From NCBI GenBank assembly GCA_027459485.1, contig DAIDIG010000001.1:383989-447988 (forward strand): a DNA stretch of 64,000 bases, read 5' to 3'. A program made the position numbers and the translations under genes. A model generated the notes under the pieces. The model ran no database searches. It had not been told where the DNA came from and worked only from the letters and a program-made list of their open reading frames with translations. Source of the DNA: Bdellovibrionales bacterium. Lineage in GTDB: Bacteria; Bdellovibrionota; Bdellovibrionia; Bdellovibrionales; UBA1609. Positions 1 to 64,000 of the stretch are shown here, piece after piece (within the stretch, counting starts at the first letter, position 1; each line of letters starts with the position of its first letter).

Positions 1-969
1 TTGAATTCCGACCCCGAAGGGCGGGTTATTTTCGACTGGCAGGCGAAGGGCCCGGTGAATATCGAATCGGCGACGCGCCTCAATTGGTCACGCGAACTCT
101 TTAACATCTTGTTTAATGCTTACGTGCAAGACCCGACGCGACGGTTGATCAGTCACGAGATGAGTCAGGGCGAACTCCACCAGGCGTTTGTCGATCTCAA
201 GCCCGTACTTGTGATGCTGGGTTTGATCGATGCGAGCGATACGACATTTGATCAACGTCTCTTTCGCGATGCACATTTGTTCATGCCTAAGAGCGACGGC
301 AGCATGTTTCTCACTTTCGATGAAGGTGTCGATTACGTGCAATACGTCGTCACAGGTATTGATTCAGGCGCTGTCTTGACATCTCTGGCGGCGCAAGACG
401 GTGCGCGACTCGGCATGAAAAATTGCATTCTGCCCGGTGGACTATTAAGCGAGACGTGCTTTCGCTCTTTGTTGGAGAACGACTCGGCCAAGCTCTTCTC
501 TTACATGCCCGGCTTTCGCGACTATGCGGGCAAGCTTTCAGTTTCGCAGTGGCAAATTGATTTAGATAACATCGAAAAGGTCGTGCGAACGAACGGACCG
601 AGCCCGAAACCAATGACGGCTGGCGAAATCGATGAATCGTTTATCATGCTACAATACATCGAAACGCTTATGATTCGATTCGACACCGATCATGATGGGA
701 CGCTCGGGCCGATTGAAACACTCAACATGCTGAAGTTATTCGGGCCGACGATTGCCAGCCTTCTCAACATCAACCCGAACAACAATCAGGCCGAACTTGA
801 GGATGTGTTCACCTACATCATGCGTTATAAGCAACTGCCGAACCCGAGCGATCCGGTTTCGCAATTGCGCTTCGAAAATTGGCGCCTCCAACGCGGTAAC
901 TGGAGTTTCAGCATCGACCGCGGCGGGCTGATTCAGATTCTCGCGTTTTTGTCGTCGATGAATATTTAA
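1..969 (+). CDS. EF-hand calcium-binding protein, 5' partial
   Basis: The frame is open from the first base, so the true start probably lies outside the window; the TTG at base 1 may only be an internal codon. Around residues 227-238 there is a canonical EF-hand loop (DTDHDGTLGPIE), with Asp at loop positions 1, 3 and 5, Gly at 6 and Glu at 12. A weaker loop-like stretch (PKSDGSMFLTFDE) lies near residue 100, so paired EF-hands are likely and calcium binding is inferred. There is no signal peptide in the visible part. It converges on the reverse-strand acetyltransferase-like gene. Function unknown. Confidence 0.7.
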   Translation: MNSDPEGRVIFDWQAKGPVNIESATRLNWSRELFNILFNAYVQDPTRRLISHEMSQGELHQAFVDLKPVLVMLGLIDASDTTFDQRLFRDAHLFMPKSDGSMFLTFDEGVDYVQYVVTGIDSGAVLTSLAAQDGARLGMKNCILPGGLLSETCFRSLLENDSAKLFSYMPGFRDYAGKLSVSQWQIDLDNIEKVVRTNGPSPKPMTAGEIDESFIMLQYIETLMIRFDTDHDGTLGPIETLNMLKLFGPTIASLLNINPNNNQAELEDVFTYIMRYKQLPNPSDPVSQLRFENWRLQRGNWSFSIDRGGLIQILAFLSSMNI

Positions 970-1058
970 AATGCGAGGCTTTTGTAGTCGCCGATTTTAG
1001 TGGCTCTTTTTTTGCGTCGCTCATTCGTAACGCACTAAAGTTCGGCGCTCACCCCCAA

Positions 1059-2183
1059 CTAAATAAACGCCGGTTCGAAAGTCGGCGATACATCCACCAT
1101 TTTCGGTCGCAAAAACTCGGGGATGGGGTCGAGGGGGGAGAGAATGCAGTAAAGGCCGAACGGCATTTGCGCGGAGAGAAACGATCGAGGCGGCAACGTT
1201 GTCAGTTCGTAATCGAAATGGGCGTAGACGAGCACTTCTTTGCGGCCGGCATTGCGATACGCATGGTACAAAAGCGAATAAAAAATATCGGGATTGTCGG
1301 CGTGCAAATGTGTGAGGTAGCGAATTTCGAGTTCGCCGTCTTCAGGCGGCATCGCGTGTGCGACACCCATCCATGAGAGAACACGCGTTAAATCCTGCAT
1401 GTTCTTGGCTTTGGGGCCATAAGACGCGACGTAAACCCTTTGCACGCGCTCAGACGACCACGGCGCCACGCAACCGATCAACTTGTCGTTCTTGTCGAAC
1501 GCCAAAAGAAATTGGCCGATATCAAGATCGTGCCACCTCTCGAGGCTTTTAACGAAATCGTCGGCCGCTTCGAAGTAGCGCACGGGTTGCGCCGACGTTT
1601 TCTTGATGAGGTAATCGGCGAGTGCACCGATGTCATTGGTCGTGGCTGAGCGAATGCGAATCCCGGGGAGTGGCGCCGCATGAAATGGCCACAAGCCGTG
1701 GAGGCTCACTAAATTTAAGCGACGAAATAAATGATACCGTGGCAAACGACGGCGAAATGTGCGCGGCCGAATAAAGGCGTTGTAGGCTTGTCTTTGGGTT
1801 GCAGCCACCACTGAAAAAAAGAAGCGGCAATCGCGCTGCTTACGCGCTTTTTCAACGACCGGCAAAAAATGCTGTGACCAACTGAGTACGGCGCGACGAG
1901 TAGGTGACACGCGCAAATCGGTCGCGTAGCCGATCGTTTGGCGAGTGCCGTCGACGATCGCTTCGCGAAACAACAAAGTCGCCAGCGCTTCGATGTCATC
2001 TTGCTCATTGATGAGCATATAGGTTTCGATGTCATCGGATTGCAATCGGTACTGATTAAAAAAATTCGTCATTCGCCGTTGACGCAAACGCAACTCGCCG
2101 GGGATCGTCGACTGTTCGAAATATCGAATCAGCCGTTCATTATCGTCTTCGGTCGCGAGTTGGAGCTTTAAATGATGTTTCAT
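1059..2183 (-). CDS. GNAT-like acetyltransferase family protein
   Basis: A 374-residue cytoplasmic protein with no signal peptide. The N-terminal 150 residues read like a GNAT domain: the opening LKLQLATEDDNERLIRYF is typical of the first strand and helix, and YATDLRVSPTRR resembles the strand followed by the R/Q-x-x-G/A acetyl-CoA loop. A second GNAT-like half begins near residue 180 (IRIRSATTNDIGALADYL), suggesting a tandem GNAT architecture. The chosen ATG overlaps the stop of the upstream adenosyltransferase gene (ATGA), indicating translational coupling. The frame also allows a TTG three codons earlier. The substrate cannot be told. Confidence 0.6.
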   Translation of the reverse strand: MKHHLKLQLATEDDNERLIRYFEQSTIPGELRLRQRRMTNFFNQYRLQSDDIETYMLINEQDDIEALATLLFREAIVDGTRQTIGYATDLRVSPTRRAVLSWSQHFLPVVEKARKQRDCRFFFSVVAATQRQAYNAFIRPRTFRRRLPRYHLFRRLNLVSLHGLWPFHAAPLPGIRIRSATTNDIGALADYLIKKTSAQPVRYFEAADDFVKSLERWHDLDIGQFLLAFDKNDKLIGCVAPWSSERVQRVYVASYGPKAKNMQDLTRVLSWMGVAHAMPPEDGELEIRYLTHLHADNPDIFYSLLYHAYRNAGRKEVLVYAHFDYELTTLPPRSFLSAQMPFGLYCILSPLDPIPEFLRPKMVDVSPTFEPAFI

Positions 2184-2752
2184 TTTTGCCAAATTGTTTC
2201 ATCGACGCGAAGAGTGCAGTTGGCGAAGCGGGCGGCGACAAAAAGATAATCGCCCAAGCGATTGAGATACGCGATCACATCATTACCAGACCACTCGGTG
2301 CGGTCGGCTCGATGGATGTCAAAGAAATGCACAACCTCGCGTTCAGCGCGTCGGCAAACCGTGCGACAAAAATGCACCTGAGCCGCCGCAGGAGCCCCGC
2401 CGGGTAAAATAAAATTACGAAGCTCGGGCAATTCCGCGGTGAACGCGTCAATTTCATCTTCGATTTTTTTCGTTTCGGCCGGATTAAAAGCCGGCAAACG
2501 CGCGCGCATCGCCTCATCGGCGCAGGCTAGATGACTACCGATGACAAAAAGGAGATGTTGCGAGTGGGTCAAAAAGTCCGATAATCGCCTCAATGAATCG
2601 GGGAGTGTCGAAATCGCCACACCCAGAGCCGCGTTGAGTTCGTCGATGGCTCCGTATGCACAAAGGCGCTGGTCGGCTTTCGAAAGCCGCTCCCGACCGA
2701 GGATTCCGGTCTCGCCGCGATCGCCGCCTTTAGTGTAAATTTTTGTTCTCAT
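2180..2752 (-). CDS. pduO: PduO-type ATP:cob(I)alamin adenosyltransferase
   Basis: A 190-residue protein, the usual family length. It transfers the adenosyl group of ATP to cob(I)alamin to make coenzyme B12. Family motifs are clear: TKGGDRGETG near the N-terminus (ATP-binding loop), YGAIDELNAALG, FILPGG, then CRRAEREVV and the C-terminal YLNRLGDYLFVAAR. The longer upstream frame lacks family similarity, so the ATG at 2752 is preferred. The gene leads a two-gene operon with the GNAT-like gene and is divergent from the amidohydrolase gene, with 49 bases between the starts. No B12-dependent enzyme is visible in the window. Confidence 0.92.
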   Translation of the reverse strand: MRTKIYTKGGDRGETGILGRERLSKADQRLCAYGAIDELNAALGVAISTLPDSLRRLSDFLTHSQHLLFVIGSHLACADEAMRARLPAFNPAETKKIEDEIDAFTAELPELRNFILPGGAPAAAQVHFCRTVCRRAEREVVHFFDIHRADRTEWSGNDVIAYLNRLGDYLFVAARFANCTLRVDETIWQK

Positions 2753-2801
2753 TACACTCAGTAAAACATATATTGGGCTCCTAGCAAAGAGCGAGGTCAC
2801 A

Positions 2802-3608
2802 TTGCTTCCGTTTTTCATTTCCGTGCCGCATGCGGGTGAGCGCGTCCCAATTGAGACGCCTTGGCTTAAGGATTTGCCCGAAACGCTTCTCATGTGCGAT
2901 ACGGACCGCTTCGTGGACAAGATTTACGGCTTTGGCGCCGAAAGTTTAGGCATCCCGATGATTGTGACTGATATCCACCGCTATGTTATCGACCCGAACC
3001 GCTTACCCGACGACGTCGACGAACAGTCGGTTGAGGGCAATCCAAACCCGCGCGGCAAATTCACAACCGGGTTCCATTGGTCGCAGACCACAACCGGCGC
3101 GCCTTTGATCAAAGAGCCGATTTCGCGAGCTTTGCACGAAGAGCTGACTACGAAATATTTCTGGCCGTTTCATAAAAGAATTGAAGAGCAATTTGCCGCG
3201 ATTAAAAGATCAGGAGCGGCAAACGCTTATCATCTCGACGGGCACAGTATGCCATCTCAAGGCACAGCCGCCCACCGTGACCCCGGCGTGAAAAGGCCGC
3301 AGATCGTCGTGAGCGATCAAGACGGCAAAAGCTGCGAGGGTTGGTACAAAGACACAGTTATCGCGGCTTATGAAGCGGCGGGTTTTGAAGTCGCATACAA
3401 TTGGCCTTATAAAGGCGGCCGAATCACCGAAACGTACGGGCAGCCGGCGAAAGGGCAGCACACGGTACAAGTTGAAATGAACCGCTCGTTGTACATGGAC
3501 GAAATCACCAAACAAAGAAAGGACGAGGCCTTTTCTGATATTCAAAAGCGCGTTTTCAAGGCCTTGGCATTGATCGTTGAAAAAATCTCCGCTCGAACGA
3601 CTATTTAA
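2802..3608 (+). CDS. N-formylglutamate amidohydrolase family protein
   Basis: A 268-residue zinc-hydrolase-like protein of the N-formylglutamate amidohydrolase (FGase) family, whose characterised members release formate from N-formylglutamate in histidine breakdown. Diagnostic segments are SVPHAGERVP near the N-terminus, DIHRYVIDPNR around residue 60, and HSMPSQG around residue 148, containing the expected metal-ligand histidines. The start is a TTG preceded by GCGAGG at a good distance. No hut genes are near, so the histidine role is not supported by context. Its 3' end overlaps the start of resB by 32 bases. Confidence 0.85.
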   Translation: MLPFFISVPHAGERVPIETPWLKDLPETLLMCDTDRFVDKIYGFGAESLGIPMIVTDIHRYVIDPNRLPDDVDEQSVEGNPNPRGKFTTGFHWSQTTTGAPLIKEPISRALHEELTTKYFWPFHKRIEEQFAAIKRSGAANAYHLDGHSMPSQGTAAHRDPGVKRPQIVVSDQDGKSCEGWYKDTVIAAYEAAGFEVAYNWPYKGGRITETYGQPAKGQHTVQVEMNRSLYMDEITKQRKDEAFSDIQKRVFKALALIVEKISARTTI

Positions 3609-4995
3609 ATTTTTAGCCTCGTTTCAATTGGCCGTGGCGATCATGGTCGGCATCGGTATTTTGTCGGCAGCCGGTACCATACTCGAAGCGCGTTACGACG
3701 CTGATTATGCGCGCGAGTTCATTTATCAATCGCCATACATGTACATTCTTCTCTCGCTTTTGTGCGTGTGTCTTTTCAATGTCATAATCGATCGCTATCC
3801 TTGGAAGCCCCATCACCTTGGGTTTATTTTATCTCACATTGGTATCATCGTGCTCTGTTTGGGGTCGTTGATGACTCGTCTCTACGGCGTTGATGGATCG
3901 ATCAGCTTTGACATCGGTCAGACCAATCGCTTTGTCAGCTTGCGCAATCGTGAGCTCGCCGTTTTTGCTTCGTTCGCCGATAGCCCGCCGATTTTGGTAA
4001 AATCGCAACCGGTCGATTTTTTACTTCACCCGCCGTCAAAAGAGCCGATCGTCTGGGACGTCGGTCACAAAAAATTAACCGTGCAAGCGTATGACAACTG
4101 GGCGGTGCAGGATGAAACAGTTGTGGCTTCGAAAAATCCCCAAAGCGGACCGGCTGTTCGCGTGCAGTTAAAGAATAATTTCGTAAATCTCGCCCAATGG
4201 ATCAATCGGCCCACGTCCGACCCCTATGATGTGTTTGATTTAGGACCAGCCCGCGTAGTGCTCGCATCGGCCACGGCAAAATACCAATACAAAGGCGGTA
4301 ACGAAATCGTCTTGCGCGAGTTGCCGCACGAAGACCCCGTCAATCCTGTTCTTCGATACGAAATATATAGTCGCTTAGCGGGCAATAAGAGAACATCTGC
4401 CGGGCAACTTCATATCGCGGATGTCGTCCCGACCGGATGGATGGGCATACAGTTGCGGCTGCTGCGTTACTTGCCGAAGGCTGAACAGCGGGTGATTTAC
4501 CTCAAGAAAAATCACCCGAACGGGGTCACGACCTCTGCCGTTCAAGTGGATTTTGGCGGCGATTCTCACTGGATCGGTCTGAACAGCACGGTGCAGTTTT
4601 TTGATAAAAATGTGGCGTATTATGTGACCTATCGAAACGCACTGCTTGATCTCGGCTTCAACATGACGCTCGATAAATTTACAGTCGGGCACTACCAAGG
4701 CACCGATCGCGCCAAGTCATATCGCAGTCAGGTGAATGTCGCCGGCTACGGAAAAGCCAAGATCTATATGAATCATCCGCTCAAATATAAGGGATACACC
4801 TTTTACCAAGCGAGCTTTCAGCAAAACAATCAGGGGCAGCCGACGACGTCTATATTGAGTGTCAATCGCGACCCAGGGCGCTGGTTGAAGTATCTCGGCT
4901 CATTTCTGATAGTTCTCGGTACAATCGTAATGTTTTGGTTTAAGCGCTATCGAATGAAAATTTTCGGTAAGCGTGATGACGAGGAGGCAGCATGA
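3577..4995 (+). CDS. resB: ResB/Ccs1-like cytochrome c biogenesis protein
   Basis: A 472-residue membrane protein of System II cytochrome c maturation, which with its CcsA/ResC partner carries heme across the membrane and ligates it to CXXCH apocytochromes. Hydrophobic segments near residues 15-35, 55-75 and 85-105 precede a long periplasmic domain (about 110-440), and a final transmembrane segment (YLGSFLIVLGTIVMFW) ends the protein, which is the ResB layout. The start is a TTG inside the upstream gene. The 3' end overlaps the next ATG (ATGA). The multiheme subunits encoded just downstream are the obvious clients. Confidence 0.85.
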   Translation: MKKSPLERLFKFLASFQLAVAIMVGIGILSAAGTILEARYDADYAREFIYQSPYMYILLSLLCVCLFNVIIDRYPWKPHHLGFILSHIGIIVLCLGSLMTRLYGVDGSISFDIGQTNRFVSLRNRELAVFASFADSPPILVKSQPVDFLLHPPSKEPIVWDVGHKKLTVQAYDNWAVQDETVVASKNPQSGPAVRVQLKNNFVNLAQWINRPTSDPYDVFDLGPARVVLASATAKYQYKGGNEIVLRELPHEDPVNPVLRYEIYSRLAGNKRTSAGQLHIADVVPTGWMGIQLRLLRYLPKAEQRVIYLKKNHPNGVTTSAVQVDFGGDSHWIGLNSTVQFFDKNVAYYVTYRNALLDLGFNMTLDKFTVGHYQGTDRAKSYRSQVNVAGYGKAKIYMNHPLKYKGYTFYQASFQQNNQGQPTTSILSVNRDPGRWLKYLGSFLIVLGTIVMFWFKRYRMKIFGKRDDEEAA

Positions 4996-6716
4996 AACAC
5001 ATAGTCAACCTGAATTTGCGGGTGGCTCTTAACAAAATCGGAGTGGCCGCGCTCTTAATTTTTCTGACAGCGGCGTTACTACCTTGTCGCGCACACGCCG
5101 GCCTTGAGTACTTGCCGATCCAAGACAACGGTCGCGTGAAACCGTTCGATACATTTGCGCGCGAAATGCTACATCTGGTTTGGGGCAAAGAAACGTACAA
5201 GGGCAAAAAGGCCACTGATGTCGTGTTCAGCTGGATCGTCATGCCATTTGGCCCGAATGACCCATGGGATAACACAAATCTTGTGCTCATCCAGAGCGCC
5301 GGTCTTCGCGAGGCGATGGGCTTAAGCAAAACTCAAATGTACTATAAGCCCATGGAGCTTTTAGAAAACACGAAGCTCGGACTGTTGCTGCAAGATTTGA
5401 AAAACAAGCAAGAGGCGCACGAAAAACTCAATCCTTTTTACACATCGGTTGAGACGCTTGAAAATCAGTTAACCGCTTATCACGCGATTCGTTTGGGCGA
5501 AGGCGTGCGATTCGTGCCGACCAAAGGTTCGACTGCGTGGCAAAATCTGGCGCAAATGGATGAAGCCGACAAAGCGCGATTTAAAAAAATCACCGATGCC
5601 TACGTCGAATCGATCACAGCGCAGACTAAAAACGACCCAGCGGCGGAGGCCGCTGCCGACAAACAAATCAGCCAAGCAGTGGCCGATTTCGTTGCCGGCG
5701 TGCGCGCTCAATACGGCAACTATTACGATCAGCGAAAGCTCGACGTTGAGGTGCAGTACAATCGATTTCAGCCGTTTCGTTTCGCCTGGGTATTTTATTT
5801 TATCGCACTCATTCTTTTTGGCTTTGCCTATTTTGGTCAATGGTCGAAGTGGACCCTCTTTGCCTGGAGCGCGACCGGCGTGGCTCTCTTATTTCATGTC
5901 GCCGGCTTTGTTTCGCGCATGTATATATTAGGAAGGCCGCCGGTCTCGAACATGTTCGAAACGGTAGTTTGGGTTTCGTTCATGGCCGTCGTCTTCGCGT
6001 CTATAATTTATCGGTTCAATCGTTCGATCATCGTCCCCCTCGCGGCAACCATGGTGGCGACGCTCGGGCTTTTACTTTGCGACATCGGCTCGAGCGTGCT
6101 CGACGGGTCGCTGATGCTGCTGCAGCCCGTGTTGCGCGATAATTTTTGGCTCAGTACCCACGTTCTCATTATCGTGTCGAGCTACGCTGCTTTTTTCTTG
6201 GCATTCTTTATTGGCGACATTGTCTTATTCTATTACTTGCGGGATGAAAAAAAATACCAGACTCGAATTCGAGACGGCGTGAATGGTATCTACCGTGCGA
6301 TTCAAGTTGGAGTGGTTCTGCTCGCGGCAGGGATTATCTTAGGCGGCGTTTGGGCTGACTACTCGTGGGGCCGATTCTGGGGATGGGACCCGAAGGAGAC
6401 ATGGGCGTTCATTGCGCTCATGGGTTACATTGTCATTCTTCATGGCCGGATTGCCGGTTGGCTCCGTCAGTTCGGGCTGGCCGCCGCAGCCGTGTTGGCT
6501 TTTTCGCTCGTCCTCATGTCTTGGTATGGCGTGAATTTCGTATTGGGAGCGGGTTTGCACACTTACGGGTTTGGTGCGGGAGGCGTGCAATATGTCGCAA
6601 GTTTTGTGGCTGCCCACTTACTGTACGCGGCTTACGTAATTACGCTGCGTCAAAGTCGGTTGAAAAATGCCGCCGCGAGTGGCGCAAAAACAACGAAAAG
6701 TTCAGTTAATTTATGA
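4992..6716 (+). CDS. ccsA: CcsA/ResC-like cytochrome c synthase subunit
   Basis: A 574-residue polytopic protein. The first 25 residues form a hydrophobic anchor, a soluble periplasmic region follows to about residue 255, and the C-terminal half has about eight membrane segments. The heme-handling tryptophan-rich WWD motif is present (WGRFWGWDPKETWAF, about residues 455-470), as are conserved histidines such as STHV and GLHTYGF. It forms System II with the ResB-like protein encoded just upstream and is translationally coupled to it. The long soluble N-terminus makes it bigger than a minimal CcsA, as in fused or extended ResC forms. Confidence 0.9.
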   Translation: MKHIVNLNLRVALNKIGVAALLIFLTAALLPCRAHAGLEYLPIQDNGRVKPFDTFAREMLHLVWGKETYKGKKATDVVFSWIVMPFGPNDPWDNTNLVLIQSAGLREAMGLSKTQMYYKPMELLENTKLGLLLQDLKNKQEAHEKLNPFYTSVETLENQLTAYHAIRLGEGVRFVPTKGSTAWQNLAQMDEADKARFKKITDAYVESITAQTKNDPAAEAAADKQISQAVADFVAGVRAQYGNYYDQRKLDVEVQYNRFQPFRFAWVFYFIALILFGFAYFGQWSKWTLFAWSATGVALLFHVAGFVSRMYILGRPPVSNMFETVVWVSFMAVVFASIIYRFNRSIIVPLAATMVATLGLLLCDIGSSVLDGSLMLLQPVLRDNFWLSTHVLIIVSSYAAFFLAFFIGDIVLFYYLRDEKKYQTRIRDGVNGIYRAIQVGVVLLAAGIILGGVWADYSWGRFWGWDPKETWAFIALMGYIVILHGRIAGWLRQFGLAAAAVLAFSLVLMSWYGVNFVLGAGLHTYGFGAGGVQYVASFVAAHLLYAAYVITLRQSRLKNAAASGAKTTKSSVNL

Positions 6717-6796
6717 GTGACAGATCTTTTATTGCGGGACTAATATTCAACCCACAACCTTAACAATTTAACAGCGCCAGATTTGGGGCAAGTCGA

Positions 6797-7354
6797 ATGA
6801 TTCATCAGTCTGTGAAGCAAATTATTGGGGCCATCATCGGCCTTGGCGTGGCTATCGGATTATGCGTTTTTGTTTATCTCATGACGAACAACAAAATCGT
6901 TTTTGGTTACGACATCGGATATCAACCGACGCAACCGATTCCGTTTTCACACAAAGTTCACGCCGGTAAACTCGGCATTAATTGCAAATACTGTCACACG
7001 ACGGCTGAGATATCGCGGCACGCGACCGTCCCGCCGCTCAATGTTTGCATGAACTGTCATATTCAAGTGCGATCATACGAGGGTAAACCCAACCCGTGGA
7101 TCGACAAAGTCGTTCAATCGTACAACAGTAAAACCCCGATCAAATGGGTGCGCGTTCACATGCTGCCTGATTTCGTGAAGTTCAATCACGCTCCGCACAT
7201 TTTGGCAGGTAAGCAATGTCAAGACTGTCACGGCCCAGTGCAAGAGATGGATGTGATGAAACAGTGGGCTCCGCTGTCGATGGGCTGGTGTGTGAATTGC
7301 CATCGTAAGCCGGAAAATCATGCCCCCACAACGTGCGGAACATGCCACCTTTAG
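6797..7354 (+). CDS. actA: Alternative complex III subunit ActA, pentaheme cytochrome c
   Basis: A 185-residue protein with one N-terminal membrane anchor (about residues 9-30) and five CXXCH heme-binding motifs (CKYCH, CMNCH, CQDCH, CVNCH, CGTCH). This fits ActA, the multiheme electron-transfer subunit of alternative complex III, a quinol:electron-acceptor oxidoreductase that replaces the bc1 complex. It is the first gene of a six-gene act operon and follows the cytochrome c maturation genes after an 80-base gap that probably holds the operon promoter. Confidence 0.93.
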   Translation: MIHQSVKQIIGAIIGLGVAIGLCVFVYLMTNNKIVFGYDIGYQPTQPIPFSHKVHAGKLGINCKYCHTTAEISRHATVPPLNVCMNCHIQVRSYEGKPNPWIDKVVQSYNSKTPIKWVRVHMLPDFVKFNHAPHILAGKQCQDCHGPVQEMDVMKQWAPLSMGWCVNCHRKPENHAPTTCGTCHL

Positions 7355-7414
7355 ATGAGGACAACGACGTTACGAGTACGGCATTTCTAATATGATTTCT
7401 AATATGAGGTTAGG

Positions 7415-10400
7415 ATGATACCCGAAGAGAATTCAAAAAACAGACCCAAATATTGGTTGAGCTTGGACCAATGGCGCCAAGATCCGGAATTCATGAAGTT
7501 TGCTGAAACAGAGTTCATGAGTTCGCCGCTTCGCGAATCTGACACCGGTGAAGGTGGATGGGCGCGCCGCGAGTTTTTGAAGTTGATGGGCGCGAGCATG
7601 GCGCTTGCTTCATTCGGTTGCATCCGTCGACCGGCCCAGTTGATCGTGCCTTATGTTCAGCGGCCGCCTGAAGTTATCGAGGGTATACCTGATTTTTACG
7701 CGTCCACCTTTGTCGACGGCAGTGAAACCTACGGCATTGTGGTTCGATGTCGCGAGGGGCGCCCCATTCACGTCACGGGTAATGCACTTCATCCGATTAA
7801 CGCCAATGGTATGTCGGCACGCGCCCAAGCGCACGTGTTGTCGCTTTACGATCCCGGGCGCTTGAACGGTCCGGTCAAAAATCTGCAAAACGAAAAGAAA
7901 ACCAATCACGATACGATCAGCGTGGATTGGACGGCGGCTGATAAAGATATCACCGAGCAGCTCAAAAACGGCGGTGTCGCGATTTTAACGTCGAGCCTTG
8001 TTTCGCCCTCGCTCGACCATTTGGTTGGCGAATTTGCGCAATCGACTGGGGCAGAAGTTTTTGTTTGGGATGCACTCGAAAATGGCGCCTATGCGGATGC
8101 GCAGGCTGCGAGTTACGGCAAAGCGGTCGTGCCTCGCCTTGTGGTCGATAAGGCCCGCTATATTTTGGCGGTGAATAACGACTTTTTGGGCACTTGGCTA
8201 CAGCCGACTGAACAGCAGCGCGGGTTTGCGTCGAACCGGAAGCCGGGCGCTGATATGAGCAAGCTTGTGGTCTTTGAATCTATTATGACCCTCACGGGAG
8301 CGAATGCGGATCAACGGTACCGCATTCGAGCAACCGATAGCGCCACAGTTCTGATGCGAATTGCACACGAGCTTTTGGTGAATAAAAAGGTGTCGCGCTA
8401 TGCCGGTGACGCTGAAGTTTTAAAAGTAGTGAAGGGGTACGCCGGGCAATCTGCTGGTATTGCTGATGCTGTTTACAGTAAAGTTGCCGATGCTCTTTGG
8501 CAGAATAAAGGCCGATCGCTCATTCTAGGCGGCGAGTGCATGGCATCGCAGATTGCCGCAAACCTGCTCAATTCCGTTCTCGAAAATGACGGCGTGACGA
8601 TCGATTACAGCCGATCCCCGAACAACGGTTTTAAAGGCCGCGACGGAATGCTCTCTAAATTGATTGAAAAGTTGAACTCCGGCGTCGTAAAGACCGTGAT
8701 CATTCATGGCGTCAACCCGATTTACTCAGCGCCTGCGGCCATGGGTTTTGCTGATGCGTTGAGAAAAGCAAAATTGGCCATTTATACCGGCGACCGCGTT
8801 GACGAAACCGGCTGGTACTGCGACTACGTTTTGCCGGATCACCATCCGATGGAGTCCTGGTCAGATGCCGAAGGTCAAAAAGGCGTCTACAGCGTTCAAC
8901 AGCCGACGATTCGCCCATTGTACAACACGCGTGGCTTTGGCGATTCGCTCCTCACTTGGATGAAAGCTATCAAGCCAAACAATTCGCTTGCGCATTTCGA
9001 CTCGTACTATGCGATGGTGCGGTCGAATATCGAAAAAGAGTATCGCGCCGACTGGGTAAAGACCCTGCAAGACGGTGTGATCAACACAGTTGAGGCCGAG
9101 CGCGGTCGAAGCGACTCGCCCAGAAAATTCAATGCCGGCTCTTTGAAGCAAGCTGAATTTAATGCGACTCCTCAAGCCGATTTTGAGTTGGTTTTTTATC
9201 CCACGATCGGTCTGCGCGATGGTTCAATGGCCAACGTAACATGGCTGCAAGAATTCCCCGATCCTGTGACAAAAATCTGCTGGGATAACTACCTCACCAT
9301 CTCGCCGCGAATGTCAGAAGAGAAAAAGCTGCAAGAAGGTCAGGTCGTTGTTTTGCAGGTGGGCAGTGAAAAGCTAGAGGTTCCGATTCATATACAGCCC
9401 GGCCAACATGATAACGTCCTCGGTCTCGCTGTGGGTTACGGCCGATCGCGCGTGGGTGAAGTCGGCGCCAACGTCGGCGTGAATGCGTTTCCGCTTGTGC
9501 CGGTTACGAACGGCCGACGCCAATTTGCCGGCGTTCCAGCCATGTTTACGGCCACTCAATCGCAACAAGAATTGCCGAATGTTCAAGGTTATTACCTCAT
9601 GACTGGCAAGTCGTCAGAAGGCGCTAACATGGGTGACAGCCAAATCGTGGTCGAGGCGACACTCGCGCAGTGGCAGAGCAATCCGGCGACCGGTATTGAA
9701 CAGCAAAGCGATTTGTCGTCATGGACGCCGCACGAATACAAAGGTCACAAGTGGGGTATGGCTGTTGACTTGAATCTCTGCACGGGATGTTCAGCCTGTG
9801 TGATCGCATGCCAATCTGAAAATAACATTTCAGTTGTTGGTAAGAGCTACGTGCTCAAACGACGGATGATGCATTGGATTCGCATCGACCGATACTTCAC
9901 CGGCAATGCAAGCGAGCCTGACAGTCTGCATATCCCAGTCATGTGCCAACATTGCGACAACGCGCCTTGCGAAACGGTGTGCCCGGTGGCAGCGACGGTC
10001 CACGATGATGAAGGTCTAAACGAAATGATCTACAACCGCTGTGTGGGGACTCGCTATTGCTCCAACAACTGCCCGTACAAAGTGCGTCGTTTCAATTGGT
10101 TCAACTGGGGCCGCATGCAACCTGATCTCGTTGCTTCTCCGATGCAGATGCAGCTCAACCCCGAAGTCACCGTTCGCGAGCGCGGGGTGATGGAAAAATG
10201 TTCGTTGTGTACCCAGCGTATCAAGTACGGCAAAATGCAAGCTAAGCTTCAAGGGCGTGAGGTTCGCGATGGCGAAATTCAAACCGCCTGCCAGGCTTCG
10301 TGCCCGACAAACGCGATCGTATTCGGCGATGTGAATGATCCAAATTCGAAAGTGAGCCAATTGCTGAAAGATCAACGTTATTACAGCTTGTTGGTCGATC

Positions 10401-10495
10401 TCAACACGCGACCCGCAGTGAAGTACGCATCGAAGATTCGCAACACGGATAAACTTAAAACTTCAGAAGAATTCTATGAAGGTGGGCACGTATGA
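7415..10495 (+). CDS. actB: Alternative complex III subunit ActB, molybdopterin-oxidoreductase-like iron-sulfur protein
   Basis: A 1026-residue fusion typical of ActB. A twin-arginine signal (RREFLKLMG) lies near residue 50. Residues about 60-740 resemble the molybdopterin oxidoreductase catalytic fold, which in this family is not expected to hold a cofactor. Residues about 780-960 are a ferredoxin-like domain with Cys clusters [36 protein letters not shown] and CSLCTQRI followed by CQASCP, enough for several Fe-S clusters. The stop overlaps the actC start by four bases. It should sit on the periplasmic face, passing electrons to ActA or ActE. Confidence 0.93.
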
Positions 10496-11853
10496 TCGCT
10501 CGCGAACCGCTTGTCCTGGGTAAGAAGTCGCTAAAGGATGTAACCGACGACATTTGCCGGCTGGTTGAGACATTCCCGCCCGGCCGCTTTGTCGGTGTCT
10601 TTATCGCTGCGGCGACCTTGTTCGCCTTTTACATCTTCATCCAAAGTATGATCGTCGCCTACGGAATGGGGTTGCAGGGGATTACGCTCCCTGTGATGTG
10701 GGGAACGGACATCGTCACTTTCGTGTTTTGGATTGGTATCGGCCACGCGGGTACGCTGATCTCAGCTATCCTGTTTTTATTTCGTCAAAAGTGGAGAACG
10801 GCGATCGCGCGATCGGCTGAGGCGATGACAGTTTTCGCCGTTATGACGGCAGGCGTGTTTCCGATATTACATACCGGTCGGCCCTGGCTTGCATATTGGC
10901 TCTTACCGTATCCGAATCAACGCGGTCCACTTTGGGTGAATTTTCGTTCGCCGCTTATTTGGGACGTATTCGCTGTCTCGACTTATGCCACCGTATCAAT
11001 GGTTTTTTGGTACATTGGCATGGTGCCTGACCTCGCGACGATTCGCGATCGGGCTCGCAATATTTGGCGCAAAAGAATTTACGGCGCGCTGAGCCTCGGT
11101 TGGCGGGGCACCGCTCGCAACTGGAATCATTATGAGATGGTGTACATGCTTCTTGCGGGGCTATCGACACCGCTCGTTCTTTCGGTTCACTCCATCGTTT
11201 CGTTCGACTTTGCAGTTTCGCAATTGCCCGGCTGGCATACGACGATCTTCCCGCCCTACTTTGTGGCTGGTGCAATTTTCTCTGGTTTTGGAATGGTCGT
11301 GACTCTCATGTGTCTCATGCGAGCCGTGATCCCCGGGTTTAAAGATTACGTGACCATGCACCACATGGAGAACATGAACAAAGTCATTTTGGTCACGAGT
11401 CTTCTCGTTGGTTATGCGTACGGCTCCGAGTTTTTCATTGCTTGGTACTCCGGCAATCCGGCCGAGCAGTTTTTATTCGTGAACCGCATCATTGGTCCTT
11501 ACTGGTGGGCTTGGGGTTTCATGATCGGATGTAACGTGTTGATCCCACAACTATTGTGGTTCAAGTACATTCGAACGAATATCATTGGTATGTTTATAAT
11601 TTCGATCTGCGTGAATATCGGGATGTGGTTCGAGCGTTTCGTTATCGTCGAAGGCTCTTTGCATCACGATTTTATGCCGTCAGCCTGGAATTTGTGGCAC
11701 CCGACGTTTTATGACTGGGGTGCCATCATCGGTTCATTCGGCATGTTCTTCACCATATTCTTGATTTATACGCGGTTGATGCCGGTGATTTCGATTGCTG
11801 AGACTAAACCTGTTTTAAGCGTCGGGCACGAAGCGGGGGAACATCATGGCTGA
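10492..11853 (+). CDS. actC: Alternative complex III subunit ActC, NrfD/PsrC-like quinol-binding membrane protein
   Basis: A 453-residue polytopic protein of the NrfD/polysulfide-reductase membrane subunit family, with about ten membrane helices. The hydrophobic pattern starts near residue 35 and continues to the C-terminus. In alternative complex III this subunit contributes the quinol oxidation site. Segments such as [14 protein letters not shown] and [10 protein letters not shown] match the family. It overlaps actB by four bases and actD by eight, so the operon is tightly coupled. Confidence 0.92.
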
Positions 11854-12397
11854 TTTAATTACCAAAATTGAAAGTTTGGTGCGAACGCGCGGCCAAAAAG
11901 GTGTCGCCGGTATTTGGACGGATGAGCATGAGCTTGTCGAAGCGGCTCGAAAAACGCGAGAAGCGGGGATTAAAAAATTTGAAGCTATCAGCCCGTATCC
12001 CATTCATGGGATTGACGAGGCCATGAAAATTCCGCGCTCGTATATCCCTTATATCACGTTTATCGCGGGGCTCAGCGGTTGCACATTCGGCGTTTGGTTC
12101 ACTTGGTGGACGTCAGCTGTCGATTGGCCACTGTTGATCGGCGGCAAACCGATGTGGTCGTTGCCCGCATTTATACCGGTCATTTTTGAGTGCACGATTT
12201 TGATCGGCGCACTCACGACGGTGGCTTCTATGCTTGTCATCAATGGTTTGCCCAAGGTAGATCCGCCAGTCATCGACCCAGATCTGACATCGCATAAGTT
12301 TGCGCTCTTTGTGCCTGAGTCATCCGGTGATACTGCGAAAATTGAGCAACTGTTTAAAAGCTTTGGCGCAAAAGACGTTCGACGGACGGAGTTTTAA
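11846..12397 (+). CDS. actD: Alternative complex III subunit ActD (DUF3341)
   Basis: A 183-residue protein with two central hydrophobic segments (about residues 65-90 and 105-130) flanked by soluble ends, the layout of ActD/DUF3341. [16 protein letters not shown] is typical of the family's N-terminal region. It is a small accessory membrane subunit of the complex; its exact role is unclear. It lies between actC and actE in the standard gene order, with its stop directly abutting the actE start. Confidence 0.9.
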
Positions 12398-12973
12398 ATG
12401 AAGATCAATTTGAAAATTCCATCTTTATGCCTGCTTCTACTAGCCGCGTTCGCCATGCTGGGATGTAACGGTGGTAAGAACCAACCGAATATCGAGCTGA
12501 TCCAAGATATGATGGATCAGCGGGCACTCAAATCTCAGAAATGGGACAGCTTGCGAAATAAGCCTGAAGAAATGGTCCCGCCAGCGCACACAGTCCCGCG
12601 CGGCTTCACGCCATATCCGTACCATAACCAACCTCTTGTTGCCGAAGCGAAGCTTGTTAATCCTTACGCGGGTGACAAGTTTCAAAGTACTCTCAAGCGC
12701 GGTAAAGATCGTTTTGATATTTACTGTGCGCCCTGTCATGGTTTTGACGGCAAAGGCGATGGCACAGTCGCTCAGTATATGCCGCTGAAACCGCCGAATT
12801 TAATGCAGGATATGGTTCGAAAATTTAAAGACGGGCGGATCTATCACATTATCACCGACGGTCAGGGGCTTATGCAGCCTTACGATACGCAAATATATAA
12901 AGCGTCAGATCGTTGGGCGATCGTGAATTACGTCAGATATTTGCAAAAAAGGACACCAGACGATGGCAAATGA
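12398..12973 (+). CDS. actE: Alternative complex III subunit ActE, monoheme cytochrome c lipoprotein
   Basis: A 191-residue protein with a lipoprotein signal peptide (FAMLGC lipobox, Cys about residue 23) and one class I cytochrome c domain. The heme motif is CAPCH near residue 110, followed by GFDGKGDG, and a distal methionine is plausible in GLMQPY. It should be anchored by lipid in the periplasm and take electrons from the complex. The start immediately follows the actD stop, and the 3' end overlaps actF by 11 bases. Confidence 0.92.
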   Translation: MKINLKIPSLCLLLLAAFAMLGCNGGKNQPNIELIQDMMDQRALKSQKWDSLRNKPEEMVPPAHTVPRGFTPYPYHNQPLVAEAKLVNPYAGDKFQSTLKRGKDRFDIYCAPCHGFDGKGDGTVAQYMPLKPPNLMQDMVRKFKDGRIYHIITDGQGLMQPYDTQIYKASDRWAIVNYVRYLQKRTPDDGK

Positions 12974-14162
12974 GAATGCGAAGCCAGCTCAAGTTGGCCG
13001 TTACGTAGTTTCAACCGAACTCAAAACCGTATTTTCGATTCTCATGTTTTTGGGCGTGGCCGGGCTCGTTGTGGGGCTCATACATGATCCGCAACGCGTG
13101 TGGATGGCCTATCTTTTGGCCTTTTTCTATTTTACCTCATTGGCACTCGGCGGAGTCTTTTTCGCGGCCCTTCAGCATGCCACCAAAGCCGGTTGGAGCG
13201 TCAATGTTCGACGACTCACGGAGGCACTGACATCGTTTCTACCTTTTGCAGCTTTGGCGGCCGCTGTATTTTTAATCGGGGCTCCTAAATTATATGAGTG
13301 GCTGGATAAGGCGAAAGTGGCGGCGGATCCGATTCTATCGGGTAAAGCGGCATACTTGGGTGCGACTTCGTTTGTGGTTCGACTCGTGTTGTTTTTTGGC
13401 GTTTGGTTGTATTTCGCAAAGGTGCTGGTCGGCAAATCCATTGCTCAAGATTCTTCAGGCGACGAAAATATCACGCACAGCCTGAATAGGTATTCGATTG
13501 CATTTCTAATGTTCTTTGCGATTTCGTATTCTTTGTTCGCCGTCGATTTTTTGATGAGTGTCGAGCCACACTGGTACAGCACAATCTACGGCGTTTATTT
13601 ATTCGCCGGTCTATTCCAGGCAACAATGGCCTTTCTCATATTGGTCATTCTTTATTTAAAGAAACAAAATCTGCTGAATGGCTATGTAACCGAAGATCAC
13701 CTGCATGACCTTGGTAAGTTGCTTTTCGCGATGACCGTTTTTTGGGCCTACATCGCATTCTCGCAGTATATGCTCATATGGTACGCGAACTTGCCTGAAG
13801 AAACGAAGTTCATTATCCCGCGCTGCGAAGGTTTATGGATACCGGTTTCGTTGTTGCTACTCATCGGCAAATTTGTTGTGCCTTTTATTGCATTATTGCC
13901 GCGCTGGGCGAAGCGAACACCCGTGCATTTGGCGGCGGTCTCGATTTGGGTCCTAGCCATGCAATACCTCGATCTTTATTGGCTTGTGTACCCGGCTTAT
14001 TTCAAACACGCTCCGAGGTTCGGCCTTTATGAAGTTACGATTTTTGCCGGCTTTTTAGGTTTGTTTTTGTTTACCGTTAGCCGGTTTTTGAGTCGAAACA
14101 ATTTGGTGCCGATCAAAGATCCTCGTATACACGAGTCTTTGCATCACCACGTTACCTATTGA
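12963..14162 (+). CDS. actF: Alternative complex III subunit ActF, NrfD-like membrane protein
   Basis: A 399-residue polytopic protein with about ten membrane segments, the second NrfD-related subunit of alternative complex III and shorter than ActC, as usual. The segment SLNRYSIAFLMFFAISYSL and the following MSVEPHWYSTIYG are characteristic of ActF. It is the last gene of the operon. No terminal oxidase genes follow, unlike many act operons; the next gene is thrS. Confidence 0.92.
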   Translation: MANENAKPAQVGRYVVSTELKTVFSILMFLGVAGLVVGLIHDPQRVWMAYLLAFFYFTSLALGGVFFAALQHATKAGWSVNVRRLTEALTSFLPFAALAAAVFLIGAPKLYEWLDKAKVAADPILSGKAAYLGATSFVVRLVLFFGVWLYFAKVLVGKSIAQDSSGDENITHSLNRYSIAFLMFFAISYSLFAVDFLMSVEPHWYSTIYGVYLFAGLFQATMAFLILVILYLKKQNLLNGYVTEDHLHDLGKLLFAMTVFWAYIAFSQYMLIWYANLPEETKFIIPRCEGLWIPVSLLLLIGKFVVPFIALLPRWAKRTPVHLAAVSIWVLAMQYLDLYWLVYPAYFKHAPRFGLYEVTIFAGFLGLFLFTVSRFLSRNNLVPIKDPRIHESLHHHVTY

Positions 14163-14256
14163 TGCGACGCTGGTTTGGGCGCCCAATGGGGCATGACTTT
14201 GACAGCTTACATTGCCTCGTGTTAAGGCTCTGTGTTGCAAATGGCATGGTCAGTTA

Positions 14257-16215
14257 ATGTCAGTTGAAATTACCCTACCTGACGGGTCAATAAAGCAGTT
14301 CGAGAACGAACCCACTGTTCTCGAAGTGGCCCAATCTATCGGGCCTAAGCTTGCGAAAGACACGCTTGGCGGTTTAGTGGGCGAGACTCTCGTCGATCTA
14401 CGGGCGCGATTGTCCAACGGCTCTAAACTCAAGATTGTAACAACCAAAGATCCGCGTGCGCTTGAAGTTATGAGGCACTCGGCGGCGCACGTGATGGCCC
14501 AGGCCGTTCAAGAACTTTGGCCGCAAGTGAAAGTCACTATTGGCCCCGTGATTGACGACGGCTTTTACTACGACTTCGAGTCTGAAAAACCTTTCGCACC
14601 TGAAGATCTTGAGAAAATCGAAAATAAAATGCGCGAAATCATCAAGCGCGACTCACCCGTTCGCCGTGAAGAGTGGCCCGCCGACGAAGCGATCGCGACA
14701 TTTCGCAAGATGGGTGAAAAATTTAAAGTTGAAATCATCGAAGATTTGAAAGCTCAAGGCGAAAAAGTCGTGAGCGTCTATCACCAAGGTGAGTGGTTCG
14801 ATTTATGCCGGGGGCCACACGTGCAAAGGCTCGGGCAAATCGGCGCCGTCAAAATTTTGAGCCTGGCTGGCAGTTATTGGCGTGGCGATGAAAAACGTGA
14901 GCGGCTTCAGCGGATCTACGCGACAGCGTTTCTGACCGACACTGAGCTTAAGCAATATCTGGCCGATTTAGAAGAGGCAAAAAAACGCGATCATCGTCGA
15001 CTCGGTAAAGATCTCAATCTTTTTGTGTTTCATCCGTTTGCTCCGGGGTCGCCGTTTTTTACCCCCAACGGAGCGGTGATTTACAACGGCCTTATGAATT
15101 TCATGCGCGACAAATATCTCGAGCATGATTATCAAGAAGTGATTACGCCGCAGATTTTTGACGTCGAGCTATTTCATCAATCCGGCCATTACGCGAATTA
15201 TCGCGAAAACATGTACTTCATGCGGATTGATGAGCGAGATATGGCCTGTAAGCCGATGAATTGCCCGAGCCACTGTCTGATTTTTGACTCGGATCGCCGG
15301 TCGTATCGTGAATTGCCTTGGCGTGTAGCTGATTTTGGTCGGCTCCATCGCTATGAACGCAGCGGAGTCATGCATGGGCTTTCGCGCGTGCGATCCTTCT
15401 CGCAAGATGATGCGCACATATTCTGCACGATGGAGCAAATTCAAACCGAAATCGAAAAATTCATGAAATTTTTAGGTGAGGTCTACGCCACGCTCGGCAT
15501 GAATCAATACCATGTTTATCTCTCAACACGACCCGAGAAGCGATTGGGCACAGATGAGATTTGGGATCGTGCTGAATCCGCCCTTGAAAGTGCCCTTAAG
15601 AAAATGAGTTTGCCCTATACAATTAACCCTGGTGACGGCGCGTTTTATGGTCCGAAGCTCGATATCATGTTTGTCGATTCGATCAGACGACCATGGCAAT
15701 TGGGCACCTTGCAAGTCGACTTCAATATGCCGCATGCATTTCATTTGAAATACATCGGTGAAGACAATGCTGAACACGAACCCGTCATGCTCCATCGCGC
15801 GATACTGGGTTCGTTTGAGCGATTTATCAGCGTTTACCTTGAACACACGGCCGGTCATTTGCCGCTTTGGCTCGCCCCGACTCAAGTTCGGGTTTTGAGC
15901 GTTTCGGATCGTCATCTAGATTACTGCGAATCGCTCACGCGAGATCTCAAGAGTCGCGGCGTACGCGTTCACAACGATGTGCGCGGCGAGAAGCTGGGTG
16001 CAAAAATCCGCGACGCACAGCTCATGAAAGTCCCTCTTATGCTGGTGATCGGGGATAAGGAAAAAGAAACACAGACGGTTTCGGTGCGTATGGCATCCGG
16101 GGGCTTGACGGATGCCATAAATAAAGATCAATTTTATGAGATGGTCCTAAGGGATATCCAATCGCGAGCACTTCATTCGTCATTAGCAAAAATGGCTAAA
16201 ATGCCGACTAAATAA
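14257..16215 (+). CDS. thrS: Threonyl-tRNA synthetase
   Basis: A 652-residue class II aminoacyl-tRNA synthetase with full family length. In order there is an N-terminal TGS domain (about 1-62), an editing domain with the HSAAH metal site (about 75) and CRGPHV, a catalytic core with CKPMNCPSHC (about 330-340), FGRLHRYERSG (motif 2) and DFNMPHAF/MLHRAILGSFERF (motif 3), and a C-terminal anticodon-binding domain from about 535. The ATG at 14257 is preferred because the protein then begins with the TGS sequence MSVEITLPDG; the frame is open 15 codons further upstream. It heads the classic thrS-infC-rpmI-rplT cluster. Confidence 0.96.
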   Translation: MSVEITLPDGSIKQFENEPTVLEVAQSIGPKLAKDTLGGLVGETLVDLRARLSNGSKLKIVTTKDPRALEVMRHSAAHVMAQAVQELWPQVKVTIGPVIDDGFYYDFESEKPFAPEDLEKIENKMREIIKRDSPVRREEWPADEAIATFRKMGEKFKVEIIEDLKAQGEKVVSVYHQGEWFDLCRGPHVQRLGQIGAVKILSLAGSYWRGDEKRERLQRIYATAFLTDTELKQYLADLEEAKKRDHRRLGKDLNLFVFHPFAPGSPFFTPNGAVIYNGLMNFMRDKYLEHDYQEVITPQIFDVELFHQSGHYANYRENMYFMRIDERDMACKPMNCPSHCLIFDSDRRSYRELPWRVADFGRLHRYERSGVMHGLSRVRSFSQDDAHIFCTMEQIQTEIEKFMKFLGEVYATLGMNQYHVYLSTRPEKRLGTDEIWDRAESALESALKKMSLPYTINPGDGAFYGPKLDIMFVDSIRRPWQLGTLQVDFNMPHAFHLKYIGEDNAEHEPVMLHRAILGSFERFISVYLEHTAGHLPLWLAPTQVRVLSVSDRHLDYCESLTRDLKSRGVRVHNDVRGEKLGAKIRDAQLMKVPLMLVIGDKEKETQTVSVRMASGGLTDAINKDQFYEMVLRDIQSRALHSSLAKMAKMPTK

Positions 16216-16222
16216 ACAAAAA

Positions 16223-16238
16223 AAGGAGATTTTCTATC
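16223..16238 (+). promoter_or_regulatory. infC ribosome binding site with ATC start codon
   Basis: AAGGAG at 16223-16228, a seven-base spacer, and ATC at 16236-16238. The perfect Shine-Dalgarno next to a codon that IF-3 itself discriminates against is the arrangement expected for translational autoregulation. A second rare candidate, ATT at 16248, is 19 bases from the Shine-Dalgarno and so is less likely. Confidence 0.75.
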
Positions 16239-16862
16239 AAACCATTTATTTCTGGGCGGCGCCCATTCGGTGATCGACGTGGACCTAAACGTGACGGTGG
16301 CTTGCGGGTCAATCGAGAAATCTATGCGACCGAAGTGCGCGTCATCGACGAAAACGGCAAAATGCTCGGCGTCTACAATGTGCCAGCGGCCGTACAATTG
16401 GCGGAGTCACGTGGGCTTGATCTGATCGAAATTGCTCCTACCGCAACTCCCCCGACCTGCAAGATCATGGATTACGGTAAATGGAAGTACGAGAACAAAA
16501 AGAAACAAATGGCCGCGAAGAAAAATCAAGTCGTAGTCGATGTTAAAGAAATTCAACTTCGCCCGCGAACCGAGCAACACGACCTCGACACGAAAGTTCG
16601 GCACGCCCGCCGATTTCTTGAAGAGGGGGATAAAGTCAAAGTCGCGTTAAGATTCTCCGGGCGAGAAATGTCGCACCAAGAAGAAGGCATGGGCGTTTTG
16701 CAAAAGTTCACAGAGTCGTTGAAAGATATTGCCCTCGTTGAAGTACCTGCAAAAAAAGAAGGCCGCCAAGTATTCGTATTGTTCGCACCAGATCCGGCAA
16801 AATTGAAAGACGTGAAGAAAAAAGAAGTGGCACCGGCCGCCGAGTCAGCTGAAGCCGAGTAG
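16236..16862 (+). CDS. infC: Translation initiation factor IF-3, apparent AUC start
   Basis: A 208-residue IF-3, which binds the 30S subunit, blocks premature 50S joining and checks the start codon. The N-terminal domain (INxxI-type segment VNREIYATEVRVIDENG), the lysine-rich linker (about 95-115) and the C-terminal domain (VKEIQLRPRTEQHDLDTK) are all present. There is no ATG/GTG start in frame before the conserved domain. A strong AAGGAG at 16223-16228 sits seven bases before an in-frame ATC at 16236, giving the N-terminus (M)KPFISGRRPFGD. The only conventional alternative, TTG at 16302, lacks a good RBS and shortens the protein. IF-3 autocontrol through a non-AUG start is known in other bacteria. 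Confidence 0.93.
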   Translation: MKPFISGRRPFGDRRGPKRDGGLRVNREIYATEVRVIDENGKMLGVYNVPAAVQLAESRGLDLIEIAPTATPPTCKIMDYGKWKYENKKKQMAAKKNQVVVDVKEIQLRPRTEQHDLDTKVRHARRFLEEGDKVKVALRFSGREMSHQEEGMGVLQKFTESLKDIALVEVPAKKEGRQVFVLFAPDPAKLKDVKKKEVAPAAESAEAE

Positions 16863-16865
16863 GAT

Positions 16866-17297
16866 TTAGTCGTTCCAGGCCCAGCGGCGATCGGCCCCGC
16901 CGCAGTACGAGTTCAGGTATTCGCCAGCCGAATTAAAATAGTAAAAGCAATAATCTCCACGATCGGAGATGAAATCGCCGACGATAAGAACCGTTTGATT
17001 TTCGAGTTTGACCTTCCAAAAATTGCGGTAAGTAGGGTCGGCATCACTCCAACAAATAAAAGCCTCATCCTTCAAGTCAGCATATTCGGCGTCGGTTGGG
17101 GCCTGTAACAAGTAAGACTGATATTGAAGTTCAATTAGTTTGAGCGACATGGGCCGATTTTTAGGTAACACAGTAAAGTGTTGGATAGCGTGTACGTACG
17201 AATCATCCGGCGGTACCGTCGGGGGGCCGTAGACGACCGCCGCTGTAACAATGGCAGCGGTTAAAGGGATGCATACGACGAGACTTGTAAGTTTCAT
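16866..17297 (-). CDS. Exported hypothetical protein inserted between infC and rpmI
   Basis: A 143-residue protein on the reverse strand with a signal-peptide-like N-terminus (KLTSLVVCIPLTAAIVTAAVV), then a soluble domain with four cysteines. The ATG is one codon inside the longer frame. No family is recognised. It ends three bases from the infC stop and is transcribed against the surrounding translation operon. This splits the normally contiguous infC-rpmI pair and probably forces rpmI-rplT to use its own promoter. Confidence 0.7.
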   Translation of the reverse strand: MKLTSLVVCIPLTAAIVTAAVVYGPPTVPPDDSYVHAIQHFTVLPKNRPMSLKLIELQYQSYLLQAPTDAEYADLKDEAFICWSDADPTYRNFWKVKLENQTVLIVGDFISDRGDYCFYYFNSAGEYLNSYCGGADRRWAWND

Positions 17298-17359
17298 CAC
17301 GGGACGTCGGTAGCATGTGGGGAATTAATCAGGATTTCGTTCGACTCAAGAATTCTTCA

Positions 17360-17388
17360 TTGACCTTTTCCGAACCCTCGTTTAACAC
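17360..17388 (+). promoter_or_regulatory. Candidate promoter for rpmI-rplT-mevalonate operon
   Basis: TTGACC at 17360-17365 and TAACAC at 17383-17388 with a 17-base spacer. The -35 box matches sigma-70 well and the -10 box poorly. The position makes sense because the reverse-strand gene separates rpmI from infC. A small GCCATT-GGG-AATGGC hairpin (17402-17416) lies in the leader and could take part in L20-type autocontrol, which is speculation. Confidence 0.35.
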
Positions 17389-17483
17389 TACGGGTTAAAT
17401 TGCCATTGGGAATGGCTCCAAGAGGACGTCGACCGCGCGAGCGAACAATAAACGACATCCCGCCGTCTCAAGTGAGGAGAAAA

Positions 17484-17699
17484 ATGAAACAAAAAACGCA
17501 CAGCGGGGCGAAAAAACGCCTGCGCGCAACAGGTAGCGGCCGCGTAAAACGCGGCAAAGCGAACCTTCGGCACTTACTTGCCCATAAGTCATCGGGGCGA
17601 AAGCGCCATCTCGGTATGATGACGTACATCCACACGGCCAGCGCCTATCAAGTCGAAAGACTTCTTGTGACGCCACGACCGAAAACCGTGAAGGAGTAA
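17484..17699 (+). CDS. rpmI: 50S ribosomal protein L35
   Basis: A 71-residue basic protein with the L35 signature: MKQKTHSGAKKRLRATGSG at the N-terminus and RHLLAHKSSGRKRHL in the middle. The ATG at 17484 is preceded by GTGAGGAG at good spacing. The frame continues 28 codons upstream but that part is not L35-like. It is followed four bases later by rplT. Confidence 0.95.
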   Translation: MKQKTHSGAKKRLRATGSGRVKRGKANLRHLLAHKSSGRKRHLGMMTYIHTASAYQVERLLVTPRPKTVKE

Positions 17700-17703
17700 G
17701 CCA

Positions 17704-18054
17704 ATGAGAGTTAAACGAGGAACAAAAGCGCGTCGTCGTCGCAATAAGATTTTAGAACGAGCCAGTGGCTTTTACGCGGGTAATTCACGGGCCGTTGTTC
17801 ATGCCATGGAAAAAACCGATCGCGCCATGCAGTACATGTATCGCGATCGCAAAGTCCGTGGCCGTGAAATGCGTCAATTGTGGACTCAGCGGATCAACGC
17901 CGCGGTTCGCTTGAACGGAACGACTTATTCTCGCTTTATAGGTGCGCTGAGAAAATCTCCCATCGAGCTTGATCGCAAGGTTTTGGCCGACATGGCTATT
18001 CGCGATGCCGCCGGCTTTGCCGCGCTCGTGAAACAAGTCATGGCCAATGCTTGA
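17704..18054 (+). CDS. rplT: 50S ribosomal protein L20
   Basis: A 116-residue protein of standard L20 length and sequence: MRVKRGTKARRRRNKIL at the start, AMQYMYRDRKVRGREMR in the middle, LDRKVLADMAI near the end. It binds 23S rRNA early in large-subunit assembly and in other bacteria represses its own operon. Its 3' end overlaps the next gene (fni) by eight bases, so ribosomal protein and isoprenoid genes appear co-transcribed and translationally coupled. Confidence 0.96.
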   Translation: MRVKRGTKARRRRNKILERASGFYAGNSRAVVHAMEKTDRAMQYMYRDRKVRGREMRQLWTQRINAAVRLNGTTYSRFIGALRKSPIELDRKVLADMAIRDAAGFAALVKQVMANA

Positions 18055-19075
18055 AACGGAACAGTTCGAAGCACGAAAACGAGACCACATCACTTACGCT
18101 TTAAAAACTGAAAATGAAGCGATCGGTGAGTCCGGTCTCGACCGTGTTGCGCTCGTTCACGAAGCCCTACCCGAATTCAATTTTTCAGAAGTGACAATGA
18201 CCTCGTGCTCGCTCGATGAGGCGAGCGCGACGCCGTTTCTTGTCAGCTCAATGACGGGAGGTCATTCTCAGTCATCGGCAATGAACCTTTGCATGGCTCG
18301 ACTTTGCGCCGAGCGGGGTTGGTGGATGGGGGTTGGCTCGCAGAGGCGCGAGTTGCACGATTCGTCGGCTCGTATTGAATGGCGGGAGATTCGAAAAGCT
18401 GTGCCGTCGGCTGTTTTGCTCGGCAACTTGGGGATTGCTCAAGTGATTCAAACCGAGCCGGGCATCATTTCGTCGCTTGTTGAAAATCTCGAGGCGAAAT
18501 CCATGATTGTTCACTTGAATGCGCTTCAAGAGTGCTTGCAGGTTGAAGGGACACCCGATTTCGCCGGTGGCCTTGAAAGCCTCGCGCGGCTGGTGAAGCG
18601 GCTACATGTGCCTGTCGTCGTGAAAGAAACCGGCTGCGGGATTTCGCAAATGACCGCACGGCGTTTGGTCGAAGCCGGTGTTCACGCGATCGACGTTGGC
18701 GGTTTTGGCGGCACACACTGGGGGCGAATTGAAGGAGCTAGAGCTCCATCTGAATCGATTCAACAGGCCGCCGCGCAGACGTTTGCAAACTGGGGCATTC
18801 GCACCGTGGATTCGGTGAGAGATGTGCAAAACGCATGTGAAGGAACCAAAACAGAGATGTGGGCATCTGGAGGGGTCCGTAGCGGATTGGATGCTGCCAA
18901 ACTTATCGCATTGGGTGCCAACCGCGTCGGTTTTGCTAAGCCGATCCTTGAAGCGGCGATGAAAGGTGAGGCAGCGCTTCGCCTACGGATGGAACTCATT
19001 GAGTATGAACTTAAAATTGCGTTATTCTGTACGGGCTCGCGCACTTTAAATGACCTCAGAGGTAAAGTGAGATGA
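18047..19075 (+). CDS. fni: Type 2 isopentenyl-diphosphate delta-isomerase
   Basis: A 342-residue FMN/NADPH-dependent isomerase that interconverts IPP and DMAPP. Typical segments are ARKRDHITYAL at the N-terminus, SSMTGG, GVGSQR, GNLGIAQ, VKETGCGIS, IDVGGFGGTHW and the phosphate-binding SGGVRSGLDAAKLIALGA. It overlaps rplT by eight bases and mvaA by four. As first gene of the mevalonate cluster it produces the final allylic precursor. Confidence 0.94.
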   Translation: MLETEQFEARKRDHITYALKTENEAIGESGLDRVALVHEALPEFNFSEVTMTSCSLDEASATPFLVSSMTGGHSQSSAMNLCMARLCAERGWWMGVGSQRRELHDSSARIEWREIRKAVPSAVLLGNLGIAQVIQTEPGIISSLVENLEAKSMIVHLNALQECLQVEGTPDFAGGLESLARLVKRLHVPVVVKETGCGISQMTARRLVEAGVHAIDVGGFGGTHWGRIEGARAPSESIQQAAAQTFANWGIRTVDSVRDVQNACEGTKTEMWASGGVRSGLDAAKLIALGANRVGFAKPILEAAMKGEAALRLRMELIEYELKIALFCTGSRTLNDLRGKVR

Positions 19076-20373
19076 CCGAACTTTTTAATGGCTTCTCGAA
19101 ACTCACCCGAACCGAGCGCCTGCGACGTTTGCGCGACATGGGTGCGTTGACTGAAGAGGATATCGAATTTCTCGATCTCGGCGCGCCGGTTGACATTCAA
19201 ATCGCCGAGCACTTCATCGAGAACGTGATCGGATTTTTACAAATGCCATTAGGTGTCGCGACCAATTTTGTCATCGATGGTCGAATGACTGTTATCCCGA
19301 TGGCAGTTGAAGAAACATCCATCGTGGCGGCAGCCAGCAAAACCGCAAAATGGGTGCGCGAACACGGTGAAATCCGGACATTTTTAGAAGGCCGATCGAG
19401 CATTGGGCAAATCCAAATTGCACGGGTAAAGAATTGGCCGGCCTTGCGCTCGTATATCGATACTCATCGCCATGAACTCATTGCGGCCGCTAACCGTGAC
19501 GTAGCGTTCGGCCTCAAAAACCGAGGCGGCGGCGTCGTCGATATTCAGTTGCGATCGGTTGACCGCGGTGACGACACCGAAATGGCTGTGTTTCACATTC
19601 TGGTTGATACGGTTGATGCCATGGGCGCCAACATTATGAATCAGGTTTGCGAATATCTGAAACATCCAATTGAAGCGGCGACCTCCGAAGCAGTTACGAT
19701 GTGCATCCTTTCGAATCTTGTCGATACGAAAGTCACGCGAGCCCATGTCGTCATGCGCGGGCTTGATGCTCAACTGATGGAGCGTATTGCCGAAGCTTCG
19801 TTGTTCGCCGATTGCGACCCGTATCGAGCCGCAACCAACAATAAGGGCGTGATGAACGGAATTGACCCGATTTTGATCGCAACCGGTAACGATTGGCGCG
19901 CGGTCGAAGCGGGAGTTCATGCCTATGCCGCGCGTACCGGCCGCTACCGCACCATCACGCGCTGGACGGTCGAAAACGCCGAACTTCACGGCGAATTCAT
20001 TGCCCCAGTAATTGTCGGAGTGGTCGGTGGAGTGACTAAACTGCATCCCACCGCCCGGATGTGCCTGCGCATGTTGGGTGTGCAATCGGCAGACGAACTG
20101 TCGCGTATCTGTGCGGCCGTGGGCCTCGTTCAAAATCTCGGGGCCTTGCGCGCATTGACAACGGTTGGGATTATCGAAGGTCATATGAAGCTACACATTC
20201 GCAATTTGACCTTAGGGGCAGGCGCAACTGAAAGCGAAATGCCGTACGTGCAACGACGGCTTGAAGAAATTCTCGCACTTACGAAGCGAATTTCGCTCAG
20301 TCATGCAATCGACGCGCTTCGCGAACTGCGGGCCCGACAAGAAAACGCATACGGCGGAGACGCTCGCCCATGA
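19072..20373 (+). CDS. mvaA: Class II hydroxymethylglutaryl-CoA reductase
   Basis: A 433-residue enzyme that makes mevalonate from HMG-CoA. Diagnostic motifs are ENVIGFLQMPLG (substrate loop), MAVEETSIVAAAS with the catalytic Glu, the dimer motif DAMGANIMN, and the cofactor and catalytic region NNKGVMNGIDPILIATGNDW. Length and motifs fit the bacterial class II form rather than the membrane-bound eukaryotic class I. The start ATG overlaps the fni stop. HMG-CoA synthase is not in the window and must be elsewhere. Confidence 0.94.
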   Translation: MTELFNGFSKLTRTERLRRLRDMGALTEEDIEFLDLGAPVDIQIAEHFIENVIGFLQMPLGVATNFVIDGRMTVIPMAVEETSIVAAASKTAKWVREHGEIRTFLEGRSSIGQIQIARVKNWPALRSYIDTHRHELIAAANRDVAFGLKNRGGGVVDIQLRSVDRGDDTEMAVFHILVDTVDAMGANIMNQVCEYLKHPIEAATSEAVTMCILSNLVDTKVTRAHVVMRGLDAQLMERIAEASLFADCDPYRAATNNKGVMNGIDPILIATGNDWRAVEAGVHAYAARTGRYRTITRWTVENAELHGEFIAPVIVGVVGGVTKLHPTARMCLRMLGVQSADELSRICAAVGLVQNLGALRALTTVGIIEGHMKLHIRNLTLGAGATESEMPYVQRRLEEILALTKRISLSHAIDALRELRARQENAYGGDARP

Positions 20374-21326
20374 AACTAATTTTGAGCTGCCCGAGTAAAA
20401 CATTTCTTCTAGGCGAATATTCGGTGCTGAACGCCGGGTCAGCGCTTTTAATTAATTCAGAACCGCGGTTTCAATTGATCGCAAACATGCGCGGCAAGGG
20501 CGAAGCCGACGGCATTCATCCCAAAAGCCCGGCGGGCCTTTGGATGGCGCAAAATCACGAGCGCCTCGGACATACGGATATTCAATTTATCGACCCCCAC
20601 AACGGCCTCGGCGGGTTCGGAGCTTCGAGCGCACAGTTTTTGCTTGTTCACGCCTTGGCCCAGGTGATTGCCGATTCTAACGGCGGACGCGACAAAAGCG
20701 CCGTGCAAGTCGAGCCGATTTGGCATGACTATCGTCAAATCGCGACCTTCGGAGCGCGGTCGGGTATGCGACCGAGCGGTGTTGATATCGTCTCGCAGTT
20801 TGCCGGCGGGATTTGCGAAGTGAACCTCGAACCGTTTTCGTTCGAAGCGCTGCGCTGGCCGTTTGAAGAATTCGGGGTGGTGCTGGCCCGCACGGGGCAA
20901 AAAGTTGCCACGCACCAACATTTGGATGAGCTTCGTTCGCTTGATACCGAAGAGCTCAGTTGGATTCTCGATCGCGGATTAGATGCTTTTGAGATGCATG
21001 ATCCATTGGCATTTTTCGATGCTGTGAATGATTATCACGCCGAGTTGCTCGAAATGGGGCTTGTCGCCGACACCTCCCAAATGTTTATTTCGACCTTGCT
21101 CGCACAACCGTTTGTTAAAGCGGTGAAGGGGTGTGGGGCCCTCGGCGGCGATACGCTGGCTGTATTTTTCGCCAATGAACATAGCAGTCGAGTGAGTCGA
21201 GTTTTGGCTGATCTTCAATTGCCCATCGTTTCAGATTTGACGGGCGTCTCATCCGGTTTTCGCATGCAGATCGATGAATCAGACAAGACTGCGGACATCG
21301 ACCCAGAATCGGCAACGGGTGTTTAG
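20370..21326 (+). CDS. mvaK2: GHMP kinase, probable phosphomevalonate kinase
   Basis: A 318-residue GHMP-superfamily kinase. It has an N-terminal substrate segment (PSKTFLLGEYSVLN), a glycine-rich phosphate loop GLGGFGASSAQF near residue 75, the GMRPSGVDIVSQFAGGI segment near residue 130, and a weak C-terminal glycine loop (GCGALGGDTLAV). The other two GHMP steps of the pathway are better matched by the following genes, so phosphorylation of phosphomevalonate is assigned partly by exclusion. It overlaps mvaA by four bases. Confidence 0.72.
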   Translation: MKLILSCPSKTFLLGEYSVLNAGSALLINSEPRFQLIANMRGKGEADGIHPKSPAGLWMAQNHERLGHTDIQFIDPHNGLGGFGASSAQFLLVHALAQVIADSNGGRDKSAVQVEPIWHDYRQIATFGARSGMRPSGVDIVSQFAGGICEVNLEPFSFEALRWPFEEFGVVLARTGQKVATHQHLDELRSLDTEELSWILDRGLDAFEMHDPLAFFDAVNDYHAELLEMGLVADTSQMFISTLLAQPFVKAVKGCGALGGDTLAVFFANEHSSRVSRVLADLQLPIVSDLTGVSSGFRMQIDESDKTADIDPESATGV

Positions 21327-22379
21327 GTGGAGATATTTTCCGCCGAAGCGCCGAGCAACATTGCGCTGATTAAGTATATGGGTAAGGTCGCGGTTGAAGG
21401 TGCCTGCACTCCCAGTCGCGCTGAAAGTCGCCCGGCTAATTCTTCGCTGTCGTATACTCTCAACCATTTGCGTTCGGCCGTCACAATCGAGCCGTCACGC
21501 TCATCGGCTGACGAATGGCAGCCGCTCACGCGCGACGGGTGGGCGGCGCCGGATCTCAGTGCCTCGTCTCGCGAGAGGTTTCTTCGGCATTTTCAATTTT
21601 TGAAAGCAAAGTGGGGGATTGGCGGTCAATTCTGCATCCGATCAGCCAATAATTTTCCGTCTGATTGCGGGGTTGCCAGCAGCGCCTCGAGTTTTGCGGC
21701 ATTGACGCAGGCGACGCATGAATTAGCGAGATCGATTCGCCCTCAGCTGGACGTTACGAGACCCCAACTCGCCGATCTGTCGCGCCAAGGGTCGGGTTCA
21801 TCGATCCGCAGTTTTTTTGGGCCATTCGCTATCTGGCGTATGAAGCCCGACGGCACACAAGAATGTGCGCCATGGTTGGCGGGTTTGCCGAGTCTTCATC
21901 ATCAAGTGGTGATTGTGGCCGGTCACAAAAAGCCGGTGAGTTCGAGTGAAGCACACAAACGCGTGACGACGAGTTTACTCTACCGAAGTCGGCCCGAGCG
22001 GGCCGAAGAACGATTACAACTTGTCATGCGCGCACTCGGCCCTGACTTGCACGATGGCGTCAGTGAAAGCGGCCCTGTCGATTGGCGCGCGGCCTATGAA
22101 GCCATCTCAATCGAATTTTGGGATATGCATGCGCTATTTCACACCGCGCAACCGCCGTTTCAATACATGACGGCTTCAACACTTGAGGTGTTGCACCAAG
22201 TCGGGGATTTGTGGAATCGAAACGGCGACGGCCCACTTGCCACGTTGGATGCAGGCCCCAATATCCACCTTCTGTACCGCCCGCAGCAAATTGATTTAGC
22301 GAGGGAGTTCGCCGATCGATTGAAAGCCGGGCAAAGTGAAATTAACATCCTCTCGTCTTACGAAATGAGCGGGTCATGA
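21327..22379 (+). CDS. mvaD: Diphosphomevalonate decarboxylase
   Basis: A 350-residue enzyme that decarboxylates mevalonate diphosphate to IPP with ATP. Motifs are clear: APSNIALIKYMGK at the N-terminus, NNFPSDCGVASSASSFAAL (ATP loop) and SRQGSGSSIRSFFGPFAIW, including the Ser/Arg active-site residues, then LDAGPNIHLL near the C-terminus. The start is GTG immediately after the previous stop. Insertions after residue 25 are unusual but typical motifs flank them. Confidence 0.92.
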   Translation: MEIFSAEAPSNIALIKYMGKVAVEGACTPSRAESRPANSSLSYTLNHLRSAVTIEPSRSSADEWQPLTRDGWAAPDLSASSRERFLRHFQFLKAKWGIGGQFCIRSANNFPSDCGVASSASSFAALTQATHELARSIRPQLDVTRPQLADLSRQGSGSSIRSFFGPFAIWRMKPDGTQECAPWLAGLPSLHHQVVIVAGHKKPVSSSEAHKRVTTSLLYRSRPERAEERLQLVMRALGPDLHDGVSESGPVDWRAAYEAISIEFWDMHALFHTAQPPFQYMTASTLEVLHQVGDLWNRNGDGPLATLDAGPNIHLLYRPQQIDLAREFADRLKAGQSEINILSSYEMSGS

Positions 22380-23281
22380 ATGTAAATGAATTTTCAACTG
22401 TGACGTTCGGCAAATGGATATTGAGCGGTGAACACGCGGTGATTCGCGGCTCTCCGGCACTTGTCTTCCCCACGCCGTCGATCACTATGCAATTTGCATG
22501 GGCACGGCTCGAAAACCCTCTCGAAGTTCAATTTGCCGGGCCGAACGGCGACGAGCTTTCGATTTTGTTTTGGGGGGTGCTCGAAAAGGCTCTTGAACGT
22601 GTCGGGCGCACTCGATTCGACATGAAAGGCCGCCTGACCGTGACGAGCCACGTGCCGCTTGGCGCGGGTCTTGGCGGGTCCGCCGCCTTGTGCGTGGGCA
22701 TTGGTCGATGGTTTCATCATCTCGGATATTTCGGCGAGAGCCAGATTTATGATTTTGCCCGCAATCTCGAAAATATTTTTCACGGCGAAAGCAGCGGCGT
22801 CGACATCGCCGTCGCACTCGAGGGGCGCGGGCTTAAGTTCATGCGAGGCGGCGAGCGCCAACCGATCACGCCAGCATGGCGGCCGAAACTTTATCTATCG
22901 TATTCGGGCAAGCGCGGTGTCACATCCGAGTGCGTGAAAAAGGTGAACGAACTGCGCGCGCGATCGCCGCACCTGGGTGAAAAGCTCGATCAGCAAATGC
23001 GTGAATCAGTTGAGATGGCCGAGACCGCGCTTCTCGAGGCGGGAGCGCAAGAAACACTTGCGCGGGCGCTCGATCTCTCGCGCGATTGCTTCTATCAGTG
23101 GGGCCTTTGTGAAGGGGCGCTTGATCAACATATGCGCGATCTTTTGCGCGCAGGCGCTCTTTCGGTGAAGCCAACGGGTTCGGGTGGGGGCGGTCACGTA
23201 TTAAGTCTCTGGGACGCCACCCCTCCGAATGTGCTCGCCCCGTCGCGGAATGTGCAGTGGATTTCTCTTTTCAACGCGTAA
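22376..23281 (+). CDS. mvaK1: Mevalonate kinase
   Basis: A 301-residue GHMP kinase with the mevalonate-kinase motif set: GKWILSGEHAVIRGSPAL at the N-terminus, PLGAGLGGSAAL (ATP loop, about residue 95), ENIFHGESSGVD with the catalytic Asp, and KPTGSGGGGHVLSL at the C-terminus. It phosphorylates mevalonate, the first kinase step, although it is encoded last of the pathway genes. Its start overlaps mvaD by four bases. Confidence 0.92.
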   Translation: MNVNEFSTVTFGKWILSGEHAVIRGSPALVFPTPSITMQFAWARLENPLEVQFAGPNGDELSILFWGVLEKALERVGRTRFDMKGRLTVTSHVPLGAGLGGSAALCVGIGRWFHHLGYFGESQIYDFARNLENIFHGESSGVDIAVALEGRGLKFMRGGERQPITPAWRPKLYLSYSGKRGVTSECVKKVNELRARSPHLGEKLDQQMRESVEMAETALLEAGAQETLARALDLSRDCFYQWGLCEGALDQHMRDLLRAGALSVKPTGSGGGGHVLSLWDATPPNVLAPSRNVQWISLFNA

Positions 23282-23967
23282 TCAATTCGGTTCGCAACCA
23301 AACCGGCGGCTTGGCCTATCACTGGCGGGCTTGGCGCTACAAAAAACAATGGAGTCCGTTTTGCGCGATGGTAGAAGAGTGGCTGCGCGAATGGCAACCG
23401 CCATCGACCTGTCAGACCCTGGTGTTGATTGGGCCGAGTGCGGGATACACGTTACCGGCAAATTTCATCGGGCGCTTTTCGCATATCGTGGCGGTCGATC
23501 TCGACGTCGCGGCGCAGGTGTTACTCCCGCTCCGGTTCGGTCGGCCGGTGCAATGGCTCACTCGAGATTTTTTCGGTCTCGATCAAAAAACTCCCTCGCC
23601 TGAGGGTTTGAATGACCTTTTTTCGAGTTACCCGGCGGCGGCCTTTTTATTTTGCAATATTTTGGGGCAGATCCCGGTCGCGCTGCGTGAGAAGGTGGGC
23701 ACCCCGAACGCGGGTGAAATTGTTGAACCGTATATGAAGAGTTTGGCCCAACTGTTGGCGAACGCTCGAGACAAGTATGCCATCGCTTCATATCACGATC
23801 GCTTTTCGCGCGATCTTCGCCGGCCCAATGAGGCGATTGATCACCTCACCGGCGAATTGTTTAGCGGCTGGTCGGTGAAAAAAGAATTCCCGTGGCGGTT
23901 GACCAGGCGGCTCGAACATCAGATTGAGTTTGTCACAAATCAATCCGCATCAAGGGCGACATCATGA
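23257..23967 (+). CDS. Hypothetical protein, possibly methyltransferase-like
   Basis: A 236-residue cytoplasmic protein read from a GTG that overlaps the mevalonate kinase gene by 25 bases. Around residues 50-80 it has LVLIGPSAGYTLP followed by HIVAVDLDVAAQVLL, a strand-glycine loop-strand-Asp pattern like a Rossmann-fold SAM methyltransferase. No further methyltransferase motif is clear, so this remains a fold-level guess. It is coupled on both sides within the mevalonate operon, which suggests co-expression rather than a known pathway role. Confidence 0.6.
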   Translation: MDFSFQRVINSVRNQTGGLAYHWRAWRYKKQWSPFCAMVEEWLREWQPPSTCQTLVLIGPSAGYTLPANFIGRFSHIVAVDLDVAAQVLLPLRFGRPVQWLTRDFFGLDQKTPSPEGLNDLFSSYPAAAFLFCNILGQIPVALREKVGTPNAGEIVEPYMKSLAQLLANARDKYAIASYHDRFSRDLRRPNEAIDHLTGELFSGWSVKKEFPWRLTRRLEHQIEFVTNQSASRATS

Positions 23968-25166
23968 ACGAAATTGTTTTTCGTCTTGGTCTCGTGTCGC
24001 TGTTCAATGACATATCGACCGAGATGCTGTACCCGATCACACCGATTTTTTTGACTGCCGTTCTCGGCGCATCTATGACGTCGGTAGGGGTGATCGAAGG
24101 TCTTTCTGAATTCATCGCGAGCATGATGAAAGTCTATTTCGGCCGTTGGTCGGATGCGGCCGGACAGCGAAAACAATTTGTGATCGTAGGTTATTCGGTT
24201 TCGACCGTGGCGCGGCCACTGATCGGCTTCGCGCGCTCGTGGCCGTTCGTTCTTGTGGCGCGGGCTTTCGATCGCGTCGGCAAAGCGGTGCGGTCGGCTC
24301 CACGCGACGCGCTTTTGGCCGAATCGGTGGAGCGCCGTTTTCTTGGTAGAGCGCTTGGCTGGCACCGCGGTCTTGATAGTTTTGGCGCGTTCATTGGTCC
24401 GCTCGTTGCGATCGCGCTTTTGAAAGAAGACGCCCATCACCTTCGGCTGATATTTTTTTTGGCGGCAATTCCTGCACTGATCGCCGTGCTTTTGGTGTTT
24501 TCAGTGCGCGAGACGAAGCGTGCTGCTTACTGGCGCGCCGATGAGCACGTCGATGCGGCCGATTGGCTGACTCGAAATTCACCTCGATCGACAGTCGCCA
24601 GCCATCCACAACTGCCGCTTGAGTTTCGAAAATATCTGCTGGGGTGGGGGGTGTTTGCGCTTGCGAATTCGAGCGACGCGTTTTTGCTTCTTAAGATGCG
24701 CCAGATGGGGCTCACGCTGACATTGGTAATTTTTCTCTATGCATTCTACAACTTAATTTACTCGCTCACGAGCCCGTGGCTTGGCCATTTGTCCGACCAA
24801 TTGGGACGAAAGCGCGTTTTACTTTTTGGTTTCGGTTTGTTTGCTCTTGTTTATTTCGGTTTCACCCGCGCCCATTCGTCAGGTCAATTTGCTAGCCTTT
24901 TGGCTGTCTACGGAATTTACATGGGCGCAACTGATGGTGTGGGCAAAGCCTGGGCGGTCGATCTTGTTTCACCCGAAGTGAAGGCGACGGCTCTCGGTGC
25001 GCTCGGCACTGTGACTGGCGTCGGGGCACTCGTTGCGAGTCTTACGGCGGGTTTGATTTGGGATCACGTCGGTGCAACTGGACCATTTCTTTTCGGTGCG
25101 GTGGCCGCGCTCATGAGTGCCGCGCTATTGCTGTTCGTTCGCTCGCCGGATACGATTGAAGTGTGA
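23964..25166 (+). CDS. Major facilitator superfamily transporter
   Basis: A 400-residue protein with about twelve membrane segments. The MFS loop 2-3 motif is visible as FGRWSDAAGQRKQF near residue 55 and repeats in the second half as GHLSDQLGRKRVLLF near residue 272, the standard duplicated six-helix layout. AFDRVGKAVRSAPRDAL lies in the central part of the first half. The substrate is unknown. It is translationally coupled to its neighbours (ATGA-type overlaps). Confidence 0.88.
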   Translation: MNEIVFRLGLVSLFNDISTEMLYPITPIFLTAVLGASMTSVGVIEGLSEFIASMMKVYFGRWSDAAGQRKQFVIVGYSVSTVARPLIGFARSWPFVLVARAFDRVGKAVRSAPRDALLAESVERRFLGRALGWHRGLDSFGAFIGPLVAIALLKEDAHHLRLIFFLAAIPALIAVLLVFSVRETKRAAYWRADEHVDAADWLTRNSPRSTVASHPQLPLEFRKYLLGWGVFALANSSDAFLLLKMRQMGLTLTLVIFLYAFYNLIYSLTSPWLGHLSDQLGRKRVLLFGFGLFALVYFGFTRAHSSGQFASLLAVYGIYMGATDGVGKAWAVDLVSPEVKATALGALGTVTGVGALVASLTAGLIWDHVGATGPFLFGAVAALMSAALLLFVRSPDTIEV

Positions 25167-26299
25167 ACCCGTTTGGAATCAACTTAACCGGTGGTGGAGC
25201 ACGCGGGGCCTATCAGGCCGGTGTATTACTCGCGCTTTCTGAAATTTTGCGCGACCTCAAGCTGACCGGCCACGAAAACCCAATTCGCAACTGGTGCGGT
25301 GTGAGCGCAGGCTCGATCAACGCGGTTTATTGTTCAACGGGCATTGCCAATTTGCACCTTGCAGCCAGAAAACTGGTCGACGTTTGGTCGTATCTTAAGC
25401 CCGAACAAATTTATCGAACCGATGCCATCGCCATGGGCATGAACAGCATCCGTTGGGTTCGCGATTTGACGTTTGGGCCCGTGTTTCAGAAAAAATTGGC
25501 GCGGTCACTCCTCAATACCGAACCGCTTTGGGAGCTCGTCACCGACGGTATCGAGTATTCTAAAATCGAAAAGAACCTGACCGAGGGGCTGATCGATGGC
25601 TTCGCCTGCTCAGCCTACAGCTACACTCAAGGTAAAACGATTACTTTTCTACAGACAAAAAAGCCAGTGAGTTGGAACAAAACGCGGCGTGTTTCGGTAC
25701 CCACGAAGATTCAACCGCAACATATCATGGCCTCTTGCGCGATTCCGATTGTGTTTCCGAGCATCACGTTTGAAGGTGAGGCTTTCGGTGATGGATCGTT
25801 TAGAAACACTAGCCCCATCAGCGCGACCATTCACATGGGGAGCACAAAAATATTAATGGTGGGTGTGCGCGGGCCGACCGAGCGACAAGCCCACGGGGAT
25901 GTCGAAGCGCCGGGCATCGCGAAACTTGCCGGCTCGATCCTGAATGCTTTGTTTTTCGACACGTTCGACATCGATCTTGAACGCGTGCGCCACATCAACG
26001 AAATCATCGATGCGCTCAAAAAAGACGTGACGACCGATCGCTCGGATTACACGCGCATTGATACTCACGTCATCCAACCGAGCCGCGATATTTCGGCGAT
26101 TGCCGAGGCGAAAGCGAAAGACGGCCTCCCTCGCACGGTTGATTACATGCTCAACGGCTTAGGGAGTCGTCACGAAACCGCCGAACTCGCCAGTTACATT
26201 TTGTTCGAGCCAAATTTCACCCGGTCGCTCATCGAGCTCGGCTACCAAGACGTCAAGGTTAACCGTGCCCGCCTCGAAGCCTGGATATTGGGTACCTGA
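25163..26299 (+). CDS. Patatin-like phospholipase
   Basis: A 378-residue patatin-family serine hydrolase. Key residues are visible: the oxyanion loop TGGGARGAYQAG at residues 10-21, the nucleophile elbow GVSAGS (GXSXG) near residue 48, and the Asp of the Ser-Asp dyad in FGDGSFRNTSP near residue 212. There is no signal peptide, so it probably acts on cytoplasmic-side lipids or is exported by another route. The GTG start overlaps the transporter stop; it ends the operon. Confidence 0.9.
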   Translation: MNPFGINLTGGGARGAYQAGVLLALSEILRDLKLTGHENPIRNWCGVSAGSINAVYCSTGIANLHLAARKLVDVWSYLKPEQIYRTDAIAMGMNSIRWVRDLTFGPVFQKKLARSLLNTEPLWELVTDGIEYSKIEKNLTEGLIDGFACSAYSYTQGKTITFLQTKKPVSWNKTRRVSVPTKIQPQHIMASCAIPIVFPSITFEGEAFGDGSFRNTSPISATIHMGSTKILMVGVRGPTERQAHGDVEAPGIAKLAGSILNALFFDTFDIDLERVRHINEIIDALKKDVTTDRSDYTRIDTHVIQPSRDISAIAEAKAKDGLPRTVDYMLNGLGSRHETAELASYILFEPNFTRSLIELGYQDVKVNRARLEAWILGT

Positions 26300-26308
26300 G
26301 AAGGTACC

Positions 26309-26343
26309 TGACGCTTTTTGGTAGCTCGCATGCGTCATTTTTT
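26309..26343 (+). terminator. Candidate rho-independent terminator after the patatin gene
   Basis: TGACGC (26309-26314) can pair with GCGTCA (26332-26337) and is followed directly by six T residues. The loop is long (17 bases) and the stem short, so strength is doubtful, but the place is right for the end of the rpmI-to-patatin operon. Confidence 0.4.
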
Positions 26344-26397
26344 GTCTTGAGAGGCATGTCCGTTTAAGTTAAAAAGTTCGAACAGTTAATTTCTCGC

Positions 26398-26488
26398 GGA
26401 GAGGTGGCCGAGTGGCCGAAGGCGCTCGATTCGAAATCGAGTAGACCCTAAACAGGTCTCGTGAGTTCGAATCTCACCCTCTCCGCCA
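26398..26488 (+). tRNA. tRNA-Ser (anticodon CGA)
   Basis: A 91-base serine tRNA with encoded CCA. The acceptor strands GGAGAGG (26398-26404) and CCTCTCC (26478-26484) pair fully, the discriminator is G and CCA is at 26486-26488. The anticodon arm CTCGA-TTCGAAA-TCGAG presents CGA. The long variable arm (GACCC-TAAACA-GGTCTC region) is the hallmark of class II tRNAs, and the T arm holds GTTCGAATC. It marks the border between the housekeeping block and the accessory region. Confidence 0.97.
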
Positions 26489-26607
26489 TTTTCTGAATGC
26501 GCTGTAAATTCCAGAGCTTATAACTCCGCAGATGATCTCATGCAGACAAACTAGGCGAACTTTCTAAAAATCTTTTAATTTGTGCATATTATATGTACAA
26601 TGCATAT

Positions 26608-26853
26608 ATGACAACGGTGTTCCGCAGAGGACGACTAAAGGTGGCGATTTATTCAGAGGGCGGCGCCAAGCACCATCTGGCACATTGTCACGTTTATCTG
26701 CTCGATGCTGAAGCGATATTTGATTTGGAGAGCCTCGAATGTATTGCGAATAACGGTTTTCACCGACGGACGTTGACGCAGATACAGGAAATTTTGAATG
26801 AGTACCAAGCCGAGTTTCTAGAAGTTTGGAGGAGTTTAAATGAAGAAGTCTAA
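26608..26853 (+). CDS. DUF4160 protein, probable toxin-antitoxin component
   Basis: An 81-residue protein with the DUF4160 pattern: TTVFRRGRLKVAIYSEGG at the start, a His-containing centre (HCHVYLLDAEAIFDL), then a helical tail RTLTQIQEILNEYQAEFLEVW. The ATG at 26608 gives the usual family N-terminus; ATG 26593 is also in frame. DUF4160 genes are commonly paired with small DNA-binding partners in toxin-antitoxin-like modules. The next gene overlaps it by 14 bases. Direct TGCATAT repeats (26583-26589 and 26601-26607) surround the start and could be an operator. Confidence 0.75.
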   Translation: MTTVFRRGRLKVAIYSEGGAKHHLAHCHVYLLDAEAIFDLESLECIANNGFHRRTLTQIQEILNEYQAEFLEVWRSLNEEV

Positions 26854-27112
26854 ATTGAAAATTGGCGAGTTCAAAGAAGGCAACGTACAATTGGGGCCGG
26901 AAGAACTGGATGATGCCAACACAAAGGTGCGGATTACAACATTTCTTGACGGCGAGACACTGAATAAATTTAAAAAGTTTGCTCAGTTAACGAATGGAAA
27001 ATACCAGAGCTTATTAAATGAATGTCTAAACAGTTACGCAGAAGACTTTCTTGCTCAGAAACTGAAAGAAATTAAACGCGCTATTCACACCCTAGATAGG
27101 AAAAAGGCTTAA
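26840..27112 (+). CDS. Ribbon-helix-helix (BrnA/CopG-like) antitoxin-like protein
   Basis: A 90-residue protein. Residues about 30-65 (KVRITTFLDGETLNKFK, then YQSLLNECLNSY) fit the BrnA/CopG ribbon-helix-helix pattern: a beta strand that reads the DNA, then two helices. The C-terminus is helical and charged. It overlaps the DUF4160 gene and has an RBS-like GGAGG within that gene, so the two are coupled. Probably the DNA-binding antitoxin and autorepressor. Confidence 0.7.
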   Translation: MKKSKLKIGEFKEGNVQLGPEELDDANTKVRITTFLDGETLNKFKKFAQLTNGKYQSLLNECLNSYAEDFLAQKLKEIKRAIHTLDRKKA

Positions 27113-27320
27113 TTTCACGTCCCTTCAGTCTACTCGACACAAACTGCTGACTGCATCCGATATGTCGAGCCACTGCTGACGATGACCCCAAACGCCTAAA
27201 AAGTCTTCGAAGTTCGCTCCTCGCTAAACACTTCGGTTCTGGACAGGCTTCGAGTTCAAAGACAACGACAGAAGAAAGTTCGCCTACTTTATGGCTTTCT
27301 CCGCCATTCAAAGTCGTCAA
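27081..27320 (-). CDS. Doubtful small ORF with helix-turn-helix-like segment
   Basis: A 79-codon frame from a TTG, overlapping the end of the ribbon-helix-helix gene. Its C-terminal half (ELRRLFRRLGSSSAVARH, then IGCSQQFVSSRLKG) strongly resembles a helix-turn-helix that begins many homing-endonuclease or regulator proteins. The protein stops soon after, which suggests a remnant of a longer gene rather than a full gene. It has no clear RBS. Confidence 0.25.
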   Translation of the reverse strand: MTTLNGGESHKVGELSSVVVFELEACPEPKCLARSELRRLFRRLGSSSAVARHIGCSQQFVSSRLKGREIKPFSYLGCE

Positions 27321-27403
27321 GTTCCATCGGCAAGTCGAAAAAGTAAAACGTTACAAGTAGTTGAAGTCATAATAACTGGCCTGGTTGTCGCACTTCGAGC
27401 ATT

Positions 27404-27419
27404 TCACGAAATTTCGTGA
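27404..27419. repeat. 16-bp perfect palindrome
   Basis: TCACGAAATTTCGTGA is its own reverse complement. It could be an operator for a dimeric regulator. It lies four bases from the iteron array. Confidence 0.6.
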
Positions 27420-27422
27420 TTA

Positions 27423-27466
27423 TGCTTCTTTTTTGCTTCTTCGATGCTTCTCGCGTGCTTCTCTTT
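27423..27466. repeat. Four TGCTTCT iterons at exact 11-bp spacing
   Basis: TGCTTCT begins at 27423, 27434, 27445 and 27456, so the period is exactly 11 bp, about one helical turn. Between repeats the sequence varies. Because 11 is not a multiple of three the repeat is not a protein-coding repeat. It may be a cooperative protein-binding site. Confidence 0.65.
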
Positions 27467-27683
27467 TTTGTCGACGAAATTTAGTCCTGGCTTGCGTTTC
27501 GTCGGGCAAGCATCTTTTCTCATCGGTAAAAAGTCGAGCTGCTTGGTTGCGATTCACAACCTATGGTCAGGGTGCCTTCTAGGCTTACTCTTATTCAACA
27601 AATTATGTTTTCTAAAAGGCGGCGTTTGCGGCGTAAATCCTTAATTTCTTAAGAGATTTTGGCCGAAAAGGAGGGGATGTCGT

Positions 27684-28508
27684 GTGTACAACGAAACTCA
27701 TTCAAGCGCACTTTCGTCGACGCTTTCGAATATCGAAAAGCGGAACGGTCGTTTGTTGCCTTTTTGTTGGATGCATTTCGGATTTTTTGTTTTAGTTTTT
27801 GCAATCGCTGTCATCTCCGCATGCGCTACTTCGAATTTGAATTCGACCGCTCCCGTAAAGCACCAACCGAAAAATCGAAACGCGCTCCAAAGTGGTCGAC
27901 ATCAACCAAGCACCAATTTGTACGTACATTGGCACTCGCCAAAATTTGAGCGGATCGTCGATGGTCAACACGTTCGAGTCATACTCGAGGGCACCGCCGA
28001 CCCTGGCACAAAAATTAAAATTGCCCCCTATGCTGTTTCATTTGATTCGAAAATGCGGGCACACGATTTAACTCTCAAGCAAATGGCGCCAAGCTCAAAC
28101 GAGATCACGATTGGCCCCGACCATAATTTCAAAATATCTTTAACTTTGCCGCTTCAACACGTTGAAATTCCATTTGACGTTTCGATCGGTTCGCAAAAGC
28201 AGCAAAACATTATCACAATGCTTGTGAGTAAAAATCACGTCGTACAAGTTGGCGCAAAATCTGAGCCTTCTAAAATGCAATCGAGATGGGGTTTTGGTGT
28301 CGAAGCACGCTCCGTTGGATACACGCAAACTAGCAAAAGCAATCTTAGTGAGACAATGTTCGCCGCCGACCTCTCGTATCAACTGTTGCTATCAAAGCAA
28401 TGGACTTTTAGTGGTCATTCATTTTTCGATCTGGCGGGGAACACCCCGAATGGCACAGCGATGTTAAATGATAATCTTGTAGTAGTGTTTCCGCAGTCGT
28501 TGGAATGA
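27684..28508 (+). CDS. Lipoprotein with start of an outer-membrane barrel, probably truncated
   Basis: A 274-residue protein from a GTG preceded by AAGGAGG. A hydrophobic segment ending in a lipobox (VISAC, Cys about residue 47) follows an unusually long N-terminus. Residues about 85-195 are a beta-rich soluble region, and from about 205 (WGFGVEARSVGYTQT, then FAADLSYQLLLSKQW) the pattern alternates like the first strands of an outer-membrane barrel. The barrel stops after only a few strands and the last 15 residues do not fit, so a deletion or frameshift probably removed the rest. Confidence 0.55.
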   Translation: MYNETHSSALSSTLSNIEKRNGRLLPFCWMHFGFFVLVFAIAVISACATSNLNSTAPVKHQPKNRNALQSGRHQPSTNLYVHWHSPKFERIVDGQHVRVILEGTADPGTKIKIAPYAVSFDSKMRAHDLTLKQMAPSSNEITIGPDHNFKISLTLPLQHVEIPFDVSIGSQKQQNIITMLVSKNHVVQVGAKSEPSKMQSRWGFGVEARSVGYTQTSKSNLSETMFAADLSYQLLLSKQWTFSGHSFFDLAGNTPNGTAMLNDNLVVVFPQSLE

Positions 28509-28566
28509 TTGGAGTTTAGTTCGACCACTAAACGATTCGAAGCCATTTTTGCTAAGGAGGCGGCGA

Positions 28567-28830
28567 TTGCAAGTCATAGTGAAACGGGGCGCTAACGAAA
28601 ACTCAAGCCTCAAAAGTCTAATCGAGTTTTTAGCAAAATCTGACGGCATAAAAAACTTTTTTGCTGCCTCAGAAGTGCAAACGATACTCACGAAAACAAT
28701 GCCCGAAGTGTTAACGCTTGAGCTAAAAAAGAGGCAACTTGACCGCTGGATTGAGTACTGGAATGAATACAAGGTGAGAAGGGGAGATTATGCGAAAATT
28801 TATGCGGGCACGCGGATTTTCTCTAGTTGA
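28567..28830 (+). CDS. Small hypothetical protein upstream of a prepilin gene
   Basis: An 87-residue helical, charged protein with no signal peptide. The TTG at 28567 has a strong AAGGAGG seven bases upstream, which supports translation. The 3' end overlaps the prepilin gene by 41 bases, suggesting coupling. No family recognised. The upstream part may be missing, as the neighbouring gene looks truncated. Confidence 0.5.
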   Translation: MQVIVKRGANENSSLKSLIEFLAKSDGIKNFFAASEVQTILTKTMPEVLTLELKKRQLDRWIEYWNEYKVRRGDYAKIYAGTRIFSS

Positions 28831-29692
28831 GATTCTAGTTGCGCTAGCTGTGATGGCCATCGGCATTCTGGCACTCACGAATTATATATCGTTGATTTCG
28901 AACCAGCAGCGACTTCTAATGCAGAAATCAGAAGCGATTGCGATTGATACAAGCTTAACGAATATCATAAATTCGGCCAACCAACACTGCAGCGGTAACA
29001 TTAAAGCTGCCAACATAAGCTTTCCGACAGGGCACCCTCCTACGGCGCCCGTAAACGTTGCATGCCCAACGTGCACAGTCACAGTTTTCAATTACTATAA
29101 TACATCGGGAGCAATCGTCGGCCCCGCAGTGCCGATGGGTCCGCAACCGGACGGTAGCGGGCTTGATGTTGAAAGCATACAGCTAGAAAACATACAGTAC
29201 ATTAGCGCAACTGAATATAGCGGGGACTTGTACATCAACTATGGAGGACCGCCCCCAGCTCCGCCCTCAGCTAAAGTTGCATCCGTTATACTGCTAGCAT
29301 CAACTTCAGGTGGTTCAGATACGCTCCAGTCGTGCAACACTTCGGCCCCGTGCCCGGCCGGCTTCACTCTAGTTGGTACTTCAGGCACTCCGGGTGCATT
29401 TTGTATCAGCAACGACAGTGCACAGGCGCCACTTTTTACGGCTGTGGCAAACTGTGCCGCACAAAATACCCATTTGTGTACGGCCAACGAATGGTTGGCT
29501 GCTTGTGACACTATCTCTGGATTTGATTATTCGCACCAGCAGTGGGTTGCTCCGATCTATACAGGATGTGGTTCCCCTGGATGTTTTGATACGGCCGGAG
29601 GCGGCGGTGGTTACACGTGTGCCATAGGTGCAACTGGCGGTGCCGGCTTCAACACAGCGGATTGGTATAGGTGTTGTGTCCCAGAACAATAA
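28790..29692 (+). CDS. PilV-like prepilin with Cys-rich C-terminal module
   Basis: A 300-residue type IV prepilin-like protein. The class III leader (MRKFMRARG) is followed by the cleavage motif G/FSLVE with Glu at mature position 5 and a hydrophobic helix ILVALAVMAIGILALTNYI, which is processed and N-methylated by the prepilin peptidase in this family. The rest is a large extracellular region with many Cys, ending with HLCTANEWLAAC and WYRCCVPEQ. A similar YxCCxP ending occurs before the S74 domain of the reverse-strand prepilin gene near 35.5 kb. Probably a minor pilin or pilus-tip adhesin. Confidence 0.85.
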   Translation: MRKFMRARGFSLVEILVALAVMAIGILALTNYISLISNQQRLLMQKSEAIAIDTSLTNIINSANQHCSGNIKAANISFPTGHPPTAPVNVACPTCTVTVFNYYNTSGAIVGPAVPMGPQPDGSGLDVESIQLENIQYISATEYSGDLYINYGGPPPAPPSAKVASVILLASTSGGSDTLQSCNTSAPCPAGFTLVGTSGTPGAFCISNDSAQAPLFTAVANCAAQNTHLCTANEWLAACDTISGFDYSHQQWVAPIYTGCGSPGCFDTAGGGGGYTCAIGATGGAGFNTADWYRCCVPEQ

Positions 29693-29706
29693 TTTGAATC
29701 TCGTGC

Positions 29707-29790
29707 TCAGTCATTATTCATGTTGATATAACTGCCCGGCGACCAATTGAACACTGCTGCTCGCCGACTGGTCAGGCGTGAAGGTCAATT
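29707..29790 (-). pseudogene. Remnant of a paralogue of the exported gene at 40959-41810
   Basis: Read on the reverse strand, the last codons give NWSPGSYINMNND followed by TGA. The intact gene at 40959 ends NWSPVGFSDLNNN followed by TGA. Upstream, FTPD in one frame and AAVFNWSP in another match FNPEP and AAVLNWSP of the intact gene, so a frameshift has occurred. Similarity continues about ten bases past the stop (CTC-GCTCAG-T-ATTATTCA) and fades beyond about 29790. Only the 3' end survives. Confidence 0.65.
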
Positions 29791-29879
29791 CGTAATTAAG
29801 AGGTAGGGGCTTGCTAGACTGAGGGCCGATACTAACAGGTCATAATTTTTTGTGTCTAACAAGCCGAAAAGTTAGTGAT

Positions 29880-31601
29880 ATGTCTGCCCATTTCAAATTT
29901 GCCACCGGCCTCGTCATTTGCGTTGCCGTACTAACGACTGTGCAGACTCGCGCCTCGAATTCGGCGCTGTCAGAGGCCGGCACTGCGGGGCAGATCTGCA
30001 CTAACTGTTTGAGTTCAACAGGCTCAGACCAAGGTGCGCCACTCAGTTCACGCAATTTAAAAATGATAAAAATCACGGTGAAAGCACTGCGCTCAGACAT
30101 CACCGCAAAGAATGAATGTTTGCAAATCGTGAATTCTAGAGAGTGTCAAAATCTTTACGCAAAGATCACAAAAGCCGGTCACCAGCTCAATCAATTTAAG
30201 CGGGATTGCAGTGACACTCAATATGACAGAAACCAAATTGCTCAAGCTCTAGCCACAATCTTTCTAGGAGCAAACAACTCCGTCAGCAAAAAACTTCATG
30301 AAGAGGACGTTGGTTTCGTCAAGGGGGTCGGGAAGAGTGTTTACAACGGTGTCAAATCTTCTTTCGAATGGGCTGGCAAATCGATTGGTCAGACCGCCGG
30401 ATGGATTGTGACAAATCACGAATGTAATGCGCACATTCAGTCTAAAAAAATTCTTTACGAGTCACTAAATGCCGATTTGCCAAAGGGATATAAACTCACA
30501 CATGTAACCGACCAAGCTCTCAATAATTATAGTTGTAACAATATTAAAGAAGCATATCGAATGAATATGATCAGTTGGCGTGCGCACAATGGCGTGTATA
30601 AGTCGACTGACCCAACCGCCGTCGACGAAGAGATACAGGGGATTGCGCGAGGTATGCTTGCGCTCACAGAGAAGAATTTAAAGAAATTTCGTATTCAATA
30701 CGAATGCTACAATTCGAAAAAGCAAGGCGAGTTGATCGGTGCCGCGTTTGGCACTATCGCACTCAACGTCGCGCCTGGAGGTGATGCTGCAGAAGCCGCC
30801 GAACTAGCTTATGACGCAAGAAAAATCGGCAAAATTGCGGGTCTTGGCAAGGAGCTTGACGATGCTACGCCGCTGGTCACAGCCGATAACCCCCAGTTTA
30901 GGGCCATATATGCAAAGGCGCCAGCGGCCAAAATAGAGATCGATAGACTGGCCGATAAAGTTGCAGCGGAAAATAGTGGTACGGCAGCCAAAGTGCGATT
31001 GAAGGATGAGGATCGGGCTCTTAAGAAAATTAATAACAATTACAGTGGCAAAATTAGCCGTTTGAAGGATGTGGCACGCAATACTGTGGTCGTACCGAAA
31101 GATAGGATTCAATCGGCTATCGATGCGATAGAGGCGGTTTATCCGGACGCCAAAATTAACGTCGTCACTTCTAAATCAAACCCGCGAGGGTGGAGCATGG
31201 TGAATGCTACTATTCCCACAAAAGCAGGGATACCGGCTGAGATTCAGATTAACTCCCCTGAAATGATTTATGCGGGATTCAAAGAGTCTGAAGCTCGATC
31301 GATTCTTGGAGATTCCACTTACAATGCGATCGAAAAGAGGGTCGGTATGCGCGGTGGTCTTTCTCATATTCTCTATGAACAGGTACGCACTCTCCCGGAT
31401 GCAAACCCTCGCAAGACGGAAGTTGAAGATCTCTGCCGCCAATATCATGATATTGTCCGGCAAGGAGCATCGGGAATGTCCCGATCAGCTCAAAAAACAA
31501 TGATCAAAAATTTCGATACGAGCCTAGCTAAATACATTCGGACTTATGACTCTGGAGATAGACAACTCATGAATATGGGGGCACCGCTGCCCGGGCACTA
31601 A
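29880..31601 (+). CDS. Exported protein with C-terminal RelA/SpoT-synthetase-like domain
   Basis: A 573-residue protein with a Sec signal peptide (FATGLVICVAVLTTVQTRAS). Residues about 25-340 are a helical, Cys-containing region without recognised family. Residues about 370-515 fit the RelA/SpoT nucleotidyltransferase fold as found in ToxSAS and phage-type toxins: RLKDVARNTVVVP (RD-type strand), RGWSMVNATI (in place of GYRSLH), AEIQINSPEM (EIQ motif) and SHILYEQVR. Cytoplasmic relatives make alarmones or pyrophosphorylate tRNA. Export of such a domain suggests a toxin aimed at another cell. ATG 29880 is preferred over TTG 29850. The gene converges on the HD-like gene three bases away. Confidence 0.75.
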   Translation: MSAHFKFATGLVICVAVLTTVQTRASNSALSEAGTAGQICTNCLSSTGSDQGAPLSSRNLKMIKITVKALRSDITAKNECLQIVNSRECQNLYAKITKAGHQLNQFKRDCSDTQYDRNQIAQALATIFLGANNSVSKKLHEEDVGFVKGVGKSVYNGVKSSFEWAGKSIGQTAGWIVTNHECNAHIQSKKILYESLNADLPKGYKLTHVTDQALNNYSCNNIKEAYRMNMISWRAHNGVYKSTDPTAVDEEIQGIARGMLALTEKNLKKFRIQYECYNSKKQGELIGAAFGTIALNVAPGGDAAEAAELAYDARKIGKIAGLGKELDDATPLVTADNPQFRAIYAKAPAAKIEIDRLADKVAAENSGTAAKVRLKDEDRALKKINNNYSGKISRLKDVARNTVVVPKDRIQSAIDAIEAVYPDAKINVVTSKSNPRGWSMVNATIPTKAGIPAEIQINSPEMIYAGFKESEARSILGDSTYNAIEKRVGMRGGLSHILYEQVRTLPDANPRKTEVEDLCRQYHDIVRQGASGMSRSAQKTMIKNFDTSLAKYIRTYDSGDRQLMNMGAPLPGH

Positions 31602-31604
31602 GAG

Positions 31605-32387
31605 TTACGGGCTATCGTAATCAGCTTTGCTAATTAACTTACCGGCCATACGTGCATCGTCGAAAAGCTTGGACGAGCTTGAGGTTTCAGTTTCGGGCTC
31701 ACCATAAAACTTGCGAAAAATTTTGCCGCTATTAAAGACGTAATGAAACTTCACATCCTCAAATGGATAATCGATATAGACATCACCTAACCGAAACGCT
31801 GCTGTCGGCACATTGTGCTCGCAAAGGTCCGTCAAATACCTCCATAGATGATCGCCATTTTCGCCGCTGAGCAGTTTTACTTTCTTGGTCGACGCAAATA
31901 CCTTGCGATATTCACGTAACGCTTTCGTTTTCCCTTCAGAAACGGCTACAATAGCATCTTCGACATCGACTGCGGTTTTGGCGACTTCGATAATTGCGGC
32001 GTCAGGGTTTGAGTTCGAAAGCTGTGGCAATGCACGATTAAGAGGTTCTGTACCGGCGTCATGTAACTCGGCAAGAATTTTCGAAACTTTGGCGCCATAT
32101 CGGTTTTGAATCACGTCGTTTGAAGAGTCACTGTTTAGGGCGGCAGCAATCAAGAGCGTGCGATTTTTAAAACCGAAGCGAGATAATGTCTCTACAACTC
32201 GTCGAGCGCGCTCGGAGCTGGTGGAATTCAAAGATTCAATTGTCACTCTCACGACCGGATCCAAACTTTGCATAAATGGCGCTTTCCCCGACAATACTCT
32301 ATTGCAACTGACCTGGGTTGCCCAACTAGATTGCTGAAAGGCCACAATGCCTAGTGCGATAGCTAGTAAAAAAATGAACCTTCGCAT
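31605..32387 (-). CDS. Exported protein resembling a degenerate RelA/SpoT HD hydrolase
   Basis: A 260-residue protein with a signal peptide (FIFLLAIALGIVAFQQSSWA). Residues 61-110 align by eye with the first helices of RelA/SpoT HD domains: ARRVVETLSRFGF, LLIAAALNSDSSN and RYGAKVSKILAEL match the family pattern of AALLHDVIEDT and FGxxVAELV. The catalytic HD pair is replaced by Asn-Ser (85-86), and the later ADR motif is not evident around residues 130-145, so catalysis is unlikely. It converges on the RelA/SpoT-like toxin gene. A cognate inhibitor or immunity role is inference only. Confidence 0.6.
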   Translation of the reverse strand: MRRFIFLLAIALGIVAFQQSSWATQVSCNRVLSGKAPFMQSLDPVVRVTIESLNSTSSERARRVVETLSRFGFKNRTLLIAAALNSDSSNDVIQNRYGAKVSKILAELHDAGTEPLNRALPQLSNSNPDAAIIEVAKTAVDVEDAIVAVSEGKTKALREYRKVFASTKKVKLLSGENGDHLWRYLTDLCEHNVPTAAFRLGDVYIDYPFEDVKFHYVFNSGKIFRKFYGEPETETSSSSKLFDDARMAGKLISKADYDSP

Positions 32388-32515
32388 GACAGGTCTAGCG
32401 TTGCAATCTGTGCGCCAATATAAGACTGAAAATTTAATGATTATATCGGGTTAGGCCTTTGTTGAGGGGGGCAGATGACGTTTTTGGCCAATCGAGTGTC
32501 ACAAAGAGGCCACCT

Positions 32516-32600
32516 CGAAAAGGACGGCTCAAGGTGGCGACTTATTCAGAAGGCGGAGCTCGGCACCAGAAGCCGAGCCACCGTTCGTGCCAAAAACTTG
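32516..32600 (+). pseudogene. DUF4160 gene fragment
   Basis: Translated from 32522 it reads GRLKVATYSEGGARH, against GRLKVAIYSEGGAKH in the intact DUF4160 protein encoded at 26608. The DNA is also close (AAGGTGGCGA, then TTATTCAGA, then GGCGG in both). No start codon or partner gene is present and similarity ends after about 25 codons. It is a remnant of a second copy of the module. Confidence 0.7.
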
Positions 32601-32649
32601 ATCTGTGCACCGAGATGAATTAAGTTGCCGCCAAACAAGGGGGAATCGA

Positions 32650-33024
32650 ATGTCGGCAAAAATCTTAGCGGCCGTAATTCTATGCGCTGGTTCGCTGACT
32701 TGGGCGACGCAGTCTTCGATCGTTTCATGTGTGTCCGCCGAGGGTGGCGCTCAGGCAAATTCAACTCTAAACGTTTTGGTTGATGAGTCGAGTGGTCAAC
32801 TGTCGATCGAGTTGAATCGATCTTCAGGTAAAGCGGCAGAGCGGTACAATGTGACGTGTTCAAACTGCGCAAGTGATAATAGTGCGAGCTACCTCGAATA
32901 TTCGGGTGCGGGAGTACGATTGACTGTGTTGCGAACCGACGCATCTCCCGGCGGTTGGCTCAAATCTTATTTTGAAAGCGCTGCCGGCAACATGCGTTTA
33001 TCATGCAAGCTGATTGAAAACTAA
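32650..33024 (+). CDS. Small exported hypothetical protein
   Basis: A 124-residue protein with a signal peptide (KILAAVILCAGSLTWA) and a mature region containing four Cys (SCVSAEG, TCSNCAS, LSCKLIEN), probably disulfide-bonded in the periplasm or outside. The ATG at 32650 follows AAGGGGGA at good spacing. No family recognised. It is divergent from the HD-like gene, separated by a region that holds the DUF4160 fragment. Confidence 0.7.
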   Translation: MSAKILAAVILCAGSLTWATQSSIVSCVSAEGGAQANSTLNVLVDESSGQLSIELNRSSGKAAERYNVTCSNCASDNSASYLEYSGAGVRLTVLRTDASPGGWLKSYFESAAGNMRLSCKLIEN

Positions 33025-33088
33025 ATTGTGCATGAATTTTTGATTGGCTCCCAATTCGATAGGGCAGTTTTTCTGTAGTAACGGAAAG

Positions 33089-35263
33089 TCATGGATTAAC
33101 TGTACCGCCGTAGAGCGATCCCGTGCCGACGACAGTGCCGTTGACAGTAAGCGTGCCACCGCCTTTGGTGATCGTGCCACCGTTTAACGTCAAATTGACT
33201 ACGGTTAAAGCGTACCCAGCCATATCCCAAGATGCAGTGGCCGCGCTGAGCGTGAGGCCGCTGGATGCTCCCGAATTCATCGCAGTACTTTGCGTGATCG
33301 CCGCAGCCGTATTCGAGTCGGTCACGCCACCCGAAGGCCATGTGGCCGAGCCGCTCACTGTTTGGGCCGAGGTGCCGTCGAGGTTAATGGCGGTCGTGCC
33401 GGCGGCGTTGCCGGTGAAGGTGACATTGCCGGTAACGTCTAAAACATGACCGTCAATGGAGTTCGTGTTCGTGCCTGCAATAGTTAAATTGCCATTGACA
33501 GTAAGGTTTGCATTAAGAGTTATGTATTGCGAAGTCAGATAATCAAATGTGAGATTATTGAACGCAAGAGAACCGGGTGTAATCGAATAGAAATTATAAT
33601 TTTGGATATCGAATGTGACGCCATAGCCGTTGAGGTTAACCGTACCTGCCGTATAGGTCCAACTGCCCATTACAGTAAGTGCGCTTGCGACTGAAACCGT
33701 CCCCGCACTGTCGAAGTTAATTGATGGTATGCTACCGCCGGTTTGAGTAACAGTTTGGGTGCCTGAGCCGTCAAGCACAATTTTGGCGTAGCCGTTAGCA
33801 TTGTTACCGCCGCTTACAGTCAGATTGCCTGCGACATCCATTGTGGCGTTATAGGTCCCGCTGGCGATTGTGAGATCGCCGCTCACAGTAATCGGATTAG
33901 CCGTCGCTGACAAAGTGCCAGTCGCTGAGAGAGTTAAATTAGTAAATGCAATTGCATTTGATACATTGTAGTTGGCGGCGCTTTTAAATGTAATACCGTT
34001 GCCATTGAGATTCACTGTGCCTGCCGTGTAGTACCAGCTCCCAGTCACGGTCAGGGGGTTTAGAATCGAAACAGTTCCTGTTGAGTCAAATTTAACAGTG
34101 CCGATTTCGCCACTTGCGGTACTCGAAATAGTTTGAGTACCCGAACCATCAAATACCCAGGTCGCCATATTCCACGGGTCGGTTCCGCCATAATTAGTTA
34201 ATGTCACGTTGCCTGAGATATCCAAAGTGCCGCCGTTTACGGTCCAACCTGACGTGGAATTGGTAGTGACATTACCCGCAATAATCATTGGGTTGGCACC
34301 AGCGATCCAGGCGTCGCCGCCGCCGCCAAATTCCACGTTATTGTATGTTACCGTGCTAGGAGAAATGTCATAATTGCCGCCGCCGACGTCAAAATAAAGA
34401 GTGCTACCGGCCATGTTGACGGTCGCGCCGCTATATACATACCAACCTTCATTGGCACCACCGCCTGTTAGCGTAATAGTTTGGGCGCCAGCCGTAAATG
34501 TGCCGCCTGCAAAGACAGAGTGATATATGGATAGGCCAGCGGTTGAACCGATGAACGTCCCAGCTAACTCGACAAAACCATAGAGAGAATTTTGGGTGCC
34601 AAGCGCGACCGTGTAACCGCTACCTTGCGTGATTGTTCCGGCGTAAGTGCTGGCCATGCGAATGCCAGCGACCGAAATATTTGCATTAATCGTAGGCGAA
34701 CAATTGCTTGTGCAAGTTCCATCAAACAAAGCCACGTTCCATGACCCGGGGGCTACACCACCAGACCAATTAGCCGCAGTTGTCCAGTTGGCGTCGGCAC
34801 CTGCGCCCGTCCAGACGAAATTATTCGTGTTTACGGTTTCGGTTTGTGTCGCACCTACGTAGCCAGTCGCCGAAACTGTAAGAGTGGGTGATGATACGGA
34901 TGTGTCGACAAAATAAACGGTGTTGGATGTAGCCGTCGTGGCAATCAACGTCGTTGTGGTTGTTTGTGAGCACATAGGATCAGAGTAAAATGTCACTCCG
35001 GCGGGGCCCGAAAGATTCACTGTGACAGTAGAGGATGGCTTAACAACCGTCCCCGGCACTGTGGTTGTCTCAATTGTAAACGCACCGGAGCATAGCCCCT
35101 CGGCAATCGATTGCGTCGCCGTCGTGATGACAAGTGTGGGTGTGTGCCGCTTCCAAAACGCCGGGGTGAGCCACTGCGCGTGGGCGATTGGTGCTACGCA
35201 CGTGGCAACTACGCTCGCGACGATGCAGATTACAACAGCTGCAGTGAAGGGCAGGTGTTTCAT
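33089..35263 (-). CDS. Large exported repeat adhesin, beta-helix-like
   Basis: A 724-residue protein with a signal peptide ending AHAQ near residue 29. An Ig-like region follows (about 40-150), then a WTGAGADANWTTAANW segment typical of autotransporter or adhesin passenger starts. The rest is Thr/Gly/Asn-rich with short strands. Two long repeats share DGSGTQT, then TGSWYYTAGTVNLNG / MGSWTYTAGTVNLNG and GxGxTF (encoded near 34160-33980 and 33785-33610), with a third weaker copy. There is no autotransporter barrel. It is the last gene of the prepilin operon, nine bases after the S74 prepilin gene, so it may be displayed with the pilus-like proteins. Confidence 0.75.
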   Translation of the reverse strand: MKHLPFTAAVVICIVASVVATCVAPIAHAQWLTPAFWKRHTPTLVITTATQSIAEGLCSGAFTIETTTVPGTVVKPSSTVTVNLSGPAGVTFYSDPMCSQTTTTTLIATTATSNTVYFVDTSVSSPTLTVSATGYVGATQTETVNTNNFVWTGAGADANWTTAANWSGGVAPGSWNVALFDGTCTSNCSPTINANISVAGIRMASTYAGTITQGSGYTVALGTQNSLYGFVELAGTFIGSTAGLSIYHSVFAGGTFTAGAQTITLTGGGANEGWYVYSGATVNMAGSTLYFDVGGGNYDISPSTVTYNNVEFGGGGDAWIAGANPMIIAGNVTTNSTSGWTVNGGTLDISGNVTLTNYGGTDPWNMATWVFDGSGTQTISSTASGEIGTVKFDSTGTVSILNPLTVTGSWYYTAGTVNLNGNGITFKSAANYNVSNAIAFTNLTLSATGTLSATANPITVSGDLTIASGTYNATMDVAGNLTVSGGNNANGYAKIVLDGSGTQTVTQTGGSIPSINFDSAGTVSVASALTVMGSWTYTAGTVNLNGYGVTFDIQNYNFYSITPGSLAFNNLTFDYLTSQYITLNANLTVNGNLTIAGTNTNSIDGHVLDVTGNVTFTGNAAGTTAINLDGTSAQTVSGSATWPSGGVTDSNTAAAITQSTAMNSGASSGLTLSAATASWDMAGYALTVVNLTLNGGTITKGGGTLTVNGTVVGTGSLYGGTVNP

Positions 35264-35272
35264 CGTTAGTAG

Positions 35273-37009
35273 TTATCTTTCAAAACATTGCGAATCTGTT
35301 GTGGGGTTAGCCCCATGAAAGTGAATACCAATCATTCCATAACGAACGGCGAGGTAACCATCTTTTATTGTCACTGCATAAGGATCTTTTTTCAAAACTT
35401 CTTGCGCAATAACTCCTATATAGTATTTATTTGGGTCAACCCAGTCATTACCAGCCAGGCGCCGCGCTTTCTTCTTGTACTTGAAGCGATAGATATTAAA
35501 CCCATGTTCTTGGCCAATTAGAACAACATCAGTTTTTAATCGAAGGTCGGAAGTCGTAGATGGCTGACAACATTGGTAAACATAGCCTATGGTATCACCA
35601 TTTTCATACACAACACCACCGCATCCAGCATCCCCTGTAAAACCGTTATTAATATAAGTCAGGCAATATTGTCCGGCTGTTAACGACGGAGTACCTGATG
35701 TCGGGCAGGCTCCGACAGGTATAGAGCAACCGAAAGGTACTGGCGGAGTTACCGTTGCACTACCCGTACAAGTCAAATTAGTGCCAAGACCGGAACTAGA
35801 ACCCAACCACGGACAACCATAAGCGCCCACGTTACTATTAGTCGCGTTGCAAAGGTATAGATTGCCACCTGCTAAACCGACACCTGAAGAAATCATGGTG
35901 CCGCCGGCGCAACCGCTCGATGTCGCGCTACTACACGTCGGCGCAGGCGTTGTGGCCACCTGCCATTGGCCGGTTGAACCGCAAGTGAATGTCGCGCTAC
36001 CGGTTAAATTCGAAGCGGTGTTATTGATAACCACAGACGTACCAGGGGCAGTGGCGGTACCTGGCTGAAGGGTTGAGCTACTGCACGTGTTACTACCGAC
36101 GTGCCAACTCCAATTCGAATATTGAGGGCAAAGCGTGGTGGTCGAACCGGTACCAGTATTTTGAGCGTAGTTCGCGCAAACATTGTACTGACCGACGATG
36201 CCCGCCAAATAAGTGCCGGGACCACACGCGCTATTTAGACCGCCTGGGTCTGCGCAAATGATCATTCCGCTTTGATCCACGCCAATTGGGATTTGATTCG
36301 GGTTCGAACATCCAACTGAATAGGTTGGGCACGTACAGGCTGGGTTATTTGCTGAATTGTACGTGCAGCCCATGTCTTGACAAACTGCACTCGCCGATTG
36401 AGTGACGCCGCCACGACAATCCACAATTGCCCCACTGCTATTGTTGAGGTCGAGTGTGAGCGTGCCCACAACAAAAGGCGGCGAAATATTTTGTGTGCCA
36501 GCCGATGTTATCGGCCCCGTTTGCATGACCAATTTTGCAATGTACTCGTCGATACCCGGTTGAATATTGGATTGGACGAGGTAGCCTTCTTGAACGTCTA
36601 AACTGTAAATTTTAAGACCCATGACGGGTAGCACATTATCGCCCGCGCTCGACGAAATGGTGTTTCCGGTACCACTGACTCCCGAACCGATGCCGGGGAT
36701 ATAAAGTTTAACGGGTTGGCCGGTTGTCGTCTTCCAATTATTGCCCGTCAAACTGATGGGATTTGGATTTGTCGTCGCAGTGCCCGGGTAAGCCCCGGCC
36801 GCCATTGCGGCATTACAAAGATCCGCAAAGCTGACTTTTTCTTGAACGATGTTATCAAGCTGCAACTCATCATTTACCGCAACAGTTTTCTGTACCTGCT
36901 GATTCACATAATTGGCCACCTGCGAGGCCGCGAGCAAAACAACCCCACTTACGGCGACGGCCGTCATCGTTTCAATTAATCCAAAGCCATTTTTTATACG
37001 TCGGTTCAT
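35273..37009 (-). CDS. Prepilin-like protein with C-terminal peptidase S74 chaperone domain
   Basis: A 578-residue protein. The N-terminus is a prepilin leader (MNRRIKNG/FGLIE, Glu5) and helix (TAVAVSGVVLLAASQV). The middle is Cys-rich and includes a CCP/sushi-like module ending GSATFTCGSTGQW then APTC. Residues about 487-578 match the peptidase S74 intramolecular chaperone of phage tail spikes: SDLRLKTDVVLI, FNIYRFKY, GVIAQEV, DPYAVTIKDGYLAVRY. The Ser and Lys of the SDLRLK motif have the spacing of the Ser-Lys self-cleaving dyad. The ATG is chosen over an upstream TTG and has GAGG eight bases before it. Confidence 0.85.
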   Translation of the reverse strand: MNRRIKNGFGLIETMTAVAVSGVVLLAASQVANYVNQQVQKTVAVNDELQLDNIVQEKVSFADLCNAAMAAGAYPGTATTNPNPISLTGNNWKTTTGQPVKLYIPGIGSGVSGTGNTISSSAGDNVLPVMGLKIYSLDVQEGYLVQSNIQPGIDEYIAKLVMQTGPITSAGTQNISPPFVVGTLTLDLNNSSGAIVDCRGGVTQSASAVCQDMGCTYNSANNPACTCPTYSVGCSNPNQIPIGVDQSGMIICADPGGLNSACGPGTYLAGIVGQYNVCANYAQNTGTGSTTTLCPQYSNWSWHVGSNTCSSSTLQPGTATAPGTSVVINNTASNLTGSATFTCGSTGQWQVATTPAPTCSSATSSGCAGGTMISSGVGLAGGNLYLCNATNSNVGAYGCPWLGSSSGLGTNLTCTGSATVTPPVPFGCSIPVGACPTSGTPSLTAGQYCLTYINNGFTGDAGCGGVVYENGDTIGYVYQCCQPSTTSDLRLKTDVVLIGQEHGFNIYRFKYKKKARRLAGNDWVDPNKYYIGVIAQEVLKKDPYAVTIKDGYLAVRYGMIGIHFHGANPTTDSQCFER

Positions 37010-37030
37010 CTTGTCGCACCTCAAAAATAC

Positions 37031-38983
37031 CTATTGTCCGCAAACTGTAAATGAAGTCCCAGGGCACGATCCCCCTACAGCACTTAACGGAATATACGCA
37101 ATTCCAACGCTGGCGGGCGGATAAGGAGTGGCCGAAAAACCGCCAACCATAGGAGTGCCGCACTGACAGTTAATACTGTTTGGAGCGCAGTTATTTAACA
37201 TCTTGCATTGACCCGATAGTGAGTAAACCACAGGGCAACCATAAGAGCACTGGACGGCAGAAGAACCCACAGCCTGCCACGTGTAAGGCGACGAGCACTG
37301 CGTGTCTGACGTCCCAACGCTGGGTAAGGTACCTATAGTCAATCTTGCAATTTGAAAACTGCTGTTCACACCAGTCCCACCACAGTAGCTGGTCACAATA
37401 AGATGCATCGGGGTGCTCACTCCGGCCGTACAAGTTGCGCCGGTCGGCGGGCCCCAAGACCCGTTGTTACAAGTAAAAGTAGCTGTGCCCGTACCTCCGG
37501 TTGTTGAAGTCGCCGTTGCTGAGCTACCGCTTGCCCTTGTTGAAACGGGCCCACTGCAAGTCCCGCCAGTTCCTGACCATGACAAAGTTGTTCCGGTGCA
37601 ACTAGCTGGTGCCGGCGAAATCATGAGCGTGTTGGCACCTGGCGTGCCGAGTGCAGCGTATTGGAGCGGCTGCGGATTCGATAAGGCAAACGTCACGGCG
37701 ACTGGATTTGCACTACCCGAATTGAGAACGCTAAACCCTTGACCAATATATTCTTGCGTCACACCTGGCGGAAAAGTCACCGTAAACTTGTTGTTAACAG
37801 CCGACGCTGGTTCGGTATAGTCTATATTTGGCGTGCCACCAGAAATCGTCACATCTACGGTTACAGTTTGGCTGGGTTGAGCTGGCGTTAAATCGAGCTC
37901 AATGTTTGGGTTGCCAGAACCTTGTGCCACCGTCTCATTGGAAACATTAAACTGTATCGTCGAAACATTGGGATAATCGATGGCAGCGCAGCCAACGGCC
38001 CCACCGATGATTTCAGCAAACGCCTGAAAGGGATTTGTTTGGTCGTTTTCAGGTAGCGCCGGATTGACCGGTGGGCAAACTGCTTTGATCAGAGAACATG
38101 TCGCAGTCCCGTCGCCGTTGAATTTACTAATGTACTGGCCCGCCGGGCACTTACATGATCCGTTTGTCGAGCCGTTGCAATTGAGTGTAAATCCAAAACG
38201 GCATTGGGGTGAGAGGTTTGGGTTCCACATGCCGCCATAAAGTTCGCACGTTTGTTGAGGCGACTGCATCACTTCGCAGCCAGTTGGCATACCTGTATGG
38301 GTCATCATAATTTTCATGTTGGCGACCGTCTGCCAAGATGAAGCAATGACGCCATTGTTTGGACTTGTAGCAGTATATTGAAGCGTGCCCTCGATTGTGT
38401 AACCGGCATTGCCAGATAGCACGGCGAGTGGATTAGTCAACTGCGGATTGGGCACGAATCTGAGGCTTGTAATTGTTAACGGGTCAACTCCGTTCAAGTA
38501 CGACCATTGATAAGTATGAGTTACCGCCCCTAAACCCGAAGGCGTATTTGGCGTCTGGCCATTTGGCCATAAACCGCCCGTTGTAGGATCTTGCCCATAC
38601 AATAAAATTTGTTTTCCAGATGAGTCTTTGAACGGAAGGGTGATCATAACATTAACAGGCTGCAGTGGATAATTGCCAAAAGTTGTCTTAAAAACCGATG
38701 ACCAATTTGGGCTGTTGTTACCCATTGGCAAAACCCATGAGTTGCCACCACCAGAAGATGGACTACATAAATTGGGGTTCGTGGTGACGGCAATAAATGA
38801 ATCGCTAAGAGATTGAATGGCATTATTGAAATTTGCCTGAGCTTGCTGCTTTGCAACTGAATTACCTAAGGGAGCCGCACCGGCTAAAATCAACATGACC
38901 ACACCCATGGCCATCATCGACTGAATCAGCGCCTGGCCGCGTTCATTCTCGTACTTGAATAATTTTAAGTCTCGCTTTTGCAA
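37031..38983 (-). CDS. Pseudopilin-like adhesin with Calx-beta and sushi-like modules
   Basis: A 650-residue protein. The N-terminus (NERG/QALIQ followed by SMMAMGVVMLILAGAAPLG) looks like a pilin or TadE-type leader, but mature position 5 is Gln rather than Glu. Residues about 345-450 fit a Calx-beta domain (NETVAQGSGNPNIELDL, then FPPGVTQEYIGQGFSV). A following Cys-rich module (CSGPVST, GTATFTCNNGSWG, ATCTA) resembles the one in the next gene. The start is TTG. It lies six bases before the S74 prepilin gene in one operon. Confidence 0.75.
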   Translation of the reverse strand: MQKRDLKLFKYENERGQALIQSMMAMGVVMLILAGAAPLGNSVAKQQAQANFNNAIQSLSDSFIAVTTNPNLCSPSSGGGNSWVLPMGNNSPNWSSVFKTTFGNYPLQPVNVMITLPFKDSSGKQILLYGQDPTTGGLWPNGQTPNTPSGLGAVTHTYQWSYLNGVDPLTITSLRFVPNPQLTNPLAVLSGNAGYTIEGTLQYTATSPNNGVIASSWQTVANMKIMMTHTGMPTGCEVMQSPQQTCELYGGMWNPNLSPQCRFGFTLNCNGSTNGSCKCPAGQYISKFNGDGTATCSLIKAVCPPVNPALPENDQTNPFQAFAEIIGGAVGCAAIDYPNVSTIQFNVSNETVAQGSGNPNIELDLTPAQPSQTVTVDVTISGGTPNIDYTEPASAVNNKFTVTFPPGVTQEYIGQGFSVLNSGSANPVAVTFALSNPQPLQYAALGTPGANTLMISPAPASCTGTTLSWSGTGGTCSGPVSTRASGSSATATSTTGGTGTATFTCNNGSWGPPTGATCTAGVSTPMHLIVTSYCGGTGVNSSFQIARLTIGTLPSVGTSDTQCSSPYTWQAVGSSAVQCSYGCPVVYSLSGQCKMLNNCAPNSINCQCGTPMVGGFSATPYPPASVGIAYIPLSAVGGSCPGTSFTVCGQ

Positions 38984-39001
38984 ATTATAATCCTATTCTC
39001 G

Positions 39002-40723
39002 TCATTGTAACTGATAATTGTGGTTCGACCGGCTCCCGACCGGTACTATTGGTTGCGGCAAAGAGTAATATCCACATTTCACCGTAGAAGCATTCGTGAT
39101 CGACGAAACGGGTTGCGGCACCAGCACACCGTTGTCGCACATTTGGGCCGACTCAATATACTGAGTGACGCCATAACCAGCATCGATAATTTTACCTGCC
39201 GCGGTTGAAGCCCCAACTGCGCAATAGCCACAATATTCGCCTTGCGCGATATTCATCAAACCGCAAGAGCAATCGGTGTTTGTCGAGGGGCTTGCCGGCG
39301 CACCAGTGGTGCTCGGGTAAGTCGTCGCCGCCCCGATATTTGTGATGGATGACGACGAAGCCGCCGAACTTTGCGCGCTAGTTAACGAACTCTCAGAATT
39401 TGAAGTCGCGGGGCAAACTGCGGTGCTCAGAGCCGTACAATTTGGCGTGTGAACTAAGCTACCATAACCGGAAATTATATTTTTGGCGGTTAAACAATCG
39501 ATATAACTTGCCAGCGCGGCCTGGCACTGTGAGGGTACGCTCGATGTGCTAGTGGCTGTTGTGTTTATATTGGCACCGTTTGTTCCTGATACCGGGTTGC
39601 CAGATGTATCGGTAATTGCCGACGATGTCGTTGTATTATTAGTTTGCGCGAGCCCCCCAGTGGTTGTTGGGGTGGTCGTAAGATTTTCTCCGTACGGATC
39701 TAAAGTCGGATTTGGCGTGAATACCGTGCCGGGGTTGGTGACGTTGGGTGGCACAAATCGTGGGCGATCGCAGATAAGGTTGCCATGAATGAGCGCGCTC
39801 GCCACGGTGGCATTCTGCACATTACCACCGCCATCTGAACATACGGTTCGAATATCGGCGCAATGCCTTTGCCCCGCGGTATCGTAGTAACCAAATTGAG
39901 TTAATGGATTGCACGACTGAGTCGTCACCCCTGGTTTACTTAGATAGATTTGGCATTGCTGGGTTGTTGGATTGTAATACATGCCGGCCTGGGTGCAGTT
40001 GTTGCCATTGACTTGCGAACTTGCACCCGCATTGCATGTCGCAACGGTACCAGCAGCGTTTAGGCCAACTGCTACGCGCGTGACAAATTGCCGTGGGCCA
40101 TAACCAGCCCCCATCGCTTCGTTGGCAAGAGCACCAAGGGTTGACTCGTTGCCATTCATTTGAGTGATATAAAGTTCACCCGTGTAGGTCGTGATATTGG
40201 CGCTCGAAGCGACGACCGTCGGGTCGCAATATTGTAAAGCCTCGACTCGCGTATTACCTTCAGCCTCAATGTTTGAATTGCTCCCATTGCTGGCGCTAAT
40301 TGTTGCAGCCCCCGAATGGGTCATAGTGATTATGACGGGTACGCATTTACCATTACTTAAATCTGTCAGATAATTCGGATCAGTTGCTGTATCAAATTGA
40401 AACGAGTGGGCACAACCTTGCACAGCTGGTTGACCATTTACGGTCGTAACCGTACTTGCATCCCTTGCATCAGTGAGCTCGCTTCGCATATTACTCACAA
40501 GCGACGAACCTGCAGTTTGGTTATTTGCCGTCTGCATAGTTTTGGCGGCGTTGACGATGATACCGCCTGTGACGAGAGCCACCATCGAAGAAATACCCAG
40601 AGAGACCATCAATTCGATCAGTGAGAAGCCCTGGTGACACCGCGCTGATCGGGTACCACGCCGGCTCGATCGCCTCAAAATGAGTGTCTCTAAATAAGAT
40701 GAAATAAAACGTACCGATCTCAT
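39002..40723 (-). CDS. PilW-like prepilin, large and Cys-rich
   Basis: A 573-residue protein whose 31-residue basic leader precedes the motif G/FSLIE (Glu5) and helix LMVSLGISSMVALVTGGII, the standard prepilin N-terminus of PilW-type minor pilins. The mature part is much larger than PilW and rich in Ser, Thr and Cys, without a recognised domain. It is the first gene of the reverse prepilin operon, 18 bases before the next gene. Probably part of a pilus-like surface structure. Confidence 0.82.
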   Translation of the reverse strand: MRSVRFISSYLETLILRRSSRRGTRSARCHQGFSLIELMVSLGISSMVALVTGGIIVNAAKTMQTANNQTAGSSLVSNMRSELTDARDASTVTTVNGQPAVQGCAHSFQFDTATDPNYLTDLSNGKCVPVIITMTHSGAATISASNGSNSNIEAEGNTRVEALQYCDPTVVASSANITTYTGELYITQMNGNESTLGALANEAMGAGYGPRQFVTRVAVGLNAAGTVATCNAGASSQVNGNNCTQAGMYYNPTTQQCQIYLSKPGVTTQSCNPLTQFGYYDTAGQRHCADIRTVCSDGGGNVQNATVASALIHGNLICDRPRFVPPNVTNPGTVFTPNPTLDPYGENLTTTPTTTGGLAQTNNTTTSSAITDTSGNPVSGTNGANINTTATSTSSVPSQCQAALASYIDCLTAKNIISGYGSLVHTPNCTALSTAVCPATSNSESSLTSAQSSAASSSSITNIGAATTYPSTTGAPASPSTNTDCSCGLMNIAQGEYCGYCAVGASTAAGKIIDAGYGVTQYIESAQMCDNGVLVPQPVSSITNASTVKCGYYSLPQPIVPVGSRSNHNYQLQ

Positions 40724-40783
40724 GACATTGCCCTATCGGTATATTTTCGACAGTACTTTAGCCCGGCGTCAATGCGTGTTGCC

Positions 40784-40822
40784 GCAATATAGAAATGCCC
40801 GCCTGTTTGCAATATAGAAATG
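40784..40822. repeat. Two direct repeats resembling an insertion-sequence end
   Basis: GCAATATAGAAATG occurs at 40784-40797 and 40809-40822, each followed by (T)CCC, a 25-base period. Repeated A-rich boxes of this kind are common at the ends of some insertion sequences. About 75 bases on, a strong AAGGAGG precedes ATGCAAACAGTAG, which opens a 30-codon frame that stops at 40972, as if a transposase gene had been cut short. No intact transposase is present. Confidence 0.4.
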
Positions 40823-40958
40823 TCCCATTTTGAGCCTCTTTATTAAGCAGGCCACGATTTTCTCCCTGAAGTGTTTCAAGGAGGGGTGACGATGCAAACA
40901 GTAGCTGGTATGAAAGGCGGATGGTATGGCCCTTGCTGTCGGTTACGCGCTCTCACGC

Positions 40959-41810
40959 TCAGTTATTATTCAAGTCGCTAAAACCAACCGGCGACCAATT
41001 TAATACGGCCGCAACAGTCTGCGGTTCAGGATTAAAATTCGGACAAACTGCATATGCGGTCAATTTTTGATTTATTGCCAAATTTGCCGCCGCTTGTGCT
41101 TTCGCTTTTAAATCGGACATCATTCCCTGAAGTTGAATATTTTGTGCCATGAGCGCATTGGCGCCCGATGCTCCGTTGGTATTGCGCCCGAATATGAGCG
41201 CAATTTTGCTCACGTACGATGTCATCTCTGTGTAGTACGTGTAGGCCACTTGTGGGCCGCTATATTTGAATGGCCAAACGCCAATCGGTCCCATTTGACC
41301 GGTGACATTCATCTCGCAGTCAACCCCATTCGATTTAGAATTTGTTTTACTGGGCGAGGATTCGCAGCGTATTTGTTGTGAACCGTTATTCATAATTGAG
41401 GAGCTCGCCAACTGTCCGCACTGCTCCACCCACGACGACGCATCGACATGCTCCACGCAGCCGTACTGTATCGTGTAATTATGACCGTACTTACCAAGCG
41501 TCAGCGCAAACACGTAACGACCGTTTGGACTTTTCGCCGAGTAGCTTGCCCCCTGAACCCAAGTGCTCAACTGCTCCATTAATTTTGGATCTTGAAACAG
41601 TTGTTTAGCTGCCGTGATGCCGCCGGCGTCATTTAGGTGAAAGACTATTTTGGCATTGAACGATGAGCCCACCATATCAATACCCGTTGAAATGTTGGGT
41701 AGAGCCGGCTTCGCGCTGGCCTTTTCTATGGCCGCATGGGCAGTTAGGGTAAACAAGGCAGCTAAGGCAATCGTCAGAACGAATTTAATTTTTTGTGTGA
41801 TTGTCTTCAT
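40959..41810 (-). CDS. Exported hypothetical protein linked to the prepilin operon
   Basis: A 283-residue protein with a signal peptide (KFVLTIALAALFTLTAHA). The mature part has four or five Cys and a helical C-terminal region (LMAQNIQLQGMMSDLKAKAQAAANLAI). No family recognised. ATG 41810 is preferred because it directly precedes the signal sequence. It reads in the same direction as the prepilin genes and may once have been joined to them, but IS-like repeats now lie between. A decayed copy of its 3' end is at 29.7 kb. Confidence 0.72.
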   Translation of the reverse strand: MKTITQKIKFVLTIALAALFTLTAHAAIEKASAKPALPNISTGIDMVGSSFNAKIVFHLNDAGGITAAKQLFQDPKLMEQLSTWVQGASYSAKSPNGRYVFALTLGKYGHNYTIQYGCVEHVDASSWVEQCGQLASSSIMNNGSQQIRCESSPSKTNSKSNGVDCEMNVTGQMGPIGVWPFKYSGPQVAYTYYTEMTSYVSKIALIFGRNTNGASGANALMAQNIQLQGMMSDLKAKAQAAANLAINQKLTAYAVCPNFNPEPQTVAAVLNWSPVGFSDLNNN

Positions 41811-42020
41811 GAACCTTTGGCACAGCAACTCCCATGCCGAGGCCATGAGGGGATGAGCTGCAAATAGTGTTGAAAAGACTGACGATCGTGAAATCTATTC
41901 TAAGTTTTTTCCAAAACGAGAGCCGCAAATTGTTAGCGGCGCCCTGTAGGGTGACGGCTGTTTGTGAATGGAAGAACATTTTGACGCTCTGGTATTGTCT
42001 ACATGCGTGTATCAATTTTC

Positions 42021-42048
42021 TTGTGACATTCGTATTTTGAATTAAAAT
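42021..42048 (+). promoter_or_regulatory. Candidate promoter, possibly giving a leaderless mRNA
   Basis: TTGTGA (42021-42026) and TAAAAT (42043-42048) with a 16-base spacer fit sigma-70. The ATG of the next gene is only six bases past the -10 box, so transcription would start at or beside the initiation codon. Confidence 0.45.
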
Positions 42049-42054
42049 CTGGAC

Positions 42055-42573
42055 ATGCAAGCTTACAAAAAGTGTTTAGCCAATATGGCCTGTGTCAGTT
42101 TGGTTTTGTTCGGCGGGATGGGTCATGCAGCTACCAATTTATCTAAGGCGGCGGCGAATGATCCTATAGAAAGTGCGATGAACCGCACGACGTGTAATGT
42201 TAAAAGCGATTGTCTAATTCTTTATTGGAGAATTAAATTATTGCCGCCGGCAGCCCAGTCGCAACTGGCTGTTGAAATTCCGATTGTGATCGATGACCCG
42301 GGTGGGCTTGTGGATATCGTTCCCGGAATGGCCAGGTATTACGCGAAAAAGCGGGCGAAAAAGTTTGCTTGGCAATTTATTGAAAATTTATGCGAGATTG
42401 AAAACGGAGACCCGCAGGGCGTGATGACTGACGTTCTCGACACCAAAGAAGATTTCGAGCGCGGCGAAGTTTATAGTCCGGAACCGTTTGCGCACATGAG
42501 CGATGCCTATAGCGATTCATTCACAATCACTTTGCGCGTCAGCGTGACGTGTCCAGCCGCTCAGAACCAATAA
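42055..42573 (+). CDS. Exported hypothetical protein
   Basis: A 172-residue protein with a signal peptide (MACVSLVLFGGMGHAA) and four Cys in the mature part (TTCNVKSDC, LCEIE, VTCPAA). The central region is helical and basic (MARYYAKKRAKKFAWQF). No family recognised. There is no ordinary RBS; the promoter sits directly at the start codon. Divergent from the exported gene at 41810. Confidence 0.65.
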   Translation: MQAYKKCLANMACVSLVLFGGMGHAATNLSKAAANDPIESAMNRTTCNVKSDCLILYWRIKLLPPAAQSQLAVEIPIVIDDPGGLVDIVPGMARYYAKKRAKKFAWQFIENLCEIENGDPQGVMTDVLDTKEDFERGEVYSPEPFAHMSDAYSDSFTITLRVSVTCPAAQNQ

Positions 42574-42728
42574 TCATTGTCTGTTTGGAAAATATTATAA
42601 CGCCCGAAAGCTGGGGATGAGCCTAAACCACAACCGCTCAAGTGTTGGTGGCTAATACAGATATAACATGACGAAAGTTTTTGGTGACGTTATATTGCCC
42701 GCGAAATTCAAAACCGTAGGGAGGTAAC

Positions 42729-43112
42729 ATGAAAAAGTCGAATTATTTTTACGCGGTGGCGGCGGCGATGATTCTCGGGGCAATTAGCACAGTTTCGTAC
42801 GCCAAGACTTATAATTGCGATCCGCTGCGGGACCAACGCGGGCAAACGATGGCGGGTAATCAGTCGTATGCGGTTATTGTAAATAAAGACGGCGTGATTC
42901 TCGCAACCACATACAAAAATGGTGCAACTGCGCACTCCAATTATATTAAAATGGAACAATATGATGACACCCCCGAATGGCAGCTTTATGAAGCAGGCGA
43001 TAGCGTGGTTGAAATCACCAATTTGCGAAACATAAAAAACCAGCCCCTTGATGTTTTGGTTGATTTAAGTGTGAGAGCGCAAAACATGTACTACGAGGGC
43101 ACTTGCAGATAG
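42729..43112 (+). CDS. Small exported hypothetical protein
   Basis: A 127-residue protein with a clear signal peptide (YFYAVAAAMILGAISTVSYA) and two Cys in the mature form (YNCDPL and EGTCR at the very C-terminus), likely one disulfide. AGGGAGG precedes the ATG at 42729. It resembles the protein encoded at 44485 in general layout (small, exported, CxP-type start of the mature part), but no family is recognised. It converges on the transpeptidase gene. Confidence 0.7.
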   Translation: MKKSNYFYAVAAAMILGAISTVSYAKTYNCDPLRDQRGQTMAGNQSYAVIVNKDGVILATTYKNGATAHSNYIKMEQYDDTPEWQLYEAGDSVVEITNLRNIKNQPLDVLVDLSVRAQNMYYEGTCR

Positions 43113-43141
43113 CGAGTGCGAAGACGCAAGTACGTAGACCC

Positions 43142-43774
43142 TCACATATGGTAGGCCAGAAAAACGCTGCCGTTTGAGAGTTCTTGAACAAGCTCGGTTG
43201 AGTATTGTGGGTTCACGGCAGGGCAGCCGAGAGAGCGTCCGAGGTAACCGAGCACATGAATTGTTTCTTCTGATACGTAGGGGGCGCCGTGGAGCACGAT
43301 TCCCCGGGCCTCGGCATTGCTGTTGGTTGGCTCCATGCCGTGAAGAATCATAGAAAGCCCGTGCTCGCCGATGTACGGTGCCCCTGTCAAATAAACTCCC
43401 AGCGATGTCATCCAAGAGTTAAGTTCGTTAGAAAACCGAATTGCGTATTTTTCGCCCGAGTTTCGGCCGTGGGCGACCAAATATTTTTTTAAGGCAAGCG
43501 ATTGCAAATTGATCACGTACATTCGCTCAACAGTTGAAGGCAGATCGAAATCGATTATTGTCATGTAGCTCGTGTTGTGAACAACATTTTCGTTGGCAAC
43601 CAAAAAACCAAAAGCCTTAATTAAGGCGGGTTTCGGTAGTTCGGGATATTTTGAAGCGAGTGTCTGTTCGATGGCAGACCAGCTTTGCGCTTTAGCGGGA
43701 GTTGGCGCTAGACTTACAAGAATAAATAATAAACAAATGGATTGAATCGATACGAGTCTTAAGCTGCCCCTCAT
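43142..43774 (-). CDS. Murein L,D-transpeptidase-like protein (YkuD_2 type)
   Basis: A 210-residue exported protein (signal peptide to about residue 29). The catalytic region reads RGIVLHGAPYVSE and then GRSLGCPAVNP, with the His and nucleophilic Cys of the L,D-transpeptidase catalytic family that has the SxGCPA signature. Such enzymes cross-link or edit peptidoglycan or attach proteins to it. It is followed 48 bases upstream by another transpeptidase gene on the same strand. Confidence 0.85.
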   Translation of the reverse strand: MRGSLRLVSIQSICLLFILVSLAPTPAKAQSWSAIEQTLASKYPELPKPALIKAFGFLVANENVVHNTSYMTIIDFDLPSTVERMYVINLQSLALKKYLVAHGRNSGEKYAIRFSNELNSWMTSLGVYLTGAPYIGEHGLSMILHGMEPTNSNAEARGIVLHGAPYVSEETIHVLGYLGRSLGCPAVNPQYSTELVQELSNGSVFLAYHM

Positions 43775-43822
43775 TCCCGACAGCTTAAACCGACTTTAAT
43801 GCAACGAAAATCGGACTAAGGT

Positions 43823-44443
43823 CTAAGAATCACGTTGTGAAAGTGCGTCTTTTATAACCTCTATAATGACATCGGCGTGATCGTTGGGTGATGAATTAAC
43901 GTAATCGAACAGTGCCTTGGCATTTCTTAGGCGCATTCGAACGCAACCATGCGAGGCTTCGTGCCCAAGCATTCTGTATTCCCCTCGTGTGGCGGCGTGA
44001 ATGGCGATGCCTCGATCAAAAAACATCGAGTATGGCATGGGGGCATTATTGTATTCGTGCGAATAGTGCATGATCTCAACGCGATCAATCGAATAGAAAC
44101 CGTCGGGAGTCGAGTAGTGTACCCCATAGTAGGTGCCTGCGGTCGAAACCTTGGCGATATTCGATTTGCCGCCTGCAAAAATCAAAACAGGTTTAATATC
44201 AGTTGGATGGCTCGAGAATTGTCGAAAAACCTCGAGGTATTCAGGGATGCGTCGATTATCGCTTTTGTGCACAACAATAATAATTTTACCGGCGTTTTCG
44301 TCCGGTCTGAAGTCATTAATAGTTGCAACATGAAGGTAGAAATCTGTATTGGGTGAAGACCCATCTGTGGCAAAGGCTGGAGATCCCGCCAAGAAAGTAA
44401 GAGTCATGCCAAGCAGAGCGATGCAAAAAACAATGCGTCTCAT
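43823..44443 (-). CDS. L,D-transpeptidase, YkuD family
   Basis: A 206-residue exported protein (signal RIVFCIALLGMTLTFLAGSPAFA). The YkuD signature is complete: IAIHAATRGEYRMLG, then ASHGCVRMRLRNAKALFDYV with catalytic His and Cys. It forms 3-3 cross-links or modifies peptidoglycan in the periplasm, of self or of another cell. ATG 44443 is preferred over GTG 44455. It lies next to a second, differently typed transpeptidase gene. Confidence 0.9.
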   Translation of the reverse strand: MRRIVFCIALLGMTLTFLAGSPAFATDGSSPNTDFYLHVATINDFRPDENAGKIIIVVHKSDNRRIPEYLEVFRQFSSHPTDIKPVLIFAGGKSNIAKVSTAGTYYGVHYSTPDGFYSIDRVEIMHYSHEYNNAPMPYSMFFDRGIAIHAATRGEYRMLGHEASHGCVRMRLRNAKALFDYVNSSPNDHADVIIEVIKDALSQRDS

Positions 44444-44484
44444 AAGTATAACCACATATTTTCTAGTTCAAAACAGTTTTTATA

Positions 44485-44859
44485 TTAGGGGCGACAAACG
44501 GCGAAAGTTGAGCTGTTTGAGATTTCGATTACGGCCGACTGCGCTTGGTTGGCACTGCTAACCGAAGTGCCGCAGATTTTTGCGGTTATTCCGTCGGCCT
44601 GGTATTGTTGGCAGTTTGCACCAAAATCACCTATTCTTTTCATCGGCATAGTCTGAACAAATGGGTTACGTGATTCGATCCAGAGCATTTCTTTGAGATT
44701 CACGCCACTGTCGCCTACAACAAGCCAGAAAGCTTTATCGTTTGTAGTCGCGCCGCCGTGTAATGTGGTGAATGGGCCACATGTAAAGACAGTCTGAGCA
44801 AAGCTGGAAACGGACATACCAAGCAGTAGAGACGCAAGAATAATTTTTTTCATACTCAT
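44485..44859 (-). CDS. Small exported hypothetical protein
   Basis: A 124-residue protein with a signal peptide (KKIILASLLLGMSVSSFAQ) and four Cys in the mature part (FTCGPF, NCQQY, ICGTS, AVCRP). Two nearby ATGs are in frame; the first (44859) is better placed relative to AAGGGAG. No family recognised. Its size and CGP/CDP-type start resemble the 42729 protein, so they may be distant relatives. Confidence 0.7.
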   Translation of the reverse strand: MSMKKIILASLLLGMSVSSFAQTVFTCGPFTTLHGGATTNDKAFWLVVGDSGVNLKEMLWIESRNPFVQTMPMKRIGDFGANCQQYQADGITAKICGTSVSSANQAQSAVIEISNSSTFAVCRP

Positions 44860-45090
44860 ATCACTCCCTTTTGTGTCGGCATAATAGCATAATTTTAGAA
44901 GAAGTCGCAAATTTATCGTAGTGTCAAATGGTTAAACAATCGGGTAAAAATTTTTCTAGTTCACTGGCTCTGAAAGTGGACTTAATGATCCGTTCGGCGG
45001 CGATTTTCTAAAATATTCGCAAGGCAATTTTTGTCATCGGCGTATTGTTGTGCTGTTGATTGCGAGCCTGGGCGTACGAGCCTTGTCGAT

Positions 45091-46653
45091 TCATTTATCA
45101 GCGAAGAGTTTGAGACAGCCGCCGTCCCATTGCCGTGGCTCGGGGAGTCGCTTTTTTCGTCTCAAATATTTTGGCCGTCGACGTTCGGTTTTCGGAGAAT
45201 AGTAGTAGGTGGCCTGTTTAATTCCAGGTATGCCTCTCAACTTTTTATTGAACGCCGCGCGATTGAGTATCGCATCGCTAGCCACTTTGACCGCATCATC
45301 CCAGGCGGCCCTATTTCTCGGCCTGCTTATTGCCACGCATTTGATCTTTCTAAGATTGGGGTCTGAGGGCTTCCAGCAGCTAAACTGAGAGCGTTTAGAA
45401 ACGATGCCGGCCAGGTTTTCATGGCCGGGGTTGCAGTAACCATGATGTTGCTTGGATTTGCAGTCGTGCAATCGGTTAAGAATAACAGCTGCAACCGCAT
45501 AGTAATAGCGTTTGTCTGAGTCAGCGATTTGTGCGCGTCTAAAATATTTAGGGGCCTCACAGCTTCTCATTTCGCCGTAGAGTGTTCTTGCCAAAATATC
45601 GATATTAGCCAAGTCTTGAGCCGTGCTGCGTGTGCGCATCGCGATCGGGTGATAGGCGGTATGAATGTAGTGGTTTACACGACCTTCCCAAATTCTCATA
45701 GAGGTCGTTTCTAAGTTGTAGGGGCTGAGAGATTCTTCGCAGGTATTGTGATCGACCATCATTTGAACAGGCTCAGTATTTCTTTCTTTGAGATTGTGTG
45801 CGACTTCGTCGATGAAGCTACTGAACGGCGACCGTTTGGCCTTGCAACAATCAATTAGCGCGGACGTTTGGGTATCCTCATCAACAAATATTTTAGATTT
45901 CTTTGAGTCAAAAACTTTAGCGCCTAATCCAAACGAATCCACATAGGTCCAAACCACGCCAGTCTTGTGGCCATTTAAGTATTTTTGAATCGCGCTTTTA
46001 TTGTTAGGGACCAAGTCAACTTTGTAATAAATTTTGCCATTGTCAAAGTCTGAATTTGAAGGCGAGGGGTCCCACACCGCATCCGACAGAAACATTTGCA
46101 TCGGTTGCCCGTGCAAATAGACGGCAGCTGTGCCATTTCTAAAATACCGGACTTTCAAAAATTGCGACGAGCCGTTGGCGGAAATGGTTTGGCAAGAATC
46201 GTTAGTGCTTTTTTTTGTGCAAGGATCGTCGATGCTATAGGTTGGAATTGTGCGGACGTGAGCTCTATTAACGAACGCCTCGACAGGTGCACCTTCATAG
46301 TTCGTACCGCGACCGTTGAGCGAGCTCCAATAAAACTCCTGGTCGGCGGCGCTAACCATGGGGCGCGCAATATTACCCACTGTGTGAATGGCGCTTATCG
46401 ATGGGTATCCTGTAAAATCTTTGTAACGGTCTGGCGCGCAGGGGATCAGCGTATCTTCGGGAATGTAGCCTCGTAGCTTTTGCTGATGCACATCGAATTG
46501 ATTTGGCGGAGTGCCACTTTGTACGTCGACGGGGATATTCTTCGTGACCCGACACCAATCCTGCACATCGGCGGGTTCGCCCTCACTGGCACGCGAGAAA
46601 AACACAAACCCAGTCAGCACAAGCAAAGCGGGGACGATAATTTGAAGCCTCAT
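45091..46653 (-). CDS. Exported SleB-like cell wall hydrolase with large N-terminal region
   Basis: A 520-residue protein with a hydrophobic N-terminal signal or anchor (LQIIVPALLVLTGFVFF). The C-terminal 165 residues match the SleB/CwlJ-type hydrolase family: LARTLYGEMRSC with the catalytic Glu, AVAAVILNRLHD, QFSCW, and GIKQATYYYSP near the end. These enzymes cleave peptidoglycan glycan strands, often as spore lytic transglycosylases. The roughly 320-residue N-terminal part has SH3-like stretches (GKIYYKVDLVP, TGVVWTYVDSFG). TTG 46704 is an alternative start. A non-spore wall-degrading role is inferred. Confidence 0.78.
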   Translation of the reverse strand: MRLQIIVPALLVLTGFVFFSRASEGEPADVQDWCRVTKNIPVDVQSGTPPNQFDVHQQKLRGYIPEDTLIPCAPDRYKDFTGYPSISAIHTVGNIARPMVSAADQEFYWSSLNGRGTNYEGAPVEAFVNRAHVRTIPTYSIDDPCTKKSTNDSCQTISANGSSQFLKVRYFRNGTAAVYLHGQPMQMFLSDAVWDPSPSNSDFDNGKIYYKVDLVPNNKSAIQKYLNGHKTGVVWTYVDSFGLGAKVFDSKKSKIFVDEDTQTSALIDCCKAKRSPFSSFIDEVAHNLKERNTEPVQMMVDHNTCEESLSPYNLETTSMRIWEGRVNHYIHTAYHPIAMRTRSTAQDLANIDILARTLYGEMRSCEAPKYFRRAQIADSDKRYYYAVAAVILNRLHDCKSKQHHGYCNPGHENLAGIVSKRSQFSCWKPSDPNLRKIKCVAISRPRNRAAWDDAVKVASDAILNRAAFNKKLRGIPGIKQATYYYSPKTERRRPKYLRRKKRLPEPRQWDGGCLKLFADK

Positions 46654-46912
46654 CTCAGGCTTTATCGGCCAGAGTAGCCAAAAAGTTTGCGTTTTTTTAA
46701 TCAAATCCCGGACGACTGGCGGGACCAGTTGCTACCACCTTGGGCCAACTGCCGACAAAAGTTTGAGTGGCGGCGGTCAGGTCATACGGGTCGATTACAA
46801 GGCATTTAGTTGTAGGGAATTTAAATTCGGTGACGTTCTTCGGCTCGCCTCCGGCCACAAAATCGTCTTCGTCGTTTTAGCGCTGGCCTCCGATTTGCAA
46901 TTTCGTCCACCG

Positions 46913-47626
46913 GTGCGCACCATAATATTTGTTATACTGCTATTCGGAATCACGCGTACGGCGTCAGCGAACACGGCCGTCTCGACGATTCAAATCGGTG
47001 GTTCCGATCACCAATGCTACGGACGCGCATTCATTGAAGCTCTTACCGCCGGCGGCAGCGTCGACGCTCATAAGTGCCCAAGCGATAACTTCACCGCAGT
47101 TGGTTTTGTCAGAATTTTATCGAGTCGACGCAATTACGATAGCCAATCGGACGTAACTCACCAGGTGATTCGCAGCTCGCTTGACAACGTGCACACGTTA
47201 ATTTCACGACCAATAGAAAAAGCTTTCATGGAAATATCGTGGCTACTTAAACTTCAAGGGCGGCTCGCGGCGCGTCCTGATTTTACAGTGAATCACAAAA
47301 AAGCATCCATGAATCTCAATCGTGCCATTCGATTACGCGTACGCGAAATCTACAAATCAGTTCGATACCGAGAAATGATCTATTTCGCCGACAGAAATCC
47401 ACGCAATTATTTGCAACTCATGCCACGATATTCGCTTCAACTGATTCAAGAGGATGCGGCGCTCAGTGGGCAGCCGATAACCGCTGAATTCCTCGTTTTC
47501 AAGTCAAAGCGAGATTACTACTTGCGAAATGTCGTGCGCATACTGCGTGTCAATAATCGTATTATTCAATCGAATTTGCGTGGACCGAGTGTTTGCGCGC
47601 GATTGTTACAAAAAGTCTCTTTTTGA
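46913..47626 (+). CDS. Exported hypothetical protein, start uncertain
   Basis: A 237-residue protein when read from the GTG at 46913, which begins a good signal peptide (RTIIFVILLFGITRTASA). The frame continues upstream to 46763 but that part is not signal-like. The mature part is basic and helical with three Cys. No family recognised. The start is divergent from the wall hydrolase gene. Confidence 0.55.
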   Translation: MRTIIFVILLFGITRTASANTAVSTIQIGGSDHQCYGRAFIEALTAGGSVDAHKCPSDNFTAVGFVRILSSRRNYDSQSDVTHQVIRSSLDNVHTLISRPIEKAFMEISWLLKLQGRLAARPDFTVNHKKASMNLNRAIRLRVREIYKSVRYREMIYFADRNPRNYLQLMPRYSLQLIQEDAALSGQPITAEFLVFKSKRDYYLRNVVRILRVNNRIIQSNLRGPSVCARLLQKVSF

Positions 47627-47734
47627 GACAGCAATTTGATGCCATGCTTTCGGGGCGAATTAAGATGACTTGCACACGCAACAAGCTCGACCGAGAACCT
47701 ATAGGGCAGACATAAAAATTCCGATAAGTTTTTT

Positions 47735-50152
47735 ATGAAACGTGGCTGTGTTTTATTGCTCATTCTGCCATTATTTACAACCGGCTGTGGAAAAATTTGG
47801 GTCTCTATGAGTCTCAAAAATTTTGGTGGCAATGGCGGTGCCCCAAGTTACAAGCTCGTCTTTACAACTCAACCGTCATCGAGCGTTGCCGCTGGTGCGA
47901 CGCTACCCACCGGCGGCGTCATCAAAGTTGAAGATAACAGCGGTAACGTCATCACAAGTGGCGCGCTCTCGACAGCCACGATCAATCTTTCAGACGTGAG
48001 CGGAAACGGCAATATCGCTGGAGTTACAAGTGTTACGCTAGCTGGCGGTATTGCGACAATTCCCAATAACACGTTGGAGTTTGAAAAGGGTGGCACGACG
48101 AGCCTGGCTGCCACGACAACAGCTTCCGGATACGGCACAGTTACTGGCACTAGCAGCGCAATCAATGTAACTCTTCCGACGCTAACAACTGTGTCGGCAT
48201 TTTCCGGACCAGACAATCCAAACGGCGATGTGGATGGCAACGGAACAGGCGCGCGACTCAATTATCCCGAATCACTAGTCGGATATGGCGGCTACATTTA
48301 CATCGGTGAGATGTGGCCGGCTTGTGTCATACGCCGCTACCAAATCGCATCGCCTTATGCTGTCACGACATGGGTGGGCCAACTTTACAATTGCGGGTTT
48401 ACGGATGGTGCGACCGGCACGAACACAATCGGCGGTGACAGTAACAATGGCGGGCCATGGTACCAACTGGCGACTGATGGCACCAACATTTATTTCTCTG
48501 ACGGATTTTCAATTCGTGCCGCGGCCATCAGTACGGGAACCGTCACAACAATTGCCGGGAGCCCAACTCTATCTGGTTACTCTGACAACACGACCGGTAC
48601 TAGCGCAAGATTCGGCTCCCACATACGCGGTCTTTACGTGAATGGCGGGACATTGTACGTTGGCGATACTGCTAATCATTACATCCGCGCGGTGAGCCTA
48701 ACGCCGCCTTACGCAGTCACAACGGTTGCTGGCAATGGCACAGGCGGCATACAAGACAGTAGGCCCGGCTTCCAGGTTGAAGTGGACAAGACGGATGGAT
48801 TTACTGGCGACGCAACAAATCTCTATTTTAACGATTACGATGGAACCAACAATTACATTCGGCAAATGGCATTCACAGGCAATGCTGTCACGACCGACGT
48901 AAATCTCAGTTCGACTTGCAATTACGTTTCGTTTCCATCGCTAGCTGTGATCGGTACAACTCTCTACTTTGGCTGTGGCGATAGTACGATACAATCAGCA
49001 ACGATCGGGACATGGACATTTGCAGTTGATGCCGGTATAGGTTGGAGTCCAGGCGAAGTGGATGGTGGCGTCGGGACGTCGCAATTGGCGCCAGCCGATC
49101 TCTGGGGTTCAGGAACAAGCGTCTATATCGCAGACGCGGCTAACGGCGCGCTTCGTATGCTAGATAATACCAATACGGTGACGACATTAGCAGGAACGCC
49201 AAACGCCGGCTCAGGTAATACCGGAAGCACGACTGCTGTGAACAGTCGTTTCACGCAGTTAAACACCTTAGTCGGTGACGGCACAACAATTTACGGTTTT
49301 GCATACGGCAGTCAACAAGATGGAATTGCACAAATCTCGATGGCAAACGGATCAACAGGCTCGGTACTCACGCCTGCGGGTTTTGCCAGCCAACCCTATC
49401 AGAGCGCGACCGACCTGGGCGGCAAAATTTATTATATCAAGGGTTGCCAAATTGACCTATTTGACCCGACCGGCGACACTTTGACTGTCATCGCCGGCAC
49501 CGGAACGTGCGCTGAAAATAGCAATGTCGGTTTTTCATCTGCTGAATTTAAGGGCCCAACCGCTATTGCCACCGATCAAAATAACATTTACGTATTTGAT
49601 GACAATGCGATTAAAAAGCTCGATATGTCCACGCAAACCGTGACAGTTTTATCTGGAACGGTAGGCACGAGTGGTTGCACGACTGGCTCTTCGTCGGCGT
49701 CTCTATATAAATTCACCGATCACATGGCGTATCTCAACGGCAATCTCTATTTTTCGCAGCTCAATTGCAATAATAATCAAATTGTGCAAGTGAGCACAAC
49801 AACGGGCGCGTCTGTTGCTTATGCAGGCAATGGTAGTTGTGGCGCCGCAAATGGGGCTCTTTTGAGTGCATCGTTCGGCGGTTGCGTCAGCTCAACCAAC
49901 GAAAGCATGCCGATTACGACAGATGGTACGAACCTATACATTCTAGATGCTCTTAATGGTCTCGTGCGTGAAATCAGCGGCGGAACCGTATCAACGCTAT
50001 ACGGCTCAACAAGCCAGATGTGGGATGTCGACGGTTCACTTGCCAACGCACGTGAACGTGCGCTTAACCCTTTGTACTCAACTCAATCGATCTATTACGG
50101 TTACGGTAAGCTCTATATTGGCCACGGTCGCGGTGTTCGGGTGGTGTATTAA
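47735..50152 (+). CDS. Lipoprotein with Ig-like domain and NHL-type beta-propeller
   Basis: An 805-residue protein with lipobox FTTGC (Cys about residue 18). Residues about 45-145 form a bacterial Ig-like domain. From about 150 there are repeats of the NHL kind, such as VTTIAGSPTLSGYSDN, ARFGSHIRGLYVNGGTLYVGDT and VTTVAGNGTGG, recurring to the C-terminus. Such propellers bind proteins or glycans at the surface. It is followed 27 bases later by another propeller lipoprotein gene on the same strand. Confidence 0.82.
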   Translation: MKRGCVLLLILPLFTTGCGKIWVSMSLKNFGGNGGAPSYKLVFTTQPSSSVAAGATLPTGGVIKVEDNSGNVITSGALSTATINLSDVSGNGNIAGVTSVTLAGGIATIPNNTLEFEKGGTTSLAATTTASGYGTVTGTSSAINVTLPTLTTVSAFSGPDNPNGDVDGNGTGARLNYPESLVGYGGYIYIGEMWPACVIRRYQIASPYAVTTWVGQLYNCGFTDGATGTNTIGGDSNNGGPWYQLATDGTNIYFSDGFSIRAAAISTGTVTTIAGSPTLSGYSDNTTGTSARFGSHIRGLYVNGGTLYVGDTANHYIRAVSLTPPYAVTTVAGNGTGGIQDSRPGFQVEVDKTDGFTGDATNLYFNDYDGTNNYIRQMAFTGNAVTTDVNLSSTCNYVSFPSLAVIGTTLYFGCGDSTIQSATIGTWTFAVDAGIGWSPGEVDGGVGTSQLAPADLWGSGTSVYIADAANGALRMLDNTNTVTTLAGTPNAGSGNTGSTTAVNSRFTQLNTLVGDGTTIYGFAYGSQQDGIAQISMANGSTGSVLTPAGFASQPYQSATDLGGKIYYIKGCQIDLFDPTGDTLTVIAGTGTCAENSNVGFSSAEFKGPTAIATDQNNIYVFDDNAIKKLDMSTQTVTVLSGTVGTSGCTTGSSSASLYKFTDHMAYLNGNLYFSQLNCNNNQIVQVSTTTGASVAYAGNGSCGAANGALLSASFGGCVSSTNESMPITTDGTNLYILDALNGLVREISGGTVSTLYGSTSQMWDVDGSLANARERALNPLYSTQSIYYGYGKLYIGHGRGVRVVY

Positions 50153-50182
50153 AACAATCACGCGAACCATAGGAGGCAGATG

Positions 50183-52414
50183 ATGCGCATCAACGTGAAG
50201 CAAAAGCTCTTTAAGTTTTTAACACTACTGGCTGTTATCGGTACTGCTGTTGCTTTTGAAAATTGCGGGAAGGGATTTGATGCAACGTCAACTTTAACCT
50301 CCTCTTCTGGCGCTACAGGTTGGCAGGATTTAAAGGTCGGCGGTGGCGGATATGTGCGAGGCCTCGACGTGAACCCTGATGGCACCATGGTCGGACACAC
50401 CGACACCAACGGTGCTTATTTATGGAACGGTTCATCTTGGGTGCAACTCGTTACAAACTCCAGCCTACCAGCGGCAATTGTCGCAGCAAATCCTGTCAGC
50501 CTTGGTCAGGGCGTGTACGAACTCCAGATGGCACCCAGTAATTCGAGCATTATGTACATGATGTTCGATGGCTACGTTTTTGTGAGCACAAACAAAGGAG
50601 CTAAATGGGCACAGACCGCGTTCACTCAAGACACTAACAATAACGCCAACGACAGTTATGCGGCAGTCGGGCAAAAGATGGCTGTCGATCCCAATAATCC
50701 TAATATTGTTTATGTCGGAACCGAAGATAAAGGCATGTTCGTCACAAGCGATGGTGGAACAACTTGGCGCTCTGTCAGCGGAGTGCCTACCGGTACTGGC
50801 GCCGGCATTACAGGGATCTTGTTCTATCCCGGTGGCGGTCAAGTTGGAGGTGTAACGCAAACGATTTACGCTTCAAGCAGTAGCAACGGCGTCTATCGAA
50901 GCACCGATGGCGGCGCGACCTGGAGTGCGCTAGCTGGCGGTCCGGTGGATGTTGGGTACGCCGCAATATCTACCTCAGGTACATATTATGCTATTGGCGA
51001 TAGCTACGCGAATATCTGGAGTTATAAGGGCTCAGCTTGGACGAAGCTCATCGCTGGTTCCGCTTATACATACCAAGGTATTGCAATCAATCCATTCAAT
51101 CAAAATGAGTTAGTTGCCACAAATGAAGCGGGTCAAGTCGACATCAGTTACGATGCGGGCTCGACGTGGACTGGTCTAAACGGAGCAACAAGTCTTTCGA
51201 CGTCCGATATTCCGTGGCTGAAAGCGGCCAATTTGTTTGCCGGTACTGGCCCGTCTTTCTATCTGTCGGCCGGCGGGCTTGCGTTTAGCCCAACTATTAA
51301 TGGTCTGCTGATACAGAGTGCCGGCACGGGCGTCTGGAGTATGACCGTTCCGACGTCTGGTGCAACTTCATCCACTGCGCTTACATGGACGGACATGAGC
51401 GTCGGCATCGAGAATGTAGTCGCAAACGCTATTCTTGTCCCACCTGGCGGCGTGCCTATTCTCGCATCCTGGGATCGCCCGTTTTTTAAAATAACAAATC
51501 CGAGCGTGTATCCGACCACATATGGCTCCGTCAATTCGAACAAGATTGAAATGGGGTGGTCGCTCGACTATGCGTCTTCCGATCCCTCTTTTATTGTCGG
51601 TCTTTCGGACTGGAACAATGAACAGACGGGTTATTCCACAGATGGCGGTGCCACTTGGACATATTTCTCAAGCACGCCGCCAGGCATGTTGACATCTTAC
51701 TTGGGCGGAACAATTGCCGCCAGCACTCCGCAGAATATCATTTGGGCTCCGGCTAATAAGTCAAATGCTTACTACACTCTGAACCAAGGCGCGAGTTGGA
51801 CGGCCATCACTCTGCCTGGTGTCAGTAGCTGGAGCAATTTCGATTACGCATATTTTTTAGTGAGACGCTCGGTGACCGCCGACCGTGTGCTTGCCAATAC
51901 TTTTTACCTTTACTACGCCGGAAACGGGGTGTTCAAGACCACCGACGGTGGCGTCACATGGGCAAACGTTCACGCGGGATATATCGAAAGTAATAGCTCG
52001 CAAAGCGGCTATAATTCGACGATCATGTCGGTACCTGGCTTTGCGGGCAACCTGTTTTATACAGGTGGGCCACAGAGCGGCGTCACGGCATCCAATGTTT
52101 CTGAGCCTTTTTACCGTTCCACGGATGGGGGAGCGACTTGGTCTCAAGTACCAAACGTGCTCGGTGTTTCTTGCTTTGGCTTTGGTGCATCTGCGAATGG
52201 GCAGAGCTACCCGGCCATATATATCGTCGGTTTCGTTAACGATGTTTTCGGCATCTGGCGATCTGATGATAACGCTCAGACATGGACAAACATAGGGACA
52301 TACCCGCTTGGTGCCCTCGATCCCATCACGACCATAGCGGGGGACCCCAACTATTACGGCCAGGTCTACGTAGGCTTCGGGGGCGGTGGCTATGCCTACT
52401 TGTCGGGTCAGTAG
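50183..52414 (+). CDS. Exported BNR-repeat propeller protein, GH74-like
   Basis: A 743-residue protein. The hydrophobic N-terminus ends in FENCGKGFD, a likely lipid-attachment Cys. The start GGGGYVRGLDVNPDGTM and TDTNGAYLWNG fits GH74 and related two-propeller hydrolases. Asp-box repeats are frequent (STDGGATW, TSDGGTTW, STDGGATW, TTDGGVTW). Xyloglucanase activity is not claimed; the second catalytic Asp of GH74 could be in GLSDWN but this is uncertain. ATG 50183 is better spaced from GGAGG than ATG 50180. Probably co-transcribed with the NHL lipoprotein gene. Confidence 0.78.
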   Translation: MRINVKQKLFKFLTLLAVIGTAVAFENCGKGFDATSTLTSSSGATGWQDLKVGGGGYVRGLDVNPDGTMVGHTDTNGAYLWNGSSWVQLVTNSSLPAAIVAANPVSLGQGVYELQMAPSNSSIMYMMFDGYVFVSTNKGAKWAQTAFTQDTNNNANDSYAAVGQKMAVDPNNPNIVYVGTEDKGMFVTSDGGTTWRSVSGVPTGTGAGITGILFYPGGGQVGGVTQTIYASSSSNGVYRSTDGGATWSALAGGPVDVGYAAISTSGTYYAIGDSYANIWSYKGSAWTKLIAGSAYTYQGIAINPFNQNELVATNEAGQVDISYDAGSTWTGLNGATSLSTSDIPWLKAANLFAGTGPSFYLSAGGLAFSPTINGLLIQSAGTGVWSMTVPTSGATSSTALTWTDMSVGIENVVANAILVPPGGVPILASWDRPFFKITNPSVYPTTYGSVNSNKIEMGWSLDYASSDPSFIVGLSDWNNEQTGYSTDGGATWTYFSSTPPGMLTSYLGGTIAASTPQNIIWAPANKSNAYYTLNQGASWTAITLPGVSSWSNFDYAYFLVRRSVTADRVLANTFYLYYAGNGVFKTTDGGVTWANVHAGYIESNSSQSGYNSTIMSVPGFAGNLFYTGGPQSGVTASNVSEPFYRSTDGGATWSQVPNVLGVSCFGFGASANGQSYPAIYIVGFVNDVFGIWRSDDNAQTWTNIGTYPLGALDPITTIAGDPNYYGQVYVGFGGGGYAYLSGQ

Positions 52415-52504
52415 CGAGCTTTCTTTTTTAGCCAAATTTTGCAAAAAACTTCAGCGACAAATAAACTAGTTGTATGAAGCTGTAAGGTTTGCGAAGGGTA
52501 ATTT

Positions 52505-53011
52505 ATGAAAAAAAGCATTTTGATTTTTGTGGCGGGTGTGACAACTCCAATTCTCTTTGCTTGGCTGTTTATTTGTGTTGGCGGGATGCCAGTTGCGACA
52601 AAAAGTCCGCCGCTCCCGTTTGAGCGCTATCTCGCCAAGACGGCCCTTCATGCAGCCTTGCGTTCGGAGGTAAATAAGGCGGCGCCTTTGGCGGCAGATG
52701 AAATTAACTTGCGCGAAGGTGCTCGAATCTACACGCAAAATTGCGCTGGCTGCCATGGTTTTTCGAATGCAGGTGAAAGTGCCATGGCAAAGGGGATGTT
52801 CCCGCCGCCGCCACAACTCCTGCCACCTAACGACGGTGTCACTGATGATCCTGTTGGCGAGACGTATTGGAAGGTGAAAAACGGAATTCGTCTAACTGGG
52901 ATGCCGGGATTCAGCGACAGTCTAACGGGTAAGCAGCTGTGGCAGGTGAGTCTTTTCTTAGCACATGTCAATCAGCTACCGCCGGGTGTGCTCGAGAGTG
53001 TTAAGCCTTAG
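52505..53011 (+). CDS. Membrane-anchored monoheme cytochrome c
   Basis: A 168-residue protein with an N-terminal hydrophobic segment (ILIFVAGVTTPILFAWLFI) and one cytochrome c domain. The heme motif is CAGCH at residues 82-86, and the likely sixth ligand Met is in LTGMPGF near residue 139. It should carry electrons in the periplasm. Short intergenic distance suggests its own promoter. It resembles cytochromes that accept electrons from oxidoreductases such as alternative complex III, but no link is shown. Confidence 0.85.
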   Translation: MKKSILIFVAGVTTPILFAWLFICVGGMPVATKSPPLPFERYLAKTALHAALRSEVNKAAPLAADEINLREGARIYTQNCAGCHGFSNAGESAMAKGMFPPPPQLLPPNDGVTDDPVGETYWKVKNGIRLTGMPGFSDSLTGKQLWQVSLFLAHVNQLPPGVLESVKP

Positions 53012-53172
53012 CCGCGACAATGAGGGCCATCGCCCTGATTGGAATTCGAGTGGTATATCTTACAGCTGAATGAGATTACTCCCTTGAAACTTTACAATTG
53101 ACGCAGCAAAGAATGAACAACATTGCCTCGAAGCGGTCAGGCTTGAGATGGATATCATTGGGGGGCAAGACC

Positions 53173-54183
53173 ATGCGGCTATTCGTTTTCTTTGCAGTTT
53201 TATTTGGCGGGGTCAGTGCATTTTCTCAACAGTTAAATCTAAGTCACTTCGTACCAGTGGTAGATTATTTGAACGGTTGGTTTGGATCTTTCGACCCTCG
53301 ACAGGCCGCAGACGATTCAAAGCCTGGCGAACTGGCCGTCCATCGATTGCTATTGGCGGGCGACAGCTGGTGTTCAACCGTAATGATCGGCCCGCAATGG
53401 GCCGTCACGGCGGCGCACTGTATCTACGGCAAACCCTACGCGGTACAGTTTTATCGCGACAATTACGTTGAATCGACAATTTCAGTCGACCACACTTGGC
53501 ATGGCCGCTTTTACGGTCAGTTTTGGAATGTGGGCTCGATTAAATATTTGTATCAGGACTATGGTTTTGTTCACTTAAGGTCACCGGCACCGAAATGGGT
53601 GCGATTTGCCGATATTGCTCAGCCGAATGAAGTTTACGTCGGTGAGCGCGCAAAATCGGTCGGCTTTCCGAAAGATCGTTTCGGCGGAGACACCAAAGTT
53701 CGTGCCGAGCACTGCAGCGTTCGGCGGTTGGTAAACGACTCGATTTTGAGCGATTGCGCGATTTCTGAGGGCAACTCCGGCGGAGCGCTTTTCGTTTTCA
53801 CGCCGTCAGGGGAGTGGAAGCTCGGCGGCGTCACGTCGACAGAAATCGGATACAATAAAAATGACGTCGAGTACATGATCCGCGGTGGGGCGTATTCAGA
53901 TGACCTGGCCAATCACTTCGTCAATATCAGTTTTTATACAGGTCATATTGCAAAATCGATCGCTGCTTACGACAGCGAAAAGTTGCCAACTCTCGCGGCG
54001 AGTTTGACTTACCCGGTTCGCTGTCTGACTCGTTTCACCGATATCAGATGGCCGTCGATTAATGAAGACGAGATAAACGCCTGCGAATTGGTGCACACGC
54101 AACCGCAGCTAAATTGCCTTTCTCAGCTTTTTCAAAAGCCTGCGGCAATGACGACTCAAAATTATCAAATGTGTTTGAAATAA
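53173..54183 (+). CDS. Trypsin-like serine protease, exported
   Basis: A 336-residue secreted S1-family protease. Signal peptide RLFVFFAVLFGGVSAFS. The catalytic triad is visible: His in VTAAHCIYG, Asp in YQDYGFVHL, Ser in SEGNSGGALF. The ATG at 53173 directly begins the signal sequence and has GGGGGGCA upstream; the frame runs 25 codons further upstream. Cys pairs and a C-terminal extension of about 60 residues follow the catalytic domain. It suits digestion of external proteins. Confidence 0.9.
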   Translation: MRLFVFFAVLFGGVSAFSQQLNLSHFVPVVDYLNGWFGSFDPRQAADDSKPGELAVHRLLLAGDSWCSTVMIGPQWAVTAAHCIYGKPYAVQFYRDNYVESTISVDHTWHGRFYGQFWNVGSIKYLYQDYGFVHLRSPAPKWVRFADIAQPNEVYVGERAKSVGFPKDRFGGDTKVRAEHCSVRRLVNDSILSDCAISEGNSGGALFVFTPSGEWKLGGVTSTEIGYNKNDVEYMIRGGAYSDDLANHFVNISFYTGHIAKSIAAYDSEKLPTLAASLTYPVRCLTRFTDIRWPSINEDEINACELVHTQPQLNCLSQLFQKPAAMTTQNYQMCLK

Positions 54184-54204
54184 GACTCATCCAGATAAAT
54201 ATAT

Positions 54205-54924
54205 TCAGTTGTGATGCGTGACCGTTTTAGAAATGGCTAGAATCGTTGCTCGATTGTCTTCGAAGCTGAACACGACACGATACCCCCGATTAAGGCGAAC
54301 CGAATACCTAACGTCATCGAGATAACGGCAGACGCTACATAAAGTTTTAGCCGACCATTTGGCGCTCAATTGACGTGGCGAAGTAACCGTCGCCAGTTCA
54401 GCGACAAAATCATGGTATTTCTCAAGAAAACGCGGCTGCAGTCGGGCGAGATCTTTTTCTGCGTCTTTCGCCACGTGTATTTCGTTTCGCACAGTTTGAT
54501 CAGGCGGGACGCCGACCGGGTGTTCTGTCAGCAACAGAACAGACTGAGCGTTTGTACGCACGAGTTCGGTTTTGAGAAGTTTCAGTTTCTCGGCTACGGC
54601 TTCAATTTCTTTTGGCGAGATCGGTTCTTCGGTCATCAGTCGCTCTTGCAGCGCTTCGATATGCCGACTCTCTTCTGTGACTTCAGCCATTAGAGCATCG
54701 AGTTTTTCATTTAGCAGGTTATTGGGCCCATAGCGCAAACTGATGTTGACCGTTAGCAGTTGAACTTCTCGCTCTAGCATCTCGGTGTCGGCATAGGGTT
54801 CATTTGAGAGATGAACATCGTGGGCCGAGTCGATAATCTGTGCGCATTTCGGCGCGGCCGGCGCGAGTGTCGAACAAATAGTCAATGCTGCAAGAATTGT
54901 CGCAAACCACGGCCCAAATTTCAC
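54205..54924 (-). CDS. Exported coiled-coil protein with RelE/ParE-like C-terminus
   Basis: A 239-residue protein with a signal peptide (FATILAALTICSTLAPAA). Residues about 50-160 are strongly helical and probably coiled-coil. The last 75 residues (KWSAKTLCSVCRYLDDVRYS, then RLNRGYRVVFSF and ATILAISKTVTHH) fit the RelE/ParE toxin fold: RxYRVVF strand, then a hydrophobic strand and a terminal His. Cytoplasmic relatives cut mRNA on the ribosome. An exported version would have to act in another cell. GTG start. Confidence 0.6.
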   Translation of the reverse strand: MKFGPWFATILAALTICSTLAPAAPKCAQIIDSAHDVHLSNEPYADTEMLEREVQLLTVNISLRYGPNNLLNEKLDALMAEVTEESRHIEALQERLMTEEPISPKEIEAVAEKLKLLKTELVRTNAQSVLLLTEHPVGVPPDQTVRNEIHVAKDAEKDLARLQPRFLEKYHDFVAELATVTSPRQLSAKWSAKTLCSVCRYLDDVRYSVRLNRGYRVVFSFEDNRATILAISKTVTHHN

Positions 54925-54956
54925 TTATGAAATCCTTATTATATGGTTGTACAATT

Positions 54957-55586
54957 CTATTGCAAATTGTATGCGCAGCGAACGGCGGAGGCATCGTAAC
55001 TCGTGAGGCCGAGCTTTCGTGAAAACGGCACATCGGGGCGCATAATCGAATCTTTGTTCGTGTGAGCAAAGCCAAGAGTGTGGCCCAACTCGTGCAACAT
55101 AATACTTGTAAAGTCGATTTCATTGCCATGCGGATGTGTCGAAAAACGATACTCGGCCGAGTTCAGATAAACGGTGGCTCCGACAATTTCATCGTTGTGA
55201 TATTGTAGCAATGTTGTTGCAGCTTTGTCGTCGCTTTGAAAGTGCCAATCGTTCAAGAAGCTGATGAAGATGTCGGGGCGGCCGGCTTGCACGTCGTGAA
55301 TCACAAACAAAGGCTCGGTTGCAATTTCATTCCAGCGCTCGATCGCGGATTTGAGAGCCTGTCTGAATTTTTGAGGCATGCGACCGTCAATTTTTACGCT
55401 TAACGGAAGCTGCGTCGACGGCCATGCGACCCTGGTGCCGCTGTCATTCATTGTTTGCGCTGAACAAGATTGCCAAGCTGATTCGGTTTCAGCCAAGCGG
55501 GTCGGAGCCGCATTCGGGCCGCATCCTATAGTGACTAGAGCGAAAACTATAACGGCCGAGTTGATAACCAGAAGCTCTCTAATCAA
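54957..55586 (-). CDS. Matrixin-like zinc metalloprotease lipoprotein
   Basis: A 209-residue protein with a lipobox (LVTIGC, Cys about residue 22). The zinc site HELGHTLGFAH is a full HExxHxxGxxH metzincin motif, followed by the Met-turn SIMRPDV. DIFISF and TVYLNSAEY earlier fit the matrixin fold. It is read from a TTG that overlaps the preceding gene by eight bases. The third gene of an operon that starts with the TPR-like lipoprotein gene. Confidence 0.88.
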   Translation of the reverse strand: MIRELLVINSAVIVFALVTIGCGPNAAPTRLAETESAWQSCSAQTMNDSGTRVAWPSTQLPLSVKIDGRMPQKFRQALKSAIERWNEIATEPLFVIHDVQAGRPDIFISFLNDWHFQSDDKAATTLLQYHNDEIVGATVYLNSAEYRFSTHPHGNEIDFTSIMLHELGHTLGFAHTNKDSIMRPDVPFSRKLGLTSYDASAVRCAYNLQ

Positions 55587-55932
55587 AGTACTCTACCCGT
55601 CCTTTTTTTAAATCGATCGCGGCTTGGCGATGAGCTCGTGAATCTAGCGATCGAATCAGAATGAGCTGAGTCATTTCATCAAAAAACACGTCGTCTCCGC
55701 TGAGTTGTTGCGTTCGTCCGGTTTTCAACCAATGAACCGTAAATTCCGCTTTGTCGAATGAAAACTGCGATCCAAAAGAACTTTGATATGCGACGTTTGA
55801 ATTTATTGTTAAACAATATTTATGCTTTTCGCAGGTGACCATATGAAAGCCCGTTATTTTGGCGGAGCCGAATACGGTCGTGGCCGAGAAGAGAACGAGG
55901 AGGATCGCTCCTCCTCGTTGAAAAAATGTCAT
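55579..55932 (-). CDS. Small exported hypothetical protein
   Basis: A 117-residue protein with a signal peptide (GGAILLVLFSATTVFG), then a beta-rich mature part with two Cys (VTCEKHKYCLT). The start ATG overlaps the stop of the preceding gene (TAATG), indicating translational coupling. It overlaps the matrixin gene by eight bases. No family recognised. Confidence 0.7.
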   Translation of the reverse strand: MTFFQRGGAILLVLFSATTVFGSAKITGFHMVTCEKHKYCLTINSNVAYQSSFGSQFSFDKAEFTVHWLKTGRTQQLSGDDVFFDEMTQLILIRSLDSRAHRQAAIDLKKGRVEYFD

Positions 55933-57239
55933 TAGTTTGAATATTGATTTGCGCATTGCGAAGACACTGACAACACTTGATTCGCGTCGTGGTTCGGGAA
56001 GATTCCGCCCAAAGTCGAATCCGAGACGGTTTGGACTTCGCCGCATGAGTTAAAGGTCGGGTAGAGCGCCTTCACGTCTTGGATTGGGCTGTTCAAAAAC
56101 GCGGTTGGCGTAATTTGAGTTCGGTACGTGTTATTGATCGTCACTTCGTACGGTACACCCGACAAAATCAACTCGGCTGTTTTGAGAAGTTTGTCGACGC
56201 TTTGGCCGTCGCTCGTTTTATTTGGGACGCAAAGGCCGCCTGCAAACAGATAATTTTGGCGGTTGAGCATATTGCCCGACTGACCGGTTGGGCAGAGCTG
56301 ACTTTGCAATGATTTCGCCCAACGAACCCCGGCGATAGCGTCTACGCCCATCGAAACAACACGCTTCAAGTAGATGGGAGTGCGCAACGTGCCGAACCGC
56401 GGGTATTTCGTTAACTCATTCCATACAACCGGTGCCGGCGGGTTTTGATTCTGAAATTTATCAGAAGTTCGAATGAGACCGGTTAAGTCGTACGTGTCGA
56501 TAGAGCCGAGATAAATCTCCATGCCCGCGGCGATCTGCTGAAGAGCTTCGACATCGGCGCGATTGACGTATTCTTGTACGGCGTGTGTCATATCGCAGTT
56601 TGTGAGGTCATACGTCTCTTGGTTCGGTTTCGTCACACGACAGTCGCTTACTGTCTGGCCAACGCCAAGCGGTTTGAACCAGTCGTTTAAATTGAGTGTG
56701 AGCGTGATGTTTTTATTCGATCTGAGAAATTGCCGCCACTGCTCTTGAGCCGCGATCAAACTGTCTTCGTAAGCCTGAATATCCTTCATTGATTTAATAT
56801 CAGGTTTGCCGTCAAACAGAAATGTTCTCAGTGCGCTGTGCGGAAAATGCGCGAGAGTCTTTTGATAATCTGCGCGAGATTGTGCTGTGCGAATCATCGG
56901 CTGGATGCGAACCATCATGCCCTTAAGAGTCATGAGCGTCGCGCCCAAATTTTTGTAAAACTGCGCACGAAGGTTGGTTGAATCGATCGCCAGGGCCTGG
57001 TCAAAAAGCTCTTCGGCATACATAAAGTTGGTCAAAGTAAAGAGCTGCTCGCCCATTAATGCGAGCTGTTCGGCCTTCTGTTGTTGTGAAAGCGACGAGT
57101 CGCTTTTTACAGCGGATGCGTTCATCGTGATCACGCCGTTGTGGCTGGTGATCCCCGAATGCATCTTGGATGTGCAAGCGCACAGTGTAGCGGCGCATGC
57201 GAGCGCGAACACCGTAAGCTTGGGAGACGAGAGTTTCAT
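55932..57239 (-). CDS. TPR-like lipoprotein
   Basis: A 435-residue protein with a lipobox (LCAC, Cys about residue 22). Residues about 60-100 (AEQLALMGEQLFTLTNFMYAE, then FDQALAIDSTNLRAQFYK) read as a TPR-like helical repeat. The rest is helical with a Cys-containing C-terminus (CGEVQTVSD, SSQCANQ). The ATG at 57239 has ACGGAGG at ideal distance; the longer frame is not supported. It heads the three-gene operon with the small exported gene and the matrixin gene. Confidence 0.75.
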   Translation of the reverse strand: MKLSSPKLTVFALACAATLCACTSKMHSGITSHNGVITMNASAVKSDSSLSQQQKAEQLALMGEQLFTLTNFMYAEELFDQALAIDSTNLRAQFYKNLGATLMTLKGMMVRIQPMIRTAQSRADYQKTLAHFPHSALRTFLFDGKPDIKSMKDIQAYEDSLIAAQEQWRQFLRSNKNITLTLNLNDWFKPLGVGQTVSDCRVTKPNQETYDLTNCDMTHAVQEYVNRADVEALQQIAAGMEIYLGSIDTYDLTGLIRTSDKFQNQNPPAPVVWNELTKYPRFGTLRTPIYLKRVVSMGVDAIAGVRWAKSLQSQLCPTGQSGNMLNRQNYLFAGGLCVPNKTSDGQSVDKLLKTAELILSGVPYEVTINNTYRTQITPTAFLNSPIQDVKALYPTFNSCGEVQTVSDSTLGGIFPNHDANQVLSVSSQCANQYSN

Positions 57240-57453
57240 ACAACCTCCGTTTGGGTATGATTTTGTTTTTATTAAGCAGCGAGATATTAAATGGTGCGAC
57301 GCGTTTTTTAAATAATGAGAGTTTTCAATAGTGGTGACGAACTTTGGCCACAGCTTGAAAAAGACAATTTTCGCGGCCACGATTGAAATTCTTACTGTTA
57401 AAAAATCGACGAAGGCGGGGTGATTTCATGCGTACGAAACTTATCGCTATAGA

Positions 57454-58425
57454 TTAGCCGCCTAATAGCCTAGAGCACGACGGCGATCGATCGCCGTTCG
57501 TGTTCGAGTTGAATAGTGTTACTTTAAACCCTTGATTTTCGAGCTGTTTAAAAAAGTCGTTTCGCGTCGATGAATCGACGAGTTGCATGAGGTTGAGCGA
57601 CACGACCGCGCCGCCGCTCATGTGTGCGTTTACAATCTTCAGGACGGTGTCATCAAGCGATTCGCGTATTCGTGCGTCTAGAGCCTGCAGTTTTTGGGCG
57701 TCGGCTGATTCGAATAACTTTTCAAATGCTGAAACGAGATCGACGGGGTGCCCGTATTTCATTTCGAATTGAACGTACTCGAGTAGGTCTTTCAACTGTC
57801 GAGTATCAATCGCCCGCACGAGAAACGGGAAGTCCACCCCCATTGGCAACATGCTGATTTTGCGATGTTCTTCTTTCGCGATTTTAAGAAGCACGTCTTC
57901 GGCGCTCGGGCCTGGGCCAAGGCCGAGCCCGGTCGAGGCCGAAATCACGGCGCTCGCAACAATGGCCGGCGGCACGACGCCCGAAGCAAACGCCGCACCT
58001 TCAGCTAATAGCCCCGCGTAGCCGGGTATGAAAATCTGCTTCCACCGCGGAGTTTTCGTCAAAGCCAAGCGGCGAAAAATGCCGCGCACGAATTTCATTT
58101 GCTCGCGCGTGAGGTTTTCATAAATGAACCCTTCGCGTGCTGAAGAGTCGAGAAACTCCTCGACGAGATCGGTGTCGGGTCTGATCTCACCGATATCGGT
58201 CAGAAAGTTCGGGCTTGAGCGAATGAGCTCGCGATAAATGGGCGAGAGCGCGCGGGCATCAAAATCAAACGGCGGAGTGCCCACGATATAAGAGACGTTT
58301 TGGTTGCGCTCAATCCGCCAAATCGGGAATTGAGTCGGGCGCGGGTTTGTCGCCGAAAATCGCGCCGGTACAGAGGCGAACGCAACAGACGAAAATAGCG
58401 CGAACAATACAGCAAAACGTCTCAC
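57454..58425 (-). CDS. TraB/GumN-like exported protein, divergent
   Basis: A 323-residue protein with a signal peptide (RFAVLFALFSSVAFA). The first part of the mature protein (IWRIERNQNVSYIVGTPPFDFDARA) resembles the TraB/GumN family start, where a GTxH motif is usual; here the His is replaced (GTPPF), so the usual putative metal site seems lost. The late part, GGAVVSLNLMQLVDS, has the pattern of that family's C-terminus. GTG start with AAGGAG nearby. Function unknown. Confidence 0.5.
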   Translation of the reverse strand: MRRFAVLFALFSSVAFASVPARFSATNPRPTQFPIWRIERNQNVSYIVGTPPFDFDARALSPIYRELIRSSPNFLTDIGEIRPDTDLVEEFLDSSAREGFIYENLTREQMKFVRGIFRRLALTKTPRWKQIFIPGYAGLLAEGAAFASGVVPPAIVASAVISASTGLGLGPGPSAEDVLLKIAKEEHRKISMLPMGVDFPFLVRAIDTRQLKDLLEYVQFEMKYGHPVDLVSAFEKLFESADAQKLQALDARIRESLDDTVLKIVNAHMSGGAVVSLNLMQLVDSSTRNDFFKQLENQGFKVTLFNSNTNGDRSPSCSRLLGG

Positions 58426-58436
58426 CTGGATGCTCC

Positions 58437-58829
58437 TTAAGATCCTCCTTGAATGAGTCTCGATAGATCTCGAATCGTCACGACTGCCAGTATGGGTATG
58501 CCGGCCAGGCTGATGACAGACAGTAGTTCGGCGTTTTTATAATACGCTGCGATTGAGGCCAAGATAACATAGCCGGCGTAATAGGCGGCCGCGTGTACGA
58601 GAGGCACGGGCACAATGAGTGCTTGGTTCGTTACTATACCGTCAATCGATCGTACTGCAATTTGTCTGTCGCCCGGATGATATTGTAAAACCAGAACGTG
58701 TGAAACGGCGTTCGCATCCGCGTTCAATTCGGCGAATTGATCTTTGCTTGGCGACGCGAAAGCGCTCATTGAAGTGCTGATTGTGACGAGACAAATGAAT
58801 GCTTGAAGGAAACCTTTTGCAAACCGCAT
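58437..58829 (-). CDS. Exported or membrane hypothetical protein
   Basis: A 130-residue protein with a signal peptide (LQAFICLVTISTSMSAFA) and two further hydrophobic segments (VHAAAYYAGYVILASIAAYY and VISLAGIPILAVVTI). It precedes the TraB-like gene by 11 bases on the same strand, so the two are probably co-transcribed. No family recognised. Confidence 0.65.
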   Translation of the reverse strand: MRFAKGFLQAFICLVTISTSMSAFASPSKDQFAELNADANAVSHVLVLQYHPGDRQIAVRSIDGIVTNQALIVPVPLVHAAAYYAGYVILASIAAYYKNAELLSVISLAGIPILAVVTIRDLSRLIQGGS

Positions 58830-58964
58830 AGCGATGAAAGCGTCATGCTACGCGCCTGGCCGGTCAACAGGCCTGAACTATATTAACGAAACAGAACAGA
58901 GGCGTATTTATTAACTAACCGATTTGGCTAATGTGTCGTATTTTAATTGAGCAGCTTTATTTGT

Positions 58965-60080
58965 ATGAAAAATGTTGTAGTCGAGTCATCGAGAAAAATT
59001 ATTCACGTCGATATGGACTGCTTCTATGCGGCCGTCGAGATTCGTGACGACCCCAGTTTAAAGGGCAAGCCCGTCGCGGTCGGAGGACGACCGGATCAGC
59101 GAGGGGTTTTAACGACCGCGAGTTATGAAGCGCGAAAATACGGATTACGATCCGCTATGCCGTCGGCTCGTGCGGTCAAGCTGTGTCCCGATTTAATCTT
59201 GCTGCCGCTCAATTTCGACAAGTATCGAGCCGAGAGTCAAAAAGTGCGCGCCATCTTTCATCGGTTCACCGAGGTTGTCGAACCGCTCTCGCTTGATGAG
59301 GCCTACCTCGACGTCACGAAGAGTGAGTATTTTGACGGCAGTGCGACCAAAATTGCAGCTGAAATTCGTCGTCAAATTTTCGAAGAAACGCGATTGACTG
59401 CTTCAGCCGGGATCGCGCCCAACAAGTTTCTAGCGAAGGTCGCCAGCGACTGGAAGAAGCCAAACGGCCAATTTACAATCGCGCCGGCGATGGTTGAACA
59501 ATTTGTAAAAGGACTTAAGGTTGAAAAAATCCCGGGGGTCGGTAAGGTCACGGCCCGCAAAATGCATGATTCGAATATTTTTACGTGTGCCGATCTGCAA
59601 GCTCTTTCGTTCACCCAGTTAAAAAAGGAGTTCGGCGTATGGGGCGCTCGCCTTTACGATCTTTGCCGCGGCATCGACGAGCGCCCGGTTGAAGTCGACG
59701 CGGAAAGAAAGTCGATCAGCGTCGAATATACATACAATCAAGATCTTAGAACTGTTCAAGAGTGTCTGGATAAACTCCCCGAGCTCTACGATGACTTCGT
59801 CGCGCGCATTCAGAAATATAAAGCCGGAGAATCGATTCGTTCGCTTTTCGTTAAAATCAAATTTTTTGATTTCAAACAAACGACGCTCGAATCAAGCCGA
59901 ACACGCATACCTTCGCTTGAAACTTTTCGTGAAATGATCGCGGCCGCGGTGAAAAGACAGAATAAGGCGGTTCGCTTGATTGGTATCGGCGCTCGCTTGG
60001 CAACTCCCCATGAAGCCGATCGATCTGAAGATGATACACAGTTGACGTTCGCGATTGACGTAAGTGAATCGACACGTTGA
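58965..60080 (+). CDS. dinB: DNA polymerase IV (Y family)
   Basis: A 371-residue translesion polymerase. Clear motifs: HVDMDCFYAAVE with the first catalytic Asp, YEARKYGLRSAMPS, SLDEAYLDVT with the second catalytic Asp and Glu, and ASAGIAPNKFLAKVASDWKKPNG. The finger/HhH part follows (KIPGVGKVTARKM), then the little finger to the end. ATG 58965 is preferred; the frame is open six codons earlier. No SOS box was recognised with confidence. Confidence 0.95.
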   Translation: MKNVVVESSRKIIHVDMDCFYAAVEIRDDPSLKGKPVAVGGRPDQRGVLTTASYEARKYGLRSAMPSARAVKLCPDLILLPLNFDKYRAESQKVRAIFHRFTEVVEPLSLDEAYLDVTKSEYFDGSATKIAAEIRRQIFEETRLTASAGIAPNKFLAKVASDWKKPNGQFTIAPAMVEQFVKGLKVEKIPGVGKVTARKMHDSNIFTCADLQALSFTQLKKEFGVWGARLYDLCRGIDERPVEVDAERKSISVEYTYNQDLRTVQECLDKLPELYDDFVARIQKYKAGESIRSLFVKIKFFDFKQTTLESSRTRIPSLETFREMIAAAVKRQNKAVRLIGIGARLATPHEADRSEDDTQLTFAIDVSESTR

Positions 60081-60146
60081 CAGGCGCCATCGCCGGCGTG
60101 TTAAAACCCCGAAATGCGCACGACACTGGAAAAGCAGCTCTGAGCC

Positions 60147-60671
60147 ATGGAGATCTTATTTCGTTTCGCAACCCTTGATGATCTCGCCCCTCTGGTGGCG
60201 CTCGTCAATTCGGCCTACCGAGGTGAGTCGTCGCGCCAAGGGTGGACAACCGAGGCGGATATCTTAGACGGCCAGCGGACCGACGAGGACAGTTTGCGAG
60301 CGGATATCGAAAATCCAAGCAAACAAATAGTGTGCGGGTTCAACAACGATCGCCTGGTCGCGTGCATTGCTTTAGAGTGGCGACGCGACAATTCCTGTTA
60401 TTTCGGGATGCTGACTGTAGACCCAACTCTACAGGCAAACGGCGTGGGCAAACGTCTACTCGACCATTCAGAAGGCATCGCGCGCACGCGTGGAGCCACC
60501 AAAATGCGAATGTGCGTGATCGACGGGCGCAACGAGCTCATCGCGTGGTACGAGCGCCGCGGCTATAGTCGGACGGGCGAAAGGTGCGAATTTCCGGTTC
60601 ATGACCCGAAATTTGGCTTACCCAAACGCCATGATTTATACTTCAGTTATTTCGAAAAATCTCTACGATGA
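60147..60671 (+). CDS. GNAT family N-acetyltransferase
   Basis: A 174-residue cytoplasmic protein. Motif A is clear: MLTVDPTLQANGVGKRLL, with the QANGVGK acetyl-CoA pyrophosphate loop, then AWYERRGYSRTGE near the C-terminus (motif B). The N-terminus (FRFATLDDLAPLVALVNSAY) is the usual GNAT start. Substrate unknown. It starts 66 bases after dinB and may share its transcript. Confidence 0.9.
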   Translation: MEILFRFATLDDLAPLVALVNSAYRGESSRQGWTTEADILDGQRTDEDSLRADIENPSKQIVCGFNNDRLVACIALEWRRDNSCYFGMLTVDPTLQANGVGKRLLDHSEGIARTRGATKMRMCVIDGRNELIAWYERRGYSRTGERCEFPVHDPKFGLPKRHDLYFSYFEKSLR

Positions 60672-60673
60672 GA

Positions 60674-61204
60674 TCAATCGTCATTGCTGAGTTCCACGCT
60701 ACAAGAATCGATTGCTTTGGCATACGAAGTGGCGCCATAGTGCGTGCACGTGATCGAACGAATAGTGTACCAGCAATGACCCAAGCCGCAATCGCCTTCA
60801 AGTGTGCTGCCGCCCCAACGATTGAGTAAATCATTGAAATTTTCCGCCGCCGACGGTTTCTGACAGCCATTTGAGTGATCGATATCGTAAGTCCGAATTG
60901 TTTTACCGTTCGCATCGACTTCGGTTAAATCCACATCATAGGTGCGATGACCGTTGTCGCAGGCGGCGCCATTTGTAATCGTCACCGAACCTTTCAGCTG
61001 AATGGTTTGTATAGCGCCTTTGGCAACACTATAGCCGTTCATGCCAAATGACTTCAGAGTTTGCATGAGCTGTGTGGCGTCGGCATCGTCTGACTCTGCG
61101 TAGGATGTCATTGCTGAGATCCTGATTTTTGCATAAGTTGCTTTGGCGAGAAATAAAACGACTAGAATCGCGACTGCATGTTTGGTGAAATTCAGTAATG
61201 GCAT
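60674..61204 (-). CDS. Exported hypothetical protein
   Basis: A 176-residue protein with a signal peptide (HAVAILVVLFLAKATYA) and six Cys in the mature part (ACDNGH, GCQKPS, DCGLGHCW, TCTHY, SCSVE), suggesting several disulfides. No family recognised. It converges on the GNAT gene with two bases between the stops. Confidence 0.7.
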   Translation of the reverse strand: MPLLNFTKHAVAILVVLFLAKATYAKIRISAMTSYAESDDADATQLMQTLKSFGMNGYSVAKGAIQTIQLKGSVTITNGAACDNGHRTYDVDLTEVDANGKTIRTYDIDHSNGCQKPSAAENFNDLLNRWGGSTLEGDCGLGHCWYTIRSITCTHYGATSYAKAIDSCSVELSNDD

Positions 61205-61268
61205 TCGGTACCCCTATGGTTCCGCGCCGTTTCTACCACTCACTTTTGCAAAAATGCAATTGATGTAT

Positions 61269-61589
61269 TTACAATTTGACTGTCACGACGGGAGTATAAT
61301 TGGATGTACCCGCTGAATTAAAACTGCGCATGCGAAAGTAATAGGTCGCGCCCGATTCGACGGGGATGCTCGCCGCATTGACCCCATCCGGTACTGTTAG
61401 AATTTGAGTGAAATTTTGCCCATCGATGGACGCCTCGATAAAGAAACCAAGTTGGGCGCCGTGCACGGATTGCCACGCCAAGTTTATATTCATCGTTTGT
61501 TTGGCTTGCACAGGGCTTGGGTTTGAAATGTTCGAGTTACAGCCTACTAAAAAAAGCCCGAAACCAATTATTAAGAGTGCTCGTTTCAT
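61269..61589 (-). CDS. Small fibronectin type III lipoprotein
   Basis: A 106-residue lipoprotein (lipobox FLVGC, Cys about residue 17). The mature part is essentially one fibronectin type III domain: LAWQSV, FIEASIDGQNFTQI, and the typical end YYFRMRSFNSAGTSNYTPVVTV. The ATG has GGAGG upstream. It lies 12 bases after the sedolisin gene, so both are probably co-expressed. Confidence 0.85.
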   Translation of the reverse strand: MKRALLIIGFGLFLVGCNSNISNPSPVQAKQTMNINLAWQSVHGAQLGFFIEASIDGQNFTQILTVPDGVNAASIPVESGATYYFRMRSFNSAGTSNYTPVVTVKL

Positions 61590-61601
61590 AAGTTACCTCC
61601 A

Positions 61602-63431
61602 TTAGGCGGGTGTAATTGAAACCACAGTTAAGTTCGTCGGGGTCGGCGGCACACTGACAGGCGGCGGAGTCGGAGTCGGGGTCGGAGTCGGTGTAGGGGT
61701 AGGTGTGGGAGTGGGCGTCGGTGTCGGTGTTGGCGTCGGTGTCGGCGTCACTGTGCCCACAAGAGCGTTCAGTAAGCTTGGCCCCACGAACGAACCCCAG
61801 CCTGTCGACAAATCGTACCCGGCCACTGCGGGGTAAAATAAATTGGTTGTGGCATCGGCGATATCGTGAAAGAGAGTGTGATACGACGAACTTTCGCCCA
61901 ATTTGTACAAAGTCGGGTCGGCGAAACCAAGTGGGGTCAGCCCGTGACTTGCGCGCTCTTGGTTCACAAGCGCAGTAAATGCCGCCCAGATCGGGGCCGC
62001 GCAACTTGTGCCACCGAACACGGCCCAGCTGCCGCCGGTAAAAATGGCGTAGCCGGTTTGAGGGTTGGCTTCGATCGAAACGTCAGGCACCATTCGCATT
62101 GTCGTCGAACCTCGATTCGAATTGTTGGCGACACCGGCTTGCCAGCTCGGCATTTGCCAAATACTACTGATGCCGCCGCCGCCACCTTCAGCTGAATTGC
62201 CATTTGCGGCCGGGATGCCCCAACTACTTTCGCTAAGATAAGAACCGCTCGACGCCGTGGTGAGTGTCGTGCCGCCGGTCGCGACGACATACGGCTGAGA
62301 TGCCGGGTCATCCACGCTCAAGCTGGTGCCATTGTCATAGGCGCCCGAATCGCCCGACGCGGCATAAATCGTTTGCCCCTGCGCCGCCATTTGTTGAAAG
62401 ATCGTGTTTTCAGAATTTAAAAACGCCTGCGTGTTTTGCAATTCGGGGCTGCCCCATGAAGTACTGATTTGTTTGGCGATATTGTCGGAGGCGATTTTAC
62501 TGTAGACATCAATCGGCCCGGCTTCATTGTTGGGCCCTTCGTAAACCATGATTTTTGCCGCTCGAGGAGCCACCGCCATCATGAGTTCGATGTCGAGTGT
62601 CACTTCATCGGCACCTTGGCCGGTCGAGCCATTGTATCCGTCGATTAACACATTCTGCAGCGTCGGCGGTTGCCCTAAGTTAAAAGTCTGAGCGTAAGTC
62701 GAAATATCAGACGGATTGTATCCGTCGAGCTCCATGAGCCCCAATGTTTGCCCCGCGCCAGTCGCGCCTGTGGCGCCGAGCGAATAAGCGAGCTGAATGT
62801 CGGATGGCGAAAGGCCGCCGTTTGGCCCCGTCGCGAGTGGATTGAATTGCATGAGCCCCGGGTTTGGCCTCCGCCGTACATTGTGCGCGACAAAATGTGA
62901 AAAACTATTGAGGCCCAAAACCCCCGCGATTTTGGGGGCGATCAGGCTGTCGATCCGGGGGTTGGCGTTCGGCGCATAGGCCAATCCGCCATTCGCATCT
63001 TGATACTCGTGCATTTGCAGCCCGAATGCTTTTTCGACATTCGAAGATGATCCTTGAAACTGAATCGTGTTCATTGTCTCGCGTACAATTTGCAGATTGT
63101 AAATATGCAGATATTGTTCAACTTGGCCGATATCATGTTTTGTCGGGCCGAATGCCGATTGAAAATCGGGCGGCGTCAAAAATCGATGGTACATCGAATC
63201 GTTCGGGTCATATAAGCGAGCGATCAAATCTTGTAACTCTGGTTCATTTCTCAAATTCAGCACAACTGTTAAGGTCAGCGGGGTGTTTGCCGCCAATCTG
63301 CCTAGGTGGGTGGCACTTGAAAGTGCGTAATACGGGATGTGCTCCGCTTTTACCCTCGTCGTTAAAGCGGATGCTGCATTTGCCATTGCGAGCGCCGCAA
63401 AAAACAGGGCGCATTTTTGAATCGCTTTCAT
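61602..63431 (-). CDS. Sedolisin (S53) serine-carboxyl peptidase, exported
   Basis: A 609-residue secreted protease. After a signal peptide there is a pro-kumamolisin-type propeptide (about 40-180, LYDPNDSMYHRFLTPPDF), then the catalytic domain. EVTLDIELMMAVAP holds the Glu and Asp, and the Ser is in GGTSCAAPIWAA; SGDSGAY supplies the oxyanion part. A Thr-Pro linker of about 15 repeats follows, then only about 15 residues (PPTPTNLTVVSITPA), which look like the start of a fibronectin domain that is cut short. The ATG at 63431 has AGAGGGGG upstream. Confidence 0.92.
   Translation of the reverse strand: MKAIQKCALFFAALAMANAASALTTRVKAEHIPYYALSSATHLGRLAANTPLTLTVVLNLRNEPELQDLIARLYDPNDSMYHRFLTPPDFQSAFGPTKHDIGQVEQYLHIYNLQIVRETMNTIQFQGSSSNVEKAFGLQMHEYQDANGGLAYAPNANPRIDSLIAPKIAGVLGLNSFSHFVAHNVRRRPNPGLMQFNPLATGPNGGLSPSDIQLAYSLGATGATGAGQTLGLMELDGYNPSDISTYAQTFNLGQPPTLQNVLIDGYNGSTGQGADEVTLDIELMMAVAPRAAKIMVYEGPNNEAGPIDVYSKIASDNIAKQISTSWGSPELQNTQAFLNSENTIFQQMAAQGQTIYAASGDSGAYDNGTSLSVDDPASQPYVVATGGTTLTTASSGSYLSESSWGIPAANGNSAEGGGGGISSIWQMPSWQAGVANNSNRGSTTMRMVPDVSIEANPQTGYAIFTGGSWAVFGGTSCAAPIWAAFTALVNQERASHGLTPLGFADPTLYKLGESSSYHTLFHDIADATTNLFYPAVAGYDLSTGWGSFVGPSLLNALVGTVTPTPTPTPTPTPTPTPTPTPTPTPTPTPPPVSVPPTPTNLTVVSITPA
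61668..61751. repeat. Hexanucleotide repeat coding for the Thr-Pro linker
   Basis: Imperfect GGYGTN units in tandem inside the sedolisin gene. Six-base units cannot shift the frame, so this varies linker length and is not a phase-variation switch. Confidence 0.8.
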
Positions 63432-63628
63432 CTTGAACCCCCTCTGAACCACTTTGAAGACTGGACGACCGTCCAGCTCCCGCAAAATGATCAAAAAGTA
63501 GACACCTCCAAGCCGGGGCTAAGTTAAAAATGAATTGTAGAATCTCTACGAAGTAGTGGAACAGATGCGCTCGCGAGCGCTGTCCGTATTTCCGGATTTT
63601 CGGACCAGGGTTTTGGACAAATCTTGCC

Positions 63629-63668
63629 GCCAGGTTATGCCGCCGAATGAACATCGAATTAACCTGGC
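63629..63668. promoter_or_regulatory. 9-bp perfect inverted repeat, possible operator
   Basis: GCCAGGTTA (63629-63637) and TAACCTGGC (63660-63668) are exact inverted copies with a 22-base spacer, about three helical turns centre to centre. They lie between the divergent sedolisin gene and the next gene. A second palindrome, GCGCTCGCGAGCGC, is at 63567-63580. Confidence 0.35.
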
Positions 63669-63720
63669 TGCTATTTGGCATAGACGTTGCTTTTCGAGAT
63701 TGCAGAAACAAGGGAGGATC

Positions 63721-64000
63721 ATGTCGAAATGCCCACACTTTAACTTAAAACTTGTAGGTCTTGGACTGCTCTTATGTTCAACAGTGGCGTTGAATTCAAC
63801 CCCGGCGCATGCCCAATTGAGTGTTTGTTACCTCGGTATGCAGAATTCGATTTCGAGCGCGCAAATCGATGAATCGAATATGCAACCGGCGCTTTACTTA
63901 AATGACGGTTATCGGTTTTACGATGCCAGCGAAATGTCATGCCAAGACGTTCATCGAATAGAAGCGGGGATTGCGACGGTGGTTTTTTCGTTGTCGATTG
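63721..64000 (+). CDS. Exported protein, 3' partial at window edge
   Basis: The frame is open from the ATG at 63721 to the end of the window (93 codons). AAGGGAGG precedes the ATG at good spacing. The N-terminus is a signal peptide (LVGLGLLLCSTVALNSTPAHA) and the mature protein begins QLSVCYLGM. No family can be told from this fragment. It is divergent from the sedolisin gene. Confidence 0.7.
   Translation, partial: MSKCPHFNLKLVGLGLLLCSTVALNSTPAHAQLSVCYLGMQNSISSAQIDESNMQPALYLNDGYRFYDASEMSCQDVHRIEAGIATVVFSLSI

Follow-up and report, generated by a model that had tools for sequence, protein, structure and literature searches.

The window, a 64,000-nucleotide stretch of a Bdellovibrionales genome, carries a minor-pilin cluster in which one prepilin ends in a peptidase S74 domain (Table 1). 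The gene of this protein, hereafter the S74 pilin, is a single intact open reading frame with zero internal stops. The preliminary description of this DNA had placed a prepilin leader and an S74 domain together in one gene; the single open frame of 578 codons confirmed this, and the limits set there, 35273-37009, are exact for the ATG-started frame.

Table 1. Features of the minor-pilin cluster and of the S74 pilin (positions are those of the window)
Feature	Position	Strand	Basis or remark
Secreted, repetitive and beta-rich protein of 724 aa, without a known family	33089..35263	-	begins 9 nt after the S74 pilin
Modular minor prepilin with C-terminal short-class S74 domain	35273..37009	-	578 aa, ATG start
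AT-rich tail, residues 450-578	35276..35662	-	base composition
Short-class Peptidase S74 / intramolecular chaperone auto-processing domain, about residues 486-566	35312..35554	-	profile matches, tree, predicted fold
GVIAQEV conserved core motif	35396..35416	-	sequence
SDLRLK, presumed catalytic Ser487 and Lys492 (SDxxxK dyad)	35534..35551	-	predicted scissile bond Thr486-Ser487
Cys-containing repeat module CPQYSNW...GSATFTCGSTGQWQ...TC	35912..36130	-	sequence comparison
Pilin module, residues 9-206	36392..36985	-	51% and 28% identical to its homologues among the minor pilins of two genomes of the same genus
Class III (prepilin) leader MNRRIKNG	36986..37009	-	sequence; TIGR02532; PF07963
Large PilX/GspK-like minor prepilin, Gln not Glu at +5 (GQALIQ; GQALIQSMMAMGVVML), candidate tip cap	37031..38983	-	sequence; same-position homologues in G003, G004
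PilW-like prepilin, first minor pilin of the cluster (GFSLIE; GFSLIELMVSLGISS)	39002..40723	-	sequence and profile searches

The N-terminus of the S74 pilin is MNRRIKNG followed by FGLIETMTAVAVSGVVLLAASQ, and prepilin cleavage is expected between Gly8 and Phe9. FGLIE follows the cut, with Glu at mature position 5, so the leader with Glu5 that had been described is borne out. Gly at position -1, the hydrophobic stretch and Glu5 are those of a class III leader. The TIGR02532 prepilin motif scored 18.6 bits, above its cut-off of 16.3. PF07963 was slightly below its cut-off of 21.2 in the protein search (20.6 bits, E 3.2e-4) and above it in the genome search (25.3 bits). Profile matches place an additional S74 domain on this prepilin, as in a modular pilin. 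The Cys-containing repeat module between the two also occurs in the adjoining large minor pilin and in relatives.

The PilX/GspK-like and PilW-like genes lie upstream of the S74 pilin on the same strand, and the gaps between the minor-pilin genes are 18-21 nt. The gene order of the cluster is identical in two genomes of the same genus, G003 and G004. The S74 pilin is thereby clustered with minor pilins that include one without Glu5. In the published core minor pilin model, the tip complex is capped by a subunit that lacks Glu5 (PMC10191384). By analogy, we infer that the large PilX/GspK-like prepilin is a candidate for such a cap and that the S74 pilin probably sits in the pilus tip complex. 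The T4P PilY1 domain had no match in the genome; therefore, the downstream 724-aa protein, or the large pilins themselves, may be the adhesive tip. A separate PilV-like prepilin with a Cys-rich end module (CTANEWLAAC...WYRCCVPEQ) is encoded on the opposite strand at 28790-29692 (+).

The C-terminus of the S74 pilin was assigned by several searches. PF13884 gave 21.5 bits (E 2.9e-4) against a cut-off of 22 in the protein search, and 25.5 bits, above the cut-off, in the genome search. PHROG 6121 (E 1e-10) and PHROG 4287 (E 2e-9) matched the same region, and tblastn matched it to phage proteins annotated as 'peptidase S74' (best E 2e-7). A profile that contained the window sequence, with a majority of viral rows, reached the solved S74/ICA domains 6f45, 7dc3 and 3gud at E 3e-6 to 2e-5. 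A phmmer search of the PDB with the single domain gave no significant match (3gud, E 0.76). No match to the S74 pilin was found in the plasmid collection, and neither of two contig scans, one by the full-length protein and one by the S74 alignment, returned relatives, their peptide patterns being probably too specific. Judged from the sequence matches, the S74 assignment is well beyond chance. The motifs that the preliminary description had listed for this domain (SDLRLK, GVIAQEV and YAVTIKDGY) are all present, and its length of 92 residues is exactly that from Ser487 to the C-terminus. Ser487, Asp488 and Lys492 form the SDxxxK catalytic motif. Each of the 101 short-class relatives from phages and viruses, whose loci had been extracted without requiring SDxxxK, has the Ser, Asp and Lys.

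An AlphaFold2 monomer model of residues 440-578, built from an alignment of S74 relatives, had a pLDDT of about 85-96 within the S74 domain. In VIA-align, the top chain was the ICA domain of MyRF (7dc3), with a modest Z of 4.4 at 4.5 A over 63 residues; the next row had a Z of 2.7. Structural matches among viral proteins bear the name 'intramolecular chaperone auto-processing' (E down to 4e-8), and several of them had an rmsd of 2.5-3.1 A over 83-85 columns. Foldseek against the PDB returned unrelated chains only, all at E above 1 and mostly kinases; the small size of the domain may be the reason, along with the inclusion of the model's low-confidence N-terminal part. With a pLDDT of 34, the model of the full-length protein from its single sequence was uninformative.

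The S74 domain of the window belongs to a short class that keeps the cutting residues and lacks the coil. The window protein ends only 21 residues past the conserved core, and 9 is the longest run free of Pro and Gly, whereas canonical cellular S74 copies have at least 31 residues after the core (median 64) and a median Pro/Gly-free run of 46; the few smaller values in the after-core list belong to phage loci (L101-L104), a prophage-like protein at L108/L223 and the G043 protein. The C-terminal trimerising coiled coil of fibre-type S74 domains is absent from the window protein. Upstream of the domain, no repeat of the VGIGT/YKLDVNG type is visible in its sequence, and a Cys-containing segment stands there instead. 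In 92 viral open reading frames, the median length after the core was 11 residues, and in nearly all phage relatives the protein ends 64-91 residues past the Ser. Truncation of the gene by a frameshift was considered and rejected, since the G043 protein and the phage relatives stop at about the same place.

The closest relatives of the domain are the G043 protein and phage proteins. The former has 171 aa and a twin-arginine-like leader, and is 52% identical to the window S74 domain over the domain length. In a tree of 178 S74 domains, with few columns, a bootstrap that had not fully settled and viral rows gathered by similarity to the window domain, the window, G043 and marine viral rows form a group with 98/92 support. 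This group falls inside the short class, apart from nearly all canonical copies, including those of the same order. A profile search of 369 genomes of the phylum gave 92.7 bits for G043 and 91.2 for the window, the latter score being inflated because the profile includes the window sequence; the next match, at 69.6 bits (G094), resembles a phage protein. In annotated phages, the short-class domain terminates structural or ejection-region proteins of 272-340 aa and one protein of 871 aa. These are non-fibre virion proteins rather than recognisable tail fibres. A paper on the P22 ejection proteins makes no mention of S74. At L040:9285-9800 (+), the short-class S74 domain of the window protein is found again in a small protein, which also has a twin-arginine-like leader and a Cys-rich segment.

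The base composition of the gene changes before the S74 domain. The GC content is 51-58% for residues 60-450 and 38-44% for residues 450-578. The S74 part has 40.1% GC; the 146 coding fragments of this length (279 nt) in the window have 51.5 +/- 3.9%, and none of them was as low. The minor pilin of G003, 51-55% identical to the window pilin, is cut off by the contig end. The syntenic minor pilin of G004, in the same three-gene order, is more distant and has no S74 match; its identity of 28% is insufficient to prove strict orthology. Homology between the window and G004 pilins runs through about residue 366 (E 1e-15) and fades after residue 447. An earlier reading, in which this homology continued to the Cys-Cys motif before the S74 domain, was dropped, as the blastp support ends at about residue 447. 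Five other genomes of the same genus, some of them incomplete, gave no S74 match. Because the tail is AT-rich and S74 is absent from the G004 homologue and from the other same-genus genomes, the simplest reading of the sequences is that the tail is apparently a recent graft from phage-like DNA.

The prepilin-S74 architecture is already known. Raynaud et al. (2021) screened InterPro for proteins that join a prepilin motif to another domain, and the combination IPR012902-IPR030392, an N-terminal prepilin motif and S74 in one protein as in the window, is among their 15 commonest 'modular pilin' architectures, listed without functional work (PMC8179133). We found no published work on the function of such fusions. 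S74 matches occurred in 95 of 141 genomes of the same order, and several single-contig genomes carry 13 each; B. bacteriovorus HD100 has 13 S74 fibre proteins (PMC10769870). Many of the open reading frames around chosen S74 hits have a prepilin-type N-terminus. Both PF07963 and PF13884 were found on nine of ten proteins in a first test and on one more (L046) in the next set, with PF07963 slightly below the cut-off in several of them. Proteins at L041, L042, L231, L240 and L253 and the first gene at L239 have a prepilin-like leader without Glu5 or below the Pfam threshold. The search for further fusions, which had been proposed as a check, thus yielded about ten with both Pfam domains in the same order and several more with prepilin-like leaders; since the frames were chosen non-randomly, mainly shorter ones, these counts are examples and not a frequency.

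The canonical fusions of the order (for example L219, L226, L234 and L247) resemble the window protein in having a prepilin leader and S74 on one frame of a large minor pilin. They differ in their coiled-coil-type tail, in the VGIGT...YKLDVNG-type repeats that many have before S74, and in their tree group. At L219:1836-6394 (+), in a genome of the same family, three prepilin-S74 genes stand in tandem (504, 524 and 515 aa). All three have a canonical S74 domain with a coil, and they could form a hetero-trimer at the pilus tip. Two prepilin-like S74 fusions are in tandem at L239:1421-3501 (+) and again at L240:1526-3500 (+). Two S74 classes have therefore been grafted onto pilins, one the coil-bearing fibre type and the other a short phage type that lacks the coil; what seems new here is the latter, apparently recently acquired.

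Other known systems share parts of this arrangement. Short-class S74 of phages (PHROG 6121 and PHROG 4287; for example Microcystis phage Mae-JY35, Pseudomonas phage AH02 gp11) has the same terminal domain of about 70 residues with SDxRxK, GVxAQE, a short end and no coil, but its fusion partners are virion proteins other than fibres, with Gly-rich segments upstream, whereas the window domain is fused to a pilin. The MAT fibres of Bdellovibrio are likewise bacterial surface proteins with S74 and SDxxxK, and cleavage of one of them, Bd3182, occurs at the Ser of this motif (PMC10769870). Unlike the S74 pilin, they are signal-peptide-exported, trimeric fibres of about 1,000 aa with a self-cleaving fibre-type S74, and they are not pilins. 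Their conserved beta-rich domain of ~130 aa follows the signal peptide, while the window protein has a prepilin leader in place of a Sec signal peptide. The ICA domain of MyRF (7dc3) belongs to the same domain family and has a Ser-Lys dyad with the same +5 spacing. This eukaryotic protein cleaves itself by the dyad only as a trimer, and its C-terminal coil, absent from the window domain, is the main trimerising force and is required for cleavage (PMC8326128).

We consider it very probable that the window protein is a modular minor pilin with a short-class S74 domain. It is encoded in the minor-pilin cluster, and in the reading that we prefer it would belong to the tip complex of a type IV pilus (or pseudopilus), while its C-terminus would have gained the short phage-type S74 module along with the AT-rich segment with Cys that immediately precedes this module. 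Prepilin peptidase would cut between Gly8 and Phe9, and the S74 pilin would then enter the tip complex with its tail displayed outside. The module would most likely still do what it did ancestrally, cutting itself before Ser487 in step with folding and freeing a fragment of 92 residues. This cut may be coupled either to folding or to the host protein's assembly, not to the chaperoning of a homotrimeric fibre. We give this explanation as a whole, a modular minor pilin of the tip complex with a grafted short S74 and a retained self-cut, a probability of about 60%.

The preliminary description had pointed to trimer-forming self-cleavage and an unusual assembly route for a pilus tip or fibre. As a trimeric pilus-tip fibre, this would mean that three copies trimerise via S74, which folds the upstream part and afterwards comes off, like the S74 of phage tail spikes. 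Membership of the S74 family with an intact dyad agrees with this, and bacterial S74 fibres of Bdellovibrio do self-cleave and trimerise (PMC10769870). CofB and TcpB are minor pilins that form tip trimers (stated in PMC8179133), and among the canonical prepilin-S74 fusions of the order are some that have VGIGT-type repeats as well as a coil. Yet the window copy is of the short class, without the coil and with no triple-beta-helix repeat visible upstream, and a related pilin is without S74. Neither a trimer-forming S74 nor trimer-driven assembly of the pilus tip found support here, and an S74-driven trimeric fibre is unlikely for the window protein. It is plausible for the canonical fusions, which, including the three in tandem, are better candidates for it. 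Equally improbable is a neutral read-through or recent fusion, in which the end of the gene took up phage-derived DNA and the resulting tail is functionless. The AT-rich tail, the lack of S74 in other same-genus genomes and the long unmatched end IHFHGANPTTDSQCFER fit this, but the frame is intact with every class-invariant residue retained, and the identity to the G043 domain extends along its length. An assembly chimera of a pilin gene and a phage fragment would account for the abrupt GC shift at residue ~450; we regard it as very improbable, given one continuous open frame and a downstream cluster gene that resumes 9 nt past the stop with normal composition.

The main rival to the preferred reading of a self-cutting module is an inert one, a small S74 surface domain grafted for display or binding at the pilus tip without self-cleavage. 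Binding modules are common on modular pilins (PMC8179133), the trimerisation element is absent, and the nearest bacterial relative, the G043 protein, is small and exported-looking. Against it, the short class has kept Ser and Lys throughout, which suggests that catalysis is under selection. We take the inert module to be possible, though less probable than the self-cutting one. For the self-cut itself, the window S74 domain could be inactive, because MyRF cleaves itself only as a trimer and trimerises mainly through its coil, which the window domain lacks; we put the chance that the domain cleaves itself at somewhat under even. More tentative is the idea that a subunit at the pilus tip could shed its terminal phage-derived module, or clip it, by a coil-less S74, with oligomerisation in the tip complex, not the S74 coil, as the trigger. 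If the short class does self-cleave, S74 activity would be independent of the coil, and some pili may bear self-clipping tips.

Several minor observations were made alongside. Stand-alone proteins of 147-178 aa at L261, L262, L263, L268, L269 and L270 consist of nearly only an S74 domain with a coil. They carry FGGIxEFNLxEIExEVLNxSxYLDVFAGSDxRFK..., and no export signal was seen in them. In the window, a secreted-looking protein of 583 aa is encoded at 29850-31601 (+). Nothing significant was found in it by Pfam; its C-terminal third (RLKDVARNTVVVP...ATIPTKAGIPAEIQI) presumably resembles the RelA/SpoT-like domains of polymorphic toxins. The gene at 43142-43774 (-) encodes an L,D-transpeptidase of the YkuD_2 family (PF13645, E 3e-51).
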